A stretch of DNA of 64,000 bases from Kordia sp. TARA_039_SRF (GTDB taxonomy: Bacteria; Bacteroidota; Bacteroidia; Flavobacteriales; Flavobacteriaceae). The notes beneath the pieces were generated by a model. That model saw nothing but the letters and a program-made list of their open reading frames with translations, was not told where the DNA came from and made no database searches. The stretch is from contig SMNH02000003.1 in assembly GCA_006383075.2 (NCBI GenBank), positions 598,414-662,413 on the forward strand, written 5' to 3'. Shown one piece after another: positions 1-64,000 of this stretch. The position numbers and the translations under genes were made by a program. Every line of letters begins with the position of its first letter. Positions within the stretch are counted from its first letter, which is position 1.

Positions 1-117
1 AGAGTCTTCGACGATTATAGCTGTGATGTTTTCCATAAAAATTCTTTCTATTCAAAATTCATTCAAATATCAATTTCTTTAGTATTCAGCCTTGTGAGTT
101 TCTCACAAAAATATTGT

Positions 118-345
118 GTTACTTTCGTTTTCTTTGTTTGCCCAAAGAAAAGAAACAAAAGAAAGGGCACTTTTCTAGAGGTGTTTTTAATTTTTCTTTT
201 AAGGAAAAACTAAAACCGCAATAATTTTTTGATATTTCAATTCATCATGCTCTATTTTTTTGTTAAAAGAAAAAAGGCAATCCTTATTGAAAGTTCGAAT
301 ACATTTTAACAAAAAATTACTGCTACACTGCAGAAAAGAAAAACT
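118..345 (+). repeat. Dispersed structured intergenic repeat R1, copy 1
   Basis: Shares ordered blocks with 19868-20092 and 44286-44530: TTTTCTTTG-loop-CAAAGAAAA hairpin, GGCACTTTTC(T/C)AGAGGTGTTTTT, ATGCTCTATTTT, and 3' box CTACACTGC(A/G)GAAAAGAA. Confidence 0.85.
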
Positions 346-366
346 TACGCAAACTTAACTAGTATA

Positions 367-1428
367 TTAACTAACAGGTATTTTGATAACTGCTTGTACT
401 TCGTTTGCTGCTTCCTTGAGTGTAAAAGTAGCATTTTCTCCGTATAATAATTCCAAACGCTTTGAAATATTGTCAACACCTATTTTGGTGGAATCGGTGG
501 TTGATTTTAAACTTCCTGTGTTGTTGACTTGCAATATAATTTCTTGATTATTTGTAGAAACCATCAACTTAATTTTTCCACCTTTTTTCTGTTCAGAAAT
601 GCCGTGTTTGATAGCATTTTCAACCAACATTTGTAAAATCATTGGTGGAATTTTGACTTGCAATAACGATTCGTCTACTTCTTTTTCATAGGACAAACGA
701 TCTTCCAATTGTATTTTGGAAAGCGCAATGTAGTTTTCAACCGTTTCTAATTCTTGCGCAATTTGGATAGCGTCTACTTTGTTCATGTTGAGCGAATATC
801 GCAGCATTTCCGACAATCGTGTTAGCATTTCTCTCGATTTATCCACATCTTCTAGCATCAATCCACGAATATTATTAAGACTGTTGAACATAAAGTGCGG
901 ATTGAGTTGTCCTTTTAGTGTATTGAGTTGTGATTCTTTAAGAGAAGTTTCTAATCGTAAGCGATCCATCTTATTGCGTTGCATACGTGCAATAGATTTT
1001 ATCGCCACATAAGAAACAATCCAGAAAAAGACATAAACACCGATATTTATTGAGGTCACCACAATCATATTGCCGTAGATTGGAAGCCTTTTTTCATGAA
1101 TCGCCACAAATAACAGCGCACTAAAGCTAATGAGAATTACAACGAACAAAAACACAATAAGAATGTACAACCCAAAAACTTTTAAGTAATTTTTTCGATT
1201 TTGATTTTCGATAAAATTGATACGTTTTAGGTATAAACGCAACCACGTAGTTAAACTAATACCGAGAATTACAAATACAATTCCTTCAAGGATAAAATAA
1301 GCTGGCTGAATTTCTGTTTTGGAGCCCATAAAAATTTGTATCGCAACATTAATACTAATGAGCAATCCCCAACTTACAAATTGCAGTAGCCAGAAAAGGT
1401 ATGTATTTGTTTTATTTAAAACTTTCAT
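367..1428 (-). CDS. LytS/YehU-type sensor histidine kinase
   Basis: Multiple TM segments, then QLNPHFMFNSLNNIRGLM and a C-terminal ATPase region (LVENAIKHGI) typical of His_kinase family. Confidence 0.92.
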   Translation of the reverse strand: MKVLNKTNTYLFWLLQFVSWGLLISINVAIQIFMGSKTEIQPAYFILEGIVFVILGISLTTWLRLYLKRINFIENQNRKNYLKVFGLYILIVFLFVVILISFSALLFVAIHEKRLPIYGNMIVVTSINIGVYVFFWIVSYVAIKSIARMQRNKMDRLRLETSLKESQLNTLKGQLNPHFMFNSLNNIRGLMLEDVDKSREMLTRLSEMLRYSLNMNKVDAIQIAQELETVENYIALSKIQLEDRLSYEKEVDESLLQVKIPPMILQMLVENAIKHGISEQKKGGKIKLMVSTNNQEIILQVNNTGSLKSTTDSTKIGVDNISKRLELLYGENATFTLKEAANEVQAVIKIPVS

Positions 1429-1507
1429 GTGTTCAAATGATGTCTAAAGTAAGAAAAATGCACTTCTTTGATGGTAAAAAAAGTGCATTGTAAATTTGAT
1501 TGATGAT

Positions 1508-2899
1508 TTAGAATCGTGCGTTTATCCAGTCAGAAACAAAGTTTAACGCAACAGGCGCAAATGTTTCTTCAATGTTTGCATATTCACTAAATGCGCCTGT
1601 TTCTGAGGTTTGAAATAGGTGGTTTAGGTTCTTAAATTCTTTGATGGTTACGTCTTTATTGTGTTGCAAGCCTTTTTTGATACCTTCTAAGTTCATTTTA
1701 GGCAATACTTGAAAATCTTTTTCTCCATTCACAGCCAATACCGGACAGTTTACTTTTTGTAATGACACTTTCGGATCGTAGCTCATAAAAGTACGCATCC
1801 ATGGTGATGTAAAGGCTTCTACTTGCTGATTGATAACATCATCTGTGAGTTCTGCTTTTCCTTTTTCGGAAGTAATTTTTGTTTTTAAATCATGCAAGAT
1901 GGCTTTCATTTCTTTTTTGGAAGTTTCTCCTTTGTAGTTGGCACTGATTGTATATAATTTGGCAGATGCTTCTTGCGATGCTGCTATGTCTTGTGCAGGA
2001 TAGCCTTCCAATTCGGCAGCACGCTTTCCTTGCGTAAGCAATACTGTTTTTCCATCAACACCTGGTCCCGCTAGTAAAACACAATATGCTACGTTGTTGT
2101 TTCTAGCTGCTACAATTGGTGCGATGAGTCCGCCTTCGCTATGACCAATCAATCCAATTTTATTTATATCTACAACATCGCTTCGTGTTTGTAAATACGC
2201 CATCGCAGCTTCTACATCGGTAGCAAAATCAAACGAAGTTGCTGATGAAAAGTCACCTTCTGACTTTGCAGTTCCTCTATCATCATAACGCAAAACTGCA
2301 ATTCCCTGACGCGTTAGATGATCTGCTAATACTAAAAATGGTTTGTGCCCTAATAATTCTTCATTCCTATCTTGCGGTCCAGAACCTGAAATTAATATTG
2401 CTACGGGCGGATTTTTAACGTCTTTTGGTAACGTTAACGTTCCTGCCAATTTGATATTTTCTGCTTTCGCATTTTCAAAAGTCACTTCTTCGGCAATGTA
2501 TGGATATGGCTTTTTAGGTTCTTGTGGGCGAAGTTTTTCCTTTTTTTCGCCTTTGGTCATGTTTAAAGGAAAGGTTTGCCCTGATTGTTTGAACGTTCCT
2601 TGAAGCTTACCATTAGCAAATATAGCCGTGTATTCCATTCCTATTTGTGCATACGTAATGGTTAGTGTGCTTCCGTCTAATACTGTTTTGTCGGTAGGCA
2701 AATCGTACGCACCTTGCTTTGGACTGTCTAAAGTAGTTGTGTATCCGTCATCACTTTGCGAAATGTTGAATACTATAGGAAGTTCCATTCCTTGCACACT
2801 CAAATTTCCTTTCCAAGTTCCAGAGATATCTTGTGCCGATGCGAACATCGCTCCTAAGAGAAAAGCTAGCTTAAAAATGAGTTTGATAAATGATTGCAT
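1508..2899 (-). CDS. Secreted alpha/beta hydrolase (serine aminopeptidase-like)
   Basis: Signal peptide, ISGSGPQDRNEE, nucleophile elbow GLIGHSEGG, C-terminal catalytic-His-like region NLNHLFQ. Confidence 0.9.
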   Translation of the reverse strand: MQSFIKLIFKLAFLLGAMFASAQDISGTWKGNLSVQGMELPIVFNISQSDDGYTTTLDSPKQGAYDLPTDKTVLDGSTLTITYAQIGMEYTAIFANGKLQGTFKQSGQTFPLNMTKGEKKEKLRPQEPKKPYPYIAEEVTFENAKAENIKLAGTLTLPKDVKNPPVAILISGSGPQDRNEELLGHKPFLVLADHLTRQGIAVLRYDDRGTAKSEGDFSSATSFDFATDVEAAMAYLQTRSDVVDINKIGLIGHSEGGLIAPIVAARNNNVAYCVLLAGPGVDGKTVLLTQGKRAAELEGYPAQDIAASQEASAKLYTISANYKGETSKKEMKAILHDLKTKITSEKGKAELTDDVINQQVEAFTSPWMRTFMSYDPKVSLQKVNCPVLAVNGEKDFQVLPKMNLEGIKKGLQHNKDVTIKEFKNLNHLFQTSETGAFSEYANIEETFAPVALNFVSDWINARF

Positions 2900-3038
2900 G
2901 TCTGTCGTTTTTTGATTACGATGTAAAAGTAAGACACTTTTGTGCTGCTGTAATCAAAATTATGACGAACGGAAAATAGATTGTGGCGAACGGTTTTATC
3001 TTGTTTGTTCTTTGTTTTCTGTTGTTTGTTTTTCGTTT

Positions 3039-3059
3039 ACACTGAGCTTGTCGAAGTGT
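3039..3059. repeat. Short dispersed palindrome ACACTGAGCTTGTCGAAGTGT
   Basis: Near reverse complement of 54673-54691 (ACTTCGACAGGCTCAGTGT); intergenic. Confidence 0.7.
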
Positions 3060-3073
3060 TTTTGTATACACTA

Positions 3074-3799
3074 TCAATCCCCTTTTTCGGCAATTCGCTT
3101 TTCTATTTCTTTCATAATTTTTTCCGCTCTTGTTTTGAAGAGTTTTAATTCAGGAAGAAAAACTTGATATGCCATGAAATGTGTCGTGGCTATTCTATTT
3201 TTGTAATCAGGATTGTTGAGTGCGTAGTCGATGAATTCTTTGGTAGGACGAAAATTGATAACACTTGACCACCATTCGTAGTTCTTCTTAAAATGCGAGT
3301 AGTTTTCTTTGATATCTTCCGAACGCATGTCGTCGTCTATTTTAATTTCTCGCAGTCGTTCTGTATAAAATTCTATAATTTGTGTTGGCAAACTGTCTTT
3401 AAACTTATCTGTATTGAAAGCTTCTAGCTGATTGTATCCGCGCTTATTAAAGGTAATTTCTGGAAAACCAATCATAATCGCAATGTATTGCGGATTGAAA
3501 GCATAATCGACAGCTTTGATGGAATCTTTTAATATTTTATTGAACAAGGGTTCCGCAAGGTCATAATACGAAAACATTTTGTCAATTTCTTTGACATCAT
3601 TTTTTAAATCATCTTTAACTATGGAATAAATATTTAATAATTTTGCTTTTTCTTTACGACGTTCATTCCAATTGTTTAGAGAAACTGCAATTAAGATTCC
3701 TATCACTACTAAAATGATTTCTCCAATCGCATACGCAATGTAACTTCCTATTTCTTTCTTTTTCAAAAGTTTGCTTCTTTTATTTCTAAATAGTTTCAT
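3074..3799 (-). CDS. DUF6090-like membrane-anchored protein
   Basis: N-terminus KKKEIGSYIAYAIGEIILVVIGILIAVSLNNWNERRKE typical of this Bacteroidota family. Confidence 0.8.
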   Translation of the reverse strand: MKLFRNKRSKLLKKKEIGSYIAYAIGEIILVVIGILIAVSLNNWNERRKEKAKLLNIYSIVKDDLKNDVKEIDKMFSYYDLAEPLFNKILKDSIKAVDYAFNPQYIAIMIGFPEITFNKRGYNQLEAFNTDKFKDSLPTQIIEFYTERLREIKIDDDMRSEDIKENYSHFKKNYEWWSSVINFRPTKEFIDYALNNPDYKNRIATTHFMAYQVFLPELKLFKTRAEKIMKEIEKRIAEKGD

Positions 3800-3811
3800 A
3801 GTCCACTTTCA

Positions 3812-6800
3812 TTAAAACCCAAAACCAAAACCGAATGCAAAACGCAGTCCGTCATCAGAATTAAATAATGAAATGTTCGCGGAAATCATATCAGCACCGT
3901 TGAGCCAAATTCCGCCTCCAAGCGATGTGTTCCATTTTTCAGAAGTATCGCCGCTAATCCAAATTCTACCATAGTCAAATCCTCCAAAGACACCAATATT
4001 TAACGGCAATATTCCTGTTTTTACTTTTCTTAGGTTTACACGTAAATCAGTTGTTTGTACAAAGGCACGCTTTCCAGTAAAACGCTCATGGCGGAATCCA
4101 CGCAAACCTGTTCTGGCACCCAAACTTGCTCCTTGATAAAATTCAAATCCATCACCAAAGTTAATATGTCCACGAAATTTTGTTGCCAATACCAATTGTC
4201 CGCTCGAAATGAGTCGATGATTGATGGCAAGTTCAGGAATCAAGTAGGCAAAACCTCTTGTGGTACTTACATTGTTTTTGTATCCTGATTCTACACTGAT
4301 TTCCATTCCCATCGTTGGAAACGCCTCATTGTCTACATTTTTGTAATGGTATTTTGCACGGACTCCAAAGAAATCTTGCTTGTCAAATAGTCGTGAATCT
4401 GCTGGAAAGTTTTGTTCTAAGAAACGTCCTGGTGTACGTTCTATTTCGTTGCTTTCATAGGACAATCCTGCTTGGAAATTTCCGCCTAATTGACCTCGCC
4501 AAATGAGTGATGGTGTAAATCGAAATGTTCGTATTTTGACACGATTGTAATCCAAATCTACATCCAATCCATCATTTTCATCAGCTTCAGGATTTGGTGT
4601 ATTGTTTCCAAAACCAAAAAAGTTGATGGCGTAATTTGGACTGTTAAAATCGACTCCGAGTAATAAATTCCAACGTCCGATGATATTGCTAAATTCTCCC
4701 AAATACCCAAGATCAAAACCATTGGTTGCGAAGAAATATTCTGCTCTAATCGTGTGACGAGACGTAAACGGATTTCGCTCAAAACCAAAGTCGGTAATCG
4801 TTGTTGAAACGCCTATTTTTATACCATCATCTGGATTGAATCCTGCTGTTGGAAGTAATTGTGATGTTCCGTTTTTTAACTTTTTGTAATCGTATACATT
4901 TGTTTCGTAATTGTCCGTCAACACTCTGTTTCCTTTGTTGCTTAAAAAGGTATTTTTCTTGGATTTATAATCGTAATAGACAATTTTTTTACCGTTTTTG
5001 ATGTCGTATACATCGTTGTTTTGTCCACCAACCAAACGCACTTTTATATAATCATCGCCAGTTCCGTACACGTGAAACACATCGTCATCGTCTAACGCAT
5101 AAATCCAAATTTCTTTGGTATCATCTTCATCATACGTTCGCTCATGGAAAATATCTTTTTTCTCACCACCTTTGATGCGATACGCAGTCACTTTGGTTTT
5201 TCCATTTGGCAAACGTTCAATATCAAACCAATCATCTTTATTGGTTCCTTTGATAACCGCAAGTTTATTGATGAGTTCGTAATAACGGTCAGAAATGGCT
5301 TGTAAGTTTTCGCGTCTTCCTTTTAAGTTTTTCTTGATTTCAACAAGTGTTTCATCGCGGACTTCTTCTGGAAATTCCAAAAATGCTTCCTCAATTACTT
5401 CATCCGTTACACCTTCTTGAATAATTTTCACTTGCGCATCCCAAACATCTTTGCCCGATTGCTGAATGATTTCCATATCTAACGGATACGGTTCTACATT
5501 CACACCTTTTACATCTTCTAAATCTTCTTCATATTTACGCAATAATCGTGCTGACGGAATGATTTTTACCGCAGTTCCTAACAAGAAACCGTCTGACATT
5601 TTAGAAAATGCTTGGTCGCGGTCACGTGGCAACGGACGAAATACGCGTTGTCCATTTTCTCTAAATTCAATCCAACGCCATTGGTCTTGATGTCTGTCCC
5701 AATCGCCAATAAGCATGTCAAACAAACGCGCACGAATGTAGGAAGCTTCATCGATGATGATGTCTTCGTCTTTGTGCAATTTTTTCATAAAATCGTCCGT
5801 ACTTTCCAAATCATCTTGATACCCAAAACTTGCTTTATCGCTGTGACCTTCGGATGTGTGTTCTTCAATCATGTACAATTCATCTCCAAAATCGACATTG
5901 TATTTGCCCAATGCTTTTTGTTTTGGGACGTAAAACAGAATCGGATTCGTGTGATATACTTGCGCTCCATCTGCCAGTTTTCCCACGGCAAATGGCGCGT
6001 ACGGATGTGCTCCTGTAAAAATATCTAAGATTAAATCCTGTGTTGAGGTATCTTCAAATTGATTTTTTACATATTGATCTTTGAATAAAACGGCTTGTAA
6101 GTATTGTAGCGCTTGTTTTCGCAACGCACGCATTACGTATTCCGCACCATTTTTGTCTCTTAATCGTAAGGATTTTGATTGGTTTCCACCACCTTTTCGA
6201 ACAGGTTCCAATCCGCCATACAACGTATCTAAATCTACTGTTGGTGCTTTTACAGGCGTGCTGAAAAGTTTACGGTAGCGATTGCCCCATAAAAATTTAT
6301 GAAAGCCTGATTTTTCTGTTTCTTCTTTGGTATACACAGACGCATACACGTGTTTTGGAAATGTTTCTGGATAAATAGTTTTTAATTCAGGCGCGTCTTC
6401 GCGAATGACCTCAGTTTCAAATACTAATTCGTTATCTTCTGCAGAATAGAATCGCACAAAAGAAGAACCATCTGTAAAAACATCCAAGCGGGCAAAACCG
6501 TGTGTTCCATACGAGAATTTTCCGCCACCAACGTTGCGTGTACCAGATTTTTTGGCACCCGAGCCACTTACTATCTGACGTAAATTATCTTCTGTAATAT
6601 ATTGTAAGCTGTGCTCGTGACCAGACACAAAGATGACTTTATCGTTTTCTTGCGAAAGTGTGATGATTCGTTTTCTTAATTCGTTATAACGCTTATGCGA
6701 TTGGTCTACATTCGCCGTTCCACTTGTAGAACGAAGTAAGTTTTTTAAGCTTCCTAAAATTGGAATAGGCGTCATGTGAGTTTTGAATGTGTATTGCGCA

Positions 6801-7501
6801 TTGTGCGGTCCGTTGGTATACATCGGGTGATGCAATGCTACAATTGTTGTTTTTCCACGCGCTTTTTTGATGAGACTACTGTATTCTTCTAAAAACTTGG
6901 TGCGTGTTTTAATTTCACATTCGTCGTTCATGGTAGGATGTCTGTCCCAGTTGGTGATATACCATTGCGTATCAACCATAATGAGTTCAATATCTTCACT
7001 GACGTGGATTTTTTCAATCGGACAGCCGTCTTCAGGTAGAAACGTATTTTTTCCAACAATATCTTCTATATATTTTTCTTGTCGTTTTAAACCTTCCAGA
7101 CCATCGCTATACCAATCATGATTTCCAGGAATAAAGATGGTGCGTCCTTTAAAATCTTTTACAATACTTGTTTGTGCATCTAATTGGTGTGCGGCATATT
7201 CTCTCAGAATACTTGATTTTTTTGGCAATCCCGCAGGATAAATATTGTCTCCTAAAAAAATAGCCGTACTATTTTTAGAAGCTTTCTGCAGTTCTTTTTC
7301 CATCATTTGCAAGGCAACTGCTTTATCTCCCAACGGAGAATTTCCTGCGTCACCAATTAAATAGAAGGTATGTTTTATCGTTTTTTCTGCTGGAAATGGA
7401 TGTACACTTTTTTTGCCCGCGTACTGTGCTTTGTAGGTTGCGCAAGCATTTAAAAAAAGTAATAGTACCAAGATTCCGGTAAAACGTAGCAATGTTGTCA
7501 T
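3812..7501 (-). CDS. Metallophosphoesterase fused to C-terminal outer-membrane beta-barrel
   Basis: Lipoprotein-like N-terminus (LFLNACA), calcineurin-like motifs GDAGN, GDNIYPAG, GNHDWY, GHEH; C-terminal ~350 aa surface-antigen-like barrel ending FAFGFGFGF. Confidence 0.88.
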   Translation of the reverse strand: MTTLLRFTGILVLLLFLNACATYKAQYAGKKSVHPFPAEKTIKHTFYLIGDAGNSPLGDKAVALQMMEKELQKASKNSTAIFLGDNIYPAGLPKKSSILREYAAHQLDAQTSIVKDFKGRTIFIPGNHDWYSDGLEGLKRQEKYIEDIVGKNTFLPEDGCPIEKIHVSEDIELIMVDTQWYITNWDRHPTMNDECEIKTRTKFLEEYSSLIKKARGKTTIVALHHPMYTNGPHNAQYTFKTHMTPIPILGSLKNLLRSTSGTANVDQSHKRYNELRKRIITLSQENDKVIFVSGHEHSLQYITEDNLRQIVSGSGAKKSGTRNVGGGKFSYGTHGFARLDVFTDGSSFVRFYSAEDNELVFETEVIREDAPELKTIYPETFPKHVYASVYTKEETEKSGFHKFLWGNRYRKLFSTPVKAPTVDLDTLYGGLEPVRKGGGNQSKSLRLRDKNGAEYVMRALRKQALQYLQAVLFKDQYVKNQFEDTSTQDLILDIFTGAHPYAPFAVGKLADGAQVYHTNPILFYVPKQKALGKYNVDFGDELYMIEEHTSEGHSDKASFGYQDDLESTDDFMKKLHKDEDIIIDEASYIRARLFDMLIGDWDRHQDQWRWIEFRENGQRVFRPLPRDRDQAFSKMSDGFLLGTAVKIIPSARLLRKYEEDLEDVKGVNVEPYPLDMEIIQQSGKDVWDAQVKIIQEGVTDEVIEEAFLEFPEEVRDETLVEIKKNLKGRRENLQAISDRYYELINKLAVIKGTNKDDWFDIERLPNGKTKVTAYRIKGGEKKDIFHERTYDEDDTKEIWIYALDDDDVFHVYGTGDDYIKVRLVGGQNNDVYDIKNGKKIVYYDYKSKKNTFLSNKGNRVLTDNYETNVYDYKKLKNGTSQLLPTAGFNPDDGIKIGVSTTITDFGFERNPFTSRHTIRAEYFFATNGFDLGYLGEFSNIIGRWNLLLGVDFNSPNYAINFFGFGNNTPNPEADENDGLDVDLDYNRVKIRTFRFTPSLIWRGQLGGNFQAGLSYESNEIERTPGRFLEQNFPADSRLFDKQDFFGVRAKYHYKNVDNEAFPTMGMEISVESGYKNNVSTTRGFAYLIPELAINHRLISSGQLVLATKFRGHINFGDGFEFYQGASLGARTGLRGFRHERFTGKRAFVQTTDLRVNLRKVKTGILPLNIGVFGGFDYGRIWISGDTSEKWNTSLGGGIWLNGADMISANISLFNSDDGLRFAFGFGFGF

Positions 7502-7546
7502 GGGTGTTTTTTTGTCTGTTTAAAGATAATCATTCATTCGCAAATG

Positions 7547-7801
7547 TTAACATATAAGTTCGTAGTTTTCTAAAAAGTGAATAACCTTAGCCTCAGGCAT
7601 TTCACAAGGCTTTAAAATTTCGCGTTGACGCGTGCAATAATAATTAAGACTGATAAAATCCTTTCCGCCCAATTTTGAAGCAAAGACTTTGAAGCTTTTT
7701 CCATTATTGAACACACTTTTGGTAACACCATATTTTGTATCATTATAGCATACTTCGGAATAACCGTTGGGAAGTTTTTGAATGTGTTGTAGTAGTTTCA
7801 T
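7547..7801 (-). CDS. Small conserved flavobacterial hypothetical protein
   Basis: 84 aa ORF, complete start/stop, compact intergenic spacing; function unknown. Confidence 0.6.
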   Translation of the reverse strand: MKLLQHIQKLPNGYSEVCYNDTKYGVTKSVFNNGKSFKVFASKLGGKDFISLNYYCTRQREILKPCEMPEAKVIHFLENYELIC

Positions 7802-7921
7802 TTCACTTTAAAATTACTAAAAGAATAGATTACGTAAGTTTCAGAGGTTGTTTTGATAAAATATATATGGAACTCAAACGTTTTACACATCATTACGAAA
7901 CATTGCTTAAAGTTTAGTATT

Positions 7922-8040
7922 TTTACTCGATAATCGAAATTTAAAATGCTTCGTGACTTGCTCTGAAGTAATTGACTAGATATTCGAAATCTTGACGCTT
8001 TGGGTTTTTCTTGAAGTCGTTGACCTAATTTAAAAAAACC
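7922..8040 (+). repeat. Dispersed repeat R2, copy 1, immediately upstream of the HD-PycTM gene
   Basis: TTTACTCGATAATCGAAATTTA and AATGCTTCGTGACTTGCTCTGAAGTAATTGAC recur at 58962-59061 with few changes. Confidence 0.7.
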
Positions 8041-8043
8041 TTT

Positions 8044-9288
8044 ATGGAGACGCTTATTGTTGAAGTTGAAAAGTATGTAATTGACTTTCTGAATAAAAAT
8101 GTTGACAAGTCGTATGTGTATCATAATTTAACACATACAAAAGCAGTTGTTGACAGCACGAAGGAGATTATTGAAGGTATGGAGATTGAGGAAAAACCTG
8201 CACAGCAACTTATTATTGCAGCGTGGTTTCACGATACAGGATATGCAAAAGGCGTAGAAAATCACGAAGAAGAAAGTGTCCGAATTGCTACCGAATTTTT
8301 AACACAATACAACATTTCTGAAGAAGATGTGAAGGTAATTACTGAGCTTATTTTGGCAACGAAAATGGGCAACAAGCCTAGTAATTTACTAGAGGAAGTT
8401 ATTTGTGATGCCGATTGTGGACATATTGGAAGCAAGAATTTTCAAGCGTTAACAGAATTGCTCCGCAAAGAGATTGAATTGACACAAGGCGAATCTATTT
8501 CAGAAGGCGAATGGTTGAAAGAGAATATCAACTTTTTATCAAAACAACATAAGTTTTACACAACGTACGCAGCAAAGAATTGGCAAAAACGCAAAGGAAA
8601 AAATCTTTCTAAATTACTAAAAACGCAGAATAAAGTTTCGCGTACCGTTACGAAATTAAAGCAGAAAAAAGCCGAGTTAAAGTTTAAAAAGCGTAAAATT
8701 GATTTGCCAGAACGCGGAATCGAAACTATGTTTCGCGTGGCACTTCGAAATCATATTACGTTGAGTGATATTGCCGATACAAAAGCCAATATTTTACTAT
8801 CAGTAAATGCAATTATCATTTCCATGGTTTTGTCCAATTTGGTTTCTAAGCTCGATAATCCTTCCAATGATTATTTAATTTATCCAACGATTATTTTTAC
8901 GATTTTTACGGTAACATCGATGGTACTTTCTATTTTGGCGACACGTCCAAATGTAACTTCTGGAAAGTTTACGAAAGAAGATGTAGCAAATAGAAAAGTG
9001 AATTTGTTATTCTTTGGAAATTTCCACAAAATGAAATTGGACGAATTTGAGTGGGCAATGGGCGAAATGATGCAAGACCGCGATTATTTATACGGTTCAC
9101 TCACTAAAGATTTGTACTTTTTAGGACTCGTTTTAAACCGAAAATATAGTTTATTGCGAACTACCTATACCGTTTTTATGATTGGAATTGTAGTTAGCGT
9201 GTTGTCGTTCATCGTTGCGTTTTACACACGCGATCCTGAAGCTGGTAGAAGAGCGCATGAAGCAACAACCGCGTTGCTGCTTCAATAA
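8044..9288 (+). CDS. HD-domain phosphohydrolase fused to PycTM-like (DUF5706/Pycsar effector family) membrane domain
   Basis: N-terminal YHNLTHTKAVVDS...AAWFHDTGY...CDADCGHIG (HD-type metal ligands); C-terminal LRNHITLSDIADTKANILLSVNAIIISMVLS with further TM helices, typical of Pycsar effector-family proteins. Confidence 0.87.
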   Translation: METLIVEVEKYVIDFLNKNVDKSYVYHNLTHTKAVVDSTKEIIEGMEIEEKPAQQLIIAAWFHDTGYAKGVENHEEESVRIATEFLTQYNISEEDVKVITELILATKMGNKPSNLLEEVICDADCGHIGSKNFQALTELLRKEIELTQGESISEGEWLKENINFLSKQHKFYTTYAAKNWQKRKGKNLSKLLKTQNKVSRTVTKLKQKKAELKFKKRKIDLPERGIETMFRVALRNHITLSDIADTKANILLSVNAIIISMVLSNLVSKLDNPSNDYLIYPTIIFTIFTVTSMVLSILATRPNVTSGKFTKEDVANRKVNLLFFGNFHKMKLDEFEWAMGEMMQDRDYLYGSLTKDLYFLGLVLNRKYSLLRTTYTVFMIGIVVSVLSFIVAFYTRDPEAGRRAHEATTALLLQ

Positions 9289-9293
9289 ATCGC

Positions 9294-11666
9294 TTATTTC
9301 AATTCTTCCATCAATTGATCAATAGTCAATGCGGATTTTTCGTTAAAATCTTCTCTGTAAAGTACTTCTACTCGCAATGCTCTCAATCCAGAAACACCTT
9401 GCAAGTCTTCCAATTCAAGCTTTTCGAGTTTTCCAAAACAGTTTTTCGACTGCATGAATTTGATATACTTCATATATTCCAATGCATCTTTGTCTTGCGA
9501 ATATACAATGGCAATTTTTCCAGGAACCGTTAAACGTTCAGTCGTGTTTTTGATGTTGACTTTATCAATACGTTTTTTAATGATTTCGTAACGAATATTG
9601 TACGCGCCATCCACGTCAAATTGCTTTTCATCCATGCGGAATTTAATTGCTAATGAACTGTTATGCACCAAAATAAGCGAAGCTACACGCAAGTCATGAT
9701 CCATTTCTTTACGCGCATTATACGCTACTTGCTCCATTTCGTAGGTGTTTTGCAATTGCCACAAGCGCAAATTGTGCAAATAGAGTTTATGGAAGGCTCT
9801 ATCACGCACTAACGATTGTCCGATATACATGTTGTATTCGACACCATCAGTTTTGTAACGCTCAAAATAATGCGGAAACATTTCTTGTGCTTCCTCTTGC
9901 TTTTTGTCTATATACTTTGCCAGCTTTACATTTAAAATATTCACGCTGTCTTCGTACGCTTTTCGCTTGTCGTACACCACTTTTAGATTTTTATCCAAAC
10001 TGTTGATATATTCAGTTACCAACAACGCCAACGCTGGATTGGTTTCTTTTAAGTGATTGAAAACTGGATAAATATCTTTCTTTAAAAACTGTAAAATTCC
10101 GAGTTCGTCACCTGCTTTTAAACCTTCTTCTGTATCGTTTAAATAGGTTTCTACTCTAAAAATAAGCTCTTCGTAAATAGGCAAGTTTTCTTGATTGCTC
10201 GCTGCTTCCAAAACTTTAATTGCCAAATCCAATTGTGTAGTTAAATCTTCTTGAATGGCTTCATTTCGAGCAATGGATGAACCTTTGATATCGCTTTGTC
10301 CGTACAACGGATACACATCGTCAAACACAATATTTTCAATTTCAGGATTTTCAACCTGATCTGCAATCTGCTTTTGATAATTTTCAGCTGCATCGTAAAA
10401 ACGCCACTTTACCGATGGATGAATAGAAGTATATTGTTCTTGAATGGTAGCTTCTAAAGTATTTTGAAAATCTTCGGAAGCACGTGAAACCGCTGCTTGA
10501 AACACAGGAATAATATCTTGAAGCTTTTGCTGATTTACAGAATTAAGCTCGTATGCGCGCGGAGACGCAATTTCCAATACTGCCAAATCTCGTCCTTGAG
10601 AAGCCACAATCGGAATCAAAATAATACTATTGATACCTTGTGATTTCAATCGCTTGTAAAAACTATTTTCACCAGAATGTTCTCGGTAACGTTCCAAATC
10701 TGAAATAGCAATTTCTTCTCTATTTATAAAGATTTTATCAATAATACCTCGACAGAAAAACTCATTACAAGACACAACATCTTCATCGTAAAATATCAAA
10801 CTTTCCGAGCGTTTTATATGACTTTTGCAAGTTTTTTTATCCAAACCACCAAAGACAGAAAAACCAAGTTTTAAATCTTTGATATTAAAAAATTCACTCA
10901 AGTTTTTACGTAAAGAAGCGACCATATTATCATCACTACGCAATAAATTTTCACGAATAGATGACAAGGTTTCATCAAAGGTAACATCGAATAAATTCAT
11001 GATACCAAAGCCTTTGAAAATATAGCTTTCTAATGGAAATTTTTGCTTCCAAACTTCAATATTATCGTAATTATCCAATAATAAGTGTACGTCTTCTTGG
11101 GTTATTTTCGGCGCATCTTCCGTTGGAATAACTTGGCAGAAATCACCATTAAACGCTACACGATAATGCTTGGTAATGCCTAAATTCTTGTCAGGGATGT
11201 CAAAATAAAATGGGCGTTTTAAATCAATCGTATATCCGTAACACACATTCAAAATCAACACACAAGCGTGCATGTATAACTCTCTTTCTGGAAGATTTCG
11301 CGCTGTAAAGCTATAATCGTCTCCCGCGTTTTTAAGAATATTTTGAAGTCGATTCGAATATTTGAACGATTGAAATGTAAAAGGAATGGTTGCTACCTTA
11401 ATTTCATTATTTGTTAAAATTTCAGGGAACAATCCTTCCAATACTAAATCGATTTGTTCTTTGTACTCTTCTAATTTTGAAAAATCGGAAAACCCTTCTC
11501 GCAACTCTGGATAATTATCTAAATACTCCATAATTTCCACAGCCGACTTATGATACGGGTGATTTGTATCTTCTATATATTTATCATAAAAAGAGATAAC
11601 CTGGTCAAAACTTACAATAAGTTGCAACGGCAAATTAATTTCTTTATTTATATTTCTCTCTTTCAT
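9294..11666 (-). CDS. Large cytoplasmic GAF-domain-like protein
   Basis: 790 aa ORF; central GAF-like region (INSIILIPIVASQGRDLAVLEIASPRAYELN). Confidence 0.7.
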   Translation of the reverse strand: MKERNINKEINLPLQLIVSFDQVISFYDKYIEDTNHPYHKSAVEIMEYLDNYPELREGFSDFSKLEEYKEQIDLVLEGLFPEILTNNEIKVATIPFTFQSFKYSNRLQNILKNAGDDYSFTARNLPERELYMHACVLILNVCYGYTIDLKRPFYFDIPDKNLGITKHYRVAFNGDFCQVIPTEDAPKITQEDVHLLLDNYDNIEVWKQKFPLESYIFKGFGIMNLFDVTFDETLSSIRENLLRSDDNMVASLRKNLSEFFNIKDLKLGFSVFGGLDKKTCKSHIKRSESLIFYDEDVVSCNEFFCRGIIDKIFINREEIAISDLERYREHSGENSFYKRLKSQGINSIILIPIVASQGRDLAVLEIASPRAYELNSVNQQKLQDIIPVFQAAVSRASEDFQNTLEATIQEQYTSIHPSVKWRFYDAAENYQKQIADQVENPEIENIVFDDVYPLYGQSDIKGSSIARNEAIQEDLTTQLDLAIKVLEAASNQENLPIYEELIFRVETYLNDTEEGLKAGDELGILQFLKKDIYPVFNHLKETNPALALLVTEYINSLDKNLKVVYDKRKAYEDSVNILNVKLAKYIDKKQEEAQEMFPHYFERYKTDGVEYNMYIGQSLVRDRAFHKLYLHNLRLWQLQNTYEMEQVAYNARKEMDHDLRVASLILVHNSSLAIKFRMDEKQFDVDGAYNIRYEIIKKRIDKVNIKNTTERLTVPGKIAIVYSQDKDALEYMKYIKFMQSKNCFGKLEKLELEDLQGVSGLRALRVEVLYREDFNEKSALTIDQLMEELK

Positions 11667-11944
11667 GGTTTTCGGTTTAATTTACAAAGATACGAAATCC
11701 TTGCTTAGCTGTGATTTTTAGACGTTTGTTTTTGGGTTTCATTACAAATCACTAAATAATTGAGTATTAGTTAAGTTACGTTAATATTTTGAATAAAAAA
11801 AACTGAGCCGATAAACTTCAAAGTTTTTACATTTTTTATGTATTATTTGTGCTTACTTCTGCAAGTTTCTCTATCCTTTCGACTAAAAAGCTTCTTTTCC
11901 TGCAAAAATTAAAATATTTTTGATTGGAATTAGTTTAGTTGTAG

Positions 11945-14900
11945 ATGAAGTCACGCTTTCTATTTTTTTGTATCGGATTGTTTTTCACTGTGCACATGCA
12001 GGGACAAACAAAGAATCGTCATACAAAAAAAGTGGCTGTTAAAGATTCTATCGTGCTCGATTCCGTCAGCATCAACCCTTTTAAATTTACACTTACCGAT
12101 AAACGCAACAAAAAAATTGACTCAACGGCTTACCGAGTAGATTTTACAAAAGCTATTTTATATCTCGATGTCTCAAAAATTACAACGGATTCCATCAATG
12201 TGAATTATACGAAATACCCAAAATTTCTCACCAAAAAATACAAAGGTTTTAATAAAGATTTGATTGTAGAAAACCCGATTGATATTGATAAAATTGTCGC
12301 GCTTAGCACGAATAAAGAACCAAGCAACACGCGACTTTTTGATGGTTTGAATACCTCTGGAAGCATTTCTCGTGGCGTTACGATTGGAAACAATCAAAAT
12401 TCGGTACTGAATTCCGAACTAGATTTACAAATTTCAGGGAAAATTTCCCAAAATATCACGCTTCGCGCTTCTATTCAAGATGCTAACATTCCGATTCAGG
12501 AAAGTGGCTATTCGCAACGGTTGGACGAATTTGACCAAGTATTTATTGAACTGGAAAGCAAACGCTGGAAAATTCGTGCGGGTGATGTGAATTTGGAAAA
12601 TACAACAACCGATTTTATGCGCTTTCAGAAAAAAGTACAAGGTGTTGGCATTACGGCAAATTTACCTGGCGAAAATAGCAATACGACCTTATTTGCTTCC
12701 GGAGCTTTGGTGCGCGGACGCTATACACAAAGCCGTTTTCAAGGACAAGAAGGAAATCAAGGACCGTACAAATTGACTGGACCTAATGAAGAGTTATTTA
12801 TTTTGATTATTTCTGGAAGTGAAACAGTTTATGTAAACGGCTTGCCTGTTGAACGCGGCGAAAATAACGATTATGTGATTGATTACAATGCAGGAGAAAT
12901 TACGTTTACGTCTCGTTTTCCAATTACTTCCGAAATGCGAATTACGGTGGAATATCAGTTTACAGACAATAATTACACGCGATTTGTAGCTTACGGCGGC
13001 GCGCAATACGAACGAGAAAAGTTTAAAATTGCTGGCTATATTTATTCAGAAAATGATTCTAAAAATCAGCCGATTCAGCAAAATTTATCAGAAGAGCAAG
13101 TGCAAATTTTACGTGATGCGGGTGATAATCAACAATTGATGAATGCGCCTTCTGCTGTGGAGCAGCCGTTTTCGGAAAATCGTATTTTGTATCGCAAAGA
13201 AATCATTGATGGTATGGAAGTGTTTGTGTTTTCCAACAATCCTGATGACACGTTGTTTGATGTGCGTTTTTCGCTCGTGGGCGACAATCAAGGGAATTAT
13301 GTACTGTCCAACACAGCTTCCAATGGACGTATTTACGAATATATTTCACCGATTGCAGGCGTTCCGCAAGGAAATTATGAACCAATTATTCAACTGGTGG
13401 CACCTACGAAAATTCAGGTTGCTGTTGTGAATGGCGCGTATACGCCAAGTGAAAAAACGGACGTGCAATTTGAAGTCGGTTTTAGCAGTAATGACCAGAA
13501 TTTATTTTCGTCTTTGGACGATGATGACAATCAAGGATTGGCAGCTAAAATCAGCGTGCAACAGCAATTACTCGATAAAAAATGGAAGATTCGCAGTTTT
13601 GCCAATTTTAATCATATTGATGAGAAGTTTCAAACTATTGAGCGATTGTATTCTATTGAATTTAGTCGCGATTGGAATTTGGAAAATAATTTCAGCGCGG
13701 GAAATCAGCAGTTTTTGTCTACTGGATTGAATTTTTCCAACGAAAAAAACGGCACAGCGCAATATCGTTTTGAATATTTAGATTTTGACAATAATGCTAC
13801 AGGAAATCGTCACGTATTACAATCTGATTTGAAGTTTGGCAAACTGCAATTGCAATCTAGCGGAAGCTTTTTAACAAACGAAACCGTGACTACAACTTCT
13901 GACTTTTTACGTTTGTTTGCACGTGCGGCGTATAGTTTTGATAAAAGTTGGATTGGTGCACGCGTTGATTTGGAAAGTAACGAACAACAAGAAATCGCCA
14001 CCCAAAATTTTACGCCATTGAGTCAACGATTTAAAGCATATACAGGTTTTATCGGTGTCGGTGATAGTTTAAAAATTCATGCGGAAGTTGGCTATACCTA
14101 TCGTGTAAATGATAGTTTGCGGAACAATTTGTTGCAACGTGTAAATACCTCAAACACCTACTTTTTAAAGTCGCGCTTGATTCAAAATAAAAACACACAG
14201 TTGTCACTGTTTGTAAATTACAGAACGTTAGACCAAGAAGATGAAACGATTGAAGACGAAACTTCATTGAACTCGCGTTTGGTGTATCAGCAGCGATTGT
14301 TTGATAATATTGTGACCTTGAATACAGTGTACGAAACCAATTCGGGAACGTTGCCACAACAGGAATTTACCTATGTCCAAGTCGATCCTGGACAAGGTGT
14401 GTACACATGGAATGATTATAACGATAATGGCATACAAGAATTGAACGAATTTGAGTTGGCACAGTTTCCCGATGAAGCCATTTATGTACGTGTGTTGTTG
14501 CCAAATCAGGTGTTTATCAAAACGCATCAAAACAAATTTAGTCAAGTAGTGACGCTCAATCCGTCGCGGTGGAATACGAGTAATACCAAAGGTGTAAAGA
14601 AGTTTTTATCGCATTTTTACAATCAAGCATCATTTTTAATAGATAGAAAGATTCGTCGCGAAAATGATAATTTCAGTTTTAATCCGTTTGACGATTCCGA
14701 AGATGAGAATGTTTTGGGATTGAATCAAACCTTACGAAATGCCCTATTTTTTAATCGCGGAAAGCAAAAATACACCACTTCGTACACGTATTTGAATGCC
14801 AAATCGAAAAACTTATTGTCTATCGGTTCGCAGGAAAATATCAATACGTCTCATCAACTGCAATTTACACATAAAATTGGCAAATTTTGGCTCACCGATT

Positions 14901-15364
14901 TGATTAGTAGCACTGGGAAAACCGAGAGTATTTCTGAGAACTTTATCAATAAAAACTTTGAGATTAATTTATTTAAAGTAGAACCTACTTTGTCGTATTT
15001 ATTTAGTAGAAACAGTCGTTTTAGCGTATTTTACAAGTATGAAAACAAGGAAAATCTCGCTGGCGATTTGGAACAACTGACACAACAAAAATTCGGTGTT
15101 TCCTTTGCGTATAACAATCAGCAGAAAATTGCCTTAAATGGAGAGTTCAATTATTTTCAAAATGATTTTTCTGGAAATGCATTTTCGCCAGTAGGCTATC
15201 AAATGTTGGAAGGTTTGCAGCCTGGCACCAATTTTACATGGAATATTTTAATTCAGAAAAAATTGACTAAGTTTTTAGATTTGAATCTTTCCTATTTTGG
15301 CAGAAAAAGTGAGGCTTCACAAACCATTCATACAGGAAATGTGCAGTTGAGAGCCTTCTTCTAA
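11945..15364 (+). CDS. Large outer-membrane beta-barrel-like protein
   Basis: Signal peptide, alternating beta-strand pattern over ~900 aa, acidic loop DYNDNGIQELNEFE. Confidence 0.8.
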   Translation: MKSRFLFFCIGLFFTVHMQGQTKNRHTKKVAVKDSIVLDSVSINPFKFTLTDKRNKKIDSTAYRVDFTKAILYLDVSKITTDSINVNYTKYPKFLTKKYKGFNKDLIVENPIDIDKIVALSTNKEPSNTRLFDGLNTSGSISRGVTIGNNQNSVLNSELDLQISGKISQNITLRASIQDANIPIQESGYSQRLDEFDQVFIELESKRWKIRAGDVNLENTTTDFMRFQKKVQGVGITANLPGENSNTTLFASGALVRGRYTQSRFQGQEGNQGPYKLTGPNEELFILIISGSETVYVNGLPVERGENNDYVIDYNAGEITFTSRFPITSEMRITVEYQFTDNNYTRFVAYGGAQYEREKFKIAGYIYSENDSKNQPIQQNLSEEQVQILRDAGDNQQLMNAPSAVEQPFSENRILYRKEIIDGMEVFVFSNNPDDTLFDVRFSLVGDNQGNYVLSNTASNGRIYEYISPIAGVPQGNYEPIIQLVAPTKIQVAVVNGAYTPSEKTDVQFEVGFSSNDQNLFSSLDDDDNQGLAAKISVQQQLLDKKWKIRSFANFNHIDEKFQTIERLYSIEFSRDWNLENNFSAGNQQFLSTGLNFSNEKNGTAQYRFEYLDFDNNATGNRHVLQSDLKFGKLQLQSSGSFLTNETVTTTSDFLRLFARAAYSFDKSWIGARVDLESNEQQEIATQNFTPLSQRFKAYTGFIGVGDSLKIHAEVGYTYRVNDSLRNNLLQRVNTSNTYFLKSRLIQNKNTQLSLFVNYRTLDQEDETIEDETSLNSRLVYQQRLFDNIVTLNTVYETNSGTLPQQEFTYVQVDPGQGVYTWNDYNDNGIQELNEFELAQFPDEAIYVRVLLPNQVFIKTHQNKFSQVVTLNPSRWNTSNTKGVKKFLSHFYNQASFLIDRKIRRENDNFSFNPFDDSEDENVLGLNQTLRNALFFNRGKQKYTTSYTYLNAKSKNLLSIGSQENINTSHQLQFTHKIGKFWLTDLISSTGKTESISENFINKNFEINLFKVEPTLSYLFSRNSRFSVFYKYENKENLAGDLEQLTQQKFGVSFAYNNQQKIALNGEFNYFQNDFSGNAFSPVGYQMLEGLQPGTNFTWNILIQKKLTKFLDLNLSYFGRKSEASQTIHTGNVQLRAFF

Positions 15365-15511
15365 ACCACAACCTTTTTTTAAACATTTCCACCAATACGC
15401 AACCATTTTTACATTTCCACATCTATTAGTGGTGTAACACCAATTCAACTATAAATTGGTATACTTCTTGTTAAGACAAAACGACATATAACAACAAAAC
15501 CGTAAATTATT

Positions 15512-16066
15512 ATGAAAAACAATTTTTCTACAACAGTATTTGCATTATTTCTTTTTTTAGGATTTGCTGTACAAGCGCAAGACGACACTAGCTCCACGAC
15601 AGATCCTTATGGCGTAGGCAATCGTGCCAATGAAATTCGTTTAGACGTTTTTGACGCTGCTTTTTTCTCCGCCCTTGATGTTAGTTACGAGCGTGTGAAC
15701 GATTCAGCTATCGGATATGGAGTTTCTGTTTTTGCAAATTTGAGAGATACTGAAGATAATGTGGCATACTACGAAAAATTTGCTGTTACACCATTTTTTA
15801 GATTTTACTTCTTCAACAAGCAAGATTTTGGAGCCAAAGGATTGTACGCGGAAGTATTTTCAAAATTTGCTTCAGGAGACAATCCTGATAACTTAAATGA
15901 AGATTATTTTGACGCGGCTTTAGGATTGTCTATCGGACAAAAGTGGGTAAACAAAAGAGGTTTTATGTTAGAAATTTCTTTTGGTGGTGGACGAAACATC
16001 GGATTGGATGACAATTCACCTGACTTAACTTTTAGAGGCGGAATTTCCTTAGGGTATCGATTTTAA
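15512..16066 (+). CDS. Outer-membrane beta-barrel protein (DUF3575-like)
   Basis: Signal peptide ending FAVQAQ; amphipathic strands; terminal GGISLGYRF. Confidence 0.75.
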   Translation: MKNNFSTTVFALFLFLGFAVQAQDDTSSTTDPYGVGNRANEIRLDVFDAAFFSALDVSYERVNDSAIGYGVSVFANLRDTEDNVAYYEKFAVTPFFRFYFFNKQDFGAKGLYAEVFSKFASGDNPDNLNEDYFDAALGLSIGQKWVNKRGFMLEISFGGGRNIGLDDNSPDLTFRGGISLGYRF

Positions 16067-16094
16067 AATACATTAACATTATACCAAATAATTA

Positions 16095-16140
16095 AAAAGC
16101 CTACCGTTCTTGTATTTCAAAGTAGCGATAGGCTTTTCCT
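16095..16140 (+). terminator. Intrinsic terminator-like hairpin
   Basis: AAAAGCCTA...TAGGCTTTT downstream of the 15512 gene. Confidence 0.65.
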
Positions 16141-16331
16141 AGGAAAAAATGATTCTTCTTCTTCACATATATTGTTGATTCGTTTTTGCTTTATTTATAC
16201 TGTTGTGACAAAATCATACTACTAAATAACAGCTTTCATCTTACATATAAAAATAGTGATATCCTGTATTTATAAATACCATCATGATATTTATAAATAT
16301 AGCCAAGAATTAACTACAGTATATTCAAAAC

Positions 16332-16375
16332 AAAAGCGCAATACAAAATGTACTGCGCTTTGATATATTTTTTAC
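16332..16375. terminator. Terminator-like hairpin downstream of glycyl-tRNA synthetase
   Basis: AAAGCGCA...TGCGCTTT just past the stop of the minus-strand gene. Confidence 0.6.
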
Positions 16376-16385
16376 TGAATAAGTT

Positions 16386-17930
16386 TTACATATTCATCAG
16401 CCATGTGCGCATGTCTACTTCTTTGGCAATGATATTACGTACATCTTCAATTTTTACACGCTGCTGTTCCATCGTATCGCGGTGACGAATGGTGACCATG
16501 TTATCTTCTAAAGTGTCGTGATCAATTGTAATACAGAATGGTGTTCCTGCAGCGTCTTGTCGACGGTAACGACGACCAATAGAATCTTTCCCTTCTTCAT
16601 ACACCATATTGAAGTCCCATTTTAAATCATCCATAATTTTTCTTGCAACTTCTGGCAATCCATCTTTTTCTACGAGTGGTAATACCGCTGCTTTTGTTGG
16701 TGCCAATACTGCTGGCAAACGCAATACAGTACGTGTAGTTCCGTCTGGCAATTCTTCTTCTACCAACGAGTTTGAGAAAACTGCTAAAAACATACGATCG
16801 AGTCCGATAGACGTTTCTACGACATACGGCACATAGCTTTCTTTTGTTTCATTATCGTAATATTGCAATTTTTTTCCAGAATATTGTTCGTGCTGACTCA
16901 AATCGAAGTCTGTACGCGAATGAATTCCTTCCAATTCTTTGAAACCAAATGGAAAATTAAATTCAATATCCGCCGCAGCGTCTGCATAATGCGCAAGTTT
17001 ATCATGATCGTGAAAACGATAGTTCTCCTTGCCCATTCCTAAGGATAAATGCCACTTTAAACGCGTTTCTTTCCATTGCTCGTACCATTCTTTTTGCGTT
17101 CCTGGTTTTACAAAGAACTGCATTTCCATTTGCTCAAATTCACGCTGTCTAAAGATGAATTGACGCGCTACAATTTCGTTACGGAATGCTTTTCCAGTTT
17201 GTGCAATTCCAAACGGAATTTTCATACGTCCTGTTTTTTGCACATTTAAAAAGTTGACAAAAATACCTTGTGCCGTTTCTGGTCGTAAATACACTTTGGT
17301 TGAACTATCTGCGGAAGCGCCCAATTGCGTACCAAACATCAAGTTGAACTGTTTTACTTCTGTCCAATTTTTCGTTCCCGATACAGGATCGACAATGCCT
17401 AAATCTACAATCAACTGCTTAAATCCTTCCAAATCATTTTCTTCCTGTACACGTGCTAGCTCTGCGCTGATTTCGTCAATTTGCTTTTGACGACGCAATA
17501 CATTCGGATTGGTAGAACGGAATTCCTCTTCATTAAAAGCATCGCCAAAACGTTTTTGCGCTTTTGCAATGTCTTTGTTGATTTTTTGAACAATTTTTTC
17601 TCGGTAATCTTCCACCAAAACATCTGCACGATAGCGCTTTTTGGAGTCTTTGTTGTCAATTAGCGGATCGTTGAACGCATCAACGTGCCCAGAAGCTTTC
17701 CAAGTTGTTGGATGCATGAGAATTGCAGCATCGATTCCCACAATATTTTCATGCATTTGCACCATGGCTTTCCACCAATAGTCTCGTATATTTTTCTTTA
17801 ACTCTGCTCCATTTTGAGCATAATCGTACACCGCACTCAATCCGTCATAAATTTCACTTGATTGAAAGATATAACCGTATTCCTTTGCGTGCGATATTAC
17901 TTTTTTAAATTGATCGTCTTGTTTTGCCAT
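16386..17930 (-). CDS. glyQS: Glycine--tRNA ligase (dimeric type)
   Basis: Class II motifs LRPETAQGIFVNFLNV, FRNEIVARQFIFRQREFEQMEMQFF, and C-terminal anticodon-binding domain. Confidence 0.97.
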   Translation of the reverse strand: MAKQDDQFKKVISHAKEYGYIFQSSEIYDGLSAVYDYAQNGAELKKNIRDYWWKAMVQMHENIVGIDAAILMHPTTWKASGHVDAFNDPLIDNKDSKKRYRADVLVEDYREKIVQKINKDIAKAQKRFGDAFNEEEFRSTNPNVLRRQKQIDEISAELARVQEENDLEGFKQLIVDLGIVDPVSGTKNWTEVKQFNLMFGTQLGASADSSTKVYLRPETAQGIFVNFLNVQKTGRMKIPFGIAQTGKAFRNEIVARQFIFRQREFEQMEMQFFVKPGTQKEWYEQWKETRLKWHLSLGMGKENYRFHDHDKLAHYADAAADIEFNFPFGFKELEGIHSRTDFDLSQHEQYSGKKLQYYDNETKESYVPYVVETSIGLDRMFLAVFSNSLVEEELPDGTTRTVLRLPAVLAPTKAAVLPLVEKDGLPEVARKIMDDLKWDFNMVYEEGKDSIGRRYRRQDAAGTPFCITIDHDTLEDNMVTIRHRDTMEQQRVKIEDVRNIIAKEVDMRTWLMNM

Positions 17931-17966
17931 GCCGCAAATATAAAACGTTTGTATATCAGCTACAAG

Positions 17967-18521
17967 CTATTTTTTTGCGATGTACACAAAAGCTGGTGGA
18001 ATGTTGAATGCTTCAAAAGATAACTTCACTTTATCTTTAAAAACTTCTTTGAGTTTTTTGTAGTAGGAAAGACTGTATTGGTATTGCACAAACACACTAT
18101 TTTCGCGCATTGCCTCGTAGGTATTGTCTAAAATTTTATCGCTGATTTCGGTAGGAATGTTGGTAAAAGGCAAGCTTGAAACGACGCAATCAACTTTGTC
18201 AAAACCGTGTTTTTTTAAGATAGGTGTAATTTCTTCCGCAGAAACTTTTTCTATAATGAGTTGCGAGTGTGTTATTTTTTCGAGCGATTCAAAAAAGCGG
18301 TTGTTGATTTCGAAAGCAATTAATTTGGTTCCTGGTTGTATTTTTTTTAGAATTTCCTTTGTGATGATTCCATTTCCAGGACCAAATTCGACTATGACTT
18401 TGACAGCATCAAAATCGATATGTTTTACCATTCGTTTGGTTAAAAAACGGGAACTTGGCATGATAGTTCCAGAAGTTTTGATATCGCGTATGGCTTCTCT
18501 GAAAAATTTTAGTCGATCCAA
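17967..18521 (-). CDS. Class I SAM-dependent methyltransferase (rRNA dimethylase/phospholipid methyltransferase-like)
   Basis: VEFGPGNGIITKEIL motif I, VVSSLPFTNIP motif IV. Confidence 0.85.
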   Translation of the reverse strand: MDRLKFFREAIRDIKTSGTIMPSSRFLTKRMVKHIDFDAVKVIVEFGPGNGIITKEILKKIQPGTKLIAFEINNRFFESLEKITHSQLIIEKVSAEEITPILKKHGFDKVDCVVSSLPFTNIPTEISDKILDNTYEAMRENSVFVQYQYSLSYYKKLKEVFKDKVKLSFEAFNIPPAFVYIAKK

Positions 18522-18650
18522 TCGAGGAAATTTTAATACTTAGTGTTTGTTTTTTTTCGAAATTACCGCGAAGTAAAGAAAATATTCAGAAAGTAAAGTG
18601 ATTTTTGTGTGAATCTTTTTCTTTTTGATGAAATGATTTTGTGCAATTTT

Positions 18651-19052
18651 TTATTTAAAGCTCGTCTTTATAGGACCTGAAGACGTGCTACTATGCAGTT
18701 TTCTTTGAATGTGAAGGTTGCTTTTACGGAGTTCAATCATTTTTTTTCGGTAATCCGTCAGCGATTCATAATCTAAAGTAGTTTGTGCTATATTGTCGAG
18801 TAATTTTTCAGCTTTTTTCTTTTCAAGAAGTAATTCTTCAGAATTTTGCGTGTGTTCTTTGGTTAAATGATCGTAGTTTTTGATAATATCTTTGAGTTCT
18901 TCCTGTACCAAAGATTTTTCATTTTTCAAATATTGAATCTTCTCTTTATTTTCTCTATCAGACAAAAAAGAAATACAAACAATCGATACCGCCATGGCAG
19001 AAAGTGCTACAAGTAATATTTTTTGAATTGTATCTTTGGTCGTTCCACTCAT
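18651..19052 (-). CDS. Small membrane-anchored coiled-coil protein
   Basis: One N-terminal TM helix then heptad-rich helix. Confidence 0.65.
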   Translation of the reverse strand: MSGTTKDTIQKILLVALSAMAVSIVCISFLSDRENKEKIQYLKNEKSLVQEELKDIIKNYDHLTKEHTQNSEELLLEKKKAEKLLDNIAQTTLDYESLTDYRKKMIELRKSNLHIQRKLHSSTSSGPIKTSFK

Positions 19053-19098
19053 AAAAAAGTAGTACTTTTAAAACGAATTGTGTTAAAAATTTTAACGT

Positions 19099-19794
19099 TT
19101 GCAAGTGACAAATATATTAAATAATATTCTTTCCTCCTTTTTTCCGGCAATTTGTCTGTCGTGCAGTGATACATTAAAGCATCAAGAACAGCATATTTGT
19201 ACGAAATGTTTACACAACTTACCGTTTACGGAATTTCATAAGCATGCAGAAAACCCAGTAAAACAAACATTTTATGGGCGTGTACATATTGAAAACGCCA
19301 CCGCATTGTTACACTATAAAAAGAATAGCATAGTACAACAACTTATACATCAATTAAAATATAAAAACAGACAAGAAATTGGTGCATTGTTAGGAAATAT
19401 GCTAGGTGAACAATTAAAAAAGGAAGTGAGTTTCAGTGAAATTGACTACATCATTCCTGTACCATTACACAAAAAGCGATTACAAAAACGTGGGTATAAT
19501 CAAGTAGCTACCTTTGGAAAACAACTTGCTACACATTTAGAAGCTACGTATAATGACACCATTCTTGTAAAGACTCAAAACATTAAAACACAGGCTTTTA
19601 AAAAACGAGCGGCGCGCTGGATGACTGCACAACATTCGTTTGAGATTACAGATACCACTACATTGGCAGGAAAACATATTTTGTTAGTAGACGATATTAT
19701 CACGACAGGTGCCACCATAGAAGCTTGTGCTTTGGCACTTCAAAAAATTCCAAATATTACAATAAGTATTGCAACAATGTCAATAGCGAGTTAA
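19099..19794 (+). CDS. comF: ComF family protein (phosphoribosyltransferase)
   Basis: CxxC zinc-ribbon-like N-terminus, VPLHKKRLQKRGYNQ, PRPP loop VLLVDDIITTGAT. Confidence 0.93.
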   Translation: MQVTNILNNILSSFFPAICLSCSDTLKHQEQHICTKCLHNLPFTEFHKHAENPVKQTFYGRVHIENATALLHYKKNSIVQQLIHQLKYKNRQEIGALLGNMLGEQLKKEVSFSEIDYIIPVPLHKKRLQKRGYNQVATFGKQLATHLEATYNDTILVKTQNIKTQAFKKRAARWMTAQHSFEITDTTTLAGKHILLVDDIITTGATIEACALALQKIPNITISIATMSIAS

Positions 19795-19867
19795 TACTCA
19801 TTTTATCTTCGAATAAAGTTTGTATTTGTTTCAGCAGCATGCATGAAAAAGTAGAGAAATCACATTT

Positions 19868-20092
19868 CTTACTTTCTTTTCTTTGCTCGCCCAAAGAAAA
19901 TGAAACAAAAGAAATGGCGCTTTTCCAGAGGTGTTTTTAATTTTTCTTTTAAAAAAATTAAAACCGTAATAATTTTTCGAGTTTTATAGTTGCCTTAGCT
20001 CTATTTTCAATTTCAAAAATTATATAACTAATCCCTTCCAAAGCTTTTAAAAAATTTCACGAAAAATCATTACTACACTGCGGAAAAGAATA
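19868..20092 (+). repeat. Dispersed structured intergenic repeat R1, copy 2
   Basis: Block-wise match to 118-345 and 44286-44530. Confidence 0.85.
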
Positions 20093-20195
20093 TATAAGTT
20101 TTAAATTAAATTTGTATTTCATCAGAAATAACTTAATAGTTATAATGTTTAATCCGAGTTAAAACCTTCGTCAGTACGAAAAATAATTAGTTTAT

Positions 20196-21839
20196 TTGTA
20201 TCGTAATATTTTACATGAGTTAATGAAACAGCGTTTTATATATTTTTCTTTGGTCGTTTGTACTCTTTTGTGTTTGGTTAATTGCGCAAAGCGCGGATAT
20301 CCTACTGGTGGCAAACCTGATAAAACACCTCCAAAAATGGTGAAATCGCAACCAGAAGAATTTAGTACTAATTTTGATGAAAAACGAATTCGTATCTATT
20401 TTGATGAATATATTAAAATTAAAGATGTACAAAAGCAATTGATTATTTCGCCACCGCTAAAAGAAGGTGGTTATATTATTTATCCACAAGGAAATGCGAG
20501 TAAGTATATTGATATTCAAATTTTAGATACGCTGCAATCTAACACGACGTATTCGTTTAATTTTGGACAAAGTATTGTTGATAACAACGAAGACAATCCG
20601 TATGATTATTTTAAATATGTGTTTTCTACAGGTTCGTATATTGATTCGCTAGAAGTTTCTGGAACAATTAAAGATGCGCTGAATCGCTCACCTGAACGAT
20701 TTGTTTCTGTGATGTTATACGAAATTGACTCTACGTATACCGATTCTACCATCTATAAAAAAACGCCAACATATATCACCAATACATTGGATAGTTTGAC
20801 AGAGTTTAAACTGTCTAATTTACGTGTAGGAACTTATAAAATGATTGCGCTAAAAGATGTTTCCAATAATTATATTTTTGATCCGAATTCGGATAAAATT
20901 GGCTATGTTGAACAGGAAGTTACCGTGCCAACAGATTCTTTTTATACCATTACATTGTTTAAGGAAATTCCCGAATTTAAAGCCACACGTCCTGCACAGA
21001 TTTCCAAAAATATGATTGCTTTTGGGTATGAAGGAAATGTAGACAGTATGAAAGTTACGGTGAATTCTGAAGTTGCAGACAATTTTCGTTTTCAAACCAC
21101 ACGTCATCCTGAAAAAGATACCTTGCGTTATTGGTTTGAGAATTTAAAACCAGACACGGATTCACTTTTATTCACGGTTTCTAATGGAAATTACAGCAAG
21201 GACTTTACGGTAAAATTGAAAGATATAGAAAGGGATTCCTTGACCTTGTCTGTAAATTATCGTGGTGTCATTCCGCCAAACGGCGATTTTAAAATAGCGT
21301 CCAATACACCAATTACCGCTATTGACGAAAGCATGATTTCAATTCAAAATAAAGATTCCATTCCTATTAAATTCACAACTAAAATTGACAAGGAAAACAA
21401 CAGTTTGGATGTGCTTTTTGAGAAGAAAGAAAATCAGCGATATAACATTCAAATGTTGCCAAAAACTATTACCGATTTTTATGGCGAAGTAAACGATACG
21501 TTGAATTATGCGTTGACAACAAAGGAAAATAAAGAATATGGAAATATTCAGCTTTCCTATCCTGGCACCGAATATCCTATTATCATCCAAGTTGTAAACG
21601 AAAAGCTAGAATTGATTGCAGAACAATACGTAACGGAAGCGCAATCTTCGTATAATTTTCCATATATCGATCCGCAATTTGTGTATTTCCGCGTGGTTTA
21701 TGACACGAATAAAAATGGCAAATGGGACACTGGAAATTATTTAAAAAACATTCAGCCCGAAGAGGTGAAATATTTCCCTAAAAAAGTAGAAGTCCGCGCC
21801 AATTGGGATGTTATTGAAACGCTTACAAATTTAAAATAA
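20196..21839 (+). CDS. Ig-like domain lipoprotein
   Basis: Lipobox LCLVNCAKRG, PTGGKPDKTPPKMVKSQPEEFSTNF typical of the flavobacterial Ig-like protein. Likely true start 20223 (MKQRFIYF). Confidence 0.88.
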   Translation: MYRNILHELMKQRFIYFSLVVCTLLCLVNCAKRGYPTGGKPDKTPPKMVKSQPEEFSTNFDEKRIRIYFDEYIKIKDVQKQLIISPPLKEGGYIIYPQGNASKYIDIQILDTLQSNTTYSFNFGQSIVDNNEDNPYDYFKYVFSTGSYIDSLEVSGTIKDALNRSPERFVSVMLYEIDSTYTDSTIYKKTPTYITNTLDSLTEFKLSNLRVGTYKMIALKDVSNNYIFDPNSDKIGYVEQEVTVPTDSFYTITLFKEIPEFKATRPAQISKNMIAFGYEGNVDSMKVTVNSEVADNFRFQTTRHPEKDTLRYWFENLKPDTDSLLFTVSNGNYSKDFTVKLKDIERDSLTLSVNYRGVIPPNGDFKIASNTPITAIDESMISIQNKDSIPIKFTTKIDKENNSLDVLFEKKENQRYNIQMLPKTITDFYGEVNDTLNYALTTKENKEYGNIQLSYPGTEYPIIIQVVNEKLELIAEQYVTEAQSSYNFPYIDPQFVYFRVVYDTNKNGKWDTGNYLKNIQPEEVKYFPKKVEVRANWDVIETLTNLK

Positions 21840-21849
21840 CAGAGCTCAT

Positions 21850-22926
21850 TTAGAACCCTATCTTTTTATTGCCTGTTTGATTGAACGTTTTATTTTCATA
21901 ATTGAAAATATCCGCCAAGGTCATTTCTTTATCGGTAGGTTCATATTCCATGGATGCTAATAAGGCATTTGCTTTCTCTTTTGTTAAGGCTTTAAACTCA
22001 TAATAGGCAATCATTCTGCCTTTGCGCAACAATGCGTTGTCAATTTTGTTAAGACTCGTGTTGAACGTACAAATGATTTTTATATTTAAATAATCACTGA
22101 ACAATCCGTCGGTTAACTGTAAAATGGTAGAAACCACCGAACTTTCATTTTTTTGCTCTCGGCTTGTCAACACTTTTTCGGCATCTTCAATAATCAATAC
22201 AGCATTTTGATTTTTAAGTAAAAAAGAGATAAACTCAGGATGCAGTAACTCATTGATAAATTCGTTCTGAATAAAGATAAAAGTTCTTTTTGAGTGTTTG
22301 CTAATAAGTCTTTTAATGTACGATGTTTTTCCTGTTCCCGGAAGTCCGTGTAGTAATATAAGTCCTGCTTTGTCCACTACCAATGCTTTTTCAATAATTT
22401 CATTTATTGGCTGAAAATCATCGTTGTACATAGTCTCAACATCACAGGTAAAATCTTCCGTTCGCACATCTTCGGTGTAAAAATTTCGTCGGTCTTTAGA
22501 CAATACCTTAAAAACAGGCGTTCTATCCAAGCCAAATGTGGTTCGTAGCGCGTGATTTGTTTTTTGTATCCATTTCTCAGTGCTTTCATCTACTACATCA
22601 TAATAGAAATCTACCATAAGTTCATCATGTTCTAAAGTAATCCAAATGAGTAACTTTTTTGTGGAGCTTTTTAGCAAATATTGAAATGGAAAATCTTTTG
22701 AAAAATCAGCGTTTTTGGCATCTTCTGTATGCCAATTTTTAAATACAGTTTCTAAATTTTGCGACGATAAATCTAGCGTTTTTATAACCGATTCCATGGT
22801 TTCTTTAGTTTCTACCAGCGGCGTTTTAAAGCTCATAATAGAAGCAATAGTATCAAAGCAAATGATAAAATAACTGTTATGATCAAAGTCGCTGTAGGAA
22901 TCAAATGCATTGATTAGTTCTGCCAT
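21850..22926 (-). CDS. AAA family ATPase
   Basis: Walker A LLHGLPGTGKTS, Walker B VLIIEDAE, sensor region FNTSLNKID. Confidence 0.9.
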   Translation of the reverse strand: MAELINAFDSYSDFDHNSYFIICFDTIASIMSFKTPLVETKETMESVIKTLDLSSQNLETVFKNWHTEDAKNADFSKDFPFQYLLKSSTKKLLIWITLEHDELMVDFYYDVVDESTEKWIQKTNHALRTTFGLDRTPVFKVLSKDRRNFYTEDVRTEDFTCDVETMYNDDFQPINEIIEKALVVDKAGLILLHGLPGTGKTSYIKRLISKHSKRTFIFIQNEFINELLHPEFISFLLKNQNAVLIIEDAEKVLTSREQKNESSVVSTILQLTDGLFSDYLNIKIICTFNTSLNKIDNALLRKGRMIAYYEFKALTKEKANALLASMEYEPTDKEMTLADIFNYENKTFNQTGNKKIGF

Positions 22927-22974
22927 GGGTTTTCTTTTTTTTAGTTATTTTTTTTAGAAATGAATGTATATTAG

Positions 22975-23865
22975 TTAGTGTAAGCTAAACACATCTTTAT
23001 CATCCAAAAACTTCAATTTGTTTCTGTAAGTAGCAATGTGTTCTTTTGTCAAGGTTACAATTTCCGTCGCTTCTTGACTGGATGGAATGTTGGTTAATTT
23101 TTCGCCCAATACATCGTAGGCTGCCGAATGTCCGTTGTATTCATTAGAATTTGCATCGAGTCCTACTCTATTCACACCAATACAATAACTCATATTTTCA
23201 ATAGCACGTGCTTTCAATAAGGCATCCCAGGCATTTACGCGTGGTTTTGGCCAATTGGCAACGTACAACAGCACATCATAATTTTCCACATTTCGTGCCC
23301 ACACAGGAAACCGCAAATCGTAACAAATTAACGAACAAATTTTCCAGCCTTTGTAATCGATAATCGTTTTGGAAGTTCCTGCTGAATAGACTTTATGTTC
23401 GCCTGCCAATGTAAACGTGTGCTTTTTATCATAGGTTTCTACTTCGCCAGAAGGAAATACAAACACCGAACGATTGTAATAGTTATTGTTTTCTGTAATC
23501 ACCAAACTTCCTGTAATGGCAACATTTTTTGTTGTTGCTATATTTTTCAGCCAACGCAACGTTTCACCATCCATCGTTTCGGCAACGGCTTTCGGATTCA
23601 TGGTAAAACCAGAGGTAAACATTTCGGGTAATACAATCAAATCAACCGTTTCTGTAATGGCGTCAATTTTTTTTGCTAATTGTTTTCTATTTCCCTCAGG
23701 GTGTTCCCAAATAAGCGTAGTTTGTATGAGCGCAATGTTGAGTTCTTGACTTTCCATAGATGCTTTTTTTGATAAAATTGTAGTTTTCTTTGTTGTTTTC
23801 TTCTTGAAACATCTTCCATCAAATATTACAAAGAAAACAACCAAACATGCCGACTTTAGCGTCAA
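22975..23865 (-). CDS. Nitrilase-family amidohydrolase (omega-amidase-like)
   Basis: VLPEMFTSGF, DKKHTF, KICSLICYDLRFPVW give Glu/Lys/Cys triad. Likely true start at MESQELNIAL. Confidence 0.9.
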   Translation of the reverse strand: MTLKSACLVVFFVIFDGRCFKKKTTKKTTILSKKASMESQELNIALIQTTLIWEHPEGNRKQLAKKIDAITETVDLIVLPEMFTSGFTMNPKAVAETMDGETLRWLKNIATTKNVAITGSLVITENNNYYNRSVFVFPSGEVETYDKKHTFTLAGEHKVYSAGTSKTIIDYKGWKICSLICYDLRFPVWARNVENYDVLLYVANWPKPRVNAWDALLKARAIENMSYCIGVNRVGLDANSNEYNGHSAAYDVLGEKLTNIPSSQEATEIVTLTKEHIATYRNKLKFLDDKDVFSLH

Positions 23866-24048
23866 AACACGTATTTATCAATTTTTTAGTAAAGTTAACG
23901 TTATTTTATGGCACTTCTGAGAATATGGGAAAGAATTCACATTTATCTCACAATCATTGGCATCATTTCAAAAAAAGAGTAAAATTCTTACTTCTTTATT
24001 TTTTTTATTTTTGATTTGAAATAAAAATCAATCTAAAATTTTTACATC

Positions 24049-24273
24049 ATGAAGAAAAAAAACATCAAATCGCTAAAGTTGAACAAGAGAGCTATTTCTA
24101 ACTTTAACAGCTTACACGGTGGTGCAGCAAGTATGCCAGATCATTCTACATCAAGGTTTTGTATTGAAACGGATATGTGTCCACATGACCCAATTGAAAT
24201 CCCTACCATCGATATTCCTACATTTAACGACAGTTGCTTTTCATTATGCAACGATAAGTGTAACGATTTTTAA
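24049..24273 (+). CDS. RiPP precursor, class I lanthipeptide-like, double-glycine leader
   Basis: MKKKNIKSLKLNKRAISNFNSLHGGA leader; core with five Cys (RFCIETDMCPHD...NDSCFSLCNDKCNDF). Confidence 0.8.
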   Translation: MKKKNIKSLKLNKRAISNFNSLHGGAASMPDHSTSRFCIETDMCPHDPIEIPTIDIPTFNDSCFSLCNDKCNDF

Positions 24274-24305
24274 AAAATAGGAGACTGAATTCTAAGTCAA
24301 AAAAT

Positions 24306-24338
24306 AAGGTTCTTCTTTAATGAAGAGCCTTTTTTATT
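24306..24338. terminator. Shared terminator hairpin between precursor and LytTR gene
   Basis: AAGGTTCTTC-tttaat-GAAGAGCCTT followed by T run; between convergent genes. Confidence 0.75.
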
Positions 24339-25047
24339 TTCCTTGAATTTGCAAAAGTTCAAATAAATGCGCTTTGTACGTTCTACCTATCGGAATGCGC
24401 TTGTCGTGAATGTAGACTTCGTTTCCTGCAATTTTGTCAATGTGATTTTTGTTAATGACAAACGATTTGTGAATTTGCACGAATTGGGTTTCTGGTAGTT
24501 TTTCTTTCCAAGTCCGCAAGGTTCCGATAAAGGATAATTTTTGTTGTTGACTCACCAATGTGAGATAGTTTCGTTCGGATTCGACATAAAAAATATCATC
24601 AAATTGAATTTTATGAAAGGCTTTGTCTACATTTAAAAACAAGGCATCCGACGACTTTTTTTCAACGTTTGTTTCAACGATTGTTGGTTGCAAGCGTTGT
24701 ACTTTTTGAATCGCTTTTAGAAAACGTTCCAACGAAAATGGCTTTACTAAGTAATCAACAATAGTTTCAAACTCAAAACTTTCCACTGCATAATCTGGAT
24801 ACGCTGTAGTCATGATAATCGTTGGCGGATTTTTAAGCGTTCGCAGAAAACTCAATCCAGAAATATCTGGCAGATTGATGTCCAAAAATATCAAATCGAT
24901 ATCTTCCGTATGCAAGCTATCATACGCTTTTAGGGCTGCATTAAACGTCCCTCGCAATTCCAACGATGCTATTTTTGCAATGTAACTTTGCAAAATTCGC
25001 TGTGCAGGAATTTCGTCTTCTATGATGATACAGTTTAGTGGTTTCAT
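24334..25047 (-). CDS. LytTR-family response regulator
   Basis: Receiver IIEDEIPAQRI...DLIFLDINLPDISG; LytTR IFYVESERNYLTL. Confidence 0.95.
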   Translation of the reverse strand: MKPLNCIIIEDEIPAQRILQSYIAKIASLELRGTFNAALKAYDSLHTEDIDLIFLDINLPDISGLSFLRTLKNPPTIIMTTAYPDYAVESFEFETIVDYLVKPFSLERFLKAIQKVQRLQPTIVETNVEKKSSDALFLNVDKAFHKIQFDDIFYVESERNYLTLVSQQQKLSFIGTLRTWKEKLPETQFVQIHKSFVINKNHIDKIAGNEVYIHDKRIPIGRTYKAHLFELLQIQGK

Positions 25048-25150
25048 GTCAATCTTTTTTGCCTACTACAATTAAGTAACTTTTTGTCAAATGAAAATTC
25101 AAGTATCTAAAAAAATAGTTCCGTTCAAATAGCAATATACCTTCCTATTT

Positions 25151-26119
25151 TCATGTCAATTCTAATTTCAATAGTACACGATATGCGTTTTCGGTTTCGA
25201 TGGTTAATGCATGTTTTTCTTTGTACAGTAACGCCAAACGTTTTTGTAAATTTTGCAATCCAATTTGATGATTGGTATTACTTTTTGTAGCGTCAAAAAC
25301 ATTCTCGCACACACATTGTAATACGCCATTTTTAACCTCAATGTGAATAGCAATCCGCGTGTCAATAGTACTGTGTTTAAAAGCATTTTCAATAATAGTG
25401 ATGAGCAATAACGGCGCAATTGTATAGTTTAAATGATCTAACTGTTTTGTATAGGAAATCGTTTTGATGCCTTCCGTTCTAATTTCTTGAAATTTGATGT
25501 AATTGTCAATAAAATTTAGTTCTTTTTCTAGCGGAACAAACGTCGCATTGCTTTCATACAACACATGTTTTAGGTTGTTGGATAGCATTAAAATCAACTC
25601 AGGAACTTGTTCAGGTTTTTCTAGCGAGTAGGAATAAATCGTGTTTAAATTATTAAATAACACATGTGGATTGATTTGCGATTTTAGAAATTTCAACTCC
25701 ATTTCCGTGTGTTTTTGTTGAATAGCTTCAACTTCGTCTTTCTTTTCTAAATAGCGAAATAACATCCAAATAAAGGAGAAAAAAACAATCGGTACAATGG
25801 TTTGCCACACGTAATCGGATAAACATTTGGACACCGAACAGCCACATTCTGCAAAGACATAACAGTACAATTGCGTGGCTAAAAAACTGATAAGTGTAAT
25901 GATAAGAATGTAAATGGCATACCATTTTTTTCGCTCAAAAAACGGCAACAATACAAAATCGTTCACATATACGATAATTACTAAAATGGACAAGTATTGT
26001 AAAAACGGATTTGCCGCCCAATAATAATCTGAAAAGTAAAATAAGGAGACAAAAATAAACAACGCCCAAAACAACGCGTGGATGAGTATTTTGGAAATGG
26101 TATAATTGAAAAATTTCAT
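25151..26119 (-). CDS. LytS-type sensor histidine kinase
   Basis: TM region then FLKSQINPHVLFNNLNTIYSY and IIENAFKHS. Confidence 0.95.
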   Translation of the reverse strand: MKFFNYTISKILIHALFWALFIFVSLFYFSDYYWAANPFLQYLSILVIIVYVNDFVLLPFFERKKWYAIYILIITLISFLATQLYCYVFAECGCSVSKCLSDYVWQTIVPIVFFSFIWMLFRYLEKKDEVEAIQQKHTEMELKFLKSQINPHVLFNNLNTIYSYSLEKPEQVPELILMLSNNLKHVLYESNATFVPLEKELNFIDNYIKFQEIRTEGIKTISYTKQLDHLNYTIAPLLLITIIENAFKHSTIDTRIAIHIEVKNGVLQCVCENVFDATKSNTNHQIGLQNLQKRLALLYKEKHALTIETENAYRVLLKLELT

Positions 26120-26340
26120 GACGTTGCGTATTTCAAACGCTCAAAATACTAAGAAACCGAAGATTGGTCAAAGATTCGTGGACAAAATGCACATTCGGCT
26201 GTACAAACTTCTGAATACAATGAAAAATACACCAATTTTTTAAAATTTTCATTTGTGGAGTTGTTTGTGTCGTAGGTACATTTTTTTGGTTTTCTATTTG
26301 GATTTGAAGGACTTTTGAAACTATCAAAATCAATCAAATT

Positions 26341-27225
26341 ATGAACAGAATTTTTATAGGTGTGATGCTATTTTTTATGTGTCAATTTGTGCTTTCGCAA
26401 GAAGTCAATCAGTTATCCAAAGATGCGCGTGGACGCGAAATGTTATTAGGAGAAATTACCAAAGAAGGACTTACTTCTAATTCTTTTAACACATGGTTTT
26501 CTAAAAATTATGAAGCGTACCAACCTGATGAAGCAATTGTGCAAAAGTTGCAACGAAAATTGAAAAAATATTCCATTACCGTTTTTATGGGCACTTGGTG
26601 CGGCGATAGCAAACGCGAAATCCCCAGACTTTACAAAGTGCTTGATGCTACCAATTTCCCAGAAGAAAAACTACGCGTTATCGGTGCGAACAATGCGCGT
26701 TCAAACTATAAACAAGCACCAAATGGTGAAGAAAAAGGCTTGAACATTCATCGCGTGCCAACGATTATTGTCTATAATAAAAAAGGAAAAGAAGTTGGTC
26801 GTATCGTAGAACATCCTGTGGAAAGTTTGGAAGCCGATTTGCTTCAAATTTGCAGAAAGAAGTCGTATCAACATCACTATCAAATTGTAACGCAATTACA
26901 CAGATTATTTGAGAAAAAAGGAACAGATTACATCAAAGAAAACACAGAAAAAGTTACGCACAAATTACAATCCTACTCCAACAGTTTCAAAGAATTGAAC
27001 ACGTACGGATATGTGTTACTGTACGCAAAAGAGTTTGATAAAGCGATTGCCACATTTACCATTAACACTCAATTATTTCCTGAAACCAAAAACAGTTTTG
27101 ACAGTTTGGCAGAAGCTTATTTCACTATCAAAGATTATAAAAATGCAACCATGTATTACACCAAAGTACTTTCGATAGATGCCAACGATGAGAACGCAAA
27201 AAGTATGCTCGCAAAAATGCAATGA
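26341..27225 (+). CDS. Secreted thioredoxin-fold protein with C-terminal TPR
   Basis: Signal peptide; FMGTWCGDSKREIPR (CxxxK-type); VPTIIVY cis-Pro; TPR-like C-terminus. Confidence 0.87.
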   Translation: MNRIFIGVMLFFMCQFVLSQEVNQLSKDARGREMLLGEITKEGLTSNSFNTWFSKNYEAYQPDEAIVQKLQRKLKKYSITVFMGTWCGDSKREIPRLYKVLDATNFPEEKLRVIGANNARSNYKQAPNGEEKGLNIHRVPTIIVYNKKGKEVGRIVEHPVESLEADLLQICRKKSYQHHYQIVTQLHRLFEKKGTDYIKENTEKVTHKLQSYSNSFKELNTYGYVLLYAKEFDKAIATFTINTQLFPETKNSFDSLAEAYFTIKDYKNATMYYTKVLSIDANDENAKSMLAKMQ

Positions 27226-27255
27226 TAGTTGAATTTACATAAGGTTTGTTCAAAG

Positions 27256-27296
27256 AAGCAACGTGTCTTTTACGTAGAGATACGTTGCTTTTATTT
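27256..27296 (+). terminator. Intrinsic terminator
   Basis: AAGCAACGT...ACGTTGCTTTTATTTT. Confidence 0.7.
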
Positions 27297-27367
27297 TGAG
27301 AAAAATCGTCATAAAAAAAGAGCTAAACTTCTCTTCTTGTATAAATAATTAGTAATTTTAACATATA

Positions 27368-27528
27368 GAAGTGATTTAAACTTTTTCTTATGGTTGCAAA
27401 TTTATCTTGTTTCGCCCTGATTTTGACTTTTTTTCGTAACGTAGCTACGGCTATGCTACTCAAAAAAGACTTCATCAGGTCAAAAAATCTATAATTTTCG
27501 CTACAAAACAAAAAATTTAAACCACTTC
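27368..27528. repeat. 161-bp imperfect palindrome (MITE-like)
   Basis: Left GAAGTGATTTAAACTTTTT pairs with right AAAAATTTAAACCACTTC; inner CCTGAT..GACTTTTTT with AAAAAAGACTTCATCAGG; centre GTAGCTACGGCTATGCTAC. Confidence 0.75.
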
Positions 27529-27613
27529 ATAAAGTATTTCTAATTGAAAATTAACTACCATCGTTTTCAAATACTTTTGTTATCGTAGTACAATCCCGAA
27601 CGTAAGCCTATTT

Positions 27614-29317
27614 ATGAAATTTTTGTTTTCTAGATTTTTAGCATGCTTCTTATTTTTATGCTGTTTTTCAATTCTACATGCGCAGGAACTTCCTGATGAT
27701 GCTTCTTTGGAAGACACGTATGACTTTATCATTAAACATAAATATTCCAATCCAGAATTGGCAAAAAAGTATGCTGAAATCCTTGTCGCAAAAAGTAAGG
27801 TTCAAAAAGATAGTATTCTACTCTACAAGGGATATATTCAATGCTGCAAAATTGCCAACATTGAAGGAAATTATGAACTGGCTATTCAACAATGTGATTC
27901 CGCAATTACAACTGCAATATTACTAAAAAACAAAATTTTCTTAGCAGAGTCCTATCTTGCCAAAGGAAATGCTATTGTATATCTTGGAGATAATAAAAAA
28001 GCACTAAACAACTATACAAATGTATTGAACATTGCTAAGCAAATGAAGGCTTTGGAGTATGAAATATCAGCCCAAGCTAATATTGCCAAGATTAAAAGAC
28101 GTATGGGTTTTCATGAAGAAGCCCTTTCTATTTATAAAAATAATGTGCTTGTTGCAGAGCAACACAATCTTGATAATAAAATGTTTCTTATCAATTCATA
28201 TATGGGCGTTGGTGGTACGTTTTTACGCTTACATAAACCCGATTCTACGTTGAAATATGCTGAAATAGGTTTGCAAAAAAGTTTGGCAATTAACGACATG
28301 GAAGGTGTCAGCTATTTTTATATTGATATTGGTATTGCCCATTTTATCAAAGGAAATTTTGAAACTGCCATTGATTATCTAAAGAAAGCTGAAAAGATTA
28401 CCAAAGGACTGAACAACCAAAATCGCTTGACCGAAATCTATTATTATATTGGGAAATCGTATTTTGAAATGAAGCAATATGATAAAGCAATTTCGTTTTT
28501 ACAATTGGTAGAGAGCATCGTAGAAGAAAAAAATACACACAAGAACGTCACTTTTAATCCGCCAGAGTTATTGGGAACGTATTTGACACTTTCCAACGCG
28601 TACGAAGAAACAAAGCAACAGCATTTACAGTTGGAATACACCGCAAAATATTTAAAATTAAAAGACGCCAACGAAGATGATGATATTGAAGTGTTAAAAG
28701 AATTATACGAAACAGCACGAAAAAAAAATACCTCGTTAACTTCGCTTACGTCAGAATTAAAAAATAGCCTTATCTACGTTATTTTATTTAGTGTTTTTGC
28801 GATTGGATTATGTGCTTTTTTACTATTCAAATTTTTAAAAGCAAAAAAGCAGAACAAAGTTATTTTTGAGAAATTAGTTGCAGAAATTGAGAATAAAAAA
28901 GAATCGAAAGCGACACCTGAATTCAATATTGAAGATGCGAAAGTGGAAGCTATTTTAGAGCGTTTGGACAAACTGGAAGACACGCTATTTTTCTTAAACA
29001 GTAATTGTACGTTGCAAAGTGTGGCGAAAAAATTAAAAACAAATACTAACTATTTATCAAAAATCATCAATAAGTACAAGCAGCAAAAGTTTAATGAATA
29101 TGTAAACAATTTGCGTATTCAATATGTATTGCAACGATTGAAAGAAGATCCGAAATTTCGAAACTATTCCATTAAGCATATTGCAGAAGAAATTGGCTAT
29201 AAAAGCACCAATTCGTTCACAAAATATTTTAAAGCTTCCACCAAACTGTATCCATCGTATTACATTAAGAATTTGGGAAATACCCAAGAAAATACTACCT
29301 CAAATTCGAAAATTTGA
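27614..29317 (+). CDS. TPR-containing membrane protein with C-terminal AraC-type HTH
   Basis: Signal/TPR repeats, TM IYVILFSVFAIGLCAFLLF, C-terminal FRNYSIKHIAEEIGYKSTNSFTKYFKASTKLYPSYY. Confidence 0.92.
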   Translation: MKFLFSRFLACFLFLCCFSILHAQELPDDASLEDTYDFIIKHKYSNPELAKKYAEILVAKSKVQKDSILLYKGYIQCCKIANIEGNYELAIQQCDSAITTAILLKNKIFLAESYLAKGNAIVYLGDNKKALNNYTNVLNIAKQMKALEYEISAQANIAKIKRRMGFHEEALSIYKNNVLVAEQHNLDNKMFLINSYMGVGGTFLRLHKPDSTLKYAEIGLQKSLAINDMEGVSYFYIDIGIAHFIKGNFETAIDYLKKAEKITKGLNNQNRLTEIYYYIGKSYFEMKQYDKAISFLQLVESIVEEKNTHKNVTFNPPELLGTYLTLSNAYEETKQQHLQLEYTAKYLKLKDANEDDDIEVLKELYETARKKNTSLTSLTSELKNSLIYVILFSVFAIGLCAFLLFKFLKAKKQNKVIFEKLVAEIENKKESKATPEFNIEDAKVEAILERLDKLEDTLFFLNSNCTLQSVAKKLKTNTNYLSKIINKYKQQKFNEYVNNLRIQYVLQRLKEDPKFRNYSIKHIAEEIGYKSTNSFTKYFKASTKLYPSYYIKNLGNTQENTTSNSKI

Positions 29318-29396
29318 GGTTTGTCTGGAATCATTTTTTACCTACTCGCTAATAAATAATTTATCTTTCAAATAATAATCAACTAAAAAACTAATT

Positions 29397-29564
29397 ATGA
29401 AAGTAAAGCGTTTAGAAAAAATGCAATTAAAAAAAGAAACTATTTCCCTAATCAATCAAAGAATTTCCGCACAACTGAAAGGTGGAACGCGCACAGACAG
29501 TACTTCAGATTTGAATGGAACGACAGGTATAGAAACGCATTGTGCAGATGTTGTTTGTTATTAA
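29397..29564 (+). CDS. RiPP precursor, class I lanthipeptide-like (55 aa)
   Basis: Hand-translated (absent from ORF track): MKVKRLEKMQLKKETISLINQRISAQLKGGTRTDSTSDLNGTTGIETHCADVVCY*. Confidence 0.78.
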   Translation: MKVKRLEKMQLKKETISLINQRISAQLKGGTRTDSTSDLNGTTGIETHCADVVCY

Positions 29565-29586
29565 AAAAATAGAAAACTTAGTAGTA

Positions 29587-29618
29587 AAATCGGGAATCAA
29601 CACTCCCGATTTTTTTAT
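29587..29618 (+). terminator. Intrinsic terminator after 29397 precursor
   Basis: AAATCGGGA-atcaacac-TCCCGATTTTTTT. Confidence 0.85.
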
Positions 29619-29762
29619 GTCTTTTCATTACTAATTCGTTTAAAAAAAGTCTTCCCTCAAATCCTCTAAATTTTGAAGCTATTGCGGTATCGTTCTTTGT
29701 TTTCGTTCTTTATGAATCCTACATTGTAACTGATAAATTATTAACAACCATAATATTTAAGT

Positions 29763-29918
29763 ATGAAAACTCAAAAAAGAAAATCATTAAAGCTTGTAAA
29801 AGCATCAATCGCTAGTTTGGAAACTAAAACATCACAAGAAATTGTAGGTGGAGTTACAAGAATTGGAGATTGCCAAAGTAGAACATCTTTGTGTATCACT
29901 TCATGCCATGCACACTAA
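29763..29918 (+). CDS. RiPP precursor, class I lanthipeptide-like (51 aa), tandem paralogue A
   Basis: Hand-translated: MKTQKRKSLKLVKASIASLETKTSQEIVGGVTRIGDCQSRTSLCITSCHAH*. Confidence 0.82.
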   Translation: MKTQKRKSLKLVKASIASLETKTSQEIVGGVTRIGDCQSRTSLCITSCHAH

Positions 29919-29949
29919 ACCGAATCACCAACCTATTAAAATGTAAACC

Positions 29950-30093
29950 ATGAAAACTCAAAAAAGAAAATCATTAAAGTTTGTAAAAGCATCTATTGCA
30001 AGTTTAGAAACAACTGCAGTAAAAGGTATACAAGGAGGAAGAAACTATTCTTTACCTCGAACTTTATGTATCACTTCTTGTGTAGCACACTAG
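29950..30093 (+). CDS. RiPP precursor, class I lanthipeptide-like (47 aa), tandem paralogue B
   Basis: Hand-translated: MKTQKRKSLKFVKASIASLETTAVKGIQGGRNYSLPRTLCITSCVAH*; leader nearly identical to 29763. Confidence 0.82.
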   Translation: MKTQKRKSLKFVKASIASLETTAVKGIQGGRNYSLPRTLCITSCVAH

Positions 30094-30150
30094 TAAATAT
30101 TTTATTAGATTATGTTAAAGGCTCTTGTAAATTTTTATAGGAGTCTTTTT

Positions 30151-31296
30151 TTATATCTTACACAAAATATCAGCAGCTTTCGCTAGCGTTTCTTCAGTTT
30201 TAGCAAAGCAGAAACGAAGCAATTTATGATCTTCGTTGTTGGTGTTGAAAACCGATAACGGAATGGACGCAATTTTGTGTTCTTTAGTCAAGCGTTTGGC
30301 GAATTCCACATCCGATTCATCAGTGATATTTTCATAAGAAAGCACTTGAAAATACGTTCCTTCTGATGGTGTAAACGTAAATCGTGACGTTTTGATAGCT
30401 TCCAAAAAGAAATCGCGTTTTTGTTGAAAAAAGCTTGGTAATTGCAGATAGTTATCAGGATTTTGTAAATACGTTCCAATACCAATCTGCATCGGATGAT
30501 TGACCGAAAACACATTGAATTGATGTACTTTTTTAAACTCGTCCATCAATGCTTTTGGCGCTACACAATAGCCCATTTTCCAACCAGTATTGTGAAATGT
30601 TTTCCCAAAAGAAGCCGTGATAAAAGCTCGTTCTGCCAATTTTGGAAACAAGGCTGCACTTTGGTGTTGTGCATCATCAAAAATAATGTGTTCGTACACT
30701 TCATCGCTTAACAAAATGATATTGGTATTTTCTAAAATTGTGGACAATTCAAGCATATCTTGTTTTGACAATACCGTTCCGCTCGGATTGTGCGGCGTAT
30801 TAATAACCATCATTTTTGTTTTGGAAGTGATTTTAGTTCGCACTTCATCCCAATCTACCGTAAATTCTTTGCCTTGTAACTGAATTGGCACAATGTTTCC
30901 GCCATTGGCTTCTACGGCTGGCGCGTAACAATCGTACGCGGGTGTAAAAATAATTACCTCATCATCTGGACGCACAAAAGCACTGACAATGGTAAAAATA
31001 GCTTGCGTTGCTCCTGCTGTAACTACTATTTCTGTATCTGGATGATACTTTCGCTGATACAAATACTCCATTTTTTCTGCAATCGCTTCCCGCAATATCA
31101 AAGCGCCAGGCATCGGTGCGTATTGGTTATAATTTTCACGCAATGCCTGCTGCACCAAATCAATCAACACAGAATCTGAAGGAAAATTGGGAAAGCCTTG
31201 CGATAAATTAATCGCATTTTCTTTTGCCGCTAATTGACTCATTATGGTAAAAATTGTTGTTCCTACGTTGGGAAGTTTGGAAGTATGTTGGAGCAT
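30151..31296 (-). CDS. PLP-dependent aminotransferase (methionine aminotransferase-like)
   Basis: INLSQGFPNFPSD, NTPHNPSGTVL, SDEVYEHIIFD, SFGKTFHNTGWKMGY. Confidence 0.95.
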   Translation of the reverse strand: MLQHTSKLPNVGTTIFTIMSQLAAKENAINLSQGFPNFPSDSVLIDLVQQALRENYNQYAPMPGALILREAIAEKMEYLYQRKYHPDTEIVVTAGATQAIFTIVSAFVRPDDEVIIFTPAYDCYAPAVEANGGNIVPIQLQGKEFTVDWDEVRTKITSKTKMMVINTPHNPSGTVLSKQDMLELSTILENTNIILLSDEVYEHIIFDDAQHQSAALFPKLAERAFITASFGKTFHNTGWKMGYCVAPKALMDEFKKVHQFNVFSVNHPMQIGIGTYLQNPDNYLQLPSFFQQKRDFFLEAIKTSRFTFTPSEGTYFQVLSYENITDESDVEFAKRLTKEHKIASIPLSVFNTNNEDHKLLRFCFAKTEETLAKAADILCKI

Positions 31297-31473
31297 TTTT
31301 TTCTGGGTTTTTGGTTTTGAGTGTTGGGTTTTGTTTTTTAGATTTTCTAAAATTCGTGATTTTACATGGCTTTTTGAAATGAAACGCTGAAAAATATAGG
31401 AATACGGGAAAGCCGTACTCTTTTTTAAAAAATAGTGCGTAGTATTATACTGAAAACCAAAAACTTATATCTC

Positions 31474-31674
31474 ATGAAAAAAAGAAAAATTACCGCATTG
31501 ACTTTACACAAAAAATCAATTTCCAACTTAACAAACCATGCAATTCGTGGAGGAGATGACAGCTCAACGTGTTTTACAGAATTAGACGCTTGCAATACCA
31601 AAGATGTCATTCGATGTCAAACAGGAGACGCCTGTCCAACAGTGTATGGCTGTCCTTCATTTGTGAGATGTTAA
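31474..31674 (+). CDS. RiPP precursor, class I lanthipeptide-like (66 aa)
   Basis: MKKRKITALTLHKKSISNLTNHAIRGG leader; core with six Cys, last four spaced C-x5-C-x5-C-x5-C. ORF track start (31435) is 13 codons too far upstream. Confidence 0.82.
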   Translation: MKKRKITALTLHKKSISNLTNHAIRGGDDSSTCFTELDACNTKDVIRCQTGDACPTVYGCPSFVRC

Positions 31675-31678
31675 ACAT

Positions 31679-31810
31679 GGAGACTGTTTAAAAAGTTATT
31701 ACAAACATCATTCTGAGCTTGACTCAGAATCTCATCAAATTGATTTTCAACTGTTATGGGAAACCAAATCAAGTTTGGTTTGACGAAATCTGTATTTTTT
31801 AAACAGTCTC
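31679..31810. repeat. Nested multi-hairpin inverted-repeat element
   Basis: Outer GAGACTGTTTAAAAA (31680-31694)/TTTTTTAAACAGTCTC (31795-31810); inner TTCTGAGcttgaCTCAGAA (31711-31729) and AAACCAAAtcaagTTTGGTTT (31761-31781). Confidence 0.85.
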
Positions 31811-31835
31811 TTCTTTTTTTAAAGTGTATTTTATA

Positions 31836-32444
31836 TTAATTCTGATGCTTCTTCTCTAACATTTCAATAAGCAGTGTTTTAAGTACGTCATTTTCCACAT
31901 TGTGAATGTATACTTTTTGAAAATTGTCTCGGAAGCTTTGAATTTTTCGTAAATCGAGTCCTTTGTAGCGCATGTTGTTACTGACTTCGTTCCAAATCTC
32001 TAGCAATCTTCCTATTAATTTTCGATTGGTTTCAAACTGCGCATTGAGTTGTCCAAGTAAGCTTTTCGTATAACTTGAAAACAACGGCATTTTAGCAAGT
32101 TTCTGCATGGAAACGTTCATAAAGTGTTGAATTTCCACTTCGCTTTGAAATGAAAAAAAGCGATATCTATCTTCTGTTTTACACTTTTTACAAGCAACAA
32201 TGGCAAACGTATCTTTGATGATTTGGGTACAATCATAACTGGATTCGTAGTAAATCTCTAAACCCAAATTGGTATTAATCACCAATACTTCACTTTTCAT
32301 CAACTCTGTTAAAAAGTTTTTCAAAATAATCACTTGCTGATGTGAAATAATCAGTTGCTTCTTGTGATGTTTTTCGTTGATATGAAGATATTTTAAGCTC
32401 ATGTACGCTAAGTCTGCTCTACAAGTTAACGTATTATGACCCAA
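31836..32444 (-). CDS. Hypothetical protein
   Basis: Complete ORF; likely start MSLKYLHIN at ~32402; contains CKKCK; no family recognised. Confidence 0.65.
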   Translation of the reverse strand: MGHNTLTCRADLAYMSLKYLHINEKHHKKQLIISHQQVIILKNFLTELMKSEVLVINTNLGLEIYYESSYDCTQIIKDTFAIVACKKCKTEDRYRFFSFQSEVEIQHFMNVSMQKLAKMPLFSSYTKSLLGQLNAQFETNRKLIGRLLEIWNEVSNNMRYKGLDLRKIQSFRDNFQKVYIHNVENDVLKTLLIEMLEKKHQN

Positions 32445-32660
32445 AAAACTATTAAAATGAATTATTTGATATGATGTCAGTATTAGGAAAATCTATGTTA
32501 TGAATGATTTTCCTGTGAGTTTGATGCTGCTGTTACTTTGCAATTACACACCAAACTCATATTACTACGCACAATCAATTGGCGGATTTTCCACAACGTA
32601 CACGATTGAATTATCTAAAAAAATGCTGAATTTTACATCTTGATTCTTGAATCCAAAAAA

Positions 32661-34463
32661 CTATTCCACAATCTCCATTTTTTTGAGTAGAAACGAAGCG
32701 TTCATGTTGGTGCAAATTCCTTTTTTGAGTAGATAGCCGAAAAACAGTTCATCATTGATGATTTCTGCATCAAAGAAATAGTTTTTCACTTGATTGATTT
32801 CTTGTTCCAATTCACACAAACTTAAATCATGTGTCGCAATGATTCCTGCAGCGTTTTGTGAAGCGAGTTTTTGGACGATTTTCTTAGAACCCATCGCTTT
32901 GTCGTGACTGTTGGTTCCTTTTAAAATTTCGTCCAGAATGATAAAATACGTATCGTTTTCAATCTTGTCAACAATCATTTTTAAGCGTTGCAATTCTGAA
33001 AAGAAATACGAAGCGCCTTCTGCTAGCGAATCCGTAGTGCGCATACTCGTAATGAGTTTTATGGGCGAATAGATTGCTTCTTGAGCACAAATTGGCAATC
33101 CGACGTTCGACATCACAATACACAAAGAAACGGTTCGGAGAAACGTACTTTTCCCCGCCATGTTTGCGCCAGTAACGATGAAAAATTCGGCATTCCCAAT
33201 TGTGAAATCATTGTCTACACGATTGGCAGTTCGCAATAAAGGATGCCCTAATTGTATCGCTGTGATGACGTTATTGGCTGAAGTATCAATCGTTGGATAG
33301 TGAAATTGCGGATGATTGAACGCAAAATTTCCTAAGCTGTTGTACGCATCAAAAAAAGTCACCACTTCAAACCATTGCGCGACTTTTTGACTGTGCTTGT
33401 TAATCCAAATTTCTATTTGATACGACTTTGCAATATCCCACAATAAAAAACCATTTAAAAAGATACCGACCAAGATATTATTTCGATTATCGAGCGCGTC
33501 AATTCGTTTGGAAAAACCTTTGACTAACGTAGACGCTTTTTGCACATCGCTGTGAATGTTTTGCTGTTTTTCTTTGAGAAGTGTAGATGAAAATGTTTCT
33601 TCTTCAATACGTTGTAATAACTGTCCGTATTGCTGAAACGTGTCTTTTGCTTTGTTGGTATTGATTGATAAGCGGTTGATGCTTTTTAGAAATTTTCCTG
33701 TAATACCTAATCCCACAAAAAGCCAAAGTAATGCTGCTAAAAACGGTAAAATTTGCAAAGAAACTAAAGTGATGATTGCGATTGATATTCCCGAAAAAAT
33801 CATCGGTACGTAGCGAATTGCTTTTGGAATAAAGCTTTTATAACTGTGCAACCAATTCGTGATTTCTTTAGAAGTAGTTTCTACTTTTATCAACAACGCA
33901 ATGGCGGAAAAATGTTGTCGCCACGTAGCTTTTTGCGCCAATTCTTGTATCGCTTCTTGTCGTGCAGCAATATTAGAAATATCATTACTTGCTAGCAATT
34001 GTGCCAGTTTATTTTTTCCTTCTTTGGTGGTAGAACGATTCAAATATTGAAAAAACGAAGCATTCCCAAACAAATCAATGTCATAACTAAATTCGTGCGC
34101 CGCGTTGAGATATTCTTCGCCTGTAGGCAATTTAGATAAATCGCCATTTAGTACATCTATTTCTAACTGATTACACTGAATAAGTGCTTTGAGTTTGTTG
34201 CTTTTGTAGACCAAATCGGAGTGACGAAATACCAAAGCCAAAAAAATTGCCATTCCCGCCACAGCGGAAATGATAACATATGTCCATTGTCCGAAGAAAA
34301 AATAGATTAAAAAAGCAGTGCCTAAAAAAACAATCAAGCGAAGAAAGCTTGACTGATTGAGTTTTCGGCGTTGTGCTTTTAATTCGGCTTCAAATGTGGC
34401 TTTTTGGGTTGTATAAAAGGTTGTAGGGTCTTGCATCATCAATCGCTTAAAAAATCGCTTCAA
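32661..34463 (-). CDS. MutS-related ATPase with membrane segments
   Basis: ITGANMAGKSTFLRTV Walker A, FIILDEILKGTNSHD, GIIATHDLSLCELE; hydrophobic segments near N-terminus. Confidence 0.92.
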   Translation of the reverse strand: MKRFFKRLMMQDPTTFYTTQKATFEAELKAQRRKLNQSSFLRLIVFLGTAFLIYFFFGQWTYVIISAVAGMAIFLALVFRHSDLVYKSNKLKALIQCNQLEIDVLNGDLSKLPTGEEYLNAAHEFSYDIDLFGNASFFQYLNRSTTKEGKNKLAQLLASNDISNIAARQEAIQELAQKATWRQHFSAIALLIKVETTSKEITNWLHSYKSFIPKAIRYVPMIFSGISIAIITLVSLQILPFLAALLWLFVGLGITGKFLKSINRLSINTNKAKDTFQQYGQLLQRIEEETFSSTLLKEKQQNIHSDVQKASTLVKGFSKRIDALDNRNNILVGIFLNGFLLWDIAKSYQIEIWINKHSQKVAQWFEVVTFFDAYNSLGNFAFNHPQFHYPTIDTSANNVITAIQLGHPLLRTANRVDNDFTIGNAEFFIVTGANMAGKSTFLRTVSLCIVMSNVGLPICAQEAIYSPIKLITSMRTTDSLAEGASYFFSELQRLKMIVDKIENDTYFIILDEILKGTNSHDKAMGSKKIVQKLASQNAAGIIATHDLSLCELEQEINQVKNYFFDAEIINDELFFGYLLKKGICTNMNASFLLKKMEIVE

Positions 34464-34580
34464 TAAACGAAAAAAATTACAAACCCAATAACATTTTCAA
34501 GCCTTCGTGACGTTTCTTAGGAAAGTTTAACAGTTCTGTTTTTTTAGCTTTTTTTACTTCATCAAATCTTTAGCGAATAT

Positions 34581-35054
34581 TTATTTTGTCAATTGATAAA
34601 ACACTTCATTTGCTAATTCAATATTCCGTTCAGGTAAAAACACAAAATGTGGTCCTTCATAATGCGTAATTCCTAAAATACCATAGCGACGATGATATAA
34701 TACCTTAGAATAATTCTCTGACCTATACGTTGTAAAACCTTCTTTGTAAATCTGTTTATTCAAATATACTGGTGAATTTAAGGAAGTAAATTTATCAAAG
34801 ACAAAAATTAATTCTTTTGAGGATTTGTCATATGAAAACCTTAGGTCTTTTTTAGCATCTTTTAAATTCTTGTATGTATATTTTATAACAGAGTCATTCT
34901 CTTTGATTCCAAATTGGCATTCCATGATTGGCTTTGCAACATCCGTAAAATATACGAATTCATATCTTTTTTCATTTTTAGAGTCTAGATATTTTTTGGA
35001 GTCAGTGCAACCAACAAGCGTTAAAAAGACCGTAAGAATAATTATTTTTTTCAT
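34581..35054 (-). CDS. Hypothetical lipoprotein
   Basis: Lipobox TLVGCTDSKK. Confidence 0.7.
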   Translation of the reverse strand: MKKIIILTVFLTLVGCTDSKKYLDSKNEKRYEFVYFTDVAKPIMECQFGIKENDSVIKYTYKNLKDAKKDLRFSYDKSSKELIFVFDKFTSLNSPVYLNKQIYKEGFTTYRSENYSKVLYHRRYGILGITHYEGPHFVFLPERNIELANEVFYQLTK

Positions 35055-35163
35055 TTTTAAAAGATAAGATTATAGCTTGAATTGGTTTTGTATTTAAGCC
35101 TAAGAGAAAAGCAACTATTAGCTGAATTTTCTACTTTAAATATATCAAAATTTGAATCTTTTT

Positions 35164-35886
35164 TTATACTAAATTAATTTTCTGCAATAAATCGTCTTTG
35201 TATTTTTTCCCAATCGGAATGTTATGATTTAGAATGACAATAGTACTTTGATCTATTTGCTCTAAATAGTCAAGATTGACAATATAACTGCGATGTACAC
35301 GTACAAATTTTTTATTGAGTTTGGTGATAATTTTATTCAAGTTGCCGCGTATGAGGTGCTTTTGATTATTTACAAGCTGAATTTCTGCATATACATGCTC
35401 ACTTTTGATAAAGAGAATGTCTTCAAATTTGAGTTTTATAAAGATATTTTTCTCTTTTATGAAAAACGCATCTTTGATAATGAGTTCTTCTTCATTGACT
35501 TCTCCAATTCGCTTTGAGTAATTGTAAAGTGCAATTTCAATAGAAGAGTACAATTCATCTTTGGTAAACGGTTTTACTAGATATGCTGGCGGCATTACTT
35601 TTTTGGCTTGCGAAACCGTTAACGGATCTGAGTTAGACGTCAAAAATATAAAAGGAAAGTCGTAGTTTTTACGAATTTGCTCCGCCACATCAATTCCAGT
35701 TTTTTTTCCAGAAAGCTGAATGTCTAATATTGCCAAATCGGGTTTTTCGGCTTCAATTGCTTCGAGCGCTTCTGTGTAATTGATTACAGGTTCTAAGGCA
35801 TCATAGCCCAAATCGTCTAGCGTATCGCAAATGTGATCGGCAATGATGATTTCGTCTTCAACTACTAATATTTTTACTTTACTCAT
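35164..35886 (-). CDS. LytTR-family response regulator
   Basis: Receiver VVEDEIIIADHI...LAILDIQLSGKKTG; LytTR C-terminus. Confidence 0.95.
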   Translation of the reverse strand: MSKVKILVVEDEIIIADHICDTLDDLGYDALEPVINYTEALEAIEAEKPDLAILDIQLSGKKTGIDVAEQIRKNYDFPFIFLTSNSDPLTVSQAKKVMPPAYLVKPFTKDELYSSIEIALYNYSKRIGEVNEEELIIKDAFFIKEKNIFIKLKFEDILFIKSEHVYAEIQLVNNQKHLIRGNLNKIITKLNKKFVRVHRSYIVNLDYLEQIDQSTIVILNHNIPIGKKYKDDLLQKINLV

Positions 35887-35893
35887 AACGTCA

Positions 35894-37963
35894 TTAGTCT
35901 AATAAAGCCCTTTTTTGGGTGTCTTTAAAGATGATTTCAAAGGTAGCTCCATTTTGGTTATTCCAGAGAAAATCGCCTTGCAATTGTTTGGTTAAACGAC
36001 GCACCAATCGCAAGCCTAAACTTTTTACTTTGGATAAATCGAGTCCGTCTTCTATTCCTTTTCCGTTGTCAGAGACTATCAATTTATATTCGTCTTCATT
36101 TAGCTTATTGATAGAAATATTTAAGGTATTATCTGCAGCAGCGTCAAAAGCGTATTTGTAAGCATTGGTAATCAATTCGTTTACAATTAAACCTAGCGGA
36201 ATTGCGGTATCAATGTCAAACTTCATGTTTTCTGTCTGAATATGTGTTTGCACTTTTTTGTCGGAAGCATACATATACGAAAGCTCTTTTACCAATACGT
36301 TGATGTATTCGTCAAAATCAATTAAGCCAGAATCATTTTGATAGAGTTTTTGGTGAATTAATGCCATTGATTTGACTCTGTTTTTTCCTTCATTTGCCAG
36401 ATTGAGTGCTTTTTCATCTTCAATGCCTTTGGTTTGTAATTCGAGCAGACTCGATACAATTTGAAAATTATTTTTTACACGATGATGTACTTCTTTTAGT
36501 AAAAGTTGTTTTTCCTGTAGTGCTTTTTCTATGATGCTGTTTTTTTCATCCAGAATTTTAGATGTTTTCTTTTTTCGCTGATATGCGTAATAGGCAAATC
36601 CACCAAATGCCAACGCTACCACAAATAATCCTAGTAATATTTGCTGTTTGTGACGTTCTTGCTGTAAATCATTTGTTCGTTGCAATTCTAAAATAGCCAA
36701 TGCTTTTGCATTTTGAATGCTATCTTGGTATTGTTGTTTTTCAAACTTGTAGGTGAGTTCTAGTTCTTTGACTTCTTCTACATTTTTTTTGCTGAAGGCT
36801 GAGTCTTTGATTTTTGTATAGGTTTCTAAATAGTTTAAAGCTTCTTTTGGCTTGCCAATTTGTTTGTAAAAATTCGACAAACTTTTTGCCGTATATTGTT
36901 TGTCTTTCAGCACTTGCAAATCGTCCCAAATTGCATACGCTTTTTCAAAATGAACAATTGCCTTTGCTGCGTTATTTTTTGTTGCCCAAAAATCGCCTTT
37001 AATTTGATTGAGATATCCGTTAAACCGCTTTGCTCTTCTTCCTAATGGAATAGTACTCGCAACTTCTAAATAATGATATGCGCTATCCAATTTGTTTTCT
37101 TCTTTAAATACGCGTGCCAAATGTACATACGCATACGCTTCACCAGCATTAAACTCTATCTTTTTTGCGTTTTTAATAGATTGGTATAAGTTTTTCTTTT
37201 GATCTGCTATAGGAACACAAAAACAACTTAGGTGAATCATAGCGGTATTGTTTCGCCAAATAGCACTTTGACGGTAGTTTTCTGCGTTTTCATACAACTC
37301 CACAACCTCATTTAAAATAGCCAAACCTTCTGCAAATTGATCATTAGAGTAGTAAATGTAGCTTTGTGTTTTTAGTATCGGAAGTAATATATTGGCATTG
37401 TTGGGAAGTTGTAAAGCAATTTTTTTAGCCGTATTCAAATCTGTAATGGCTTCTTGTATTTGTGAAATATTGTTGTAAATATTGGCTCTTACAGAATATC
37501 CTTGAATTGTAGCTTTTTTATTGTTGGTTGCTTCTGATAATTGTATGGAAGCATTGATATATTCAAATGCTGTTTTATATTCGGTTTTTACCTGATATAC
37601 TTTCGCTAGCTTTACAGAAGTTTCAATGATAGCTGCTGTATCTTTAACTTCAGTTGCCAATGAATGTGCTCTTTTTAAAAGTGCTAAACTTTTCTCGCCA
37701 CCACGATCTGTAGTCTCCGCTAGTTTTAATAATACCGAAATTAACTGTGTGGTATTATTTGATGTTTCCGCTAGCTCTTTTTGAAGCTGTAATAAGCTAA
37801 CAACACTATCACGGTTGTTTGTGTTGGCTATTACTTTTGAAATACTATCAAATTGTTGTTGCGAATGTTGTTGCTGTTGTGCAGAAACACAAAAAGCAGT
37901 CATTAAAACTGCTAATAATACGTATGCATTCGCACGCTGTATGGATAGTAAAAGTCGACTCAT
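35894..37963 (-). CDS. TPR-containing sensor histidine kinase (HisKA_2 type)
   Basis: TPR sensor, one TM, LLKEVHHRVKNNFQIVSSLLELQ, NELITNAYKYAF, DNGKGIEDGL. Confidence 0.95.
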   Translation of the reverse strand: MSRLLLSIQRANAYVLLAVLMTAFCVSAQQQQHSQQQFDSISKVIANTNNRDSVVSLLQLQKELAETSNNTTQLISVLLKLAETTDRGGEKSLALLKRAHSLATEVKDTAAIIETSVKLAKVYQVKTEYKTAFEYINASIQLSEATNNKKATIQGYSVRANIYNNISQIQEAITDLNTAKKIALQLPNNANILLPILKTQSYIYYSNDQFAEGLAILNEVVELYENAENYRQSAIWRNNTAMIHLSCFCVPIADQKKNLYQSIKNAKKIEFNAGEAYAYVHLARVFKEENKLDSAYHYLEVASTIPLGRRAKRFNGYLNQIKGDFWATKNNAAKAIVHFEKAYAIWDDLQVLKDKQYTAKSLSNFYKQIGKPKEALNYLETYTKIKDSAFSKKNVEEVKELELTYKFEKQQYQDSIQNAKALAILELQRTNDLQQERHKQQILLGLFVVALAFGGFAYYAYQRKKKTSKILDEKNSIIEKALQEKQLLLKEVHHRVKNNFQIVSSLLELQTKGIEDEKALNLANEGKNRVKSMALIHQKLYQNDSGLIDFDEYINVLVKELSYMYASDKKVQTHIQTENMKFDIDTAIPLGLIVNELITNAYKYAFDAAADNTLNISINKLNEDEYKLIVSDNGKGIEDGLDLSKVKSLGLRLVRRLTKQLQGDFLWNNQNGATFEIIFKDTQKRALLD

Positions 37964-38067
37964 GATTGGTGAGGTTTTAACAAAAGTACTATTTGTTTTT
38001 TATATGAAGAGAGACTTGCTTTTTCAGCAAATCTCTCTCCGTTCATAAAAATACCATTATATATGTA

Positions 38068-39447
38068 TTACTGTACTGTAATTTTTTTAATGATAGTTTC
38101 ATTATTTTCTCGTATTATTTTGAGAAAATACAATCCAGCATTGAGCTTAGAGACGTCAACTTGTACAGCACTATCGTGTTGAATTTGTGTATATGTGTCA
38201 TATACCATTTGCCCTGTAACACTATACATAGATAGGTGTACTTTATTGACTTGATTATTTAGAAATTGAATGTTTAGTATGTCATTTGCAGGATTTGGAC
38301 TCACCTGTACGCGAACAGTTGGTTTTTCGTCAATGCTCAATGGATTGTTTAAAACTCCTTCAAACCATGCAAAATACCCAGGATTGAATGCGCCCATTAC
38401 AGCATCTAATATACCATCTCCGTTAACATCACCGAAACTAATGGTTGCAAATTGTCCAAAATCAAAAGTGCCTAAATCTCCTGCTAATGTTTGATACGCA
38501 TACGTTCCAAAATCTGGAGCAGCAACAGTTCCGATATTTTCTATCCATTGAACAACGCCAGCATCTGTTGCAAAAATCATATCAAAATCATTATCGCGGT
38601 CTACATCGTAAAAATTAGGGATGGTTGTTAATACATCAGTATGTGGCCAATTTCGGTCTGTAATTCCCGTGCCTGCATTCATGTCCCACGGATTTTCTAA
38701 ATGAAATTTTCGTGTAAAACTAGGCACTGTTCGCGTTCCATCATTTTGAAAATACGCTAACGAATCGCTTCCCATTGTGACCATATCCAAATCCATATCA
38801 TTGTCTAGGTCAACAAATCCAAAACTTGGAAATACCGCCACATTTTCGTTAGCCGTTCCAGGCAGTGCTGTTAGCACAAAATTAGGTGATGTTGATGTCC
38901 CTGTATTCTCATAATACCGTATATCATCCAGAGTTGAATTTGAAGCATCATATCGAGAGCCAAAAAATAAATCATAATCGCCATCGTCATCGATGTCTAC
39001 AAATTGACATTTGGTTTCGTTATTAGAACCTGGCGCATAGCTAATAGCGTCTATTGTTGGCAACGCAGTTTGCACCCAGTTTGGTGCTGTAGCAGAACCT
39101 GTATTTTCATAATAGTATAATCTTCCATCAGTAGACTGACAGCCTGAAACCATGTCTAAATCATTATCGCCATCTAAATCTACCAACACAGGTGAGCTTA
39201 GCCTTCCATTTGCGGTTGGTAATACAGCTGTATCCAATCCCGCAGGATTCGGTCCAGGTGCTGTAAAGCCAGTTCCTGTAGTATTGGAATGCATTCCTCT
39301 AAATTCCCAAGTATCAGGAAATACGTCTTGGGCAGTTACCATGTATGTACAGAATGCACATACAACACAAAGTAGTTGTTTTTTCATTCGATTTGAGTGT
39401 TTGAAGTAGGTTATTTTTGTAAATATAATTTGAAAAAGACACCTCAT
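38068..39447 (-). CDS. Secreted FG-GAP/VCBS repeat protein with T9SS type A sorting domain
   Basis: Repeated DLDGDNDLDM motifs; C-terminal VQVSPNPANDILNI...LNAGLYFLKI...KITVQ. Likely true start MKKQLLCVV (~39387). Confidence 0.9.
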   Translation of the reverse strand: MRCLFQIIFTKITYFKHSNRMKKQLLCVVCAFCTYMVTAQDVFPDTWEFRGMHSNTTGTGFTAPGPNPAGLDTAVLPTANGRLSSPVLVDLDGDNDLDMVSGCQSTDGRLYYYENTGSATAPNWVQTALPTIDAISYAPGSNNETKCQFVDIDDDGDYDLFFGSRYDASNSTLDDIRYYENTGTSTSPNFVLTALPGTANENVAVFPSFGFVDLDNDMDLDMVTMGSDSLAYFQNDGTRTVPSFTRKFHLENPWDMNAGTGITDRNWPHTDVLTTIPNFYDVDRDNDFDMIFATDAGVVQWIENIGTVAAPDFGTYAYQTLAGDLGTFDFGQFATISFGDVNGDGILDAVMGAFNPGYFAWFEGVLNNPLSIDEKPTVRVQVSPNPANDILNIQFLNNQVNKVHLSMYSVTGQMVYDTYTQIQHDSAVQVDVSKLNAGLYFLKIIRENNETIIKKITVQ

Positions 39448-39558
39448 CTTTACAAATGTTCTGAACGTATCGTATGATGTTCTTAACCCTATTTTTTCAG
39501 TACGAACGGTTCTTTCCCATTCTCAAAAACACTAAAAATTAGATGATTACATAAAAAA

Positions 39559-39588
39559 AGCGAACACCTTTTACAAAGATATTCGCTC
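39559..39588. terminator. Terminator-like hairpin for the M28 peptidase gene
   Basis: AGCGAA...TTCGCT with A run on + strand (T run on - strand). Confidence 0.5.
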
Positions 39589-39609
39589 ATCATTTTTATG
39601 TTGTGATTA

Positions 39610-40518
39610 CTATAGTGTACCCATGTCAACTTTTGTAAAGAAATTGATAATGGTTTGAATAGAATTTAGATAAAAGTCCAAATGAATGTTTTCAAAATCG
39701 TCTGTAGGTTTGTGATAATCTTTATGATCTTCCACACCAAAGTAAATGAATGGAATGTTTGCCTTGTAAAATGCTGCATGATCGCTCGCAGTTGTCCATT
39801 CTTTATGGCCTATTTTTAGCGTGACATTTCCATGATTTTCAGTCGCTTCAATCAATGATTTATAGCTTGGATAATGTTGCGGACCCACAACGTATAGTTC
39901 TTTCTTTTTGCTACGGCTAATCATATCCATGTTGATATTGAGCTTGATTTGCTCTTTTTTGATAATCGGATTATCCACAAAATAATACGAACCAACCAAT
40001 CCTTTTTCTTCTGCATCAAACGCTGCAAGTATTACAGAATGTTTTGGTGGATGTTTTTGAAAATATTCCGCAAAAGCGAACAACGCACTAATTCCAGAAG
40101 CATCATCATCAGCGCCATTATATATTTGACCATTTCGTATACCAAGATGATCGTAATGTGCCGAAATTACAATGTAAGTATCAGCTTCTACCGTTCCTTT
40201 GATGACTCCTAGAATGTTTTCGCCTTGTGCTATTTTTGAGGTTTCAGGCATTGGAAAAGTTTGCACAAATGATTCGCCAAGCGGTTGTACATTTAATTGC
40301 TGAAAAGCGTTGACAATATATTCTTTGGCTTTTTTAGCTCCTTTGGTTCCTGTTTCTCGTCCTTCAAATTCATTCGATGATAACGCTGCAATGTGATGAA
40401 TTAGGTTTCCTTTGGAAAAATCATACGCGGATTCTTCGTGTTGCGTATCTTGTTTTTTGTCCGTTTTACAACTTATCAATACTAATAAACAGACAAAGAA
40501 AAGCTTTGATAATTTCAT
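39610..40518 (-). CDS. M28-family metallopeptidase lipoprotein
   Basis: Lipobox VLISCKTD; SAHYDHLG, NGADDDASG, AFDAEEKGLVGS. Confidence 0.95.
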   Translation of the reverse strand: MKLSKLFFVCLLVLISCKTDKKQDTQHEESAYDFSKGNLIHHIAALSSNEFEGRETGTKGAKKAKEYIVNAFQQLNVQPLGESFVQTFPMPETSKIAQGENILGVIKGTVEADTYIVISAHYDHLGIRNGQIYNGADDDASGISALFAFAEYFQKHPPKHSVILAAFDAEEKGLVGSYYFVDNPIIKKEQIKLNINMDMISRSKKKELYVVGPQHYPSYKSLIEATENHGNVTLKIGHKEWTTASDHAAFYKANIPFIYFGVEDHKDYHKPTDDFENIHLDFYLNSIQTIINFFTKVDMGTL

Positions 40519-40550
40519 GACGATTTTTGTTATGAATGCTGAATATAAAC

Positions 40551-40582
40551 AAAAAATCCCAAGTGTTGAAACTCGGGATTTG
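40551..40582. terminator. Terminator-like hairpin downstream of sdhB
   Basis: AAATCCC...GGGATTT with A run (T run on - strand). Confidence 0.6.
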
Positions 40583-40604
40583 TATAAAAATTTGTATTTG
40601 AATG

Positions 40605-41351
40605 TTATCCTTTAAAAGATGCTTTTAAATACTCACGATTCATACGTGCAATATTTTCAAGCGAAATTCCTTTCGGACATTCCACTTCACAAGCTCCCGT
40701 ATTGGTACAGTTACCAAAACCTTCCGCATCCATTTGATTTACCATGTTCATTACACGGTCTGTCGCTTCTACTTGTCCTTGTGGCAACAATGCAAATTGT
40801 GATACTTTCGCCGAAACAAACAGCATTGCACTAGAGTTTTTACAACTTGCTACACAAGCTCCACAACCGATACAGGTAGCAGCATCAAACGCTTTATCAG
40901 CATTGGCTTTTTCAATCGGAATTGCGTTTGCATCTTGTGTATTTCCGGAAGTATTTACCGAAATAAATCCACCAGCATGTTGTACACGGTCAAAAGCGCT
41001 TCTATCTACAATTAAATCTTTAATTACAGGGAATGCTTTTGCTCTCCATGGCTCAATGTAAATGGTATCGCCATCTTTAAACTTACGCATGTGCAACTGA
41101 CATGTCGTTACCAAACGATCTGGTCCGTGTGCTTCTCCGTTGATATATAACGAACAAGAACCACAGATTCCTTCACGACAATCATGGTCGAAAGAAACTG
41201 GCTCTTCTCCTTTTTCAATTAATTCTGTATTTAATACATCTAACATTTCAAGGAAAGACATATCTGGAGATACATTGCTGATTTGGTAATCAACCATTTT
41301 CCCCTTTGCGTTGGCGTTTTTTTGACGCCATATTTTTAATGTAAGGTTCAT
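40605..41351 (-). CDS. sdhB: Succinate dehydrogenase/fumarate reductase iron-sulfur subunit
   Basis: [48 protein letters not shown]. Confidence 0.97.
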
Positions 41352-41425
41352 ATTTTTTAGATTTTAGTATTGAGTATTGAGTATTGAGCAGTTATTTCTA
41401 ACATCTCATATCTCAATACTTCGAT

Positions 41426-43477
41426 CTATTTATAACTTCTCTCTTTTACTTCTATGTTTTCGTATTGCAAGTCTTCTTTGTGCAATACCGCATCTTTTGG
41501 TTCTCCTTTGTATTCCCAAGCAGAAACAAATTGGAATTCTTTACGACGCATGGCTTCACCTTCATCCGTTTGGTATTCCTCTCTAAAGTGTCCACCAGCA
41601 GATTCTTCTCGTATTAAGGCATCTTTTGCGAATAATTCTCCTAATTCTAAGAAGTCTGCTACACGACCTGCTTTTGCCAATTCTTCATTAAATTCGTCAG
41701 CATCACCTGGCACACGAACATCTTTCCAGAATTCTTCACGCAATTGTGAAATTTCTTCAATAGCCGCTTTCAAATCTTTTTCGTTACGCGCCATTCCACA
41801 TTTATTCCACATAATTTTACCTAATTTCTTATGGAAATAATCAACTGGCTTTGTACCGTTATTATTGATAAAGTGCTCTATTTCTGAACGTACTTTGTTT
41901 TCCGCTTCTTCAAATTCTTTGGTATCTGTCGGAATTGGTCCTGTACGAATATCATTTGCTAAGTAATCACCAATTGTGTATGGTAACACGAAATATCCAT
42001 CTGCCAAACCTTGCATTAAAGCAGAAGCTCCTAAACGGTTAGCTCCGTGGTCAGAGAAGTTTGCTTCTCCGATAGCATACAATCCAGGAACGGTTGTCTG
42101 CAAGTTGTAATCAACCCAAATTCCACCCATCGTGTAGTGTACTGCTGGATAAATCATCATTGGTGTTTCGTATGGATTCTCGTCAACGATTTTTTCATAC
42201 ATTTGGAATAAGTTTCCGTATTTCGTTTTGACAACTTCTTGCCCAAGCTTTTTCACTAAAGCCGCATCGTTTTCGTTCAATCCTTTTACATGTGCTTGCT
42301 CTTTTCCGTAACGCTCAATGGCAGAAGCAAAATCTAAATATACCGCTTCGCCTGTAGCATTTACTCCGTAGCCTGCATCACAACGCTCTTTTGCGGCACG
42401 CGATGCTACATCGCGCGGCACCAAGTTACCAAAGGCTGGATAACGACGTTCTAAGTAATAGTCTCTATCCTCTTCTTTAATATCAGTAGGCTTCAACGTT
42501 TTATTACGAATTGCCTCTACATCTTTTTTGTGTTTTGGAACCCAAATACGACCATCATTACGTAACGATTCTGACATCAACGTCAATTTCGATTGATGAT
42601 CTCCCGAAACTGGAATACAAGTTGGGTGAATTTGCGTGTAACAAGGATTTGCAAAATATGCACCGCGTTTGTGCGCTTTCCAAGCAGCCGTCACGTTACT
42701 TCCCATCGCATTGGTAGAAAGGAAGAATACGTTTCCATATCCACCAGTTCCTAATACAACTGCGTGCGCTGAATGACGCTCTATTTCTCCAGTAACCAAG
42801 TTACGCGTAATGATTCCTCTTGCTTTTCCATCAACCACAACAACATCTAACATTTCGTGGCGGTTATACATTTTAATTTTTCCACGACCAATCTGACGGT
42901 TCATCGCAGAATACGCACCTAATAGTAATTGCTGCCCTGTTTGTCCTTTTGCATAAAAGGTACGAGATACCAACACACCACCAAACGAGCGGTTGTCTAA
43001 CAATCCACCGTAATCACGAGCAAAAGGAACTCCTTGTGCCACACACTGGTCAATAATATTTGCTGATACTTCTGCCAAACGATACACATTCGCTTCACGC
43101 GAACGATAATCGCCTCCTTTTACCGTATCGTAGAACAATCGGTACGTAGAGTCACCATCACCTTGATAGTTTTTTGCGGCGTTGATTCCTCCTTGTGCTG
43201 CAATAGAGTGCGCACGACGTGGAGAATCTTGAAAGCAAAATGCTTTAACATTATATCCTAATTCCGCTAAGGTTGCTGCCGCAGAACCTCCTGCGAGTCC
43301 TGTTCCCACCACAATAACATCGATTAAACGTTTGTTTGCTGGGTTTACAAGATTAATTTCATTTTTGTGTCTCGTCCACTTATCTGCCAGTGGTCCTTGA
43401 GGTATTTTTGAATCTAAAGCCATAGTTCTTGATAAGTTTTTAGTGAGCGAAGTGATGATATAAAGCGATGAATACAA
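41426..43477 (-). CDS. sdhA: Succinate dehydrogenase/fumarate reductase flavoprotein subunit
   Basis: [41 protein letters not shown]. Likely true start [10 protein letters not shown] (~43423). Confidence 0.97.
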
Positions 43478-44099
43478 ATCCTGCCGGAATTCCGATAGAA
43501 TATACTTTACTTATACCTTTCAACGCTTTTGTATATTTATTGTTAGCTCCAATAGATTGGAACGCCGAATTGAATCCATGCATTAAATGCAATGCTAGGA
43601 AAACAAAAGCTACTACATAAATTCCAACGATTACAGGACTTTGAAAATGTTCTACAAGTTCTTCATAATAACGTGTTGCATCAACAGGTTGTGGGTCGAT
43701 GTATTTTACCATCATTTCATGCCACCAAATATTTGCCATGTGTACAACAAGGAAGCCTTCTATAATAAGACCAGTCCAAATCATGTTTCTACTCATCCAA
43801 GATGAATTTGCACTTCCATTATTCTTAGCATAACTTACTTTACGTGCTTTGCGGTTCTGTATCTCAAGAATAATACCCATCGTAAAGTGAAAAATGATTC
43901 CGAGAATTAATATAGGCTGCAATATAAATTGTACCGCCCAAAATGTTCCCATAAAATGTGATGCTTCGTTAAAAGCGTTTTCACTAAATACAGAAAGAAT
44001 ATTAATTGCAAAGTGCTGTAGAAGAAATACCATTAGGAAGAGTGCTGAAAGTGCCATCGCAAACTTTCTTCCTATTGAAGAATTTAAAATTCCGCTCAT
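43440..44099 (-). CDS. sdhC: Succinate dehydrogenase cytochrome b subunit
   Basis: TM protein of the b558 family upstream of sdh[23 protein letters not shown]. Confidence 0.95.
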
Positions 44100-44285
44100 T
44101 ATAATTGTGATTAATTATTTGTTCTACAAATATACGGCTCATGCGGAACGTCTACAAATTTTCACCCTTATTTTGAAGTCTATTTAGAATGAATTTAATT
44201 AAAATGAGTTCACAAAAATTTTATTCTAATGAGCATCTTAACTTATCATTTAAAATCATGTAAACAACTAAATTTCAGCTTATAA

Positions 44286-44530
44286 TTTTCTTATTCTTTG
44301 CTTGCCCAAAGAATATTGAATCAAGTTCAGCACAGGCTTCAACAAAAGAAAAGGCACTTTTCCAGAGGTGTTTTTGGTTTTTCTTTTAGAAAAAAAACCA
44401 AAACCGCAATGATTCTTTCTGAATTTTAGTTAGTCATGCTCTATTTTCAGTTTCAAAATCAATAGACTAACATTCTACAATAGTTTGAAAATGGAAACGA
44501 CAAATCCTTGCTACACTGCGGAAAAGAAAA
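44286..44530 (+). repeat. Dispersed structured intergenic repeat R1, copy 3
   Basis: Block-wise match to 118-345 and 19868-20092 with compensatory stem changes and a ~27 bp insertion after hairpin 1. Confidence 0.85.
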
Positions 44531-44553
44531 CCTAGTTTGATAGTAGAATTAAT

Positions 44554-45426
44554 CTAGTTAGAAAAGCTTGGAACCAAACCTCTAAGCCCCATATCGACAG
44601 GTTGCTCGCCAATGACAGGCTCGTATTTGCCATCTGCGTTGATTTCTGTCCACTCAAAACTGTTGTTTACAGAAAAGGAAAGCGTGACTTCAACATCTTC
44701 GGTTTCACTTCCAGAAATGGTAAGCACGTTGGCAAATTGTCCCGTAACTACACATGAACCTTGCGGTACTGGAGACGAGTCAAACAACGGATTCGGTACT
44801 GTAGTTGCTCCTGCAGGTGCTTGTCCTTGTGTGGTAAATCCTAAGGCTTCAAATGCCCAAAATCCTTGTAGTTTGTTTTGGTTGATAGTAAACGTACTAC
44901 CATTCACATCAAAATTGGTGATGTAGCTATTGTAGCCGACAAAACTTGCCAAAGTTCCTGTAATGTCATTACCATTTTGCAATAATTGAATACTTCCTTC
45001 TTGATATGCCAACGACACACGAACCCAATTGTATGTTCCTGCGGCTATTTGATTGAGAGGCATGGTTATAAATACTTCATCATTTCCAGCAAATTGCGCC
45101 GCTTGAAAGTCAATCGCTACATCGCCTCCTTGTGTGGTTTCTGCTCCGCTGTAAATGATTTCACCTTCGCCTAAAAGTGTTGTTGCATTTGGTGCGAATT
45201 CTATATAATTGGCACTCATTCTACTAAAAACGGGCGATTGTGCCGCGTTGCCTGCGGGAATTGTGGCAGGTTGTCCTAAGTTGTCTAATCGCTCTTGTGT
45301 GGCATCAAACTTAAATTTTATAATCAAATTGGCTGACTCTTCTACAGGAGCACAACAGTCATCAGAAGAAGCGCAGGAGAAAAGAAACATACTTATCATC
45401 ACTGCGATTGGAATTATTTTTTTCAT
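44554..45426 (-). CDS. Hypothetical secreted lipoprotein
   Basis: Lipobox MFLFSCASSDD; beta-rich; no family recognised. Confidence 0.75.
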   Translation of the reverse strand: MKKIIPIAVMISMFLFSCASSDDCCAPVEESANLIIKFKFDATQERLDNLGQPATIPAGNAAQSPVFSRMSANYIEFAPNATTLLGEGEIIYSGAETTQGGDVAIDFQAAQFAGNDEVFITMPLNQIAAGTYNWVRVSLAYQEGSIQLLQNGNDITGTLASFVGYNSYITNFDVNGSTFTINQNKLQGFWAFEALGFTTQGQAPAGATTVPNPLFDSSPVPQGSCVVTGQFANVLTISGSETEDVEVTLSFSVNNSFEWTEINADGKYEPVIGEQPVDMGLRGLVPSFSN

Positions 45427-45629
45427 TTGGTAGCGTATTGGTTTTTACAAGAACTATTCACACATATCTAACGATAACGTGTGACTTTTTAGTATTGATT
45501 CCACCAATTAAAGATAAAAAACACAACCTTCTTTTCAAGTAAAAAACGCCTATATTTCAATTATTTAATCTTTTTTCAATAGCAAATCTTTTAAACTAAG
45601 AAAGTTTACTTATTTTTAGAACATCTTAC

Positions 45630-46538
45630 TTGATTTCCGCTATAATGAATATTTATATTCTCTCCATTAGTTCCCGAATTTATTCTACGAATAGATTGTA
45701 TCATGAAGCTGCCAAAAAAGGACATAATGTGCGTGTAATTGATCATACGAAATGTGCCGTTGTGCTGGGTGAAGACACGAAACCTCAAATTTATCTCGGT
45801 GCCGAAAATATCACACACGGCGTACATGCTATTATTCCGCGAATTGGTACTTCGGTAACACGACATGGCGCTGCGATTGTAAAGCAGTTTGAGATGAACG
45901 GAGCTTTTACCACAGCAAAATCGCTAGGTATTATTCGTTCTAGAAATAAATTGCGCACGATGCAAATTTTAGCTAGAAAACGCATTCCCATTCCAAAAAC
46001 ACTGTTTGCGAAAGATACTTCCAATATCAAAGAACATATAGAGTTGCTCGGCGGCGCGCCAATTATTATCAAATTGCAAGAAGGCACACAAGGATTAGGC
46101 GTGATGATTGCCGATAGCAAGAAATCAGCAAAGTCGATTATTGAATCGCTGTATAATATGAATGTGAATATTATCATGCAAGAATTTATTGAAGAAGCCA
46201 ACGGACAAGATATTCGCGTGTATATTGTAGGAAATAAAATTGTAGCTGCTATGATGCGTAGCAGCGGCGAAGAAGATTTTAGAAGCAACGTACATCGCGG
46301 CGGTACAATGGAATCTGTTGAACTGACACAGTACGAGAAAAAGATAGCGATTCATACCGCCAAAGTGTTAGGCTTGCCAGTGTGTGGCGTGGATATTATT
46401 CGCTCCAAACGCGGTCCGTTAGTGATTGAAGCCAATTCTTCCGCAGGTTTGGAAGGTATTGAAGCGCATACCAAAGTGAATGTGGCGAGTGAAATTATTA
46501 AATATTTAGAGAAAAATGCTCGGAAATTCGGAAAATAA
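45630..46538 (+). CDS. rimK: RimK-family ATP-grasp ligase
   Basis: PIIIKLQEGTQGLGVMIAD, VIEANSSAGLEGIE. Likely true start MNIYILSISS (45645). Confidence 0.93.
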   Translation: MISAIMNIYILSISSRIYSTNRLYHEAAKKGHNVRVIDHTKCAVVLGEDTKPQIYLGAENITHGVHAIIPRIGTSVTRHGAAIVKQFEMNGAFTTAKSLGIIRSRNKLRTMQILARKRIPIPKTLFAKDTSNIKEHIELLGGAPIIIKLQEGTQGLGVMIADSKKSAKSIIESLYNMNVNIIMQEFIEEANGQDIRVYIVGNKIVAAMMRSSGEEDFRSNVHRGGTMESVELTQYEKKIAIHTAKVLGLPVCGVDIIRSKRGPLVIEANSSAGLEGIEAHTKVNVASEIIKYLEKNARKFGK

Positions 46539-47481
46539 AACCATTACAATTTACGGAGAAAAAGTAGCGCCTGGCGAAGCAAAGTGGATTCAAATTCCAA
46601 TTGACCGCTTGCCGACAGGAACGCTGATTGATATTCCCGTATATGTGTACAACGCTAAAGAAGCAGGACCTACAATGTTGGTGCAAGGTGGTTTGCACGG
46701 CGATGAGATTAACGGTGTGGAAATTATCCGTAGAATGCTGTTTGAGAAACTATTTGAAGTGAAACGCGGCGCAGTGATTGTGTTGCCATTACTGAATATT
46801 TTCGGATTTATACATTTTTCGCGACAAGTACCTGACGGAAAAGATGTGAATCGTAGTTTTCCTGGCTTTAAAAAAGGTTCGCTAGCTTCACGAATTGCCT
46901 ATCAAGTAACCAACGAAGTATTGCCACAAGCTGATTTTGGCATCGATTTGCATACAGGTGGCGCGCAACGCAACAATCATCCGCAAGTACGTTTTACACA
47001 AGACATGGCGGATAGTGAAATGCTCGCGAAGGTTTTTAATGCGCCTTTTTATTTTTCTACATCTTTGATTGAGAAATCGTTCAGAAAAACGGCGTATGAT
47101 AAAAATATTCCCATCATTGTGTATGAAGGTGGTGAAAGTATGCGTTTTGACGAATATGCGATTAAAGAAGGCATACAAGGCATTTTAAACATCATGAAAC
47201 ACCAAAACATGATTGACAACATAGACCCAATGTTGATTGAACGGGAAGCTTCCACCCTACTTACCGAGCGTAAATGGCTTCGCGCGCCGACGGCTGGTAT
47301 GTTTGTTCCACAAGTTTTGAACGGAAGCTCTATTCAAAAAGATGACATTTTAGGATATATCACGGATACCTTTGCCAATTATTGTGAAGCCATCAAAGCG
47401 CCGTATGATGGTTTTGTATTTTGTATTAACAATCAGGCAGTGGTGAATTTGGGAGATGCGTTGTTGCATATAGGCTCTTAG
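46516..47481 (+). CDS. Succinylglutamate desuccinylase/aspartoacylase-family deacylase
   Basis: GGLHGDEINGVEI, DGKDVNRSFPG, DLHTGG zinc-binding motifs; overlaps rimK. Confidence 0.94.
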   Translation: MLGNSENKTITIYGEKVAPGEAKWIQIPIDRLPTGTLIDIPVYVYNAKEAGPTMLVQGGLHGDEINGVEIIRRMLFEKLFEVKRGAVIVLPLLNIFGFIHFSRQVPDGKDVNRSFPGFKKGSLASRIAYQVTNEVLPQADFGIDLHTGGAQRNNHPQVRFTQDMADSEMLAKVFNAPFYFSTSLIEKSFRKTAYDKNIPIIVYEGGESMRFDEYAIKEGIQGILNIMKHQNMIDNIDPMLIEREASTLLTERKWLRAPTAGMFVPQVLNGSSIQKDDILGYITDTFANYCEAIKAPYDGFVFCINNQAVVNLGDALLHIGS

Positions 47482-47504
47482 ATTCGCTTTCGCTATTAGA
47501 CCTG

Positions 47505-47522
47505 TTCCTGCGTAGGCAGGAA
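47505..47522. repeat. Short dispersed palindrome TTCCTGCGTAGGCAGGAA
   Basis: Same family as 57316-57333 and 59084-59103. Confidence 0.8.
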
Positions 47523-47568
47523 TCTGTTAGACTTGTTAGAAACGCTTACGCTTTAGATTTTTATGATA

Positions 47569-47680
47569 CGTCCTTGCGAGAAGCGTAGCAACGTGGCAAT
47601 CTTTTTGTATCAAAGCAGCATTGAGCAACGAAACTGACAGATTACTTCGTCATACTTCCTCGTAAAGACGTTTCAAAAAA
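47569..47680. repeat. Full inverted-repeat element (CGTC..TTGCGAG...GCAATCT / AGATTACTTCGTC...AAAGACG)
   Basis: Imperfect arms; its right part (47612-47680) matches 50172-50240 at 64/69 with the last 50 nt identical. Confidence 0.8.
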
Positions 47681-47727
47681 TCTCAATACTCAGTACTCAA
47701 TTCTCATATCTACTTAAACTACCAATC
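47676..47727. repeat. Direct repeat flanking NACHT gene, copy A
   Basis: First 37 nt (AAAAATCTCAATACTCAGTACTCAATTCTCATATCTA) identical to 49850-49886; overlaps the NACHT stop codon. Confidence 0.85.
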
Positions 47728-49683
47728 TAATAATTCGTTTTTTTCTTTTTCGGGGTTGTTTTTTTTGAGTTCTCTGAGCTTGTACATGCAAGCATTATAG
47801 TCTAAATTATTATTCATATGAGAGTTACCCATAATTTGATTTACAAATTTAAAATTATCTTTTAAATTCAAGATATTAGATTCACTATCATCTAGCATAT
47901 ATATATTACCTTCATCTATTTTGAAAGGCATATCAATGTATGTGTCAAAACGAGAATACTTTTTTATTAAATCAGGATAAATTGCACTAATTAATTTTTT
48001 AATCAATGCTAAATTTTGATAGTGTGTGGAAGCTATAAAGACATATCTATTGGGATTCTTAAGGATTTCTAGTTTCGCGGATTGATCTAAACTTAACAAT
48101 CCTTTAATTTTAGCTTTTACTAAATATTCATTGTAAACAACTGAAGCATTTCTCTCATAATCAATCTCTTTTGCTAAAATTATTACTGTACTTTTTTTTG
48201 TAAATACGTTTTCTATTCTATCAACAATATACTTATCTTCTAATTGAAAAGCATTATAACTCTTTACCCTAAATTCTTTAAAATCAATCAATAACCATTT
48301 TAATATGGTATGTTCAAAACCTTTTGGATCCAATTCATAGTATAAGATAAGGACATTATAAAAGCGTTGATTCTCTTCATCTAAATATATCTTCTTTAGA
48401 ATATCTACTCTACTTTCTTTTGCATCCATCCAAATAAACTTAGCAGCAAAATAATCCTGTAAAGACTTATGCGCCCATTTATAATTATTTCCTTCTTTTT
48501 TAAATAATGGAACTGTATTAAGTAGATCTTTTAAATAGTCACTAGTTTTAAATTTTAAATCTTCTGTTTGTCTTTTGCACTTTTCAATAAATGATATAAT
48601 ACTGTTTTTATCATATTCAACTTTATTGGCTTTTGAAGTGAAGAACCCTAAATATCTCAGCACACGCTCAAAATCATCAATATGCAGTTGGCTATATTTC
48701 TCTCGTTTCAGATAACCTTCTTTAGCAAGATCGTGTGCTTCAAATAATGCATCATAAACTTTTTGATAGAACTGGCTTTTCTTTACAGGAATATCTTTTT
48801 TATATTCATAAGATTTATATAATAGAGAAACCAAAAAAGGATTGCTTAAATATTCCTTTAGAGTTTCATCACTTTCTTCTAATTTTTCAATCAAACTATC
48901 TGCTATCTTGTTATGTCCGTAAGTATCGTACTTCGTTAATAGTTTATAAGCCTCTTCTTTTTCTAATGGTTCTATATGAAATTTCTGGAAGTCACCTAAA
49001 GAGGCTAATGAATCTTCAGGTCGTGAAGTAATTAAAAAATAATTACTCCCTGCTTTTTCAATAAACCGATGTAATTCTCGAATAGTAAATTCTCGGTCAA
49101 CTAAAGCTATTTCATCGTACCCATCAAATAGGAATATAAAATTGCCTTCATTGATTAACTTTAAGATAATATTTTGATTGATTTTTTTACCAATCTGAGA
49201 CATTTGATTTTGTATTTCTTTTAAAATACTATTCCTTTTTTTTATTTGACTTAATTCAATTAGTACAGGAATTCCCGCTTTTTGTTTAATAATAGATTGA
49301 AACAGTTTTTTAGTAATTGTAGATTTTCCCATTCCTGCAGTATCTTCTATCATAACCTTTTTGTACATTGGAAGTAAATCTTCTGGATAATGGTCTATTT
49401 CAACCTTTAAATTTTCTTCTATAGTTCCTACCCAAGAACTTATAGTTAAGGGTTGATATAATGTTTCCAGTTTTGTTTGCATGTTAGGGAAAGCTAACGT
49501 ATCAATTGTTATGAATTTAGTATAACGTCTTTCTAAATAATCACGTAGTTGGATTTCAACACTTTCTTGACTAATGCTTTTTATTTGAAATTTTTTGAAG
49601 ATTGACTGTATTTTAGGTAAGGCTATATCTTTTACAATAGGTAAAATTAAATTTTCAAGTATTGATTCTCCGAATTCGTTCAT
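47719..49683 (-). CDS. NACHT-domain NTPase (bacterial NLR-like, putative antiphage)
   Basis: Walker A VMIEDTAGMGKSTITKKL, Walker B NFIFLFDGYDEIA, YFLITSRPED sensor; followed by helical region. Confidence 0.9.
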   Translation of the reverse strand: MNEFGESILENLILPIVKDIALPKIQSIFKKFQIKSISQESVEIQLRDYLERRYTKFITIDTLAFPNMQTKLETLYQPLTISSWVGTIEENLKVEIDHYPEDLLPMYKKVMIEDTAGMGKSTITKKLFQSIIKQKAGIPVLIELSQIKKRNSILKEIQNQMSQIGKKINQNIILKLINEGNFIFLFDGYDEIALVDREFTIRELHRFIEKAGSNYFLITSRPEDSLASLGDFQKFHIEPLEKEEAYKLLTKYDTYGHNKIADSLIEKLEESDETLKEYLSNPFLVSLLYKSYEYKKDIPVKKSQFYQKVYDALFEAHDLAKEGYLKREKYSQLHIDDFERVLRYLGFFTSKANKVEYDKNSIISFIEKCKRQTEDLKFKTSDYLKDLLNTVPLFKKEGNNYKWAHKSLQDYFAAKFIWMDAKESRVDILKKIYLDEENQRFYNVLILYYELDPKGFEHTILKWLLIDFKEFRVKSYNAFQLEDKYIVDRIENVFTKKSTVIILAKEIDYERNASVVYNEYLVKAKIKGLLSLDQSAKLEILKNPNRYVFIASTHYQNLALIKKLISAIYPDLIKKYSRFDTYIDMPFKIDEGNIYMLDDSESNILNLKDNFKFVNQIMGNSHMNNNLDYNACMYKLRELKKNNPEKEKNELLDW

Positions 49684-49849
49684 ATTTTAAAGTCATTTTC
49701 TACAACCCTAAAGTTAAGATAAAGACGACAACTACACAATGAGGTTTTCCGTAAGAAAAATATAGCTACTTATGAGAAGCTGAATCACACTTCAGTTGCA
49801 CTCAATGTAAAAGTTCAGCTTGACGCTGCTTTCGTTTTTTAATGCATTG

Positions 49850-49900
49850 AAAAATCTCAATACTCAGTACTCAATTCTCATATCTATTTAACCACCAATC
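49850..49900. repeat. Direct repeat flanking NACHT gene, copy B
   Basis: See copy A (47676-47727). Confidence 0.85.
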
Positions 49901-49911
49901 CATTTTTGAGG

Positions 49912-50070
49912 TTCTTTACCATCTTTTTGCGGTTGTTTATCGTATTTTTGGGGTTCTGTAAGGGGTTTTACCCCCTAAAGAACCTGTTCGAAGGGGTTAT
50001 TTTAGGGGTAAAAGCGGTTGTAGAACCTCAAATAATAGGTTCGGAACCGCTTCGAAGCGGTTATACAACC
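49912..50070. repeat. Palindrome cluster with AAGCGGTT/AACCGCTT units
   Basis: Perfect 18-bp palindrome AACCGCTTCGAAGCGGTT (50045-50062); AAGCGGTT..GAACC..GGTTC..AACCGCTT hairpin (50012-50052); TTTTACCCCCTAAA/TTTTAGGGGTAAAA. Confidence 0.85.
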
Positions 50071-50171
50071 ACTTTTATGCTATGTTTTACTGCAAATAGA
50101 GAATAAGGAATTGCTTTTTGTGTTTGCCCAACCGCTTTTAATATCTAATTCATAGATTGAAATGATTGTTA

Positions 50172-50240
50172 AAGCAGCATTGAATACTAAAACTGACAGA
50201 TTACTTCGTCATACTTCCTCGTAAAGACGTTTCAAAAAAG
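50172..50240. repeat. Half copy (right part) of the 47569-47680 element
   Basis: 50 identical nt AAACTGACAGATTACTTCGTCATACTTCCTCGTAAAGACGTTTCAAAAAA. Confidence 0.85.
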
Positions 50241-50349
50241 TCTAATTTATCTAAAAGCAAAGCAATCTAAAAGAATTTGCTAAAAGTAAATTTAAGTCTA
50301 AAAATCTTAAGCAAAGCGACCAAACATCCAAAACCTAACACCTAACAAC

Positions 50350-50883
50350 CTAACTCTTATGCGTACTGATGATACGCGTCATTTTCCAAGTTCCATTGTC
50401 GTTTTTCCAGATAGTAATGAATTTACTCGGAATGGATTTGGCGTCAGGCTCTTGATTGTTGAAGAATTTGTGTTCACCTATTTGTACGGCGCCGTAACCT
50501 TGAATTGGATAAACTTCTACACTTCCTTTTACAAGTGTTCGAGTCACTTTTCCACAGATATTATTCTTTATAGCTTCTATGATTTGTGATTTGGAAGTTG
50601 CCAATCCGCCTTTGTCATGGAAAAATTCCACATTTTCAGAAATGAGTTGACGTTGCGTTTCTAAATCGCAAGTATTATAGGCGTCAAAGAAGCGTTTATC
50701 TAAATCGAGAATGGTCTCGTATAATTGCTTATCAACAGGAACATAGGCTTCTTTTTTGACAATGGTTCGTTCCGATTTGGTTCGAACAGAAATACAAGAA
50801 GTTGCAAAAAAGGTAATGAATAGAATAAAGAGTAGTTTGGTTTTCATGCTAATAAATTGAAATGAATATATCCCAAAGAGCAC
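50350..50883 (-). CDS. NTF2-like/DUF4440-type small lipoprotein
   Basis: Lipobox FFATSCISVR; KRFFDAYNTCDLETQRQLISENVEFFHDKGG. Likely start MKTKLLFILF (~50847). Confidence 0.85.
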   Translation of the reverse strand: MLFGIYSFQFISMKTKLLFILFITFFATSCISVRTKSERTIVKKEAYVPVDKQLYETILDLDKRFFDAYNTCDLETQRQLISENVEFFHDKGGLATSKSQIIEAIKNNICGKVTRTLVKGSVEVYPIQGYGAVQIGEHKFFNNQEPDAKSIPSKFITIWKNDNGTWKMTRIISTHKS

Positions 50884-50914
50884 AAGACTTGACGTTTGTT
50901 ACACTTTCACACTA

Positions 50915-50992
50915 CTCTTGAGCAGAAATATTTTTACTCAAGAGCACAAAATAAGCGCACTTGAGTAAAAATATTTCTATTCAAGTGCGCTT
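50915..50992. promoter_or_regulatory. Alternative-hairpin quasi-palindrome (attenuator/terminator-like)
   Basis: Hairpin A CTCTTGAG/CTCAAGAG (50915-50944), hairpin B AAGCGCACTTGA/TCAAGTGCGCTT (50953-50992), and a competing 19-nt pairing 50924-50942 with 50960-50978. Confidence 0.8.
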
Positions 50993-51064
50993 GGAATGTC
51001 TGTTGGAGTACATTTAACAATACTCATAAACTGCTAAACTTATAAACTCTTAAACTTAAAAAAG

Positions 51065-53920
51065 CTACTCAATCACCAACTCTGTAGCATCTTTTCCGCC
51101 GTTTCCTGAAACTTCAATGCTATAGGTTCCTTTTGGCAAATAGTAGGCACCGTTTTTCTTTTTAGGAATAGATGCTTTTTCGTCTTTTTTTAAGTATTTT
51201 TTACGTGCTTTTTCAGTGATGCTCAAGTCGTAATTACATGTATTGAAACCTGCATCCGCTTTCATGGTTTGTTCATTCAAAACAACACCATTTTCAGCAA
51301 TGACTTTTATCGTAACATCGCTTGGGTTTTTGGTATGGAAATAGATTTCTTTTGAAGGAACATTAGCATCCAACCATTTACTCCACGTACTTCCCCACGA
51401 TGAACGCGCTTTGATACTTTCCGTTTTAAAAACGTGCACAGGTTTACTTGCTATTGCTCCATCCACTTGTTGTAATACCGCAATATTTGCTTTGTAAATA
51501 GAGCGCCCGTGCGTTCCTAATAATAAGTCTTTGGCTTGTTTTTGCACCACAATATCGTGAACCGCTACATTTGGCAATCCGTTGTGGAATGGCTGCCAAG
51601 TATTGCCCATATCTAACGAAGCATACGCGCCATTATCTGTTCCGACATATAATACATTTTCGTTTTCTGGATCTTCTTTAATGACGTTTACTGGCGAAGC
51701 AGGAATTCCACTCGCAATACTTTTCCAAGTTCGTCCGTAATCGTCAGACATATAAACATACGCATTAAAATCATCCCAACGATAGCCGTTTAATGTCACA
51801 TATACACGTTCTTTTTTATGGGATGAAGCAATCACGCGTGATACCCATAAATCTTGTGGAAAGCTGTTAGAAACTTTCTGCCAATTGCCACCACCGTTTT
51901 TGGTTACATGTACCAATCCGTCGTCGCTTCCAACATAGACTAATCCGAATTGAAATGGCGATTCAGAAACACTTGTCAGCGTTCCATACGCTACATTTCC
52001 TTTTTTGCCACCTTTGGTTAAATCGCCTGAAATCGCTTCCCATTCATCACCTTGGTTTAATGATCTGTGCAATTTGTTTCCTCCTAAATATAAAATATCT
52101 TGATTGTGAACCGAGAGATGAATTGGCGTTTGCCAGTTAAATCGGTATGGCGATTCGCCCAACTCGTGTTTTGGTTGAATGTATTGACGTCTGCCTGTTT
52201 CACGATTGATTCGGAAGTAATTTCCAAACTGATAACCTGTGTATACGATATTCGGATTTCGTTTGTCAACTTGAATTTGCATTCCGTCACCGCCCATCAA
52301 ACGCTCGTACGGATATTGTCCTTCTTCATGCCACTTTACAGAGGCTTTGTAACTATTTGGTCCAACCCAAACACCGTTATCTTGCAATCCGCCATAGACT
52401 TTGTAAGGCGTTTGCTCATCTGCATAAATTGCGTAGAATTGTCCAACCGCTGGTGTATTGCATTTTATCCAATTATTGCCATTGTCATATGAAATATTTA
52501 CACCACCATCATTTCCGTTGATTAAATGATTTGGATTTTTCGGATTTACCCAAAGTGCGTGATGATCTACGTGTACATTTTCTCCGTTGATAGATTCAAA
52601 CGTTTGTCCACCATCTTGCGAGCGCAAAATTGGCACACCTGCAATATAAATTTGATTTGGATTTTTTGGGCTTACGCGAATCATTCCGAAGTAATAACCA
52701 TACGAATATACCAAATCATCCAAGTAATCGTCATGTGTTTTTTTCCACGATTTTCCGCCGTTGGTCGTTTTAAAAACTTGCGCTCCAACCACAGGTGTAT
52801 CAAACAATAAGGAATTGGCATTTTCTAAGTATTTTGCCAAATCTTCTGGTTTGATAGTTCCTGTTCGTACGAGCTGTTTTACATTTTCAGCTCTGTATTT
52901 TTCTTGAAAACCATTTGTTTTTAAGTAGGTATTGAGTTCTTTATCGCCTAAGTTTAAAAATGTTGCCGTCGACATGGTTTTAAAATCGTCTTTGGTCAAT
53001 GCTTTAGAATCACTTTTCTTTTCAGCTTTCTTTTCACGTCTAAATTGACTATCGTGAAATGCATATACCGTTTCGTCATCGTACACTGCCAATCCGATGC
53101 GACCAACGCCGTCACCTTCTGGAAAGCCTGATTTTTCACTTACTTTTTTCCACGTGTTTCCTGCGTCTGTACTTTTGTAAATCGCTGAGTTGACACCATT
53201 CCCAACAAAATTCCACGCTTTACGGTCACGTTCCCATGAAGAAGCATATTGCACGTTGAAATTGTTTGGTGAAAACGCCAAGTCTATAATTCCTGTGTCG
53301 TTATTGATAAATAAGGTTTTATTCCATGTTTTTCCGCCATCCATTGTTTTAAAAATTCCACGTTCTGCATTTGGCGAATATAAGTGTCCCAGCGCAGCCA
53401 CGACAACCTCATCTGCATTGTTCGGATTGATGATGATTCTACTAATATGATGCGAATCGAGCAATCCCATGTTTTGCCAATTTTTACCGCCATCGGTACT
53501 TTTTAAAATTCCGATTCCCGCATACGACGAACGTGAAGAATTGTTTTCTCCTGTGCCAACCCACAAGGTTTTTGAGTTCCAGTCAACTGCAATATCGCCA
53601 ATGTTTTGTGTTGGTGAATTGTCCAATACTGGTTCAAACGTAGTTCCGTTGTTGTTGGTATACCATAATCCGCCAGAAGCATACGCCACGTAGAATTCGG
53701 TTGTATTGTTTGGATTTACGTCCAAATCCACCACACGTCCGCTCATGATGGTTGGACCGATGTTCGTGAATTCAATATTTTTTACAGTTGAATTTTGGGT
53801 AAGTTTCGCTTTTTCTTTCAATGCATCTTGCACTTTTTGTGCTGAAGTCGGATTGCTTTGTGCAATGCTGAATTGAACAATAAGAAACGTAAGTAAAAAG
53901 AGTGAAATTTTAGGTTTCAT
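51065..53920 (-). CDS. Secreted VPS10/sortilin-like BNR-repeat (glycosyl hydrolase-annotated) protein
   Basis: Repeated STDGGKNWQNM, SMDGGKTW-like Asp-box motifs; signal peptide. Confidence 0.9.
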   Translation of the reverse strand: MKPKISLFLLTFLIVQFSIAQSNPTSAQKVQDALKEKAKLTQNSTVKNIEFTNIGPTIMSGRVVDLDVNPNNTTEFYVAYASGGLWYTNNNGTTFEPVLDNSPTQNIGDIAVDWNSKTLWVGTGENNSSRSSYAGIGILKSTDGGKNWQNMGLLDSHHISRIIINPNNADEVVVAALGHLYSPNAERGIFKTMDGGKTWNKTLFINNDTGIIDLAFSPNNFNVQYASSWERDRKAWNFVGNGVNSAIYKSTDAGNTWKKVSEKSGFPEGDGVGRIGLAVYDDETVYAFHDSQFRREKKAEKKSDSKALTKDDFKTMSTATFLNLGDKELNTYLKTNGFQEKYRAENVKQLVRTGTIKPEDLAKYLENANSLLFDTPVVGAQVFKTTNGGKSWKKTHDDYLDDLVYSYGYYFGMIRVSPKNPNQIYIAGVPILRSQDGGQTFESINGENVHVDHHALWVNPKNPNHLINGNDGGVNISYDNGNNWIKCNTPAVGQFYAIYADEQTPYKVYGGLQDNGVWVGPNSYKASVKWHEEGQYPYERLMGGDGMQIQVDKRNPNIVYTGYQFGNYFRINRETGRRQYIQPKHELGESPYRFNWQTPIHLSVHNQDILYLGGNKLHRSLNQGDEWEAISGDLTKGGKKGNVAYGTLTSVSESPFQFGLVYVGSDDGLVHVTKNGGGNWQKVSNSFPQDLWVSRVIASSHKKERVYVTLNGYRWDDFNAYVYMSDDYGRTWKSIASGIPASPVNVIKEDPENENVLYVGTDNGAYASLDMGNTWQPFHNGLPNVAVHDIVVQKQAKDLLLGTHGRSIYKANIAVLQQVDGAIASKPVHVFKTESIKARSSWGSTWSKWLDANVPSKEIYFHTKNPSDVTIKVIAENGVVLNEQTMKADAGFNTCNYDLSITEKARKKYLKKDEKASIPKKKNGAYYLPKGTYSIEVSGNGGKDATELVIE

Positions 53921-54081
53921 GGATGGTTTGATTTAGTTTTTGAAAATTACGCAATGTTGCAAACTCATCAAAATTTTAAGGCTTTTTTTAACAAGAGTTG
54001 TTAATTTTTCACTCTTTGTAACTTTCAATTTGGAATCTTTCAGTAAAAAACAAAAAAAGTGTATTTTTATTTCCTTGTTTT

Positions 54082-54666
54082 ATGAGTGTAAGCACCAAGA
54101 ATTTAGAAGCGTATTTACAAAGATTTATCACAGATGATTCTTTGCACGACCAAATTTCCACGATTGTGGAAGCGTTTCAGCATTTACCGTTGAAGAAGAA
54201 CACATTTTTGGTGGAAGAAGGAAGCATTTGTCCGTATTTTTGCTTTATAGAAAGTGGTATTTTACAGCATCATATCACGATTGACGGCGAAGAGAAAACA
54301 ACCTATCTCGCATTGAAAAATTCCGCCACAGCGGCTTTAAAAAGTTTTACCCATCAAATTCCATCACGAAAAAATATCAAAGCCATTAGTGAATGTGATT
54401 TGTTTGTGATTGACCTCCATAATTTTCAAAAACTAGTACAAAATAACGCTGCTTTCCATCAGTTTTATTATAATTTAATCGAACATCAAATCTACCGAAT
54501 TGACGATTACCGCATCGATTTGTTGACCTTAACGCCTGAAGAACGCTATAAAAAACTCCTCGCTAACGAACCTAAATTATTGAAAGAAGTACCATTGCAT
54601 TATTTGGCATCTTTTTTAGGAATTTCGTCAAGACACATGAGTCGGATTCGGAAGAATGTTGTTTAG
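54082..54666 (+). CDS. Crp/Fnr-family transcriptional regulator
   Basis: Cyclic-nucleotide-binding-like domain (FLVEEGSICPYFCFIESGIL) and C-terminal HTH (LHYLASFLGISSRHMSRIRK). Confidence 0.93.
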   Translation: MSVSTKNLEAYLQRFITDDSLHDQISTIVEAFQHLPLKKNTFLVEEGSICPYFCFIESGILQHHITIDGEEKTTYLALKNSATAALKSFTHQIPSRKNIKAISECDLFVIDLHNFQKLVQNNAAFHQFYYNLIEHQIYRIDDYRIDLLTLTPEERYKKLLANEPKLLKEVPLHYLASFLGISSRHMSRIRKNVV

Positions 54667-54672
54667 GTGTTT

Positions 54673-54691
54673 ACTTCGACAGGCTCAGTGT
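54673..54691. repeat. Short dispersed palindrome ACTTCGACAGGCTCAGTGT
   Basis: Inverse-orientation relative of 3039-3059. Confidence 0.7.
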
Positions 54692-54841
54692 AGCAGGTGT
54701 TGGGTTTTAGTCTATTTTTATATAACTACATTGGTATATTGGTACATTGACCAATTGTTTCATTAAAAAATTCCGCCATTTGGCTACTGTTTTCCTTTTT
54801 GGAATGATTATTTTTGAGGAAATCCATTAAAAAATTACACA

Positions 54842-56134
54842 ATGAAATATCATCCTATAGACCGCAACTTATTTATTAAGAATAGAAAAAACTTTATGGC
54901 GCAGATGAAACCGAGTAGTCTGGCAGTATTTAATTCAAACGATATTTATCCGATTAGTGCTGATAGCACAATGCCGTTTGAGCAACATCGCGATATTTTC
55001 TATCTAAGTGGTGTGGATCAAGAGGAAAGTATTTTGGTATTGTTTCCTGATGCGCCTAAAGAGAAACATCGTGAGATTTTATTTTTAAAGGAAACCAACG
55101 AGCATATTGCCGTTTGGGAAGGCGAAAAATTAACGAAAGAAGCAGCGTTGGCGACTTCGGGAATTAAAACCGTGTATTGGTTGCAAGATTTGGAAAAAAT
55201 CATGTTCGAAATCATGACGCAATGCGATACAGTCTATATCAACACCAACGAACATTACCGCGCAAATGTAGAAACAGAAACACGCGAAGACCGTTTTACG
55301 AAATGGTTAAAAGACAAATATCCTGCACACAGTGTTGCGAAAAGCAATCCGATTTTACAGCGTTTGCGCTCAGTGAAAGATCCTATCGAACTCGATTTGA
55401 TGCAAAAGGCCTGCGATATTACGGAAAAAGGCTTCCGTAGATTGCTCAATTTTGTAAAACCAGGCGTTTGGGAGTTTGAGATTGAAGCTGAATTAATGCA
55501 CGAGTTTTTGCGAAATCGTTCTAAAAAGTTCGCGTACACGCCTATTGTAGCTTCTGGGAATAACGCAAATGTATTGCACTATGTAGAGAACAATCAACAA
55601 TGTAAGGATGGCGAATTGATTTTGATGGATTTTGGTGCAGAGTACGCCAATTACGCAAGCGATTTGTCACGTACGATTCCTGTTTCGGGAAGATTTACAA
55701 AACGCCAAAAAGACGTTTATAATGCGGTGAATCGTGTTAAAAAAGAGGCGACAAAAATGCTGGTTCCAGGAACGCTTTGGGCAGAATATCATGTTGAAGT
55801 TGGAAAATTAATGACTTCTGAATTGTTAGGTTTGGGATTGCTTGACAAAGCCGATGTACAAAACGAAGACCCAGATTGGCCAGCGTATAAAAAATATTTT
55901 ATGCACGGAACGTCACACCATATTGGACTTGATACGCACGATTACGGAATTTTAACCGAACCAATGACGGCAAATATGGTGTTCACCGTAGAACCTGGAA
56001 TTTACTTGCCAGATGAAGGTTTCGGAATTCGTTTGGAAGACGATGTTATGGTACAAGAAACGGGCGAACCATTTAACCTGATGCGCAATATTCCAATTGA
56101 AGCAGATGAAATTGAGGAGTTGATGAATAGTTAA
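54842..56134 (+). CDS. pepP: Aminopeptidase P family metallopeptidase
   Basis: AMP_N domain, DFGAEYANYASDLSRTIPVSGRFT, HGTSHHIGLDTHD, EPGIYLPDEGFGIRLEDD. Confidence 0.96.
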   Translation: MKYHPIDRNLFIKNRKNFMAQMKPSSLAVFNSNDIYPISADSTMPFEQHRDIFYLSGVDQEESILVLFPDAPKEKHREILFLKETNEHIAVWEGEKLTKEAALATSGIKTVYWLQDLEKIMFEIMTQCDTVYINTNEHYRANVETETREDRFTKWLKDKYPAHSVAKSNPILQRLRSVKDPIELDLMQKACDITEKGFRRLLNFVKPGVWEFEIEAELMHEFLRNRSKKFAYTPIVASGNNANVLHYVENNQQCKDGELILMDFGAEYANYASDLSRTIPVSGRFTKRQKDVYNAVNRVKKEATKMLVPGTLWAEYHVEVGKLMTSELLGLGLLDKADVQNEDPDWPAYKKYFMHGTSHHIGLDTHDYGILTEPMTANMVFTVEPGIYLPDEGFGIRLEDDVMVQETGEPFNLMRNIPIEADEIEELMNS

Positions 56135-56189
56135 GGGATTAGTGTTTTTAATCTCTACAATACCAAAAATCAATCAAAATACAAACCCA

Positions 56190-56218
56190 AAAAGCACGCT
56201 GAATACGCGTGCTTTTCT
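56190..56218 (+). terminator. Intrinsic terminator after aminopeptidase P
   Basis: AAAAGCACGC-tgaatac-GCGTGCTTTT. Confidence 0.8.
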
Positions 56219-56248
56219 ATTGGTAATCATGAAAAAAACAATTAATAC

Positions 56249-56647
56249 CTACTTTACTGTTAAGGTATATTGAGGTGTTGGGTTGAGCGGGCAAAAATAT
56301 ACATATTCGCCTTTGGCTAACTTCACTTTGTTTGAATGTCCTGTCGTGTTATTTTTAACAACTTCCGTTACATACGCACTTTTAATATGATGCGCAGCGT
56401 CTGTTTTTCCCTTTGGTGCTAATACAAATCCGACATCGTGTCCAACATTGCTATTGGCAATTTCGAAAATGTATGTTCCTTCTGAAAGTGTCAACGATTT
56501 CTGAGTGAATTCTCCTTTGGTTTGTTCTAAAGAAACCGTTTTGACGTCATTTTTCATCATGGTTTCTTTCTTCATCATGTTGTGTTGCGCTTGCGCCGTG
56601 ATGGAAAACCCAACAAACAGCACTAAAATTGCGATAATTTTTTTCAT
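56249..56647 (-). CDS. Secreted cupredoxin-like protein
   Basis: Signal peptide; Met/His-rich N-terminus; EGTYIFEIANSNVGHDVGF...GEYVYFCPLNP. Confidence 0.8.
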   Translation of the reverse strand: MKKIIAILVLFVGFSITAQAQHNMMKKETMMKNDVKTVSLEQTKGEFTQKSLTLSEGTYIFEIANSNVGHDVGFVLAPKGKTDAAHHIKSAYVTEVVKNNTTGHSNKVKLAKGEYVYFCPLNPTPQYTLTVK

Positions 56648-56723
56648 TGTTTTGTGTTTTTAAAAGTTTGTGTATATAAATTGAAAGCGCACATGTCAAC
56701 TTCGCTTCATGTGCGCGTGATTG

Positions 56724-57281
56724 TTACTGTGTTACGGCAAATTTTCCTGTAGCTACTACTGGAAAGTCAATTTCCGTTTCTGCAATGTGATTTACGTAAT
56801 TGGTTAAGGTGTTGGAAACCACATTCAATACAATTTCCAAAACATCACCGTCGTTATAACCTGCCACTTTTACTGCGTTGATTTCTTCGCTCGTTACGTT
56901 TCCTCTGTTTTTTGTAACGCTTTGCGCGAATTGCAATCCTGCTTGAATTTTAGCGTCGTTTGCCAATCCTTGTCTGCTAGCTTCCGTTTGCTCTTCTGTC
57001 AAACCGTTCATTTTTCCAATCGCAGTGTGCGCTGATAAACAGTAATCACAGCTATTTTCTTCAGCAATCGCCAAGGCTAATTGCTCTCTAAATTTGTTGT
57101 TGAAATTTCCGCTAGCTGCCAATTCGCCTAAGCTTAAATACGCTTTTAAAGTCGCTGGAGAGTTTCCAAATACTTTAATCAAGTTTGGAATAAATCCTAA
57201 TTTTTTCTGAACCGCGTTAAACAATTCTTTTGCTTCGCCTGTAGTTGTTTCTGGGTTTAGGGTTTCAATTCGTGTACTCAT
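56724..57281 (-). CDS. Carboxymuconolactone decarboxylase/AhpD-like peroxidase-family protein
   Basis: EENSCDYCLSAHTAIGK active-site motif. Confidence 0.95.
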   Translation of the reverse strand: MSTRIETLNPETTTGEAKELFNAVQKKLGFIPNLIKVFGNSPATLKAYLSLGELAASGNFNNKFREQLALAIAEENSCDYCLSAHTAIGKMNGLTEEQTEASRQGLANDAKIQAGLQFAQSVTKNRGNVTSEEINAVKVAGYNDGDVLEIVLNVVSNTLTNYVNHIAETEIDFPVVATGKFAVTQ

Positions 57282-57315
57282 AATTTTTTTGTTTTAATTT
57301 TTTGTTTTTTGTGTC

Positions 57316-57333
57316 TTCCTGCGAAGGCAGGAA
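57316..57333. repeat. Short dispersed palindrome TTCCTGCGAAGGCAGGAA
   Basis: Same family as 47505 and 59084. Confidence 0.8.
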
Positions 57334-57364
57334 TCTTTAATCTGTTATTAATTTTTGTTTATTG

Positions 57365-57463
57365 TTATTGCTCGCTTCCGCAGATTTGACTCTCGGTAAG
57401 TTGTTCATCGTATTGTTGATAGCCCCAACAATTTGGGCAAACTGTTTCTTTTGTATGTTTCAT
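57365..57463 (-). CDS. Small CPNCWG-motif peptide
   Basis: Internal ATG of the 57365-57613 ORF gives MKHTKETVCPNCWGYQQYDEQLTESQICGSEQ, resembling the short flavobacterial CPNCWG proteins. Confidence 0.5.
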   Translation of the reverse strand: MKHTKETVCPNCWGYQQYDEQLTESQICGSEQ

Positions 57464-58064
57464 AATATTGTTTTTAGTGTTACTTATTTTGAACAGTACA
57501 AAGATGCGGCGGAAAGATGGCTGGAAAAATGGACAAAAGTTCCTAAGGGTTGGACTTTTTGGATTTTCTAGATGTTTTAGACTTGTTAGACACGCTTTTG
57601 GCTTTAGATTCACGTTGTTTTTTAGACGCGCTAGCGCTTTTAGAATCTAGATTGCTTTGCTCCTAGATTTTTAGATGCGCTTCACGCTTGGATGCACTTT
57701 ACTTTCTGTGAATTTTCAAATGTCAGTTCAAGTACATTTGCTATTAAATTTGTATCGAAAACTGCTTGATTAAACAAAACTGTTTCTAGTTGCAAAGTAC
57801 TTCTCGATACATTTTTCTTTCAGAAAAACACTCGAAGTGACGGCTATTTTAATGTGTAAATTTGAAAATGTACCAATGTTTTATATTTGATTCGTCTTTA
57901 TGAGCGAAAGCGAAGTAATCTGTTTATAGTTGTAGTCATATTTAATTCGAAGAAAAAATCAAACTTCTAACATTCTAAAAAGCGCCAGCGCATCTAAAAA
58001 TCTAACAGTGATAGCAAGTCTAACATTCTAGAACAAAACCTTGAATTGAGCAAATCGAAGAAGT

Positions 58065-58958
58065 CTACTTCCTAAATTCCGCCTTAAACGAAAGTGGCGA
58101 TTTTTGCATGGCTTTGGTGAAGAAACGTGAAAAGTAAGCTGGATCGTTAAAGCCTAAGTCGAACGCAATTTCTTTGACAGATTGCTCCGAATATAGCAAC
58201 TGTCGTTTGGCTTCTAAAATGATTCTATTTTTAATAAAATCACTCGGCGTCATCGTTCCGAGTTTTTGAAAGTGTTTGCTAATGGATTTTGGCGAAATCC
58301 CCAAACGTGCTGCATACGCAGAAACTGCGTGCATTTTTCTAAAATTTTGCTCTACCAACACACTAAAATCTTTATACAGTTGGGTTTCCACAGCTTCTTT
58401 TACAACAAAATCGTCTTTCTTTAAACGCACCGAATGTATGATAAACTGCTTTAAATAACTCTGCAACATATCGTATTGTCCAGAATTGTCATTATTGAAT
58501 TCTTCTCTTAAATCTTCCAACAAAAATTGCAAGCGTTGCACATCTTTCGATTTTGGAATCACATACGGAGAATCGTACAGATTGTTAAACAACACACCAT
58601 TACAGGAAATTTCTTGGTCGTGTGTTTGAATGCAGTAAAAATCACGTTGAAACGAAAGTTTATACGCTTCTTTAATTTCTTCCGAACTTACCGTAAACAC
58701 TTGTCCTGGCGACAAAAAGAAAATGATAGTTCCATCAAAAGTATACTCTTCAAAATCGATAAAATAGGTGCCTTTTCCTTCTTTAATCCAGTAAATCGTG
58801 TACGCATCCACTTGTTCGGGCTGATTTACTACACAAGCTTTTTCAAACTGTACAACACTTAACGAAAATGTATTTTGATAGCTATACGTAGTAATATCTT
58901 GTACTGCCATTGTGGTGTTTTTTTTGATGATTGGAAGTTTGGTCGTAATAGATAGCAA
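58065..58958 (-). CDS. AraC-family transcriptional regulator
   Basis: C-terminal HTH SVKEIAFDLGFNDPAYFSRFFTKAMQKSPLSFK. Likely start MAVQDITT (~58910). Confidence 0.94.
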   Translation of the reverse strand: MLSITTKLPIIKKNTTMAVQDITTYSYQNTFSLSVVQFEKACVVNQPEQVDAYTIYWIKEGKGTYFIDFEEYTFDGTIIFFLSPGQVFTVSSEEIKEAYKLSFQRDFYCIQTHDQEISCNGVLFNNLYDSPYVIPKSKDVQRLQFLLEDLREEFNNDNSGQYDMLQSYLKQFIIHSVRLKKDDFVVKEAVETQLYKDFSVLVEQNFRKMHAVSAYAARLGISPKSISKHFQKLGTMTPSDFIKNRIILEAKRQLLYSEQSVKEIAFDLGFNDPAYFSRFFTKAMQKSPLSFKAEFRK

Positions 58959-58961
58959 TAA

Positions 58962-59080
58962 TTTACTCGATAATCGAGATTTATGCTACTCCGACGCTTG
59001 CGTCGAAATGTTTTAATAGTTTCTACTGAATGCTTCGTGCACTTACCCCGAAGTAATTGACTTTTTTTTAAAACCTTTTT
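58962..59080 (+). repeat. Dispersed repeat R2, copy 2
   Basis: Shares blocks with 7922-8040; contains CTCGATAATCGAG and CGACGCTTGCGTCG hairpins. Confidence 0.7.
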
Positions 59081-59083
59081 GTC

Positions 59084-59103
59084 ATTCCTGCGAAGGCAGG
59101 AAT
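59084..59103. repeat. Short dispersed palindrome ATTCCTGCGAAGGCAGGAAT
   Basis: 8-bp perfect arms. Confidence 0.85.
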
Positions 59104-59139
59104 CCATTTAGAAACCAACAGTTTCCTAATACAACAAAA

Positions 59140-60387
59140 CTATTTCTTCTTTGGCAATTGCAATTGCGGCATCGGTTCGCATAAAGTTTTCTCTACGATT
59201 TTAGTACGCATCAATTGTTTATCATTAAAATGTCTGGAAATATTTTGAATGATTTCTGTATAATTATCATAATCTCCATTTTTATAATAATATACTTTGA
59301 TAGAACGACAATTTTCATGCTCAAAAATAGTATTTAGCAACACTCTATCCGACAAACCACACGAATGTCCCATGATAATGACTTGAAACTTTTCAGAATC
59401 AATATAACGCAACAAGTCTTTGTAATTAAGGTTTTACACATATTGAAACGATTTAAAATACCTTAAATATTCGTTATCATCCATATCTTCAATAAGCTTG
59501 TAATCTTCGTCCATTTCGTCTCCGAAGCCAAATACAATGTTATTGTTACTTACAATACCATGTATATGACTTAAAAGAACTCTTCCGCTTTTAACCACGT
59601 CTTTAATTAAACCTGATGCTAATATGTAGGAAGCCAGTGTTGGTGTATAATTAAAATTCAGGATTAAAGACATAGTCATTTTACTAAACTTAGATTTTTT
59701 TGTTTCGTCTTCTATAATTTTTTTAACATTATCTCTATCTTCCTTAAATAAGAACTCATTAAATAAGTTATGCTTATCATCTAGCATAGAAATAGGCCTA
59801 AAACAATTATAAAATCGTAACCAATCATAATTGTGAAAATTGAAATCATAAATGTTATTTACATTATTTTTTAAATATCTCTCAAGTAGCTCTTTTACTT
59901 GATAAAACTCCTCATGAAGTTTTACAACATTTCTTCTTTTTTGTCGAACTTCTAATTTTGTATCCTTACAAATGGTTTTTAATGCTTGATAATATTCATT
60001 TTCAACATCTACCCAATTTTGAATAGATTGGATTTGATTCAATTGTTTAAAAAACTGATTTTTAAATTTGAACAAAAAAATTTCATCTTTATTATTTGAT
60101 GTATTAACTCTTTTTGAAAAACTATATTCTCCAAGAATATATTCAAAAAAACTATAATTCTTTTGTAAATAACTCTTAATATTAGACTTAAAAGTTTTGA
60201 AGTTTTTGATTTTTTCTTCTTGAAAAAAATCTAGATAATCTCTATTCAAATAAACTAATTTTTCAACCAAACAATCCTGGTAATCAACCTCTAAGTCAGC
60301 CCAAAAAGCATCCATAAAATGATTGTACGATGTTGGCAATCCGTGTGCTAAATCGAATCCGTTTCCAGCGATGATGAGTTTATTCAT
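59140..60387 (-). pseudogene. AbiH-family abortive-infection gene interrupted by one in-frame TAA
   Basis: ORF 59434-60387 (MNKLIIAGNGFDLAHGLPTSYNHFMDAFW...) and ORF 59140-59415 (...LLRYIDSEKFQVIIMGHSCGLSDR...) lie in the same frame, separated only by TAA at 59434-59436. Confidence 0.85.
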
Positions 60388-60426
60388 TAGAGTTTGTAGT
60401 TTGTTTCAAAAGTGAATTTTAAAAAT

Positions 60427-60447
60427 ATCTCGACTGCGCTCGATATG
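60427..60447. repeat. Short dispersed palindrome around TCGACTGCGCTCGA
   Basis: Inverse relative at 63962-63975 (TCGAGCGCAGTCGA). Confidence 0.7.
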
Positions 60448-60580
60448 ACAACCGAAAACACAAAAAAATTGTAAGATTTTTACTTTAAAAAACAACAAAA
60501 TCCGAAAGTCTATATTCTAAAAGCGAAGCGGTCTAGACTCTTATGTCAGTTTAAAAAATACATCAAGTCAACATGACGAA

Positions 60581-61870
60581 TCATGTTTTCTTCGGCATCA
60601 ATCCAACCACTAAAAACGTAACAACTGCTGGTAAAACCCAACCAAAATCGTAAGTTCCCAACGGAATGGTTTCTCTAAAATTATTTAAAAAACTATTTTC
60701 TGGATAGAAGAAGAAAATCGCATCAAACAATCCGAAAATAAAGGTAATTGCCACCACTGCTCTAAATACCAATGGTGTTGCCATTTTTTGTGGTACTACA
60801 TTTAAGAAAATCATTGCAATGGTAATTGGATATACGAAACTAAGTACTGGAATGGCAATGACGACGATGTAATAAAAATCTAGTTGTCCGACAATAACAC
60901 CCAAAATACTTGCCATAATTGCAGTAATGACATAGGCTTTTTGTGAATTATGAAAGAGTTCTTTAAAATAATCTGCCGTTCCTGTGATGATTCCGACAGC
61001 AGTTGTAAAACATGCCAGCGCGACTAATACGCTTAAAAAAGCCGTTCCGATGTTCCCTAAAGTTGCCAAGCTGATGCCGCGAAGCAACGTTGCACGTTTC
61101 ATGTCGTTACTAGCTGCCATGTCAATATCTATTTCACCACTGAAATACGAACCGAGCAATATCAAGCCTGCATACATGATAAATAATCCCAAACCTGCTA
61201 TCCAACCCGATTTGGCAATGAGCGTTTTCTTTTCTTCAAACGAGTTGAGTCCTTTTAAATTCAAGGAAATGATAATCACACCGCCAATAACCACCGCGCC
61301 AATAGCATCAAAGGTTTGATATCCTTCTAGCAAGCCTTTAAACAAAGGAATGTCAAAATTAGAAGCTGCCGCCGCTTCATGTGGCATAAACAACCCGATT
61401 CCGATAATTAATAATAGGATGGAAACAATTAACGGTGTTAAAAACTTTCCGATAAAGTTGAGCACTTTTGAACGATTTAACGCAAAGAGCAACACCAACG
61501 AAAAGTATATACTACTAGTTACTAGTGCATTAGTCCCAAAGTTGGGAAATATGGAAATTTCATGCGTTGCTGCCGCCGTTCTCGGTGACGGAATGGCAAC
61601 GGCAATCACGTAAATGACAATGCAAAATATGGTACTAAATAACGGTGACACTTTCTTTCCAAAGTCAAACATTGAACCTTGCAATCGCGCATGCGCTAAA
61701 ATTCCAAAAATCGGAATGACAACTGCCGTAATCATAAAGCCAATAACAACCCAAAACCACTGGTCGCCCGCTTGGTATCCTAATAATGGTGGTAATAATA
61801 AGTTTCCTGCACCAAAAAACATGGAAAATAAGGCAAAAGCCGTCACAAAGAGTTCTTTATTTTTTGACAT
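60581..61870 (-). CDS. brnQ: Branched-chain amino acid transport system II carrier protein
   Basis: N-terminus LFVTAFALFSMFFGAGNLLLPPLLGYQAG; 12-TM pattern. Confidence 0.96.
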   Translation of the reverse strand: MSKNKELFVTAFALFSMFFGAGNLLLPPLLGYQAGDQWFWVVIGFMITAVVIPIFGILAHARLQGSMFDFGKKVSPLFSTIFCIVIYVIAVAIPSPRTAAATHEISIFPNFGTNALVTSSIYFSLVLLFALNRSKVLNFIGKFLTPLIVSILLLIIGIGLFMPHEAAAASNFDIPLFKGLLEGYQTFDAIGAVVIGGVIIISLNLKGLNSFEEKKTLIAKSGWIAGLGLFIMYAGLILLGSYFSGEIDIDMAASNDMKRATLLRGISLATLGNIGTAFLSVLVALACFTTAVGIITGTADYFKELFHNSQKAYVITAIMASILGVIVGQLDFYYIVVIAIPVLSFVYPITIAMIFLNVVPQKMATPLVFRAVVAITFIFGLFDAIFFFYPENSFLNNFRETIPLGTYDFGWVLPAVVTFLVVGLMPKKT

Positions 61871-62431
61871 TTATAAGAGTTTTTTAATTCCTGCCACCAG
61901 CAAACTGACGACTACATAGAGAATTCCGAGAATGATATTGATAAATTTTACTATCGCCGTAGCATACGCCAAAGTTGCCCAATACGTCTGCGAATCGCCA
62001 TAAAATAGTTGTAGCAGGGCAAAATTTTCAACCATATCTAACAAGCCTGCAAAAACAACAGTTCCAATCAACACCGTTCCTAAACGATAGCCCAAACTTG
62101 TAGTTTCTTTCCAAATGACGCGACGTACGCGATGAATGACCAGCGTTAGTAACAATACATAGGTAATGATAAAGACATAATCGAACCACAAACTCCATTC
62201 GGCAGCTTGCATGGCTGTTTCTGTAGCGTTCCAAGTGTTGAGGATTTGCGTAGCGTTTTCAAGCGTTTTAGCCAATTCAAACGAAATAATTCCTAATGGT
62301 GAAACTTCACTTTTCAACGATTCGTCAAAGTGTACCATACAACTTCCTGCCAATAAAAAACAAGCAATCGCAAGAAATAGCAACTTCTTTTCGGAAGTGT
62401 TGGAAAGTTTTTGAAACGTTGATGATAACAT
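61871..62431 (-). CDS. Multi-pass membrane protein of unknown function
   Basis: Hydrophobic 186 aa ORF directly upstream of brnQ. Confidence 0.8.
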   Translation of the reverse strand: MLSSTFQKLSNTSEKKLLFLAIACFLLAGSCMVHFDESLKSEVSPLGIISFELAKTLENATQILNTWNATETAMQAAEWSLWFDYVFIITYVLLLTLVIHRVRRVIWKETTSLGYRLGTVLIGTVVFAGLLDMVENFALLQLFYGDSQTYWATLAYATAIVKFINIILGILYVVVSLLVAGIKKLL

Positions 62432-62479
62432 TTTTAGCGAATGATTTTATAGCTAACGAAAGATACATATTTTTGCGAC

Positions 62480-63262
62480 ATGCAACAGTTTGTGACGTAT
62501 AAAAATATAGAAATTGCCTATTCGGTTTCTGGTGAAGGAAATGCCGTTGTTTTTTTGCACGGCTTTTTAGAAACGAGTACCATGTGGCAACCGTTTGTAG
62601 ATGTATTTTCTAAAACACACAAAGTCATTACGATAGACTTGCTCGGTCATGGAAAAACGCCTTGTTTGGGATATATTCATACGATGGAAGAAATGGCGGA
62701 AACGGTTTTCGCAGTTATTAAAGAATTGCGTTTGCGGAAATTGCACCTCATCGGGCATTCGATGGGCGGATATGTGGCATTGGCTTTCGCCGAAATGTAT
62801 CCTGATTATGTAAAAGGATTGTGCTTGGTAAATTCAACTTCGAGAGCAGATAGCGATGAACGAAAAGCGAATCGCGACCGTGCTATCAAAGCTGTGAAAC
62901 ACAATCATAAACAGTTTATTCGCATTGCTGTTTCAAATTTATTTCGACCGAAAAATCGTAAAATCTTTTCGGAACAAGTGAAAGAAGCAAAAAAAGAAGC
63001 ATTGACTACCTCGCTACAGGGCATTGTAGCGGCATTGGAAGGCATGAAAATTAGAGAAGACCGCGAAGTGTTGTTACATTTTTCTCCGTATAAAAAACTC
63101 ATCATTGTTGGAAAACACGATCCTATATTAAATTTTGACGATGTTATGGATCAAACGAAAAATGCTGAAGTAGATGTCGATATTTTTCCTGATGGACATA
63201 TGAGTCACATCGAAAATAAAGAAGATTTGCTGTTCTCTTTGAAGCGATTTATTGAACAGTAA
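62480..63262 (+). CDS. Alpha/beta-fold hydrolase
   Basis: VVFLHGFLETSTMW, LIGHSMGGYVAL, catalytic Asp/His regions. Confidence 0.95.
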   Translation: MQQFVTYKNIEIAYSVSGEGNAVVFLHGFLETSTMWQPFVDVFSKTHKVITIDLLGHGKTPCLGYIHTMEEMAETVFAVIKELRLRKLHLIGHSMGGYVALAFAEMYPDYVKGLCLVNSTSRADSDERKANRDRAIKAVKHNHKQFIRIAVSNLFRPKNRKIFSEQVKEAKKEALTTSLQGIVAALEGMKIREDREVLLHFSPYKKLIIVGKHDPILNFDDVMDQTKNAEVDVDIFPDGHMSHIENKEDLLFSLKRFIEQ

Positions 63263-63502
63263 AATGCTTTTTGCTCGTTTACAGGTATTTCTCTTTAGTG
63301 GAATGTGCTTTTAAAATAGAAAAGGTGTTTTTATTTTTAAAATTAGCACTACACATGCTGTAAGAAAATAGAATTTTTTTTGACCACTTATCGAAAGATA
63401 CTATGTGTTTCATCTAAAAAAACATACTCTTCGTCGGATTTTTATCTTGAATTTCTATATTAGAGGTAACCAAAAGAAAACTTACTTAACCTACTTACTG
63501 CA

Positions 63503-63742
63503 ATGGAAAATATGAGTATAAAAACTACTTTTTCACTCGGAAAAATTTATTGTAACATCTTCGGTCACCGCTACCGAGTTACCAAGAAAATCACTTCTCA
63601 CGTTAATGAATACCAATGTATGCTTTGCAATTGTGAAGTTACTACCGACGATAAAGGAAAATTGACCCAACTCACACCGCAACGCAAAGAAATTAATGAA
63701 ACATTGATTTCATTTCACAAAAAGAAGAATCCAGCGTTTTAA
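63503..63742 (+). CDS. Small conserved flavobacterial protein with CxxC pair
   Basis: 79 aa; GKIYCNIFGHRYRVTKKITSHVNEYQCMLCNCEV. Confidence 0.65.
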   Translation: MENMSIKTTFSLGKIYCNIFGHRYRVTKKITSHVNEYQCMLCNCEVTTDDKGKLTQLTPQRKEINETLISFHKKKNPAF

Positions 63743-63840
63743 ATTCGCTTCGCTCAATTCAAAGATTAAAAATTCAATAATTCAAGGTTTTTAACTTGAA
63801 TTGTTTTGCACAATGAATTCACTATGTCTTACAGTGAAGT

Positions 63841-63865
63841 TTTCGTCATTCTGAGCTTGACGAAA
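63841..63865. repeat. Short dispersed palindrome TTTCGTCA-ttctgagct-TGACGAAA
   Basis: 8-bp arms; shares TTCTGAGCTTGA core with 31711-31729. Confidence 0.75.
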
Positions 63866-64000
63866 TATATTTTCAATTCTAAATAAAAACCATTAGTACA
63901 TTTTCAAATTATCAAATTGATACATTGAAAAAGACATCAATTCGAGTAATTTTCTGTTACATCGAGCGCAGTCGAGATAGATAGAAAAATGTCTCAAGAA

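Follow-up and report, generated by a model that had tools for sequence, protein, structure and literature searches.

Five small open reading frames (ORFs) on the + strand of the window (the whole stretch of 64,000 nucleotides that was analysed, C3:598414-662413) are interpreted, with a probability of about 0.75, as class I lanthipeptide-type precursors belonging to a genus-wide system of one enzyme set and many substrates, with which regulator-peptide circuits are proposed to be associated. The original prediction had placed such ORFs at 24049, 29397, 29763, 29950, and 31474, three of them shorter than 60 aa. These coordinates were verified, as were the lengths (55, 51, and 47 aa for the short ORFs, 74 and 66 aa for the others). 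A basic N-terminus, a leader of the LxLxKxx[IV][SA]xL type, a GG motif, and a Cys core were found in all five; the leader motif of 29397 is looser (MQLKKETISLIN). Named here by their start positions, the precursors and an accompanying regulator gene are:

24049-24273, + strand: lanthipeptide-type precursor, 74 aa, leader end HGG, 5 Cys in the core, structural type
27614-29317, + strand: TPR-TM-AraC regulator, 567 aa (Pfam TPR_12, 1e-18; HTH_18, 8e-13)
29397-29564, + strand: regulator-linked GG-leader peptide, 55 aa, core with 2 Cys, proposed ligand
29763-29918, + strand: precursor, 51 aa, core ..CITSCHAH with 3 Cys, structural type
29950-30093, + strand: precursor, 47 aa, core ..CITSCVAH with 2 Cys, tandem paralogue of 29763
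31474-31674, + strand: precursor, 66 aa counted from the ATG, 6 Cys in the core, structural type

Judged by their common leader, syntenic orthologues, and purifying selection, all five ORFs are confirmed as real. An iterated leader model recovers them at E values from 2.3e-7 to 1.8e-11 (24049, 1.7e-10; 29763, 2.8e-9; 29950, 1.9e-9; 31474, 1.8e-11), although there is some circularity in this support, as iteration on the same genome had tuned the model to such sequences. Scored singly against NF038153 ('class I lanthipeptide leader L1a'), the window peptides reach 14.2-17.5 bits; since none of them attains the curated cut-off (22 bits), they are relatives of lant_leader_L1a and not formal members. 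The slot of 24049 holds a near-identical orthologue in genome G003 and a different precursor in K. algicida, 29950 has homologues in G002, G003, G006, and G004, and 31474 has syntenic orthologues in G002, G005, G008, and G001. A lack of conservation in relatives had been named as an argument against the ORFs; orthologues are syntenic in other Kordia species, and dN of the window cores is well below dS (24049 against G003: dN 0.08, dS saturated; 31474 against G002: dN 0.017, dS 0.68).

A search for further precursors with the same leader had also been proposed, and it yielded at least 137 GG-leader, Cys-rich precursors instead of five, spread over 17 contigs of the Kordia genome. At E<0.01, the iterated model finds 137 ORFs with none among the shuffles, and at E<0.1 it finds 141 real and 0 residue-shuffled ORFs; the 144 precursor matches form 87 groups on the 17 contigs. 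This count (137-144) is a lower bound, obtained from stretches that make up about one fifth of the genome and were picked around NF038153 matches. The NF038153 profile gives 117 matches at E<=10 in this genome, 26 of them above the cut-off. A common promoter motif was set aside: upstream words such as TATTAACT and TTTATAAA show a mild enrichment near precursors, which is weak given the A+T richness.

The genome encodes exactly one LanB (C1:276359-278329; E 6e-151). It is part of an intact maturation cluster on contig C1 (the window lies on C3), which according to Pfam assignments consists of LanB, a split SpaB_C protein, LanC, C39-ABC, and HlyD. LanB harbors the glutamylation domain (PF04738) and resembles NisB/MibB-type structures in the PDB; the elimination domain (PF14028, E 1.4e-72) is encoded by the next ORF. 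LanC (PF05147, E 1.2e-45) shows the zinc-ligand motifs WCYG at 263 and CHG at 314. Of the features of class I lanthipeptide systems, the genome holds a LanB dehydratase, a separate LanC with zinc motifs, and common-leader precursors with Cys and Ser/Thr in their cores. The original prediction, which had noted the absence of LanB, LanC, and C39 genes from the window and would have been weakened by their absence from the genome, holds on both counts, as they were found and every match falls outside the window.

Its proposal that the peptides are matured in trans, by one enzyme acting on many substrates, is strongly supported by this genomic picture of one LanB and well over 100 additional precursors that share the leader; all of the at least 137 precursors are apparently served by a single enzyme set whose genes lie outside the window. 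LanB and the split SpaB_C protein would, with high probability, bind the common leader and dehydrate core Ser/Thr residues in trans. LanC would then, just as probably, form the lanthionine rings, and the C39 domain would very likely cleave after GG, with export of the product by the ABC/HlyD system.

Kordia is a marine bacterium of the Flavobacteriaceae. All 11 Kordia genomes possess one LanB and 45-88 precursor matches each, vs 0-5 matches in each of 49 other genomes of the order. The single-contig genome G004 harbors one LanB, one LanC-like gene, and 50 precursor matches; as it has no second gene of either kind, no LanC-dependent route of classes I-V other than this pair is seen there. This scale, the genus-wide pattern, and the pairing of a TPR-TM-AraC regulator with a peptide within the window go beyond what had been predicted.

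The regulator at 27614 shows an N-terminal signal sequence, a TPR superhelix (~32-332), a TM helix (~386-404), and a C-terminal HTH_18 domain, the TM/signal layout being derived from hydropathy (AlphaFold2 model, pLDDT 85). It is predicted to be a periplasmic sensor with a cytoplasmic DNA-binding domain. An orthologue with 63-83% identity occurs in 10/10 other Kordia genomes, each time followed after 79-93 nt by a counterpart of 29397, which itself starts 79 nt 3' of the regulator gene. Most 29397 orthologues share the core end [TS]xC-x4-C[YF], and in other Kordia the 29397 orthologue is followed by peptides related to 29763. Within the genome, a GG peptide directly follows 12 of 13 such regulators (the exception is C1:205600), compared to 36/683 of the remaining genes in the stretches concerned (P ~6e-15). 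Among the regulator loci read in other Kordia, 26/28 show a GG peptide at a distance of no more than 215 nt, and at the remaining two the first peptide does not appear before 361 or 454 nt. Outside Kordia, 9/9 genomes with regulator and peptide have one LanB. A scan of the phylum, in which at most 19 candidates per genome were scored, is read for presence only. Some regulator-linked peptides contain few or only one Cys; therefore, not every one of them need bear lanthionine.

The position of this precursor subset directly behind membrane-anchored regulators suggests peptide signalling. The mature 29397 peptide would bind to the regulator's periplasmic TPR domain, and the regulator's cytoplasmic AraC domain would then control the peptide genes 29763 and 29950; each of the ~13 regulators would form, with a peptide of its own, such a local sensing circuit. 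This requires that the exported peptide reaches the periplasmic TPR domain, and the assignment is put forward tentatively, at somewhat less than even odds. Its widest version, in which the single-protein membrane receptors of Kordia and some of its relatives each have their own lanthionine-bearing pheromone from the common LanB/LanC, so that up to dozens of parallel circuits switch on more than 100 dispersed lanthipeptides, is speculative and rather unlikely in full. Regulator and core similarity are correlated (Mantel r 0.31, p 0.003; 19 non-orthologous pairs), which is no proof of recognition because the correlation is equally strong for the leaders (r 0.38); it may stem from joint duplication of regulator and peptide instead of specific recognition.

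There is nearly an even chance that the regulator-linked peptide merely heads an operon of precursors and that the TPR-AraC regulator senses something else, e.g. glycans, envelope stress, or a prey signal. Bacteroidota membrane regulators of such build often sense non-peptide cues, TPR domains bind many partners, and the best fold matches of this TPR domain are to eukaryotic LGN. However, Rap phosphatases solved with pheromone peptides are also matched, below LGN, and the linked peptides fall into leader/core subfamilies of their own, each regulator clade having its conserved core motifs. By contrast, the precursors behind them change from species to species.

That the secreted GG peptides carry no modification or one of another kind (radical SAM, YcaO, disulfides), the LanB cluster serving only its own 4-5 precursors, is improbable. 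GG leaders are also used by unmodified bacteriocins and rSAM peptides, 29763 weakly matches TIGR04149, and single Cys residues occur in some regulator-linked peptides, as mentioned. Yet the precursor expansion coincides with LanB, and the leaders of dispersed and LanB-cluster precursors fit one model. In addition, the cores are enriched in Cys as well as Ser/Thr: Cys makes up 11.5% of the cores of the 137 GG precursors vs 0.05% of their leaders (0.7% in long ORFs, 3.6% in control small ORFs), and Cys and Ser/Thr occur together in 135/137 cores.

Still less probable is modification by another lanthionine enzyme instead of LanB, i.e. the LanM encoded on C5, the class V-like HopA1/APH/LanC set on C3, or stand-alone LanC-like proteins, all present in the same genome, where two precursors (C1:445351 and C1:579448) even adjoin LanC-like genes without LanB. 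Their distribution across Kordia makes LanM or the class V enzymes unlikely candidates: a LanM-sized LanC match occurs in only 3/11 Kordia genomes, and single-contig G004 lacks the class V-like LanC: its sole LanC-like gene is the LanB-linked one, yet it retains 50 precursor matches. The same leader family is found within LanB clusters of Kordia, Aquimarina, Lacinutrix, Leptobacterium, and Psychroserpens, and nif11-like leader peptides, separate from the GG precursors and near an NHLM exporter, are the likelier LanM partner. Finally, the window ORFs are short, low in G+C, and mostly under curated cut-offs, but that they are spurious or decaying is next to impossible given purifying selection, synteny, and the empty shuffles, and is ruled out for 24049, 29397, and 31474 by dN<dS and synteny.

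If the preferred reading of maturation in trans by LanB/LanC is true, Kordia possesses the equivalent of the prochlorosins for class I and the Bacteroidota, together with a natural library for studying how one LanB/LanC pair handles more than 100 cores. Most of these precursors escape cluster-based mining; for K. antarctica, 'lanthipeptide' is given by antiSMASH as one cluster type (PMC7477175). The regulator/peptide pairs are a concrete proposal for modified-peptide signalling in Flavobacteriaceae, where peptide communication is little known, and would, if true, represent a Gram-negative modified-peptide signalling system without precedent in the literature searched. A literature search, mostly of non-subscription texts, retrieved no report of TPR-AraC/peptide pairs, and none of a class I equivalent of prochlorosins or of many dispersed class I precursors.

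Class I lanthipeptides of Bacteroidota with LxLxKx5L...GG leaders are known (Walker et al. 2020, PMC7268733; NCBIfam NF038153/NF038158; PedA15.2 of Pedobacter lusitanus). They share with the Kordia system the leader motif, GG, the C39 protease of the cluster, a split/standard LanB, and LanC, but the precursors described lie inside the LanB/LanC cluster, whereas nearly all in Kordia lie away from it. As in the RRNPP systems (Rap-Phr, PlcR-PapR, Rgg-SHP, ComR-ComS), a TPR regulator in Kordia is directly followed by a small gene for a secreted peptide. In contrast to the cytoplasmic RRNPP regulators with an N-terminal XRE-type HTH/Rap domain and a re-imported peptide, the Kordia protein has a signal sequence, a predicted periplasmic TPR domain, a TM helix, and a C-terminal AraC-type HTH, its host is Gram-negative, and the peptide combines a GG leader with a Cys/Ser/Thr core. 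As in nisin autoinduction (NisRK), the lanthipeptide product may control its own genes in Kordia, there via a two-component system and here via a single TPR-TM-AraC protein.

The closest analogue are the prochlorosins/synechococsins of marine picocyanobacteria, in which one promiscuous lanthionine synthetase (ProcM, SyncM) serves many scattered precursors (PMC9872173, PMC10783134). Both systems combine one synthetase with a conserved leader that has GG at its end, Cys-rich cores that are hypervariable, and precursor genes scattered over the genome. Prochlorosins belong to class II, with a single LanM and Nif11-type leaders, and number at most 83 putative precursors per strain (PMC10783134), the largest set found in the literature searched. 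This is exceeded by the at least 137 precursors of one genome in Kordia, a member of the Bacteroidota with a class I set (LanB + SpaB_C + LanC), an LxLxKx5L leader that matches class I models, and regulator-linked peptides, in place of a ProcM-type LanM and Nif11 leader. The Kordia system works like the prochlorosins but is not one.

The five short precursor ORFs of the original prediction were all found in the window, and their alignment shows the features they have in common: MK, a leader Lys, an Ile/Ser motif, GG, and a core containing Cys.

Window features:
24049, 29397, 29763, 29950 and 31474 (start positions), + strand: GG-leader precursor ORFs
27614-29317, + strand: TPR-TM-AraC regulator, directly 5' of 29397

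The predicted leader motif corresponds to the LxLxKx5L leader of Bacteroidetes class I precursors, often found with a terminal GG and a C39 protease in the cluster (Walker et al., PMC7268733). Taken singly, each ORF matches the NCBIfam NF038153 'class I lanthipeptide' leader L1a weakly (E 0.004-0.04, 14-17.5 bits), below its curated cut-off of 22 bits; one also weakly resembles an rSAM-peptide family, and a Pfam search of the five gave essentially no match.

Conservation in relatives, on which the prediction hinged, was observed: orthologues of 29397 occur in 10/10 other Kordia genomes, of 31474 in four, and of 24049 in one (G003). The core of 31474 (dN 0.017, dS 0.68 against G002) and that of 24049 (dN 0.08, dS saturated against G003) are plainly under coding constraint. 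Because of this constraint and the conservation, the window precursor genes are real. Across the other Kordia genomes the neighbourhood likewise runs nitrilase, response regulator, histidine kinase, thioredoxin-like protein, TPR-AraC regulator, 29397, further peptides, aminotransferase, MutS-like protein, apart from small local losses or insertions. In K. algicida, a different precursor occupies the 24049 slot; together with the orthologue distribution, this implies that structural precursors (those not regulator-linked) turn over at fixed sites. Adjoining 24049 are a LytTR-type response regulator and a LytS-type histidine kinase (window 24334-26119), conserved throughout Kordia. Near the response regulator, G009 carries a different double-glycine peptide (MLKNIEKIGKPLSKKEQQAINGGG...; L195:3156-3290), and a similar one (LSKKEQHAIHGG) lies behind the C15:81984 regulator of the genome studied here.

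Further precursors with the same leader, as predicted, are numerous in this genome (4.59 Mb, 27 contigs), in which the window occupies C3:598414-662413. NF038153 yields 117 matches at E<=10, 26 of them above cut-off, and an M[KR] start plus leader was present in 106 of those read out. An iterated leader model run on the ORFs of the fetched stretches recovers at least 137, rising to 144 when the threshold is relaxed from E<0.01 to E<1; the corresponding numbers among residue-shuffled ORFs are 0 and 1. These E-values are in part circular, and the count is a lower bound, with stretches fetched only around NF038153 matches. The precursors form 87 groups over 17 contigs, 52 being single genes. Cores of the 137 precursors with GG hold 11.5% Cys and 19.5% Ser/Thr, against Cys contents of 0.05% in leaders, 0.7% in long ORFs and 3.6% in other small ORFs. 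Genome-wide, TATTAACT, ATTAACTT and TTTATAAA are mildly enriched within 200 bases 5' of precursor genes.

Maturation genes had been proposed to reside elsewhere, and exactly one LanB was found, in a cluster that also holds LanC and a C39-ABC exporter.

LanB cluster, C1:262000-281500 (L042):
one strand: C39-ABC exporter, HlyD
opposite strand: LanC, LanB, separate elimination-domain protein (PF14028), two TPR-AraC regulators, several precursors

LanB matches NisB and MibB-type structures; for LanC, whose WCYG and CHG motifs are retained, the structural matches are NisC and LanC-like proteins. Among named genomes, the closest LanBs are those of K. periserrulae (98%), Kordia sp. MAG ALOHA_ZT_18 (94%), and K. 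algicida OT-1 (91%), which assigns the genome to Kordia; the order LanC, LanB, PF14028 is common to Kordia, Lacinutrix, Leptobacterium, Aquimarina, and Psychroserpens.

Other lanthionine and RiPP genes, among them stand-alone LanC-like genes, are present in the same genome.

Further lanthionine and RiPP loci:
C5, about 126.8-129.6 kb (L132:4768-7638): class II LanM (TIGR03897, 770 bits)
C3, about 479.7-483.1 kb (L131:5663-9057): adjoining APH-like kinase, HopA1-family protein and LanC-like protein
C2:304717-306358: five nif11/NHLP-like peptides (ELSDEQLELVAGG)
C2, 312-317.5 kb (L133), near these peptides: NHLM exporter pair (TIGR03796/TIGR03797) and outer-membrane efflux protein

The C2 genes are a second RiPP system. 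LanM is restricted to 3/11 Kordia (besides this genome, G002 and G006 only), and the trio on C3 resembles a class V lanthipeptide synthetase set, its LanC occurring in 10/11. All 11 Kordia genomes carry exactly one LanB and 45-88 NF038153 matches at E<=0.1, compared with 0-5 matches in 49 other genomes of the same order. The decisive comparison is the single-contig Kordia genome G004, with one LanB, one LanC-like gene adjoining it, and 50 precursor matches. By elimination on these distributions, LanB/LanC would be the sole LanC-dependent system found that could act on the dispersed precursors in each of the Kordia genomes. Two LxLxKx5L-type precursors adjoin LanC-like genes without LanB (L070:5501-7060, L073:1873-3852), encoding proteins of 428 aa and of 534 aa, the latter with only a weak C-terminal LanC match. 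Across a phylum sample of 396 genomes, with up to 19 candidates scored per genome, NF038153 matches at E<=0.01 turned up in only 11 (G000 included); another Flavobacteriaceae genome holds at least 19 such precursors in 3.3 kb (G262:C1:2257066-2260358), in a tandem array rather than dispersed.

The 27614 product (567 aa) begins with a signal sequence, followed by a TPR domain and a single TM helix (~386-404), and ends in an AraC-type HTH; in its AlphaFold2 model (mean pLDDT 85) a TPR superhelix is joined to the HTH through a long helix. Thirteen near-full-length members of the family occur here, and other Kordia genomes yield 15-48 matches at E<=1e-20. At 12/13 a leader-type peptide follows 3' on the same strand, normally 79-134 nt past the stop (the C15:81839 ATG falls inside this range after an upstream in-frame ATG is set aside), versus 36/683 for the remaining genes of the same stretches, which were chosen around precursors (P ~6e-15). 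Other Kordia have the peptide <=215 nt from the regulator at 26/28 readable loci. In non-Kordia Flavobacteriaceae, the pair occurs at 9/28 loci, with one LanB in all nine genomes; of three genomes checked in which no such peptide accompanies the regulator, two have no LanB. Since Aquimarina has pairs adjoining LanB, the cassette probably arose inside LanB clusters and then dispersed in Kordia.

The regulator-linked peptides can be grouped by their conserved cores, and these groups track the regulator clade.

Core motifs:
[TS]xC....C[YF]: behind 27614 orthologues
PMSQAPDxxT[IV]CY: behind the C5:89981 group
TRPDSL or close variant: behind the C15:81984 group

The precursors 3' of these peptides, in contrast, differ between species, which is the reason for proposing the regulator as receptor and the linked peptide as ligand. 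Similarity between regulators correlates with similarity between cores (r 0.31, p 0.003, 19 non-orthologous pairs), but also with that between leaders (r 0.38, same number of pairs), so that some or all of the correlation is explained by joint duplication. Structures matching the regulator TPR fold include Rap proteins in complex with their pheromones, and many other TPR proteins score better. The general receptor-ligand idea is put forward tentatively, at somewhat below even odds; its full version, with regulators as receptors for lanthionine-bearing pheromones, is somewhat less likely still.

The closest working analogues are the prochlorosins and synechococsins, in which one ProcM-type enzyme acts on scattered precursors with conserved leaders and variable cores; the precursors number 29 in MIT9313 and reach 83 in a Synechococcus strain (PMC9872173, PMC10783134). 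The Kordia system would function like these without being a member, because they are class II with Nif11 leaders, whereas the Kordia enzymes are class I. Its leader and predicted chemistry are those of Bacteroidota class I lanthipeptides already known. In the literature searched, which mostly excluded subscription papers, no description of dispersed class I precursors or of a TPR-TM-AraC/peptide cassette was found. What is new is this cassette, together with the scale and dispersal of precursors for enzymes of class I.

What the first reader, a model, noticed from the sequence alone, without database searches (positions are those of the whole stretch)
47569..50240. NACHT NTPase cassette bounded by two sets of repeats, one touching its stop codon
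Seen: a 69-nt block at 47612-47680 recurs at 50172-50240 (64/69, last 50 nt identical), and a 51/52-nt block at 47676-47727 recurs at 49850-49900 (first 37 nt identical). The second block includes the NACHT stop codon. The gene looks more AT-rich than its rimK/deacylase and BNR neighbours. Established: bacterial NACHT (bNACHT) proteins are antiphage NLR-like factors. Inference: the gene was acquired or can be excised by recombination between these repeats; no integrase is present.
Basis: partly seen in the sequence, partly recalled or inferred. Interest (0 to 1): 0.72.

Follow-up and report, generated by a model that had tools for sequence, protein, structure and literature searches.

The report
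Bacterial NLR-like gene with swapping sensor
The repeats around this bacterial immune-receptor-like gene are common genome litter found dozens of times between other genes, but the gene itself is a probable phage-defence receptor whose chassis is conserved at one fixed spot in several Kordia species while its sensor end has been replaced or scrambled almost beyond recognition.

Summary
The inference drawn from it fails. Both repeats belong to dispersed intergenic families with dozens of copies in this genome. None of 25 and 30 sampled copies lies inside an ORF, and many touch a neighbour's stop codon. The 69-nt pair exists only in this genome. The same NACHT gene sits at the same place, without that pair, in four other Kordia species, and two clean empty sites carry no repeat copy. 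So the repeats do not mark or move a cassette.

The gene (47719-49683, minus) is a short bNACHT NTPase: NACHT plus SNaCT5, nearest solved fold NLRC4. It occurs in 5 of 11 Kordia genomes, always single-copy at this site. Residues 100-450 are 77-86% identical across species, residues 475-605 only 11-41%, and the last ~20 are conserved again. Segments give conflicting trees, so alleles recombine. Related genes lie in prophages. Best reading: an NLR-like antiphage receptor under allele exchange and sensor diversification, not repeat-driven excision. Defence activity is untested.

The parts
47719..49683 (-). bNACHT (SNaCT5-type) STAND NTPase gene, 654 aa, ATG to TAG
   Evidence: Pfam NACHT 3e-9, SNaCT5 4e-17; AF2 model pLDDT 80, top solved fold NLRC4 E=1e-14
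48473..49386 (-). conserved core, about aa 100-404: P-loop AGMGKST (aa 116-122), Walker B FLFDGYDE, winged-helix region
   Evidence: 77-86% identity among Kordia orthologues; P-loop and FDGxDE invariant in 16 family members; secondary structure
47869..48258 (-). hypervariable part of the C-terminal SNaCT5 domain (aa 476-605), proposed sensor
   Evidence: 11-41% identity among Kordia orthologues although cores are 77-86% identical
47722..47868 (-). conserved C-terminal tail (aa 606-654, ...EKEKNELLDW)
   Evidence: last 24 aa 67-88% identical in Kordia; Y..C/A...K..I/L..E pattern also in prophage homologues
49698..49752 (-). conserved 5' region: box ACGGAAAACC then CATTG...TAACTTTA (Bacteroidetes-type promoter, inferred)
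   Evidence: 82-90% identity over 62-104 nt in all five loci carrying the gene; same box at six other sites of the genome
47612..47680 (+). dispersed repeat 1, copy on the stop side; present only in this genome
50171..50239 (+). dispersed repeat 1, copy on the start side; orthologous copy in sister species G005 (91%)
47676..47721 (+). dispersed repeat 2, copy overlapping the NACHT stop codon
49850..49891 (+). dispersed repeat 2, second copy; orthologous copy in G005 (83%)
47472..49608 (.). tract that differs sharply from sister species G005 (18-88% against ~90% on both sides); right edge near NACHT aa 30, left edge at the deacylase stop
   Evidence: per-100-column identity

Best explanation
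47719-49683 encodes a short NLR-like (bNACHT) receptor with an N-terminal helical hairpin, a NACHT NTPase, a winged helix, and a C-terminal SNaCT5 domain. Proposed action, inferred from studied bNACHT and other STAND proteins: the variable SNaCT5 domain senses a phage product or a host change during infection, the NACHT module exchanges nucleotide and oligomerises, and the N-terminal part triggers growth arrest or death. The gene occupies one fixed chromosomal site in the genus Kordia and is lost or gained there. Its alleles are exchanged and recombined between lineages, with divergence strongest at the sensor end, by ordinary homologous recombination in the conserved chassis and flanks. The surrounding repeats are unrelated dispersed intergenic elements. 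Shown: domains, predicted fold, synteny, variable C-terminal domain, mosaicism, dispersed nature of the repeats. Inferred: antiphage function, sensor role of the variable domain, homologous recombination as the route.
For: Domains and fold. One SNaCT5 gene in 5 of 11 Kordia genomes, always beside the deacylase. Conserved upstream region in all five. Variable domain 11-41% against core 77-86%. The sister pair G000/G005 has flank dS ~0.5 but NACHT core (aa 101-450) dS >1.2. Trees conflict by segment: aa 1-60 rejects G005+G008 (p=8e-6), while aa 301-470 groups G005+G008 at 100/99 and rejects G000+G005 (p=8.5e-5). Same pattern in prophage homologues L165/L172: core 77%, variable part 27%. Repeats dispersed and strictly intergenic.
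Against: No defence activity was tested and no defence genes adjoin. Only five alleles were available, one genome per species. Clades for the AU tests were chosen after seeing the identity windows, so the p-values are optimistic. Fast divergence of the variable domain without exchange cannot be excluded, because dS is near saturation (dN/dS below 1). The whole aa 1-450 tree is unresolved. The K. algicida copy is frameshifted, so the gene may be dispensable.
Confidence: 0.68

Rival explanations
1. One reading: a NACHT cassette acquired, or excisable, by recombination between the flanking direct repeats.
For: The repeats are real and in direct orientation; a 69-nt 93% pair 2.56 kb apart could recombine. 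The gene is AT-rich and patchy.
Against: Both repeats are dispersed families. The repeat-1 pair is absent at the same locus in four species carrying the gene. Empty sites G010 and G006 have no repeat-1 copy.
Confidence: 0.06
2. Vertical inheritance from the Kordia ancestor with repeated loss; the C-terminal domain simply evolves very fast under diversifying or relaxed selection, with no allele exchange.
For: Same site and conserved upstream region in all carriers; clean empty sites are compatible with loss; aa 1-60 follows the flank tree for G000/G005.
Against: The sister pair differs as much in the NACHT core (synonymous sites too) as distant species do, with sharp edges, and the aa 301-470 tree rejects the species pairing.
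Confidence: 0.2
3. Targeted sensor diversification by a dedicated machine (diversity-generating retroelement or silent cassette conversion).
For: The variable block is confined between constant regions.
Against: No second SNaCT5 copy in any Kordia genome. The only reverse transcriptase hit of the genome is an 815-aa frame about 395 kb away. Indels and whole-domain divergence do not look like point-wise adenine mutagenesis.
Confidence: 0.04

Closest known systems
Bacterial NACHT proteins with SNaCT domains (bNACHT clade 14, e.g. bNACHT02/11/12; described in PMC12169576)
   Same: Central NACHT, short C-terminal SNaCT domain, no recognisable effector domain
   Different: Carries Pfam SNaCT5; clade placement was not tested here; found at a fixed Kordia locus; no phage data
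PHROG 18297 (NACHT proteins found in phage/prophage genomes, function unknown)
   Same: Full-length match E=1e-128; viral-contig homologue L163 matches the same PHROG; 14 of 16 aligned members, most of them from viral contigs, carry SNaCT5
   Different: Those lie in viral contigs, e.g. L163 between a DnaD-like replication gene and the terminase small subunit; the Kordia gene is chromosomal between housekeeping genes
Mammalian NLRC4/NLRP3 (NACHT NLRs)
   Same: NACHT to winged-helix fold (Foldseek E=1e-14, TM 0.52 by query length)
   Different: No leucine-rich repeats, no CARD/PYD; about 15% identity
DGR-diversified STAND/NACHT sensors (PMC10907252)
   Same: STAND protein with a diversified C-terminal sensor
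   Different: No DGR here; the variable block is a whole SNaCT5 domain with indels, not a C-type lectin variable repeat

Membership tests
bNACHT / STAND NLR-related protein | NACHT NTPase domain with P-loop and Walker B motifs | tested here: met
   Pfam NACHT above cut-off; AGMGKST and FDGxDE invariant in 16 homologues
bNACHT / STAND NLR-related protein | tripartite build: N-terminal part, NACHT plus winged helix, C-terminal sensor | tested here: met
   AF2 model, and NLRC4/NLRP3/NOD2 as best solved folds; SNaCT5 at the C-terminus; that it senses is inferred
bNACHT / STAND NLR-related protein | protects cells from phage | not testable with these tools
   needs plaque assays; no PADLOC model matched
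SNaCT5 (PF22711) family | profile match above curated cut-off over the full domain | tested here: met
   63.4 bits against cut-off 27, profile 1-195/196
repeat-bounded mobile cassette | repeats specific to the element's ends | tested here: not met
   dozens of dispersed copies elsewhere, all sampled copies intergenic
repeat-bounded mobile cassette | repeat pair present wherever the gene is present | tested here: not met
   the pair is absent in G002, G003, G005 and G008, which carry the gene
repeat-bounded mobile cassette | empty site with one repeat copy | tested here: not met
   G010 (105 bp) and G006 (280 bp) intervals hold no repeat-1 copy beyond a 24-nt partial match; same-species strains not available
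integron gene cassette | attI/attC site next to the gene | tested here: not met
   no attI-like element of the Kordia type in this region; nearest on this contig is C3:433632, more than 200 kb away
DGR target | adjacent reverse transcriptase and template repeat | tested here: not met
   only RT hit in the genome about 395 kb away in an 815-aa frame; no second variable-domain copy

The most novel reading that the evidence does not exclude
A fixed chromosomal 'receptor socket': in Kordia one bNACHT gene keeps its promoter, chassis and C-terminal tail while its SNaCT5 sensor is serially replaced by recombination, with prophage-borne relatives as a possible pool of alleles. This would be a bacterial parallel to allelic NLR loci of plants and fungi.
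Probability: 0.3. Interest if true: 0.6.

Novelty: new member of a known kind. Interest (0 to 1): 0.4.

Why it matters
It corrects a tempting misreading: direct repeats around a defence gene in flavobacteria need not mean mobility, because such repeats can be common intergenic litter. It also offers a clean natural series (same site, same promoter, same chassis, five very different sensors, two empty sites) with which to test whether the SNaCT domain decides which phages a bNACHT recognises.

Tried and rejected
Repeat-driven excision: rejected. DGR or silent-cassette diversification: no support. Defence island or hotspot: neighbours and the alternative contents of the interval in other species are not defence genes (sensor kinases, secreted and beta-lactamase-fold proteins). 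Known structured RNA: no Rfam match in the window. The structured intergenic stretch 49895-50145 folds better than shuffles (z=-3.8) but looks like a decayed gene end and was not pursued. Sequence relatives in the PDB: none; only the fold search worked. First AF2 model from 6 sequences was poor (pLDDT 55); 16 sequences gave pLDDT 80. Literature on Kordia NACHT: none relevant in the held library.

Full report
OBSERVATION. Neither core is expected by chance in 64 kb. The NACHT gene is 27% GC against 36-41% in its neighbours.

WHAT THE REPEATS ARE. In the whole genome (27 contigs, 4.59 Mb) repeat 1 has 42 matches at E<=10, of which 20 are at about 1e-4 or better. Repeat 2 has 44 matches, about half of them at 5e-4 or better. 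Of 25 and 30 copies examined none lies inside an ORF of 100 aa or more. Convergent gene pairs hold 12 and 12 of them, divergent pairs 1 and 1, and many repeat-2 copies lie within a few bases of a stop codon. A repeat touching a stop codon is therefore a usual position for this family, not a sign of a cassette end. In the sister species G005 (Kordia periserrulae, identified) the start-side copy of repeat 1 is present at the orthologous place (91%), but the stop-side copy is absent. G002 (K. algicida OT-1), G003 and G008 also lack the pair. The stop-side copy thus appeared in this lineage while the gene was already there, or was lost elsewhere; either way it did not deliver the gene.

THE LOCUS ACROSS KORDIA. 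The rimK-deacylase pair is present in all 11 genomes of the genus. The NACHT gene follows it, on the opposite strand, in five (G000, G005, G002, G003, G008). In G002 it is split by a frameshift. SNaCT5 occurs once in each of these five genomes and nowhere else in the genus. G010 has the deacylase 105 bp from the DUF4440 gene and G006 has it 280 bp from the BNR gene: clean empty sites without repeat 1. G001, G004, G007 and G009 hold unrelated genes there. Presence needs at least four changes on the rimK-deacylase tree, but most of that tree is unresolved.

THE PROTEIN. Pfam gives NACHT and a full-length SNaCT5 domain. A model from 16 homologues (pLDDT 80, pTM 0.75) has an N-terminal helical hairpin, NACHT core, winged helix, and an alpha/beta C-terminal domain that ends in helices. 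The best solved folds are NLRC4, NLRP3 and NOD2. PADLOC has no matching model and the neighbours are not defence genes.

THE UNUSUAL PART. Between Kordia species residues 100-450 are 77-86% identical, residues 475-605 only 11-41%, and the last 24 residues 67-88%. The sister pair is the sharpest case. Flanking genes are 92-97% identical in protein with dS about 0.5-0.7, and the 628 nt upstream of the start codon are 87% identical. The NACHT core (aa 101-450) has dS above 1.2 and the sensor block 15-23% identity. DNA identity falls from ~90% to 18-57% at the deacylase stop, is 65-88% through the NACHT core, and returns to ~90% near NACHT residue 30. Segment trees disagree: residues 1-60 keep G000 with G005 and reject G005+G008 (p=8e-6); residues 301-470 join G005 with G008 (100/99) and reject G000+G005 (p=8.5e-5). 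The clades were chosen after inspecting identities, so these p-values are optimistic, but 28-37 log-likelihood units is a large conflict. This is intragenic mosaicism. Whether the sensor block itself was swapped, or diverged in place after the exchange, cannot be settled, because synonymous sites are nearly saturated.

RELATIVES ELSEWHERE. The protein matches PHROG 18297 over its full length (E=1e-128), and 28 viral contigs encode relatives. In L163 the gene lies between a DnaD-like helicase-loader gene and the terminase small subunit, i.e. as prophage cargo. Fourteen of 16 aligned members carry SNaCT5. Viral-contig pair L165/L172 repeats the Kordia pattern (N-terminus 76%, core 77%, variable part 27%), while L161/L162 are alike throughout. 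The wider family has the same constant-variable profile, with a weaker rise at the C-terminus.

MECHANISM. From published bNACHT work (PMC12169576: C-terminal sensing, NACHT oligomerisation, clade-14 SNaCT proteins without a visible effector) the likely action is sensing by the C-terminal domain, NTP-dependent oligomerisation, and growth arrest or death through the N-terminal part. None of this was tested here. The exchange route that fits best is homologous recombination through the conserved core and flanks.

VERDICT. Observation confirmed; cassette-by-repeats not supported; bNACHT identity supported; recombination at the locus supported by a different route. It is a new member of a known kind with an instructive diversification pattern.

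Noticed in passing
L112, L114-L118 (own genome C2:122600-122729, C4:117716-117845, C2:348707-348836, C3:433526-433656, C5:319210-319339, C11:60227-60356); also L119-L148 in other Kordia: A ~130-bp element (ACGGAAAACC-CATTGTGTA promoter ... AACAGGAATTCCTGTTATACATACG|TTR) precedes diverse single genes (OLD-like ATPase, TIR-like, unknowns; names by eye only). Several of these genes are followed by the reverse complement of the bases after the junction, as in integron attC sites. Counts range from 0 (K. algicida) to 12 sites per genome: it looks like dispersed attI-plus-promoter sites each holding a gene cassette.
   Followed up: partly
own genome C4:313022-313246 with element at C4:313326; G004 C205:2951-3272; G009 C3:141534-141801; G010 C10:53345-53611: Short reading frames matching the C-terminus of integron integrase (TIGR02249, below cut-off) sit just upstream of a second type of the same attI-like element: probable remnants of integron integrase genes.
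   Followed up: partly
window 49736-49752 (-): The NACHT promoter region shares the box ACGGAAAACC plus CATTGTGTA, with equal spacing to TAnnTTTA, with those cassette promoters; possibly a common regulator.
   Followed up: partly
window 49895-50145: GGTTCT/CGGTTG palindrome-rich stretch, conserved only in sister G005 (~87% over the upstream interval), folds better than shuffles (z=-3.8); minus-strand frame ends ...EPQKYDKQPQKDGKEPQKWIGG*, perhaps a decayed gene end.
   Followed up: partly
G002 (K. algicida OT-1) C1:3132091-3134068: The orthologous NACHT gene is split by a frameshift near residue 292-296; pseudogene or sequencing error.
   Followed up: no
own genome C3:253085-253471 (L189): The only reverse-transcriptase domain found in the genome lies in an 815-aa frame, larger than a typical DGR enzyme; possible defence RT or intron protein.
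   Followed up: no
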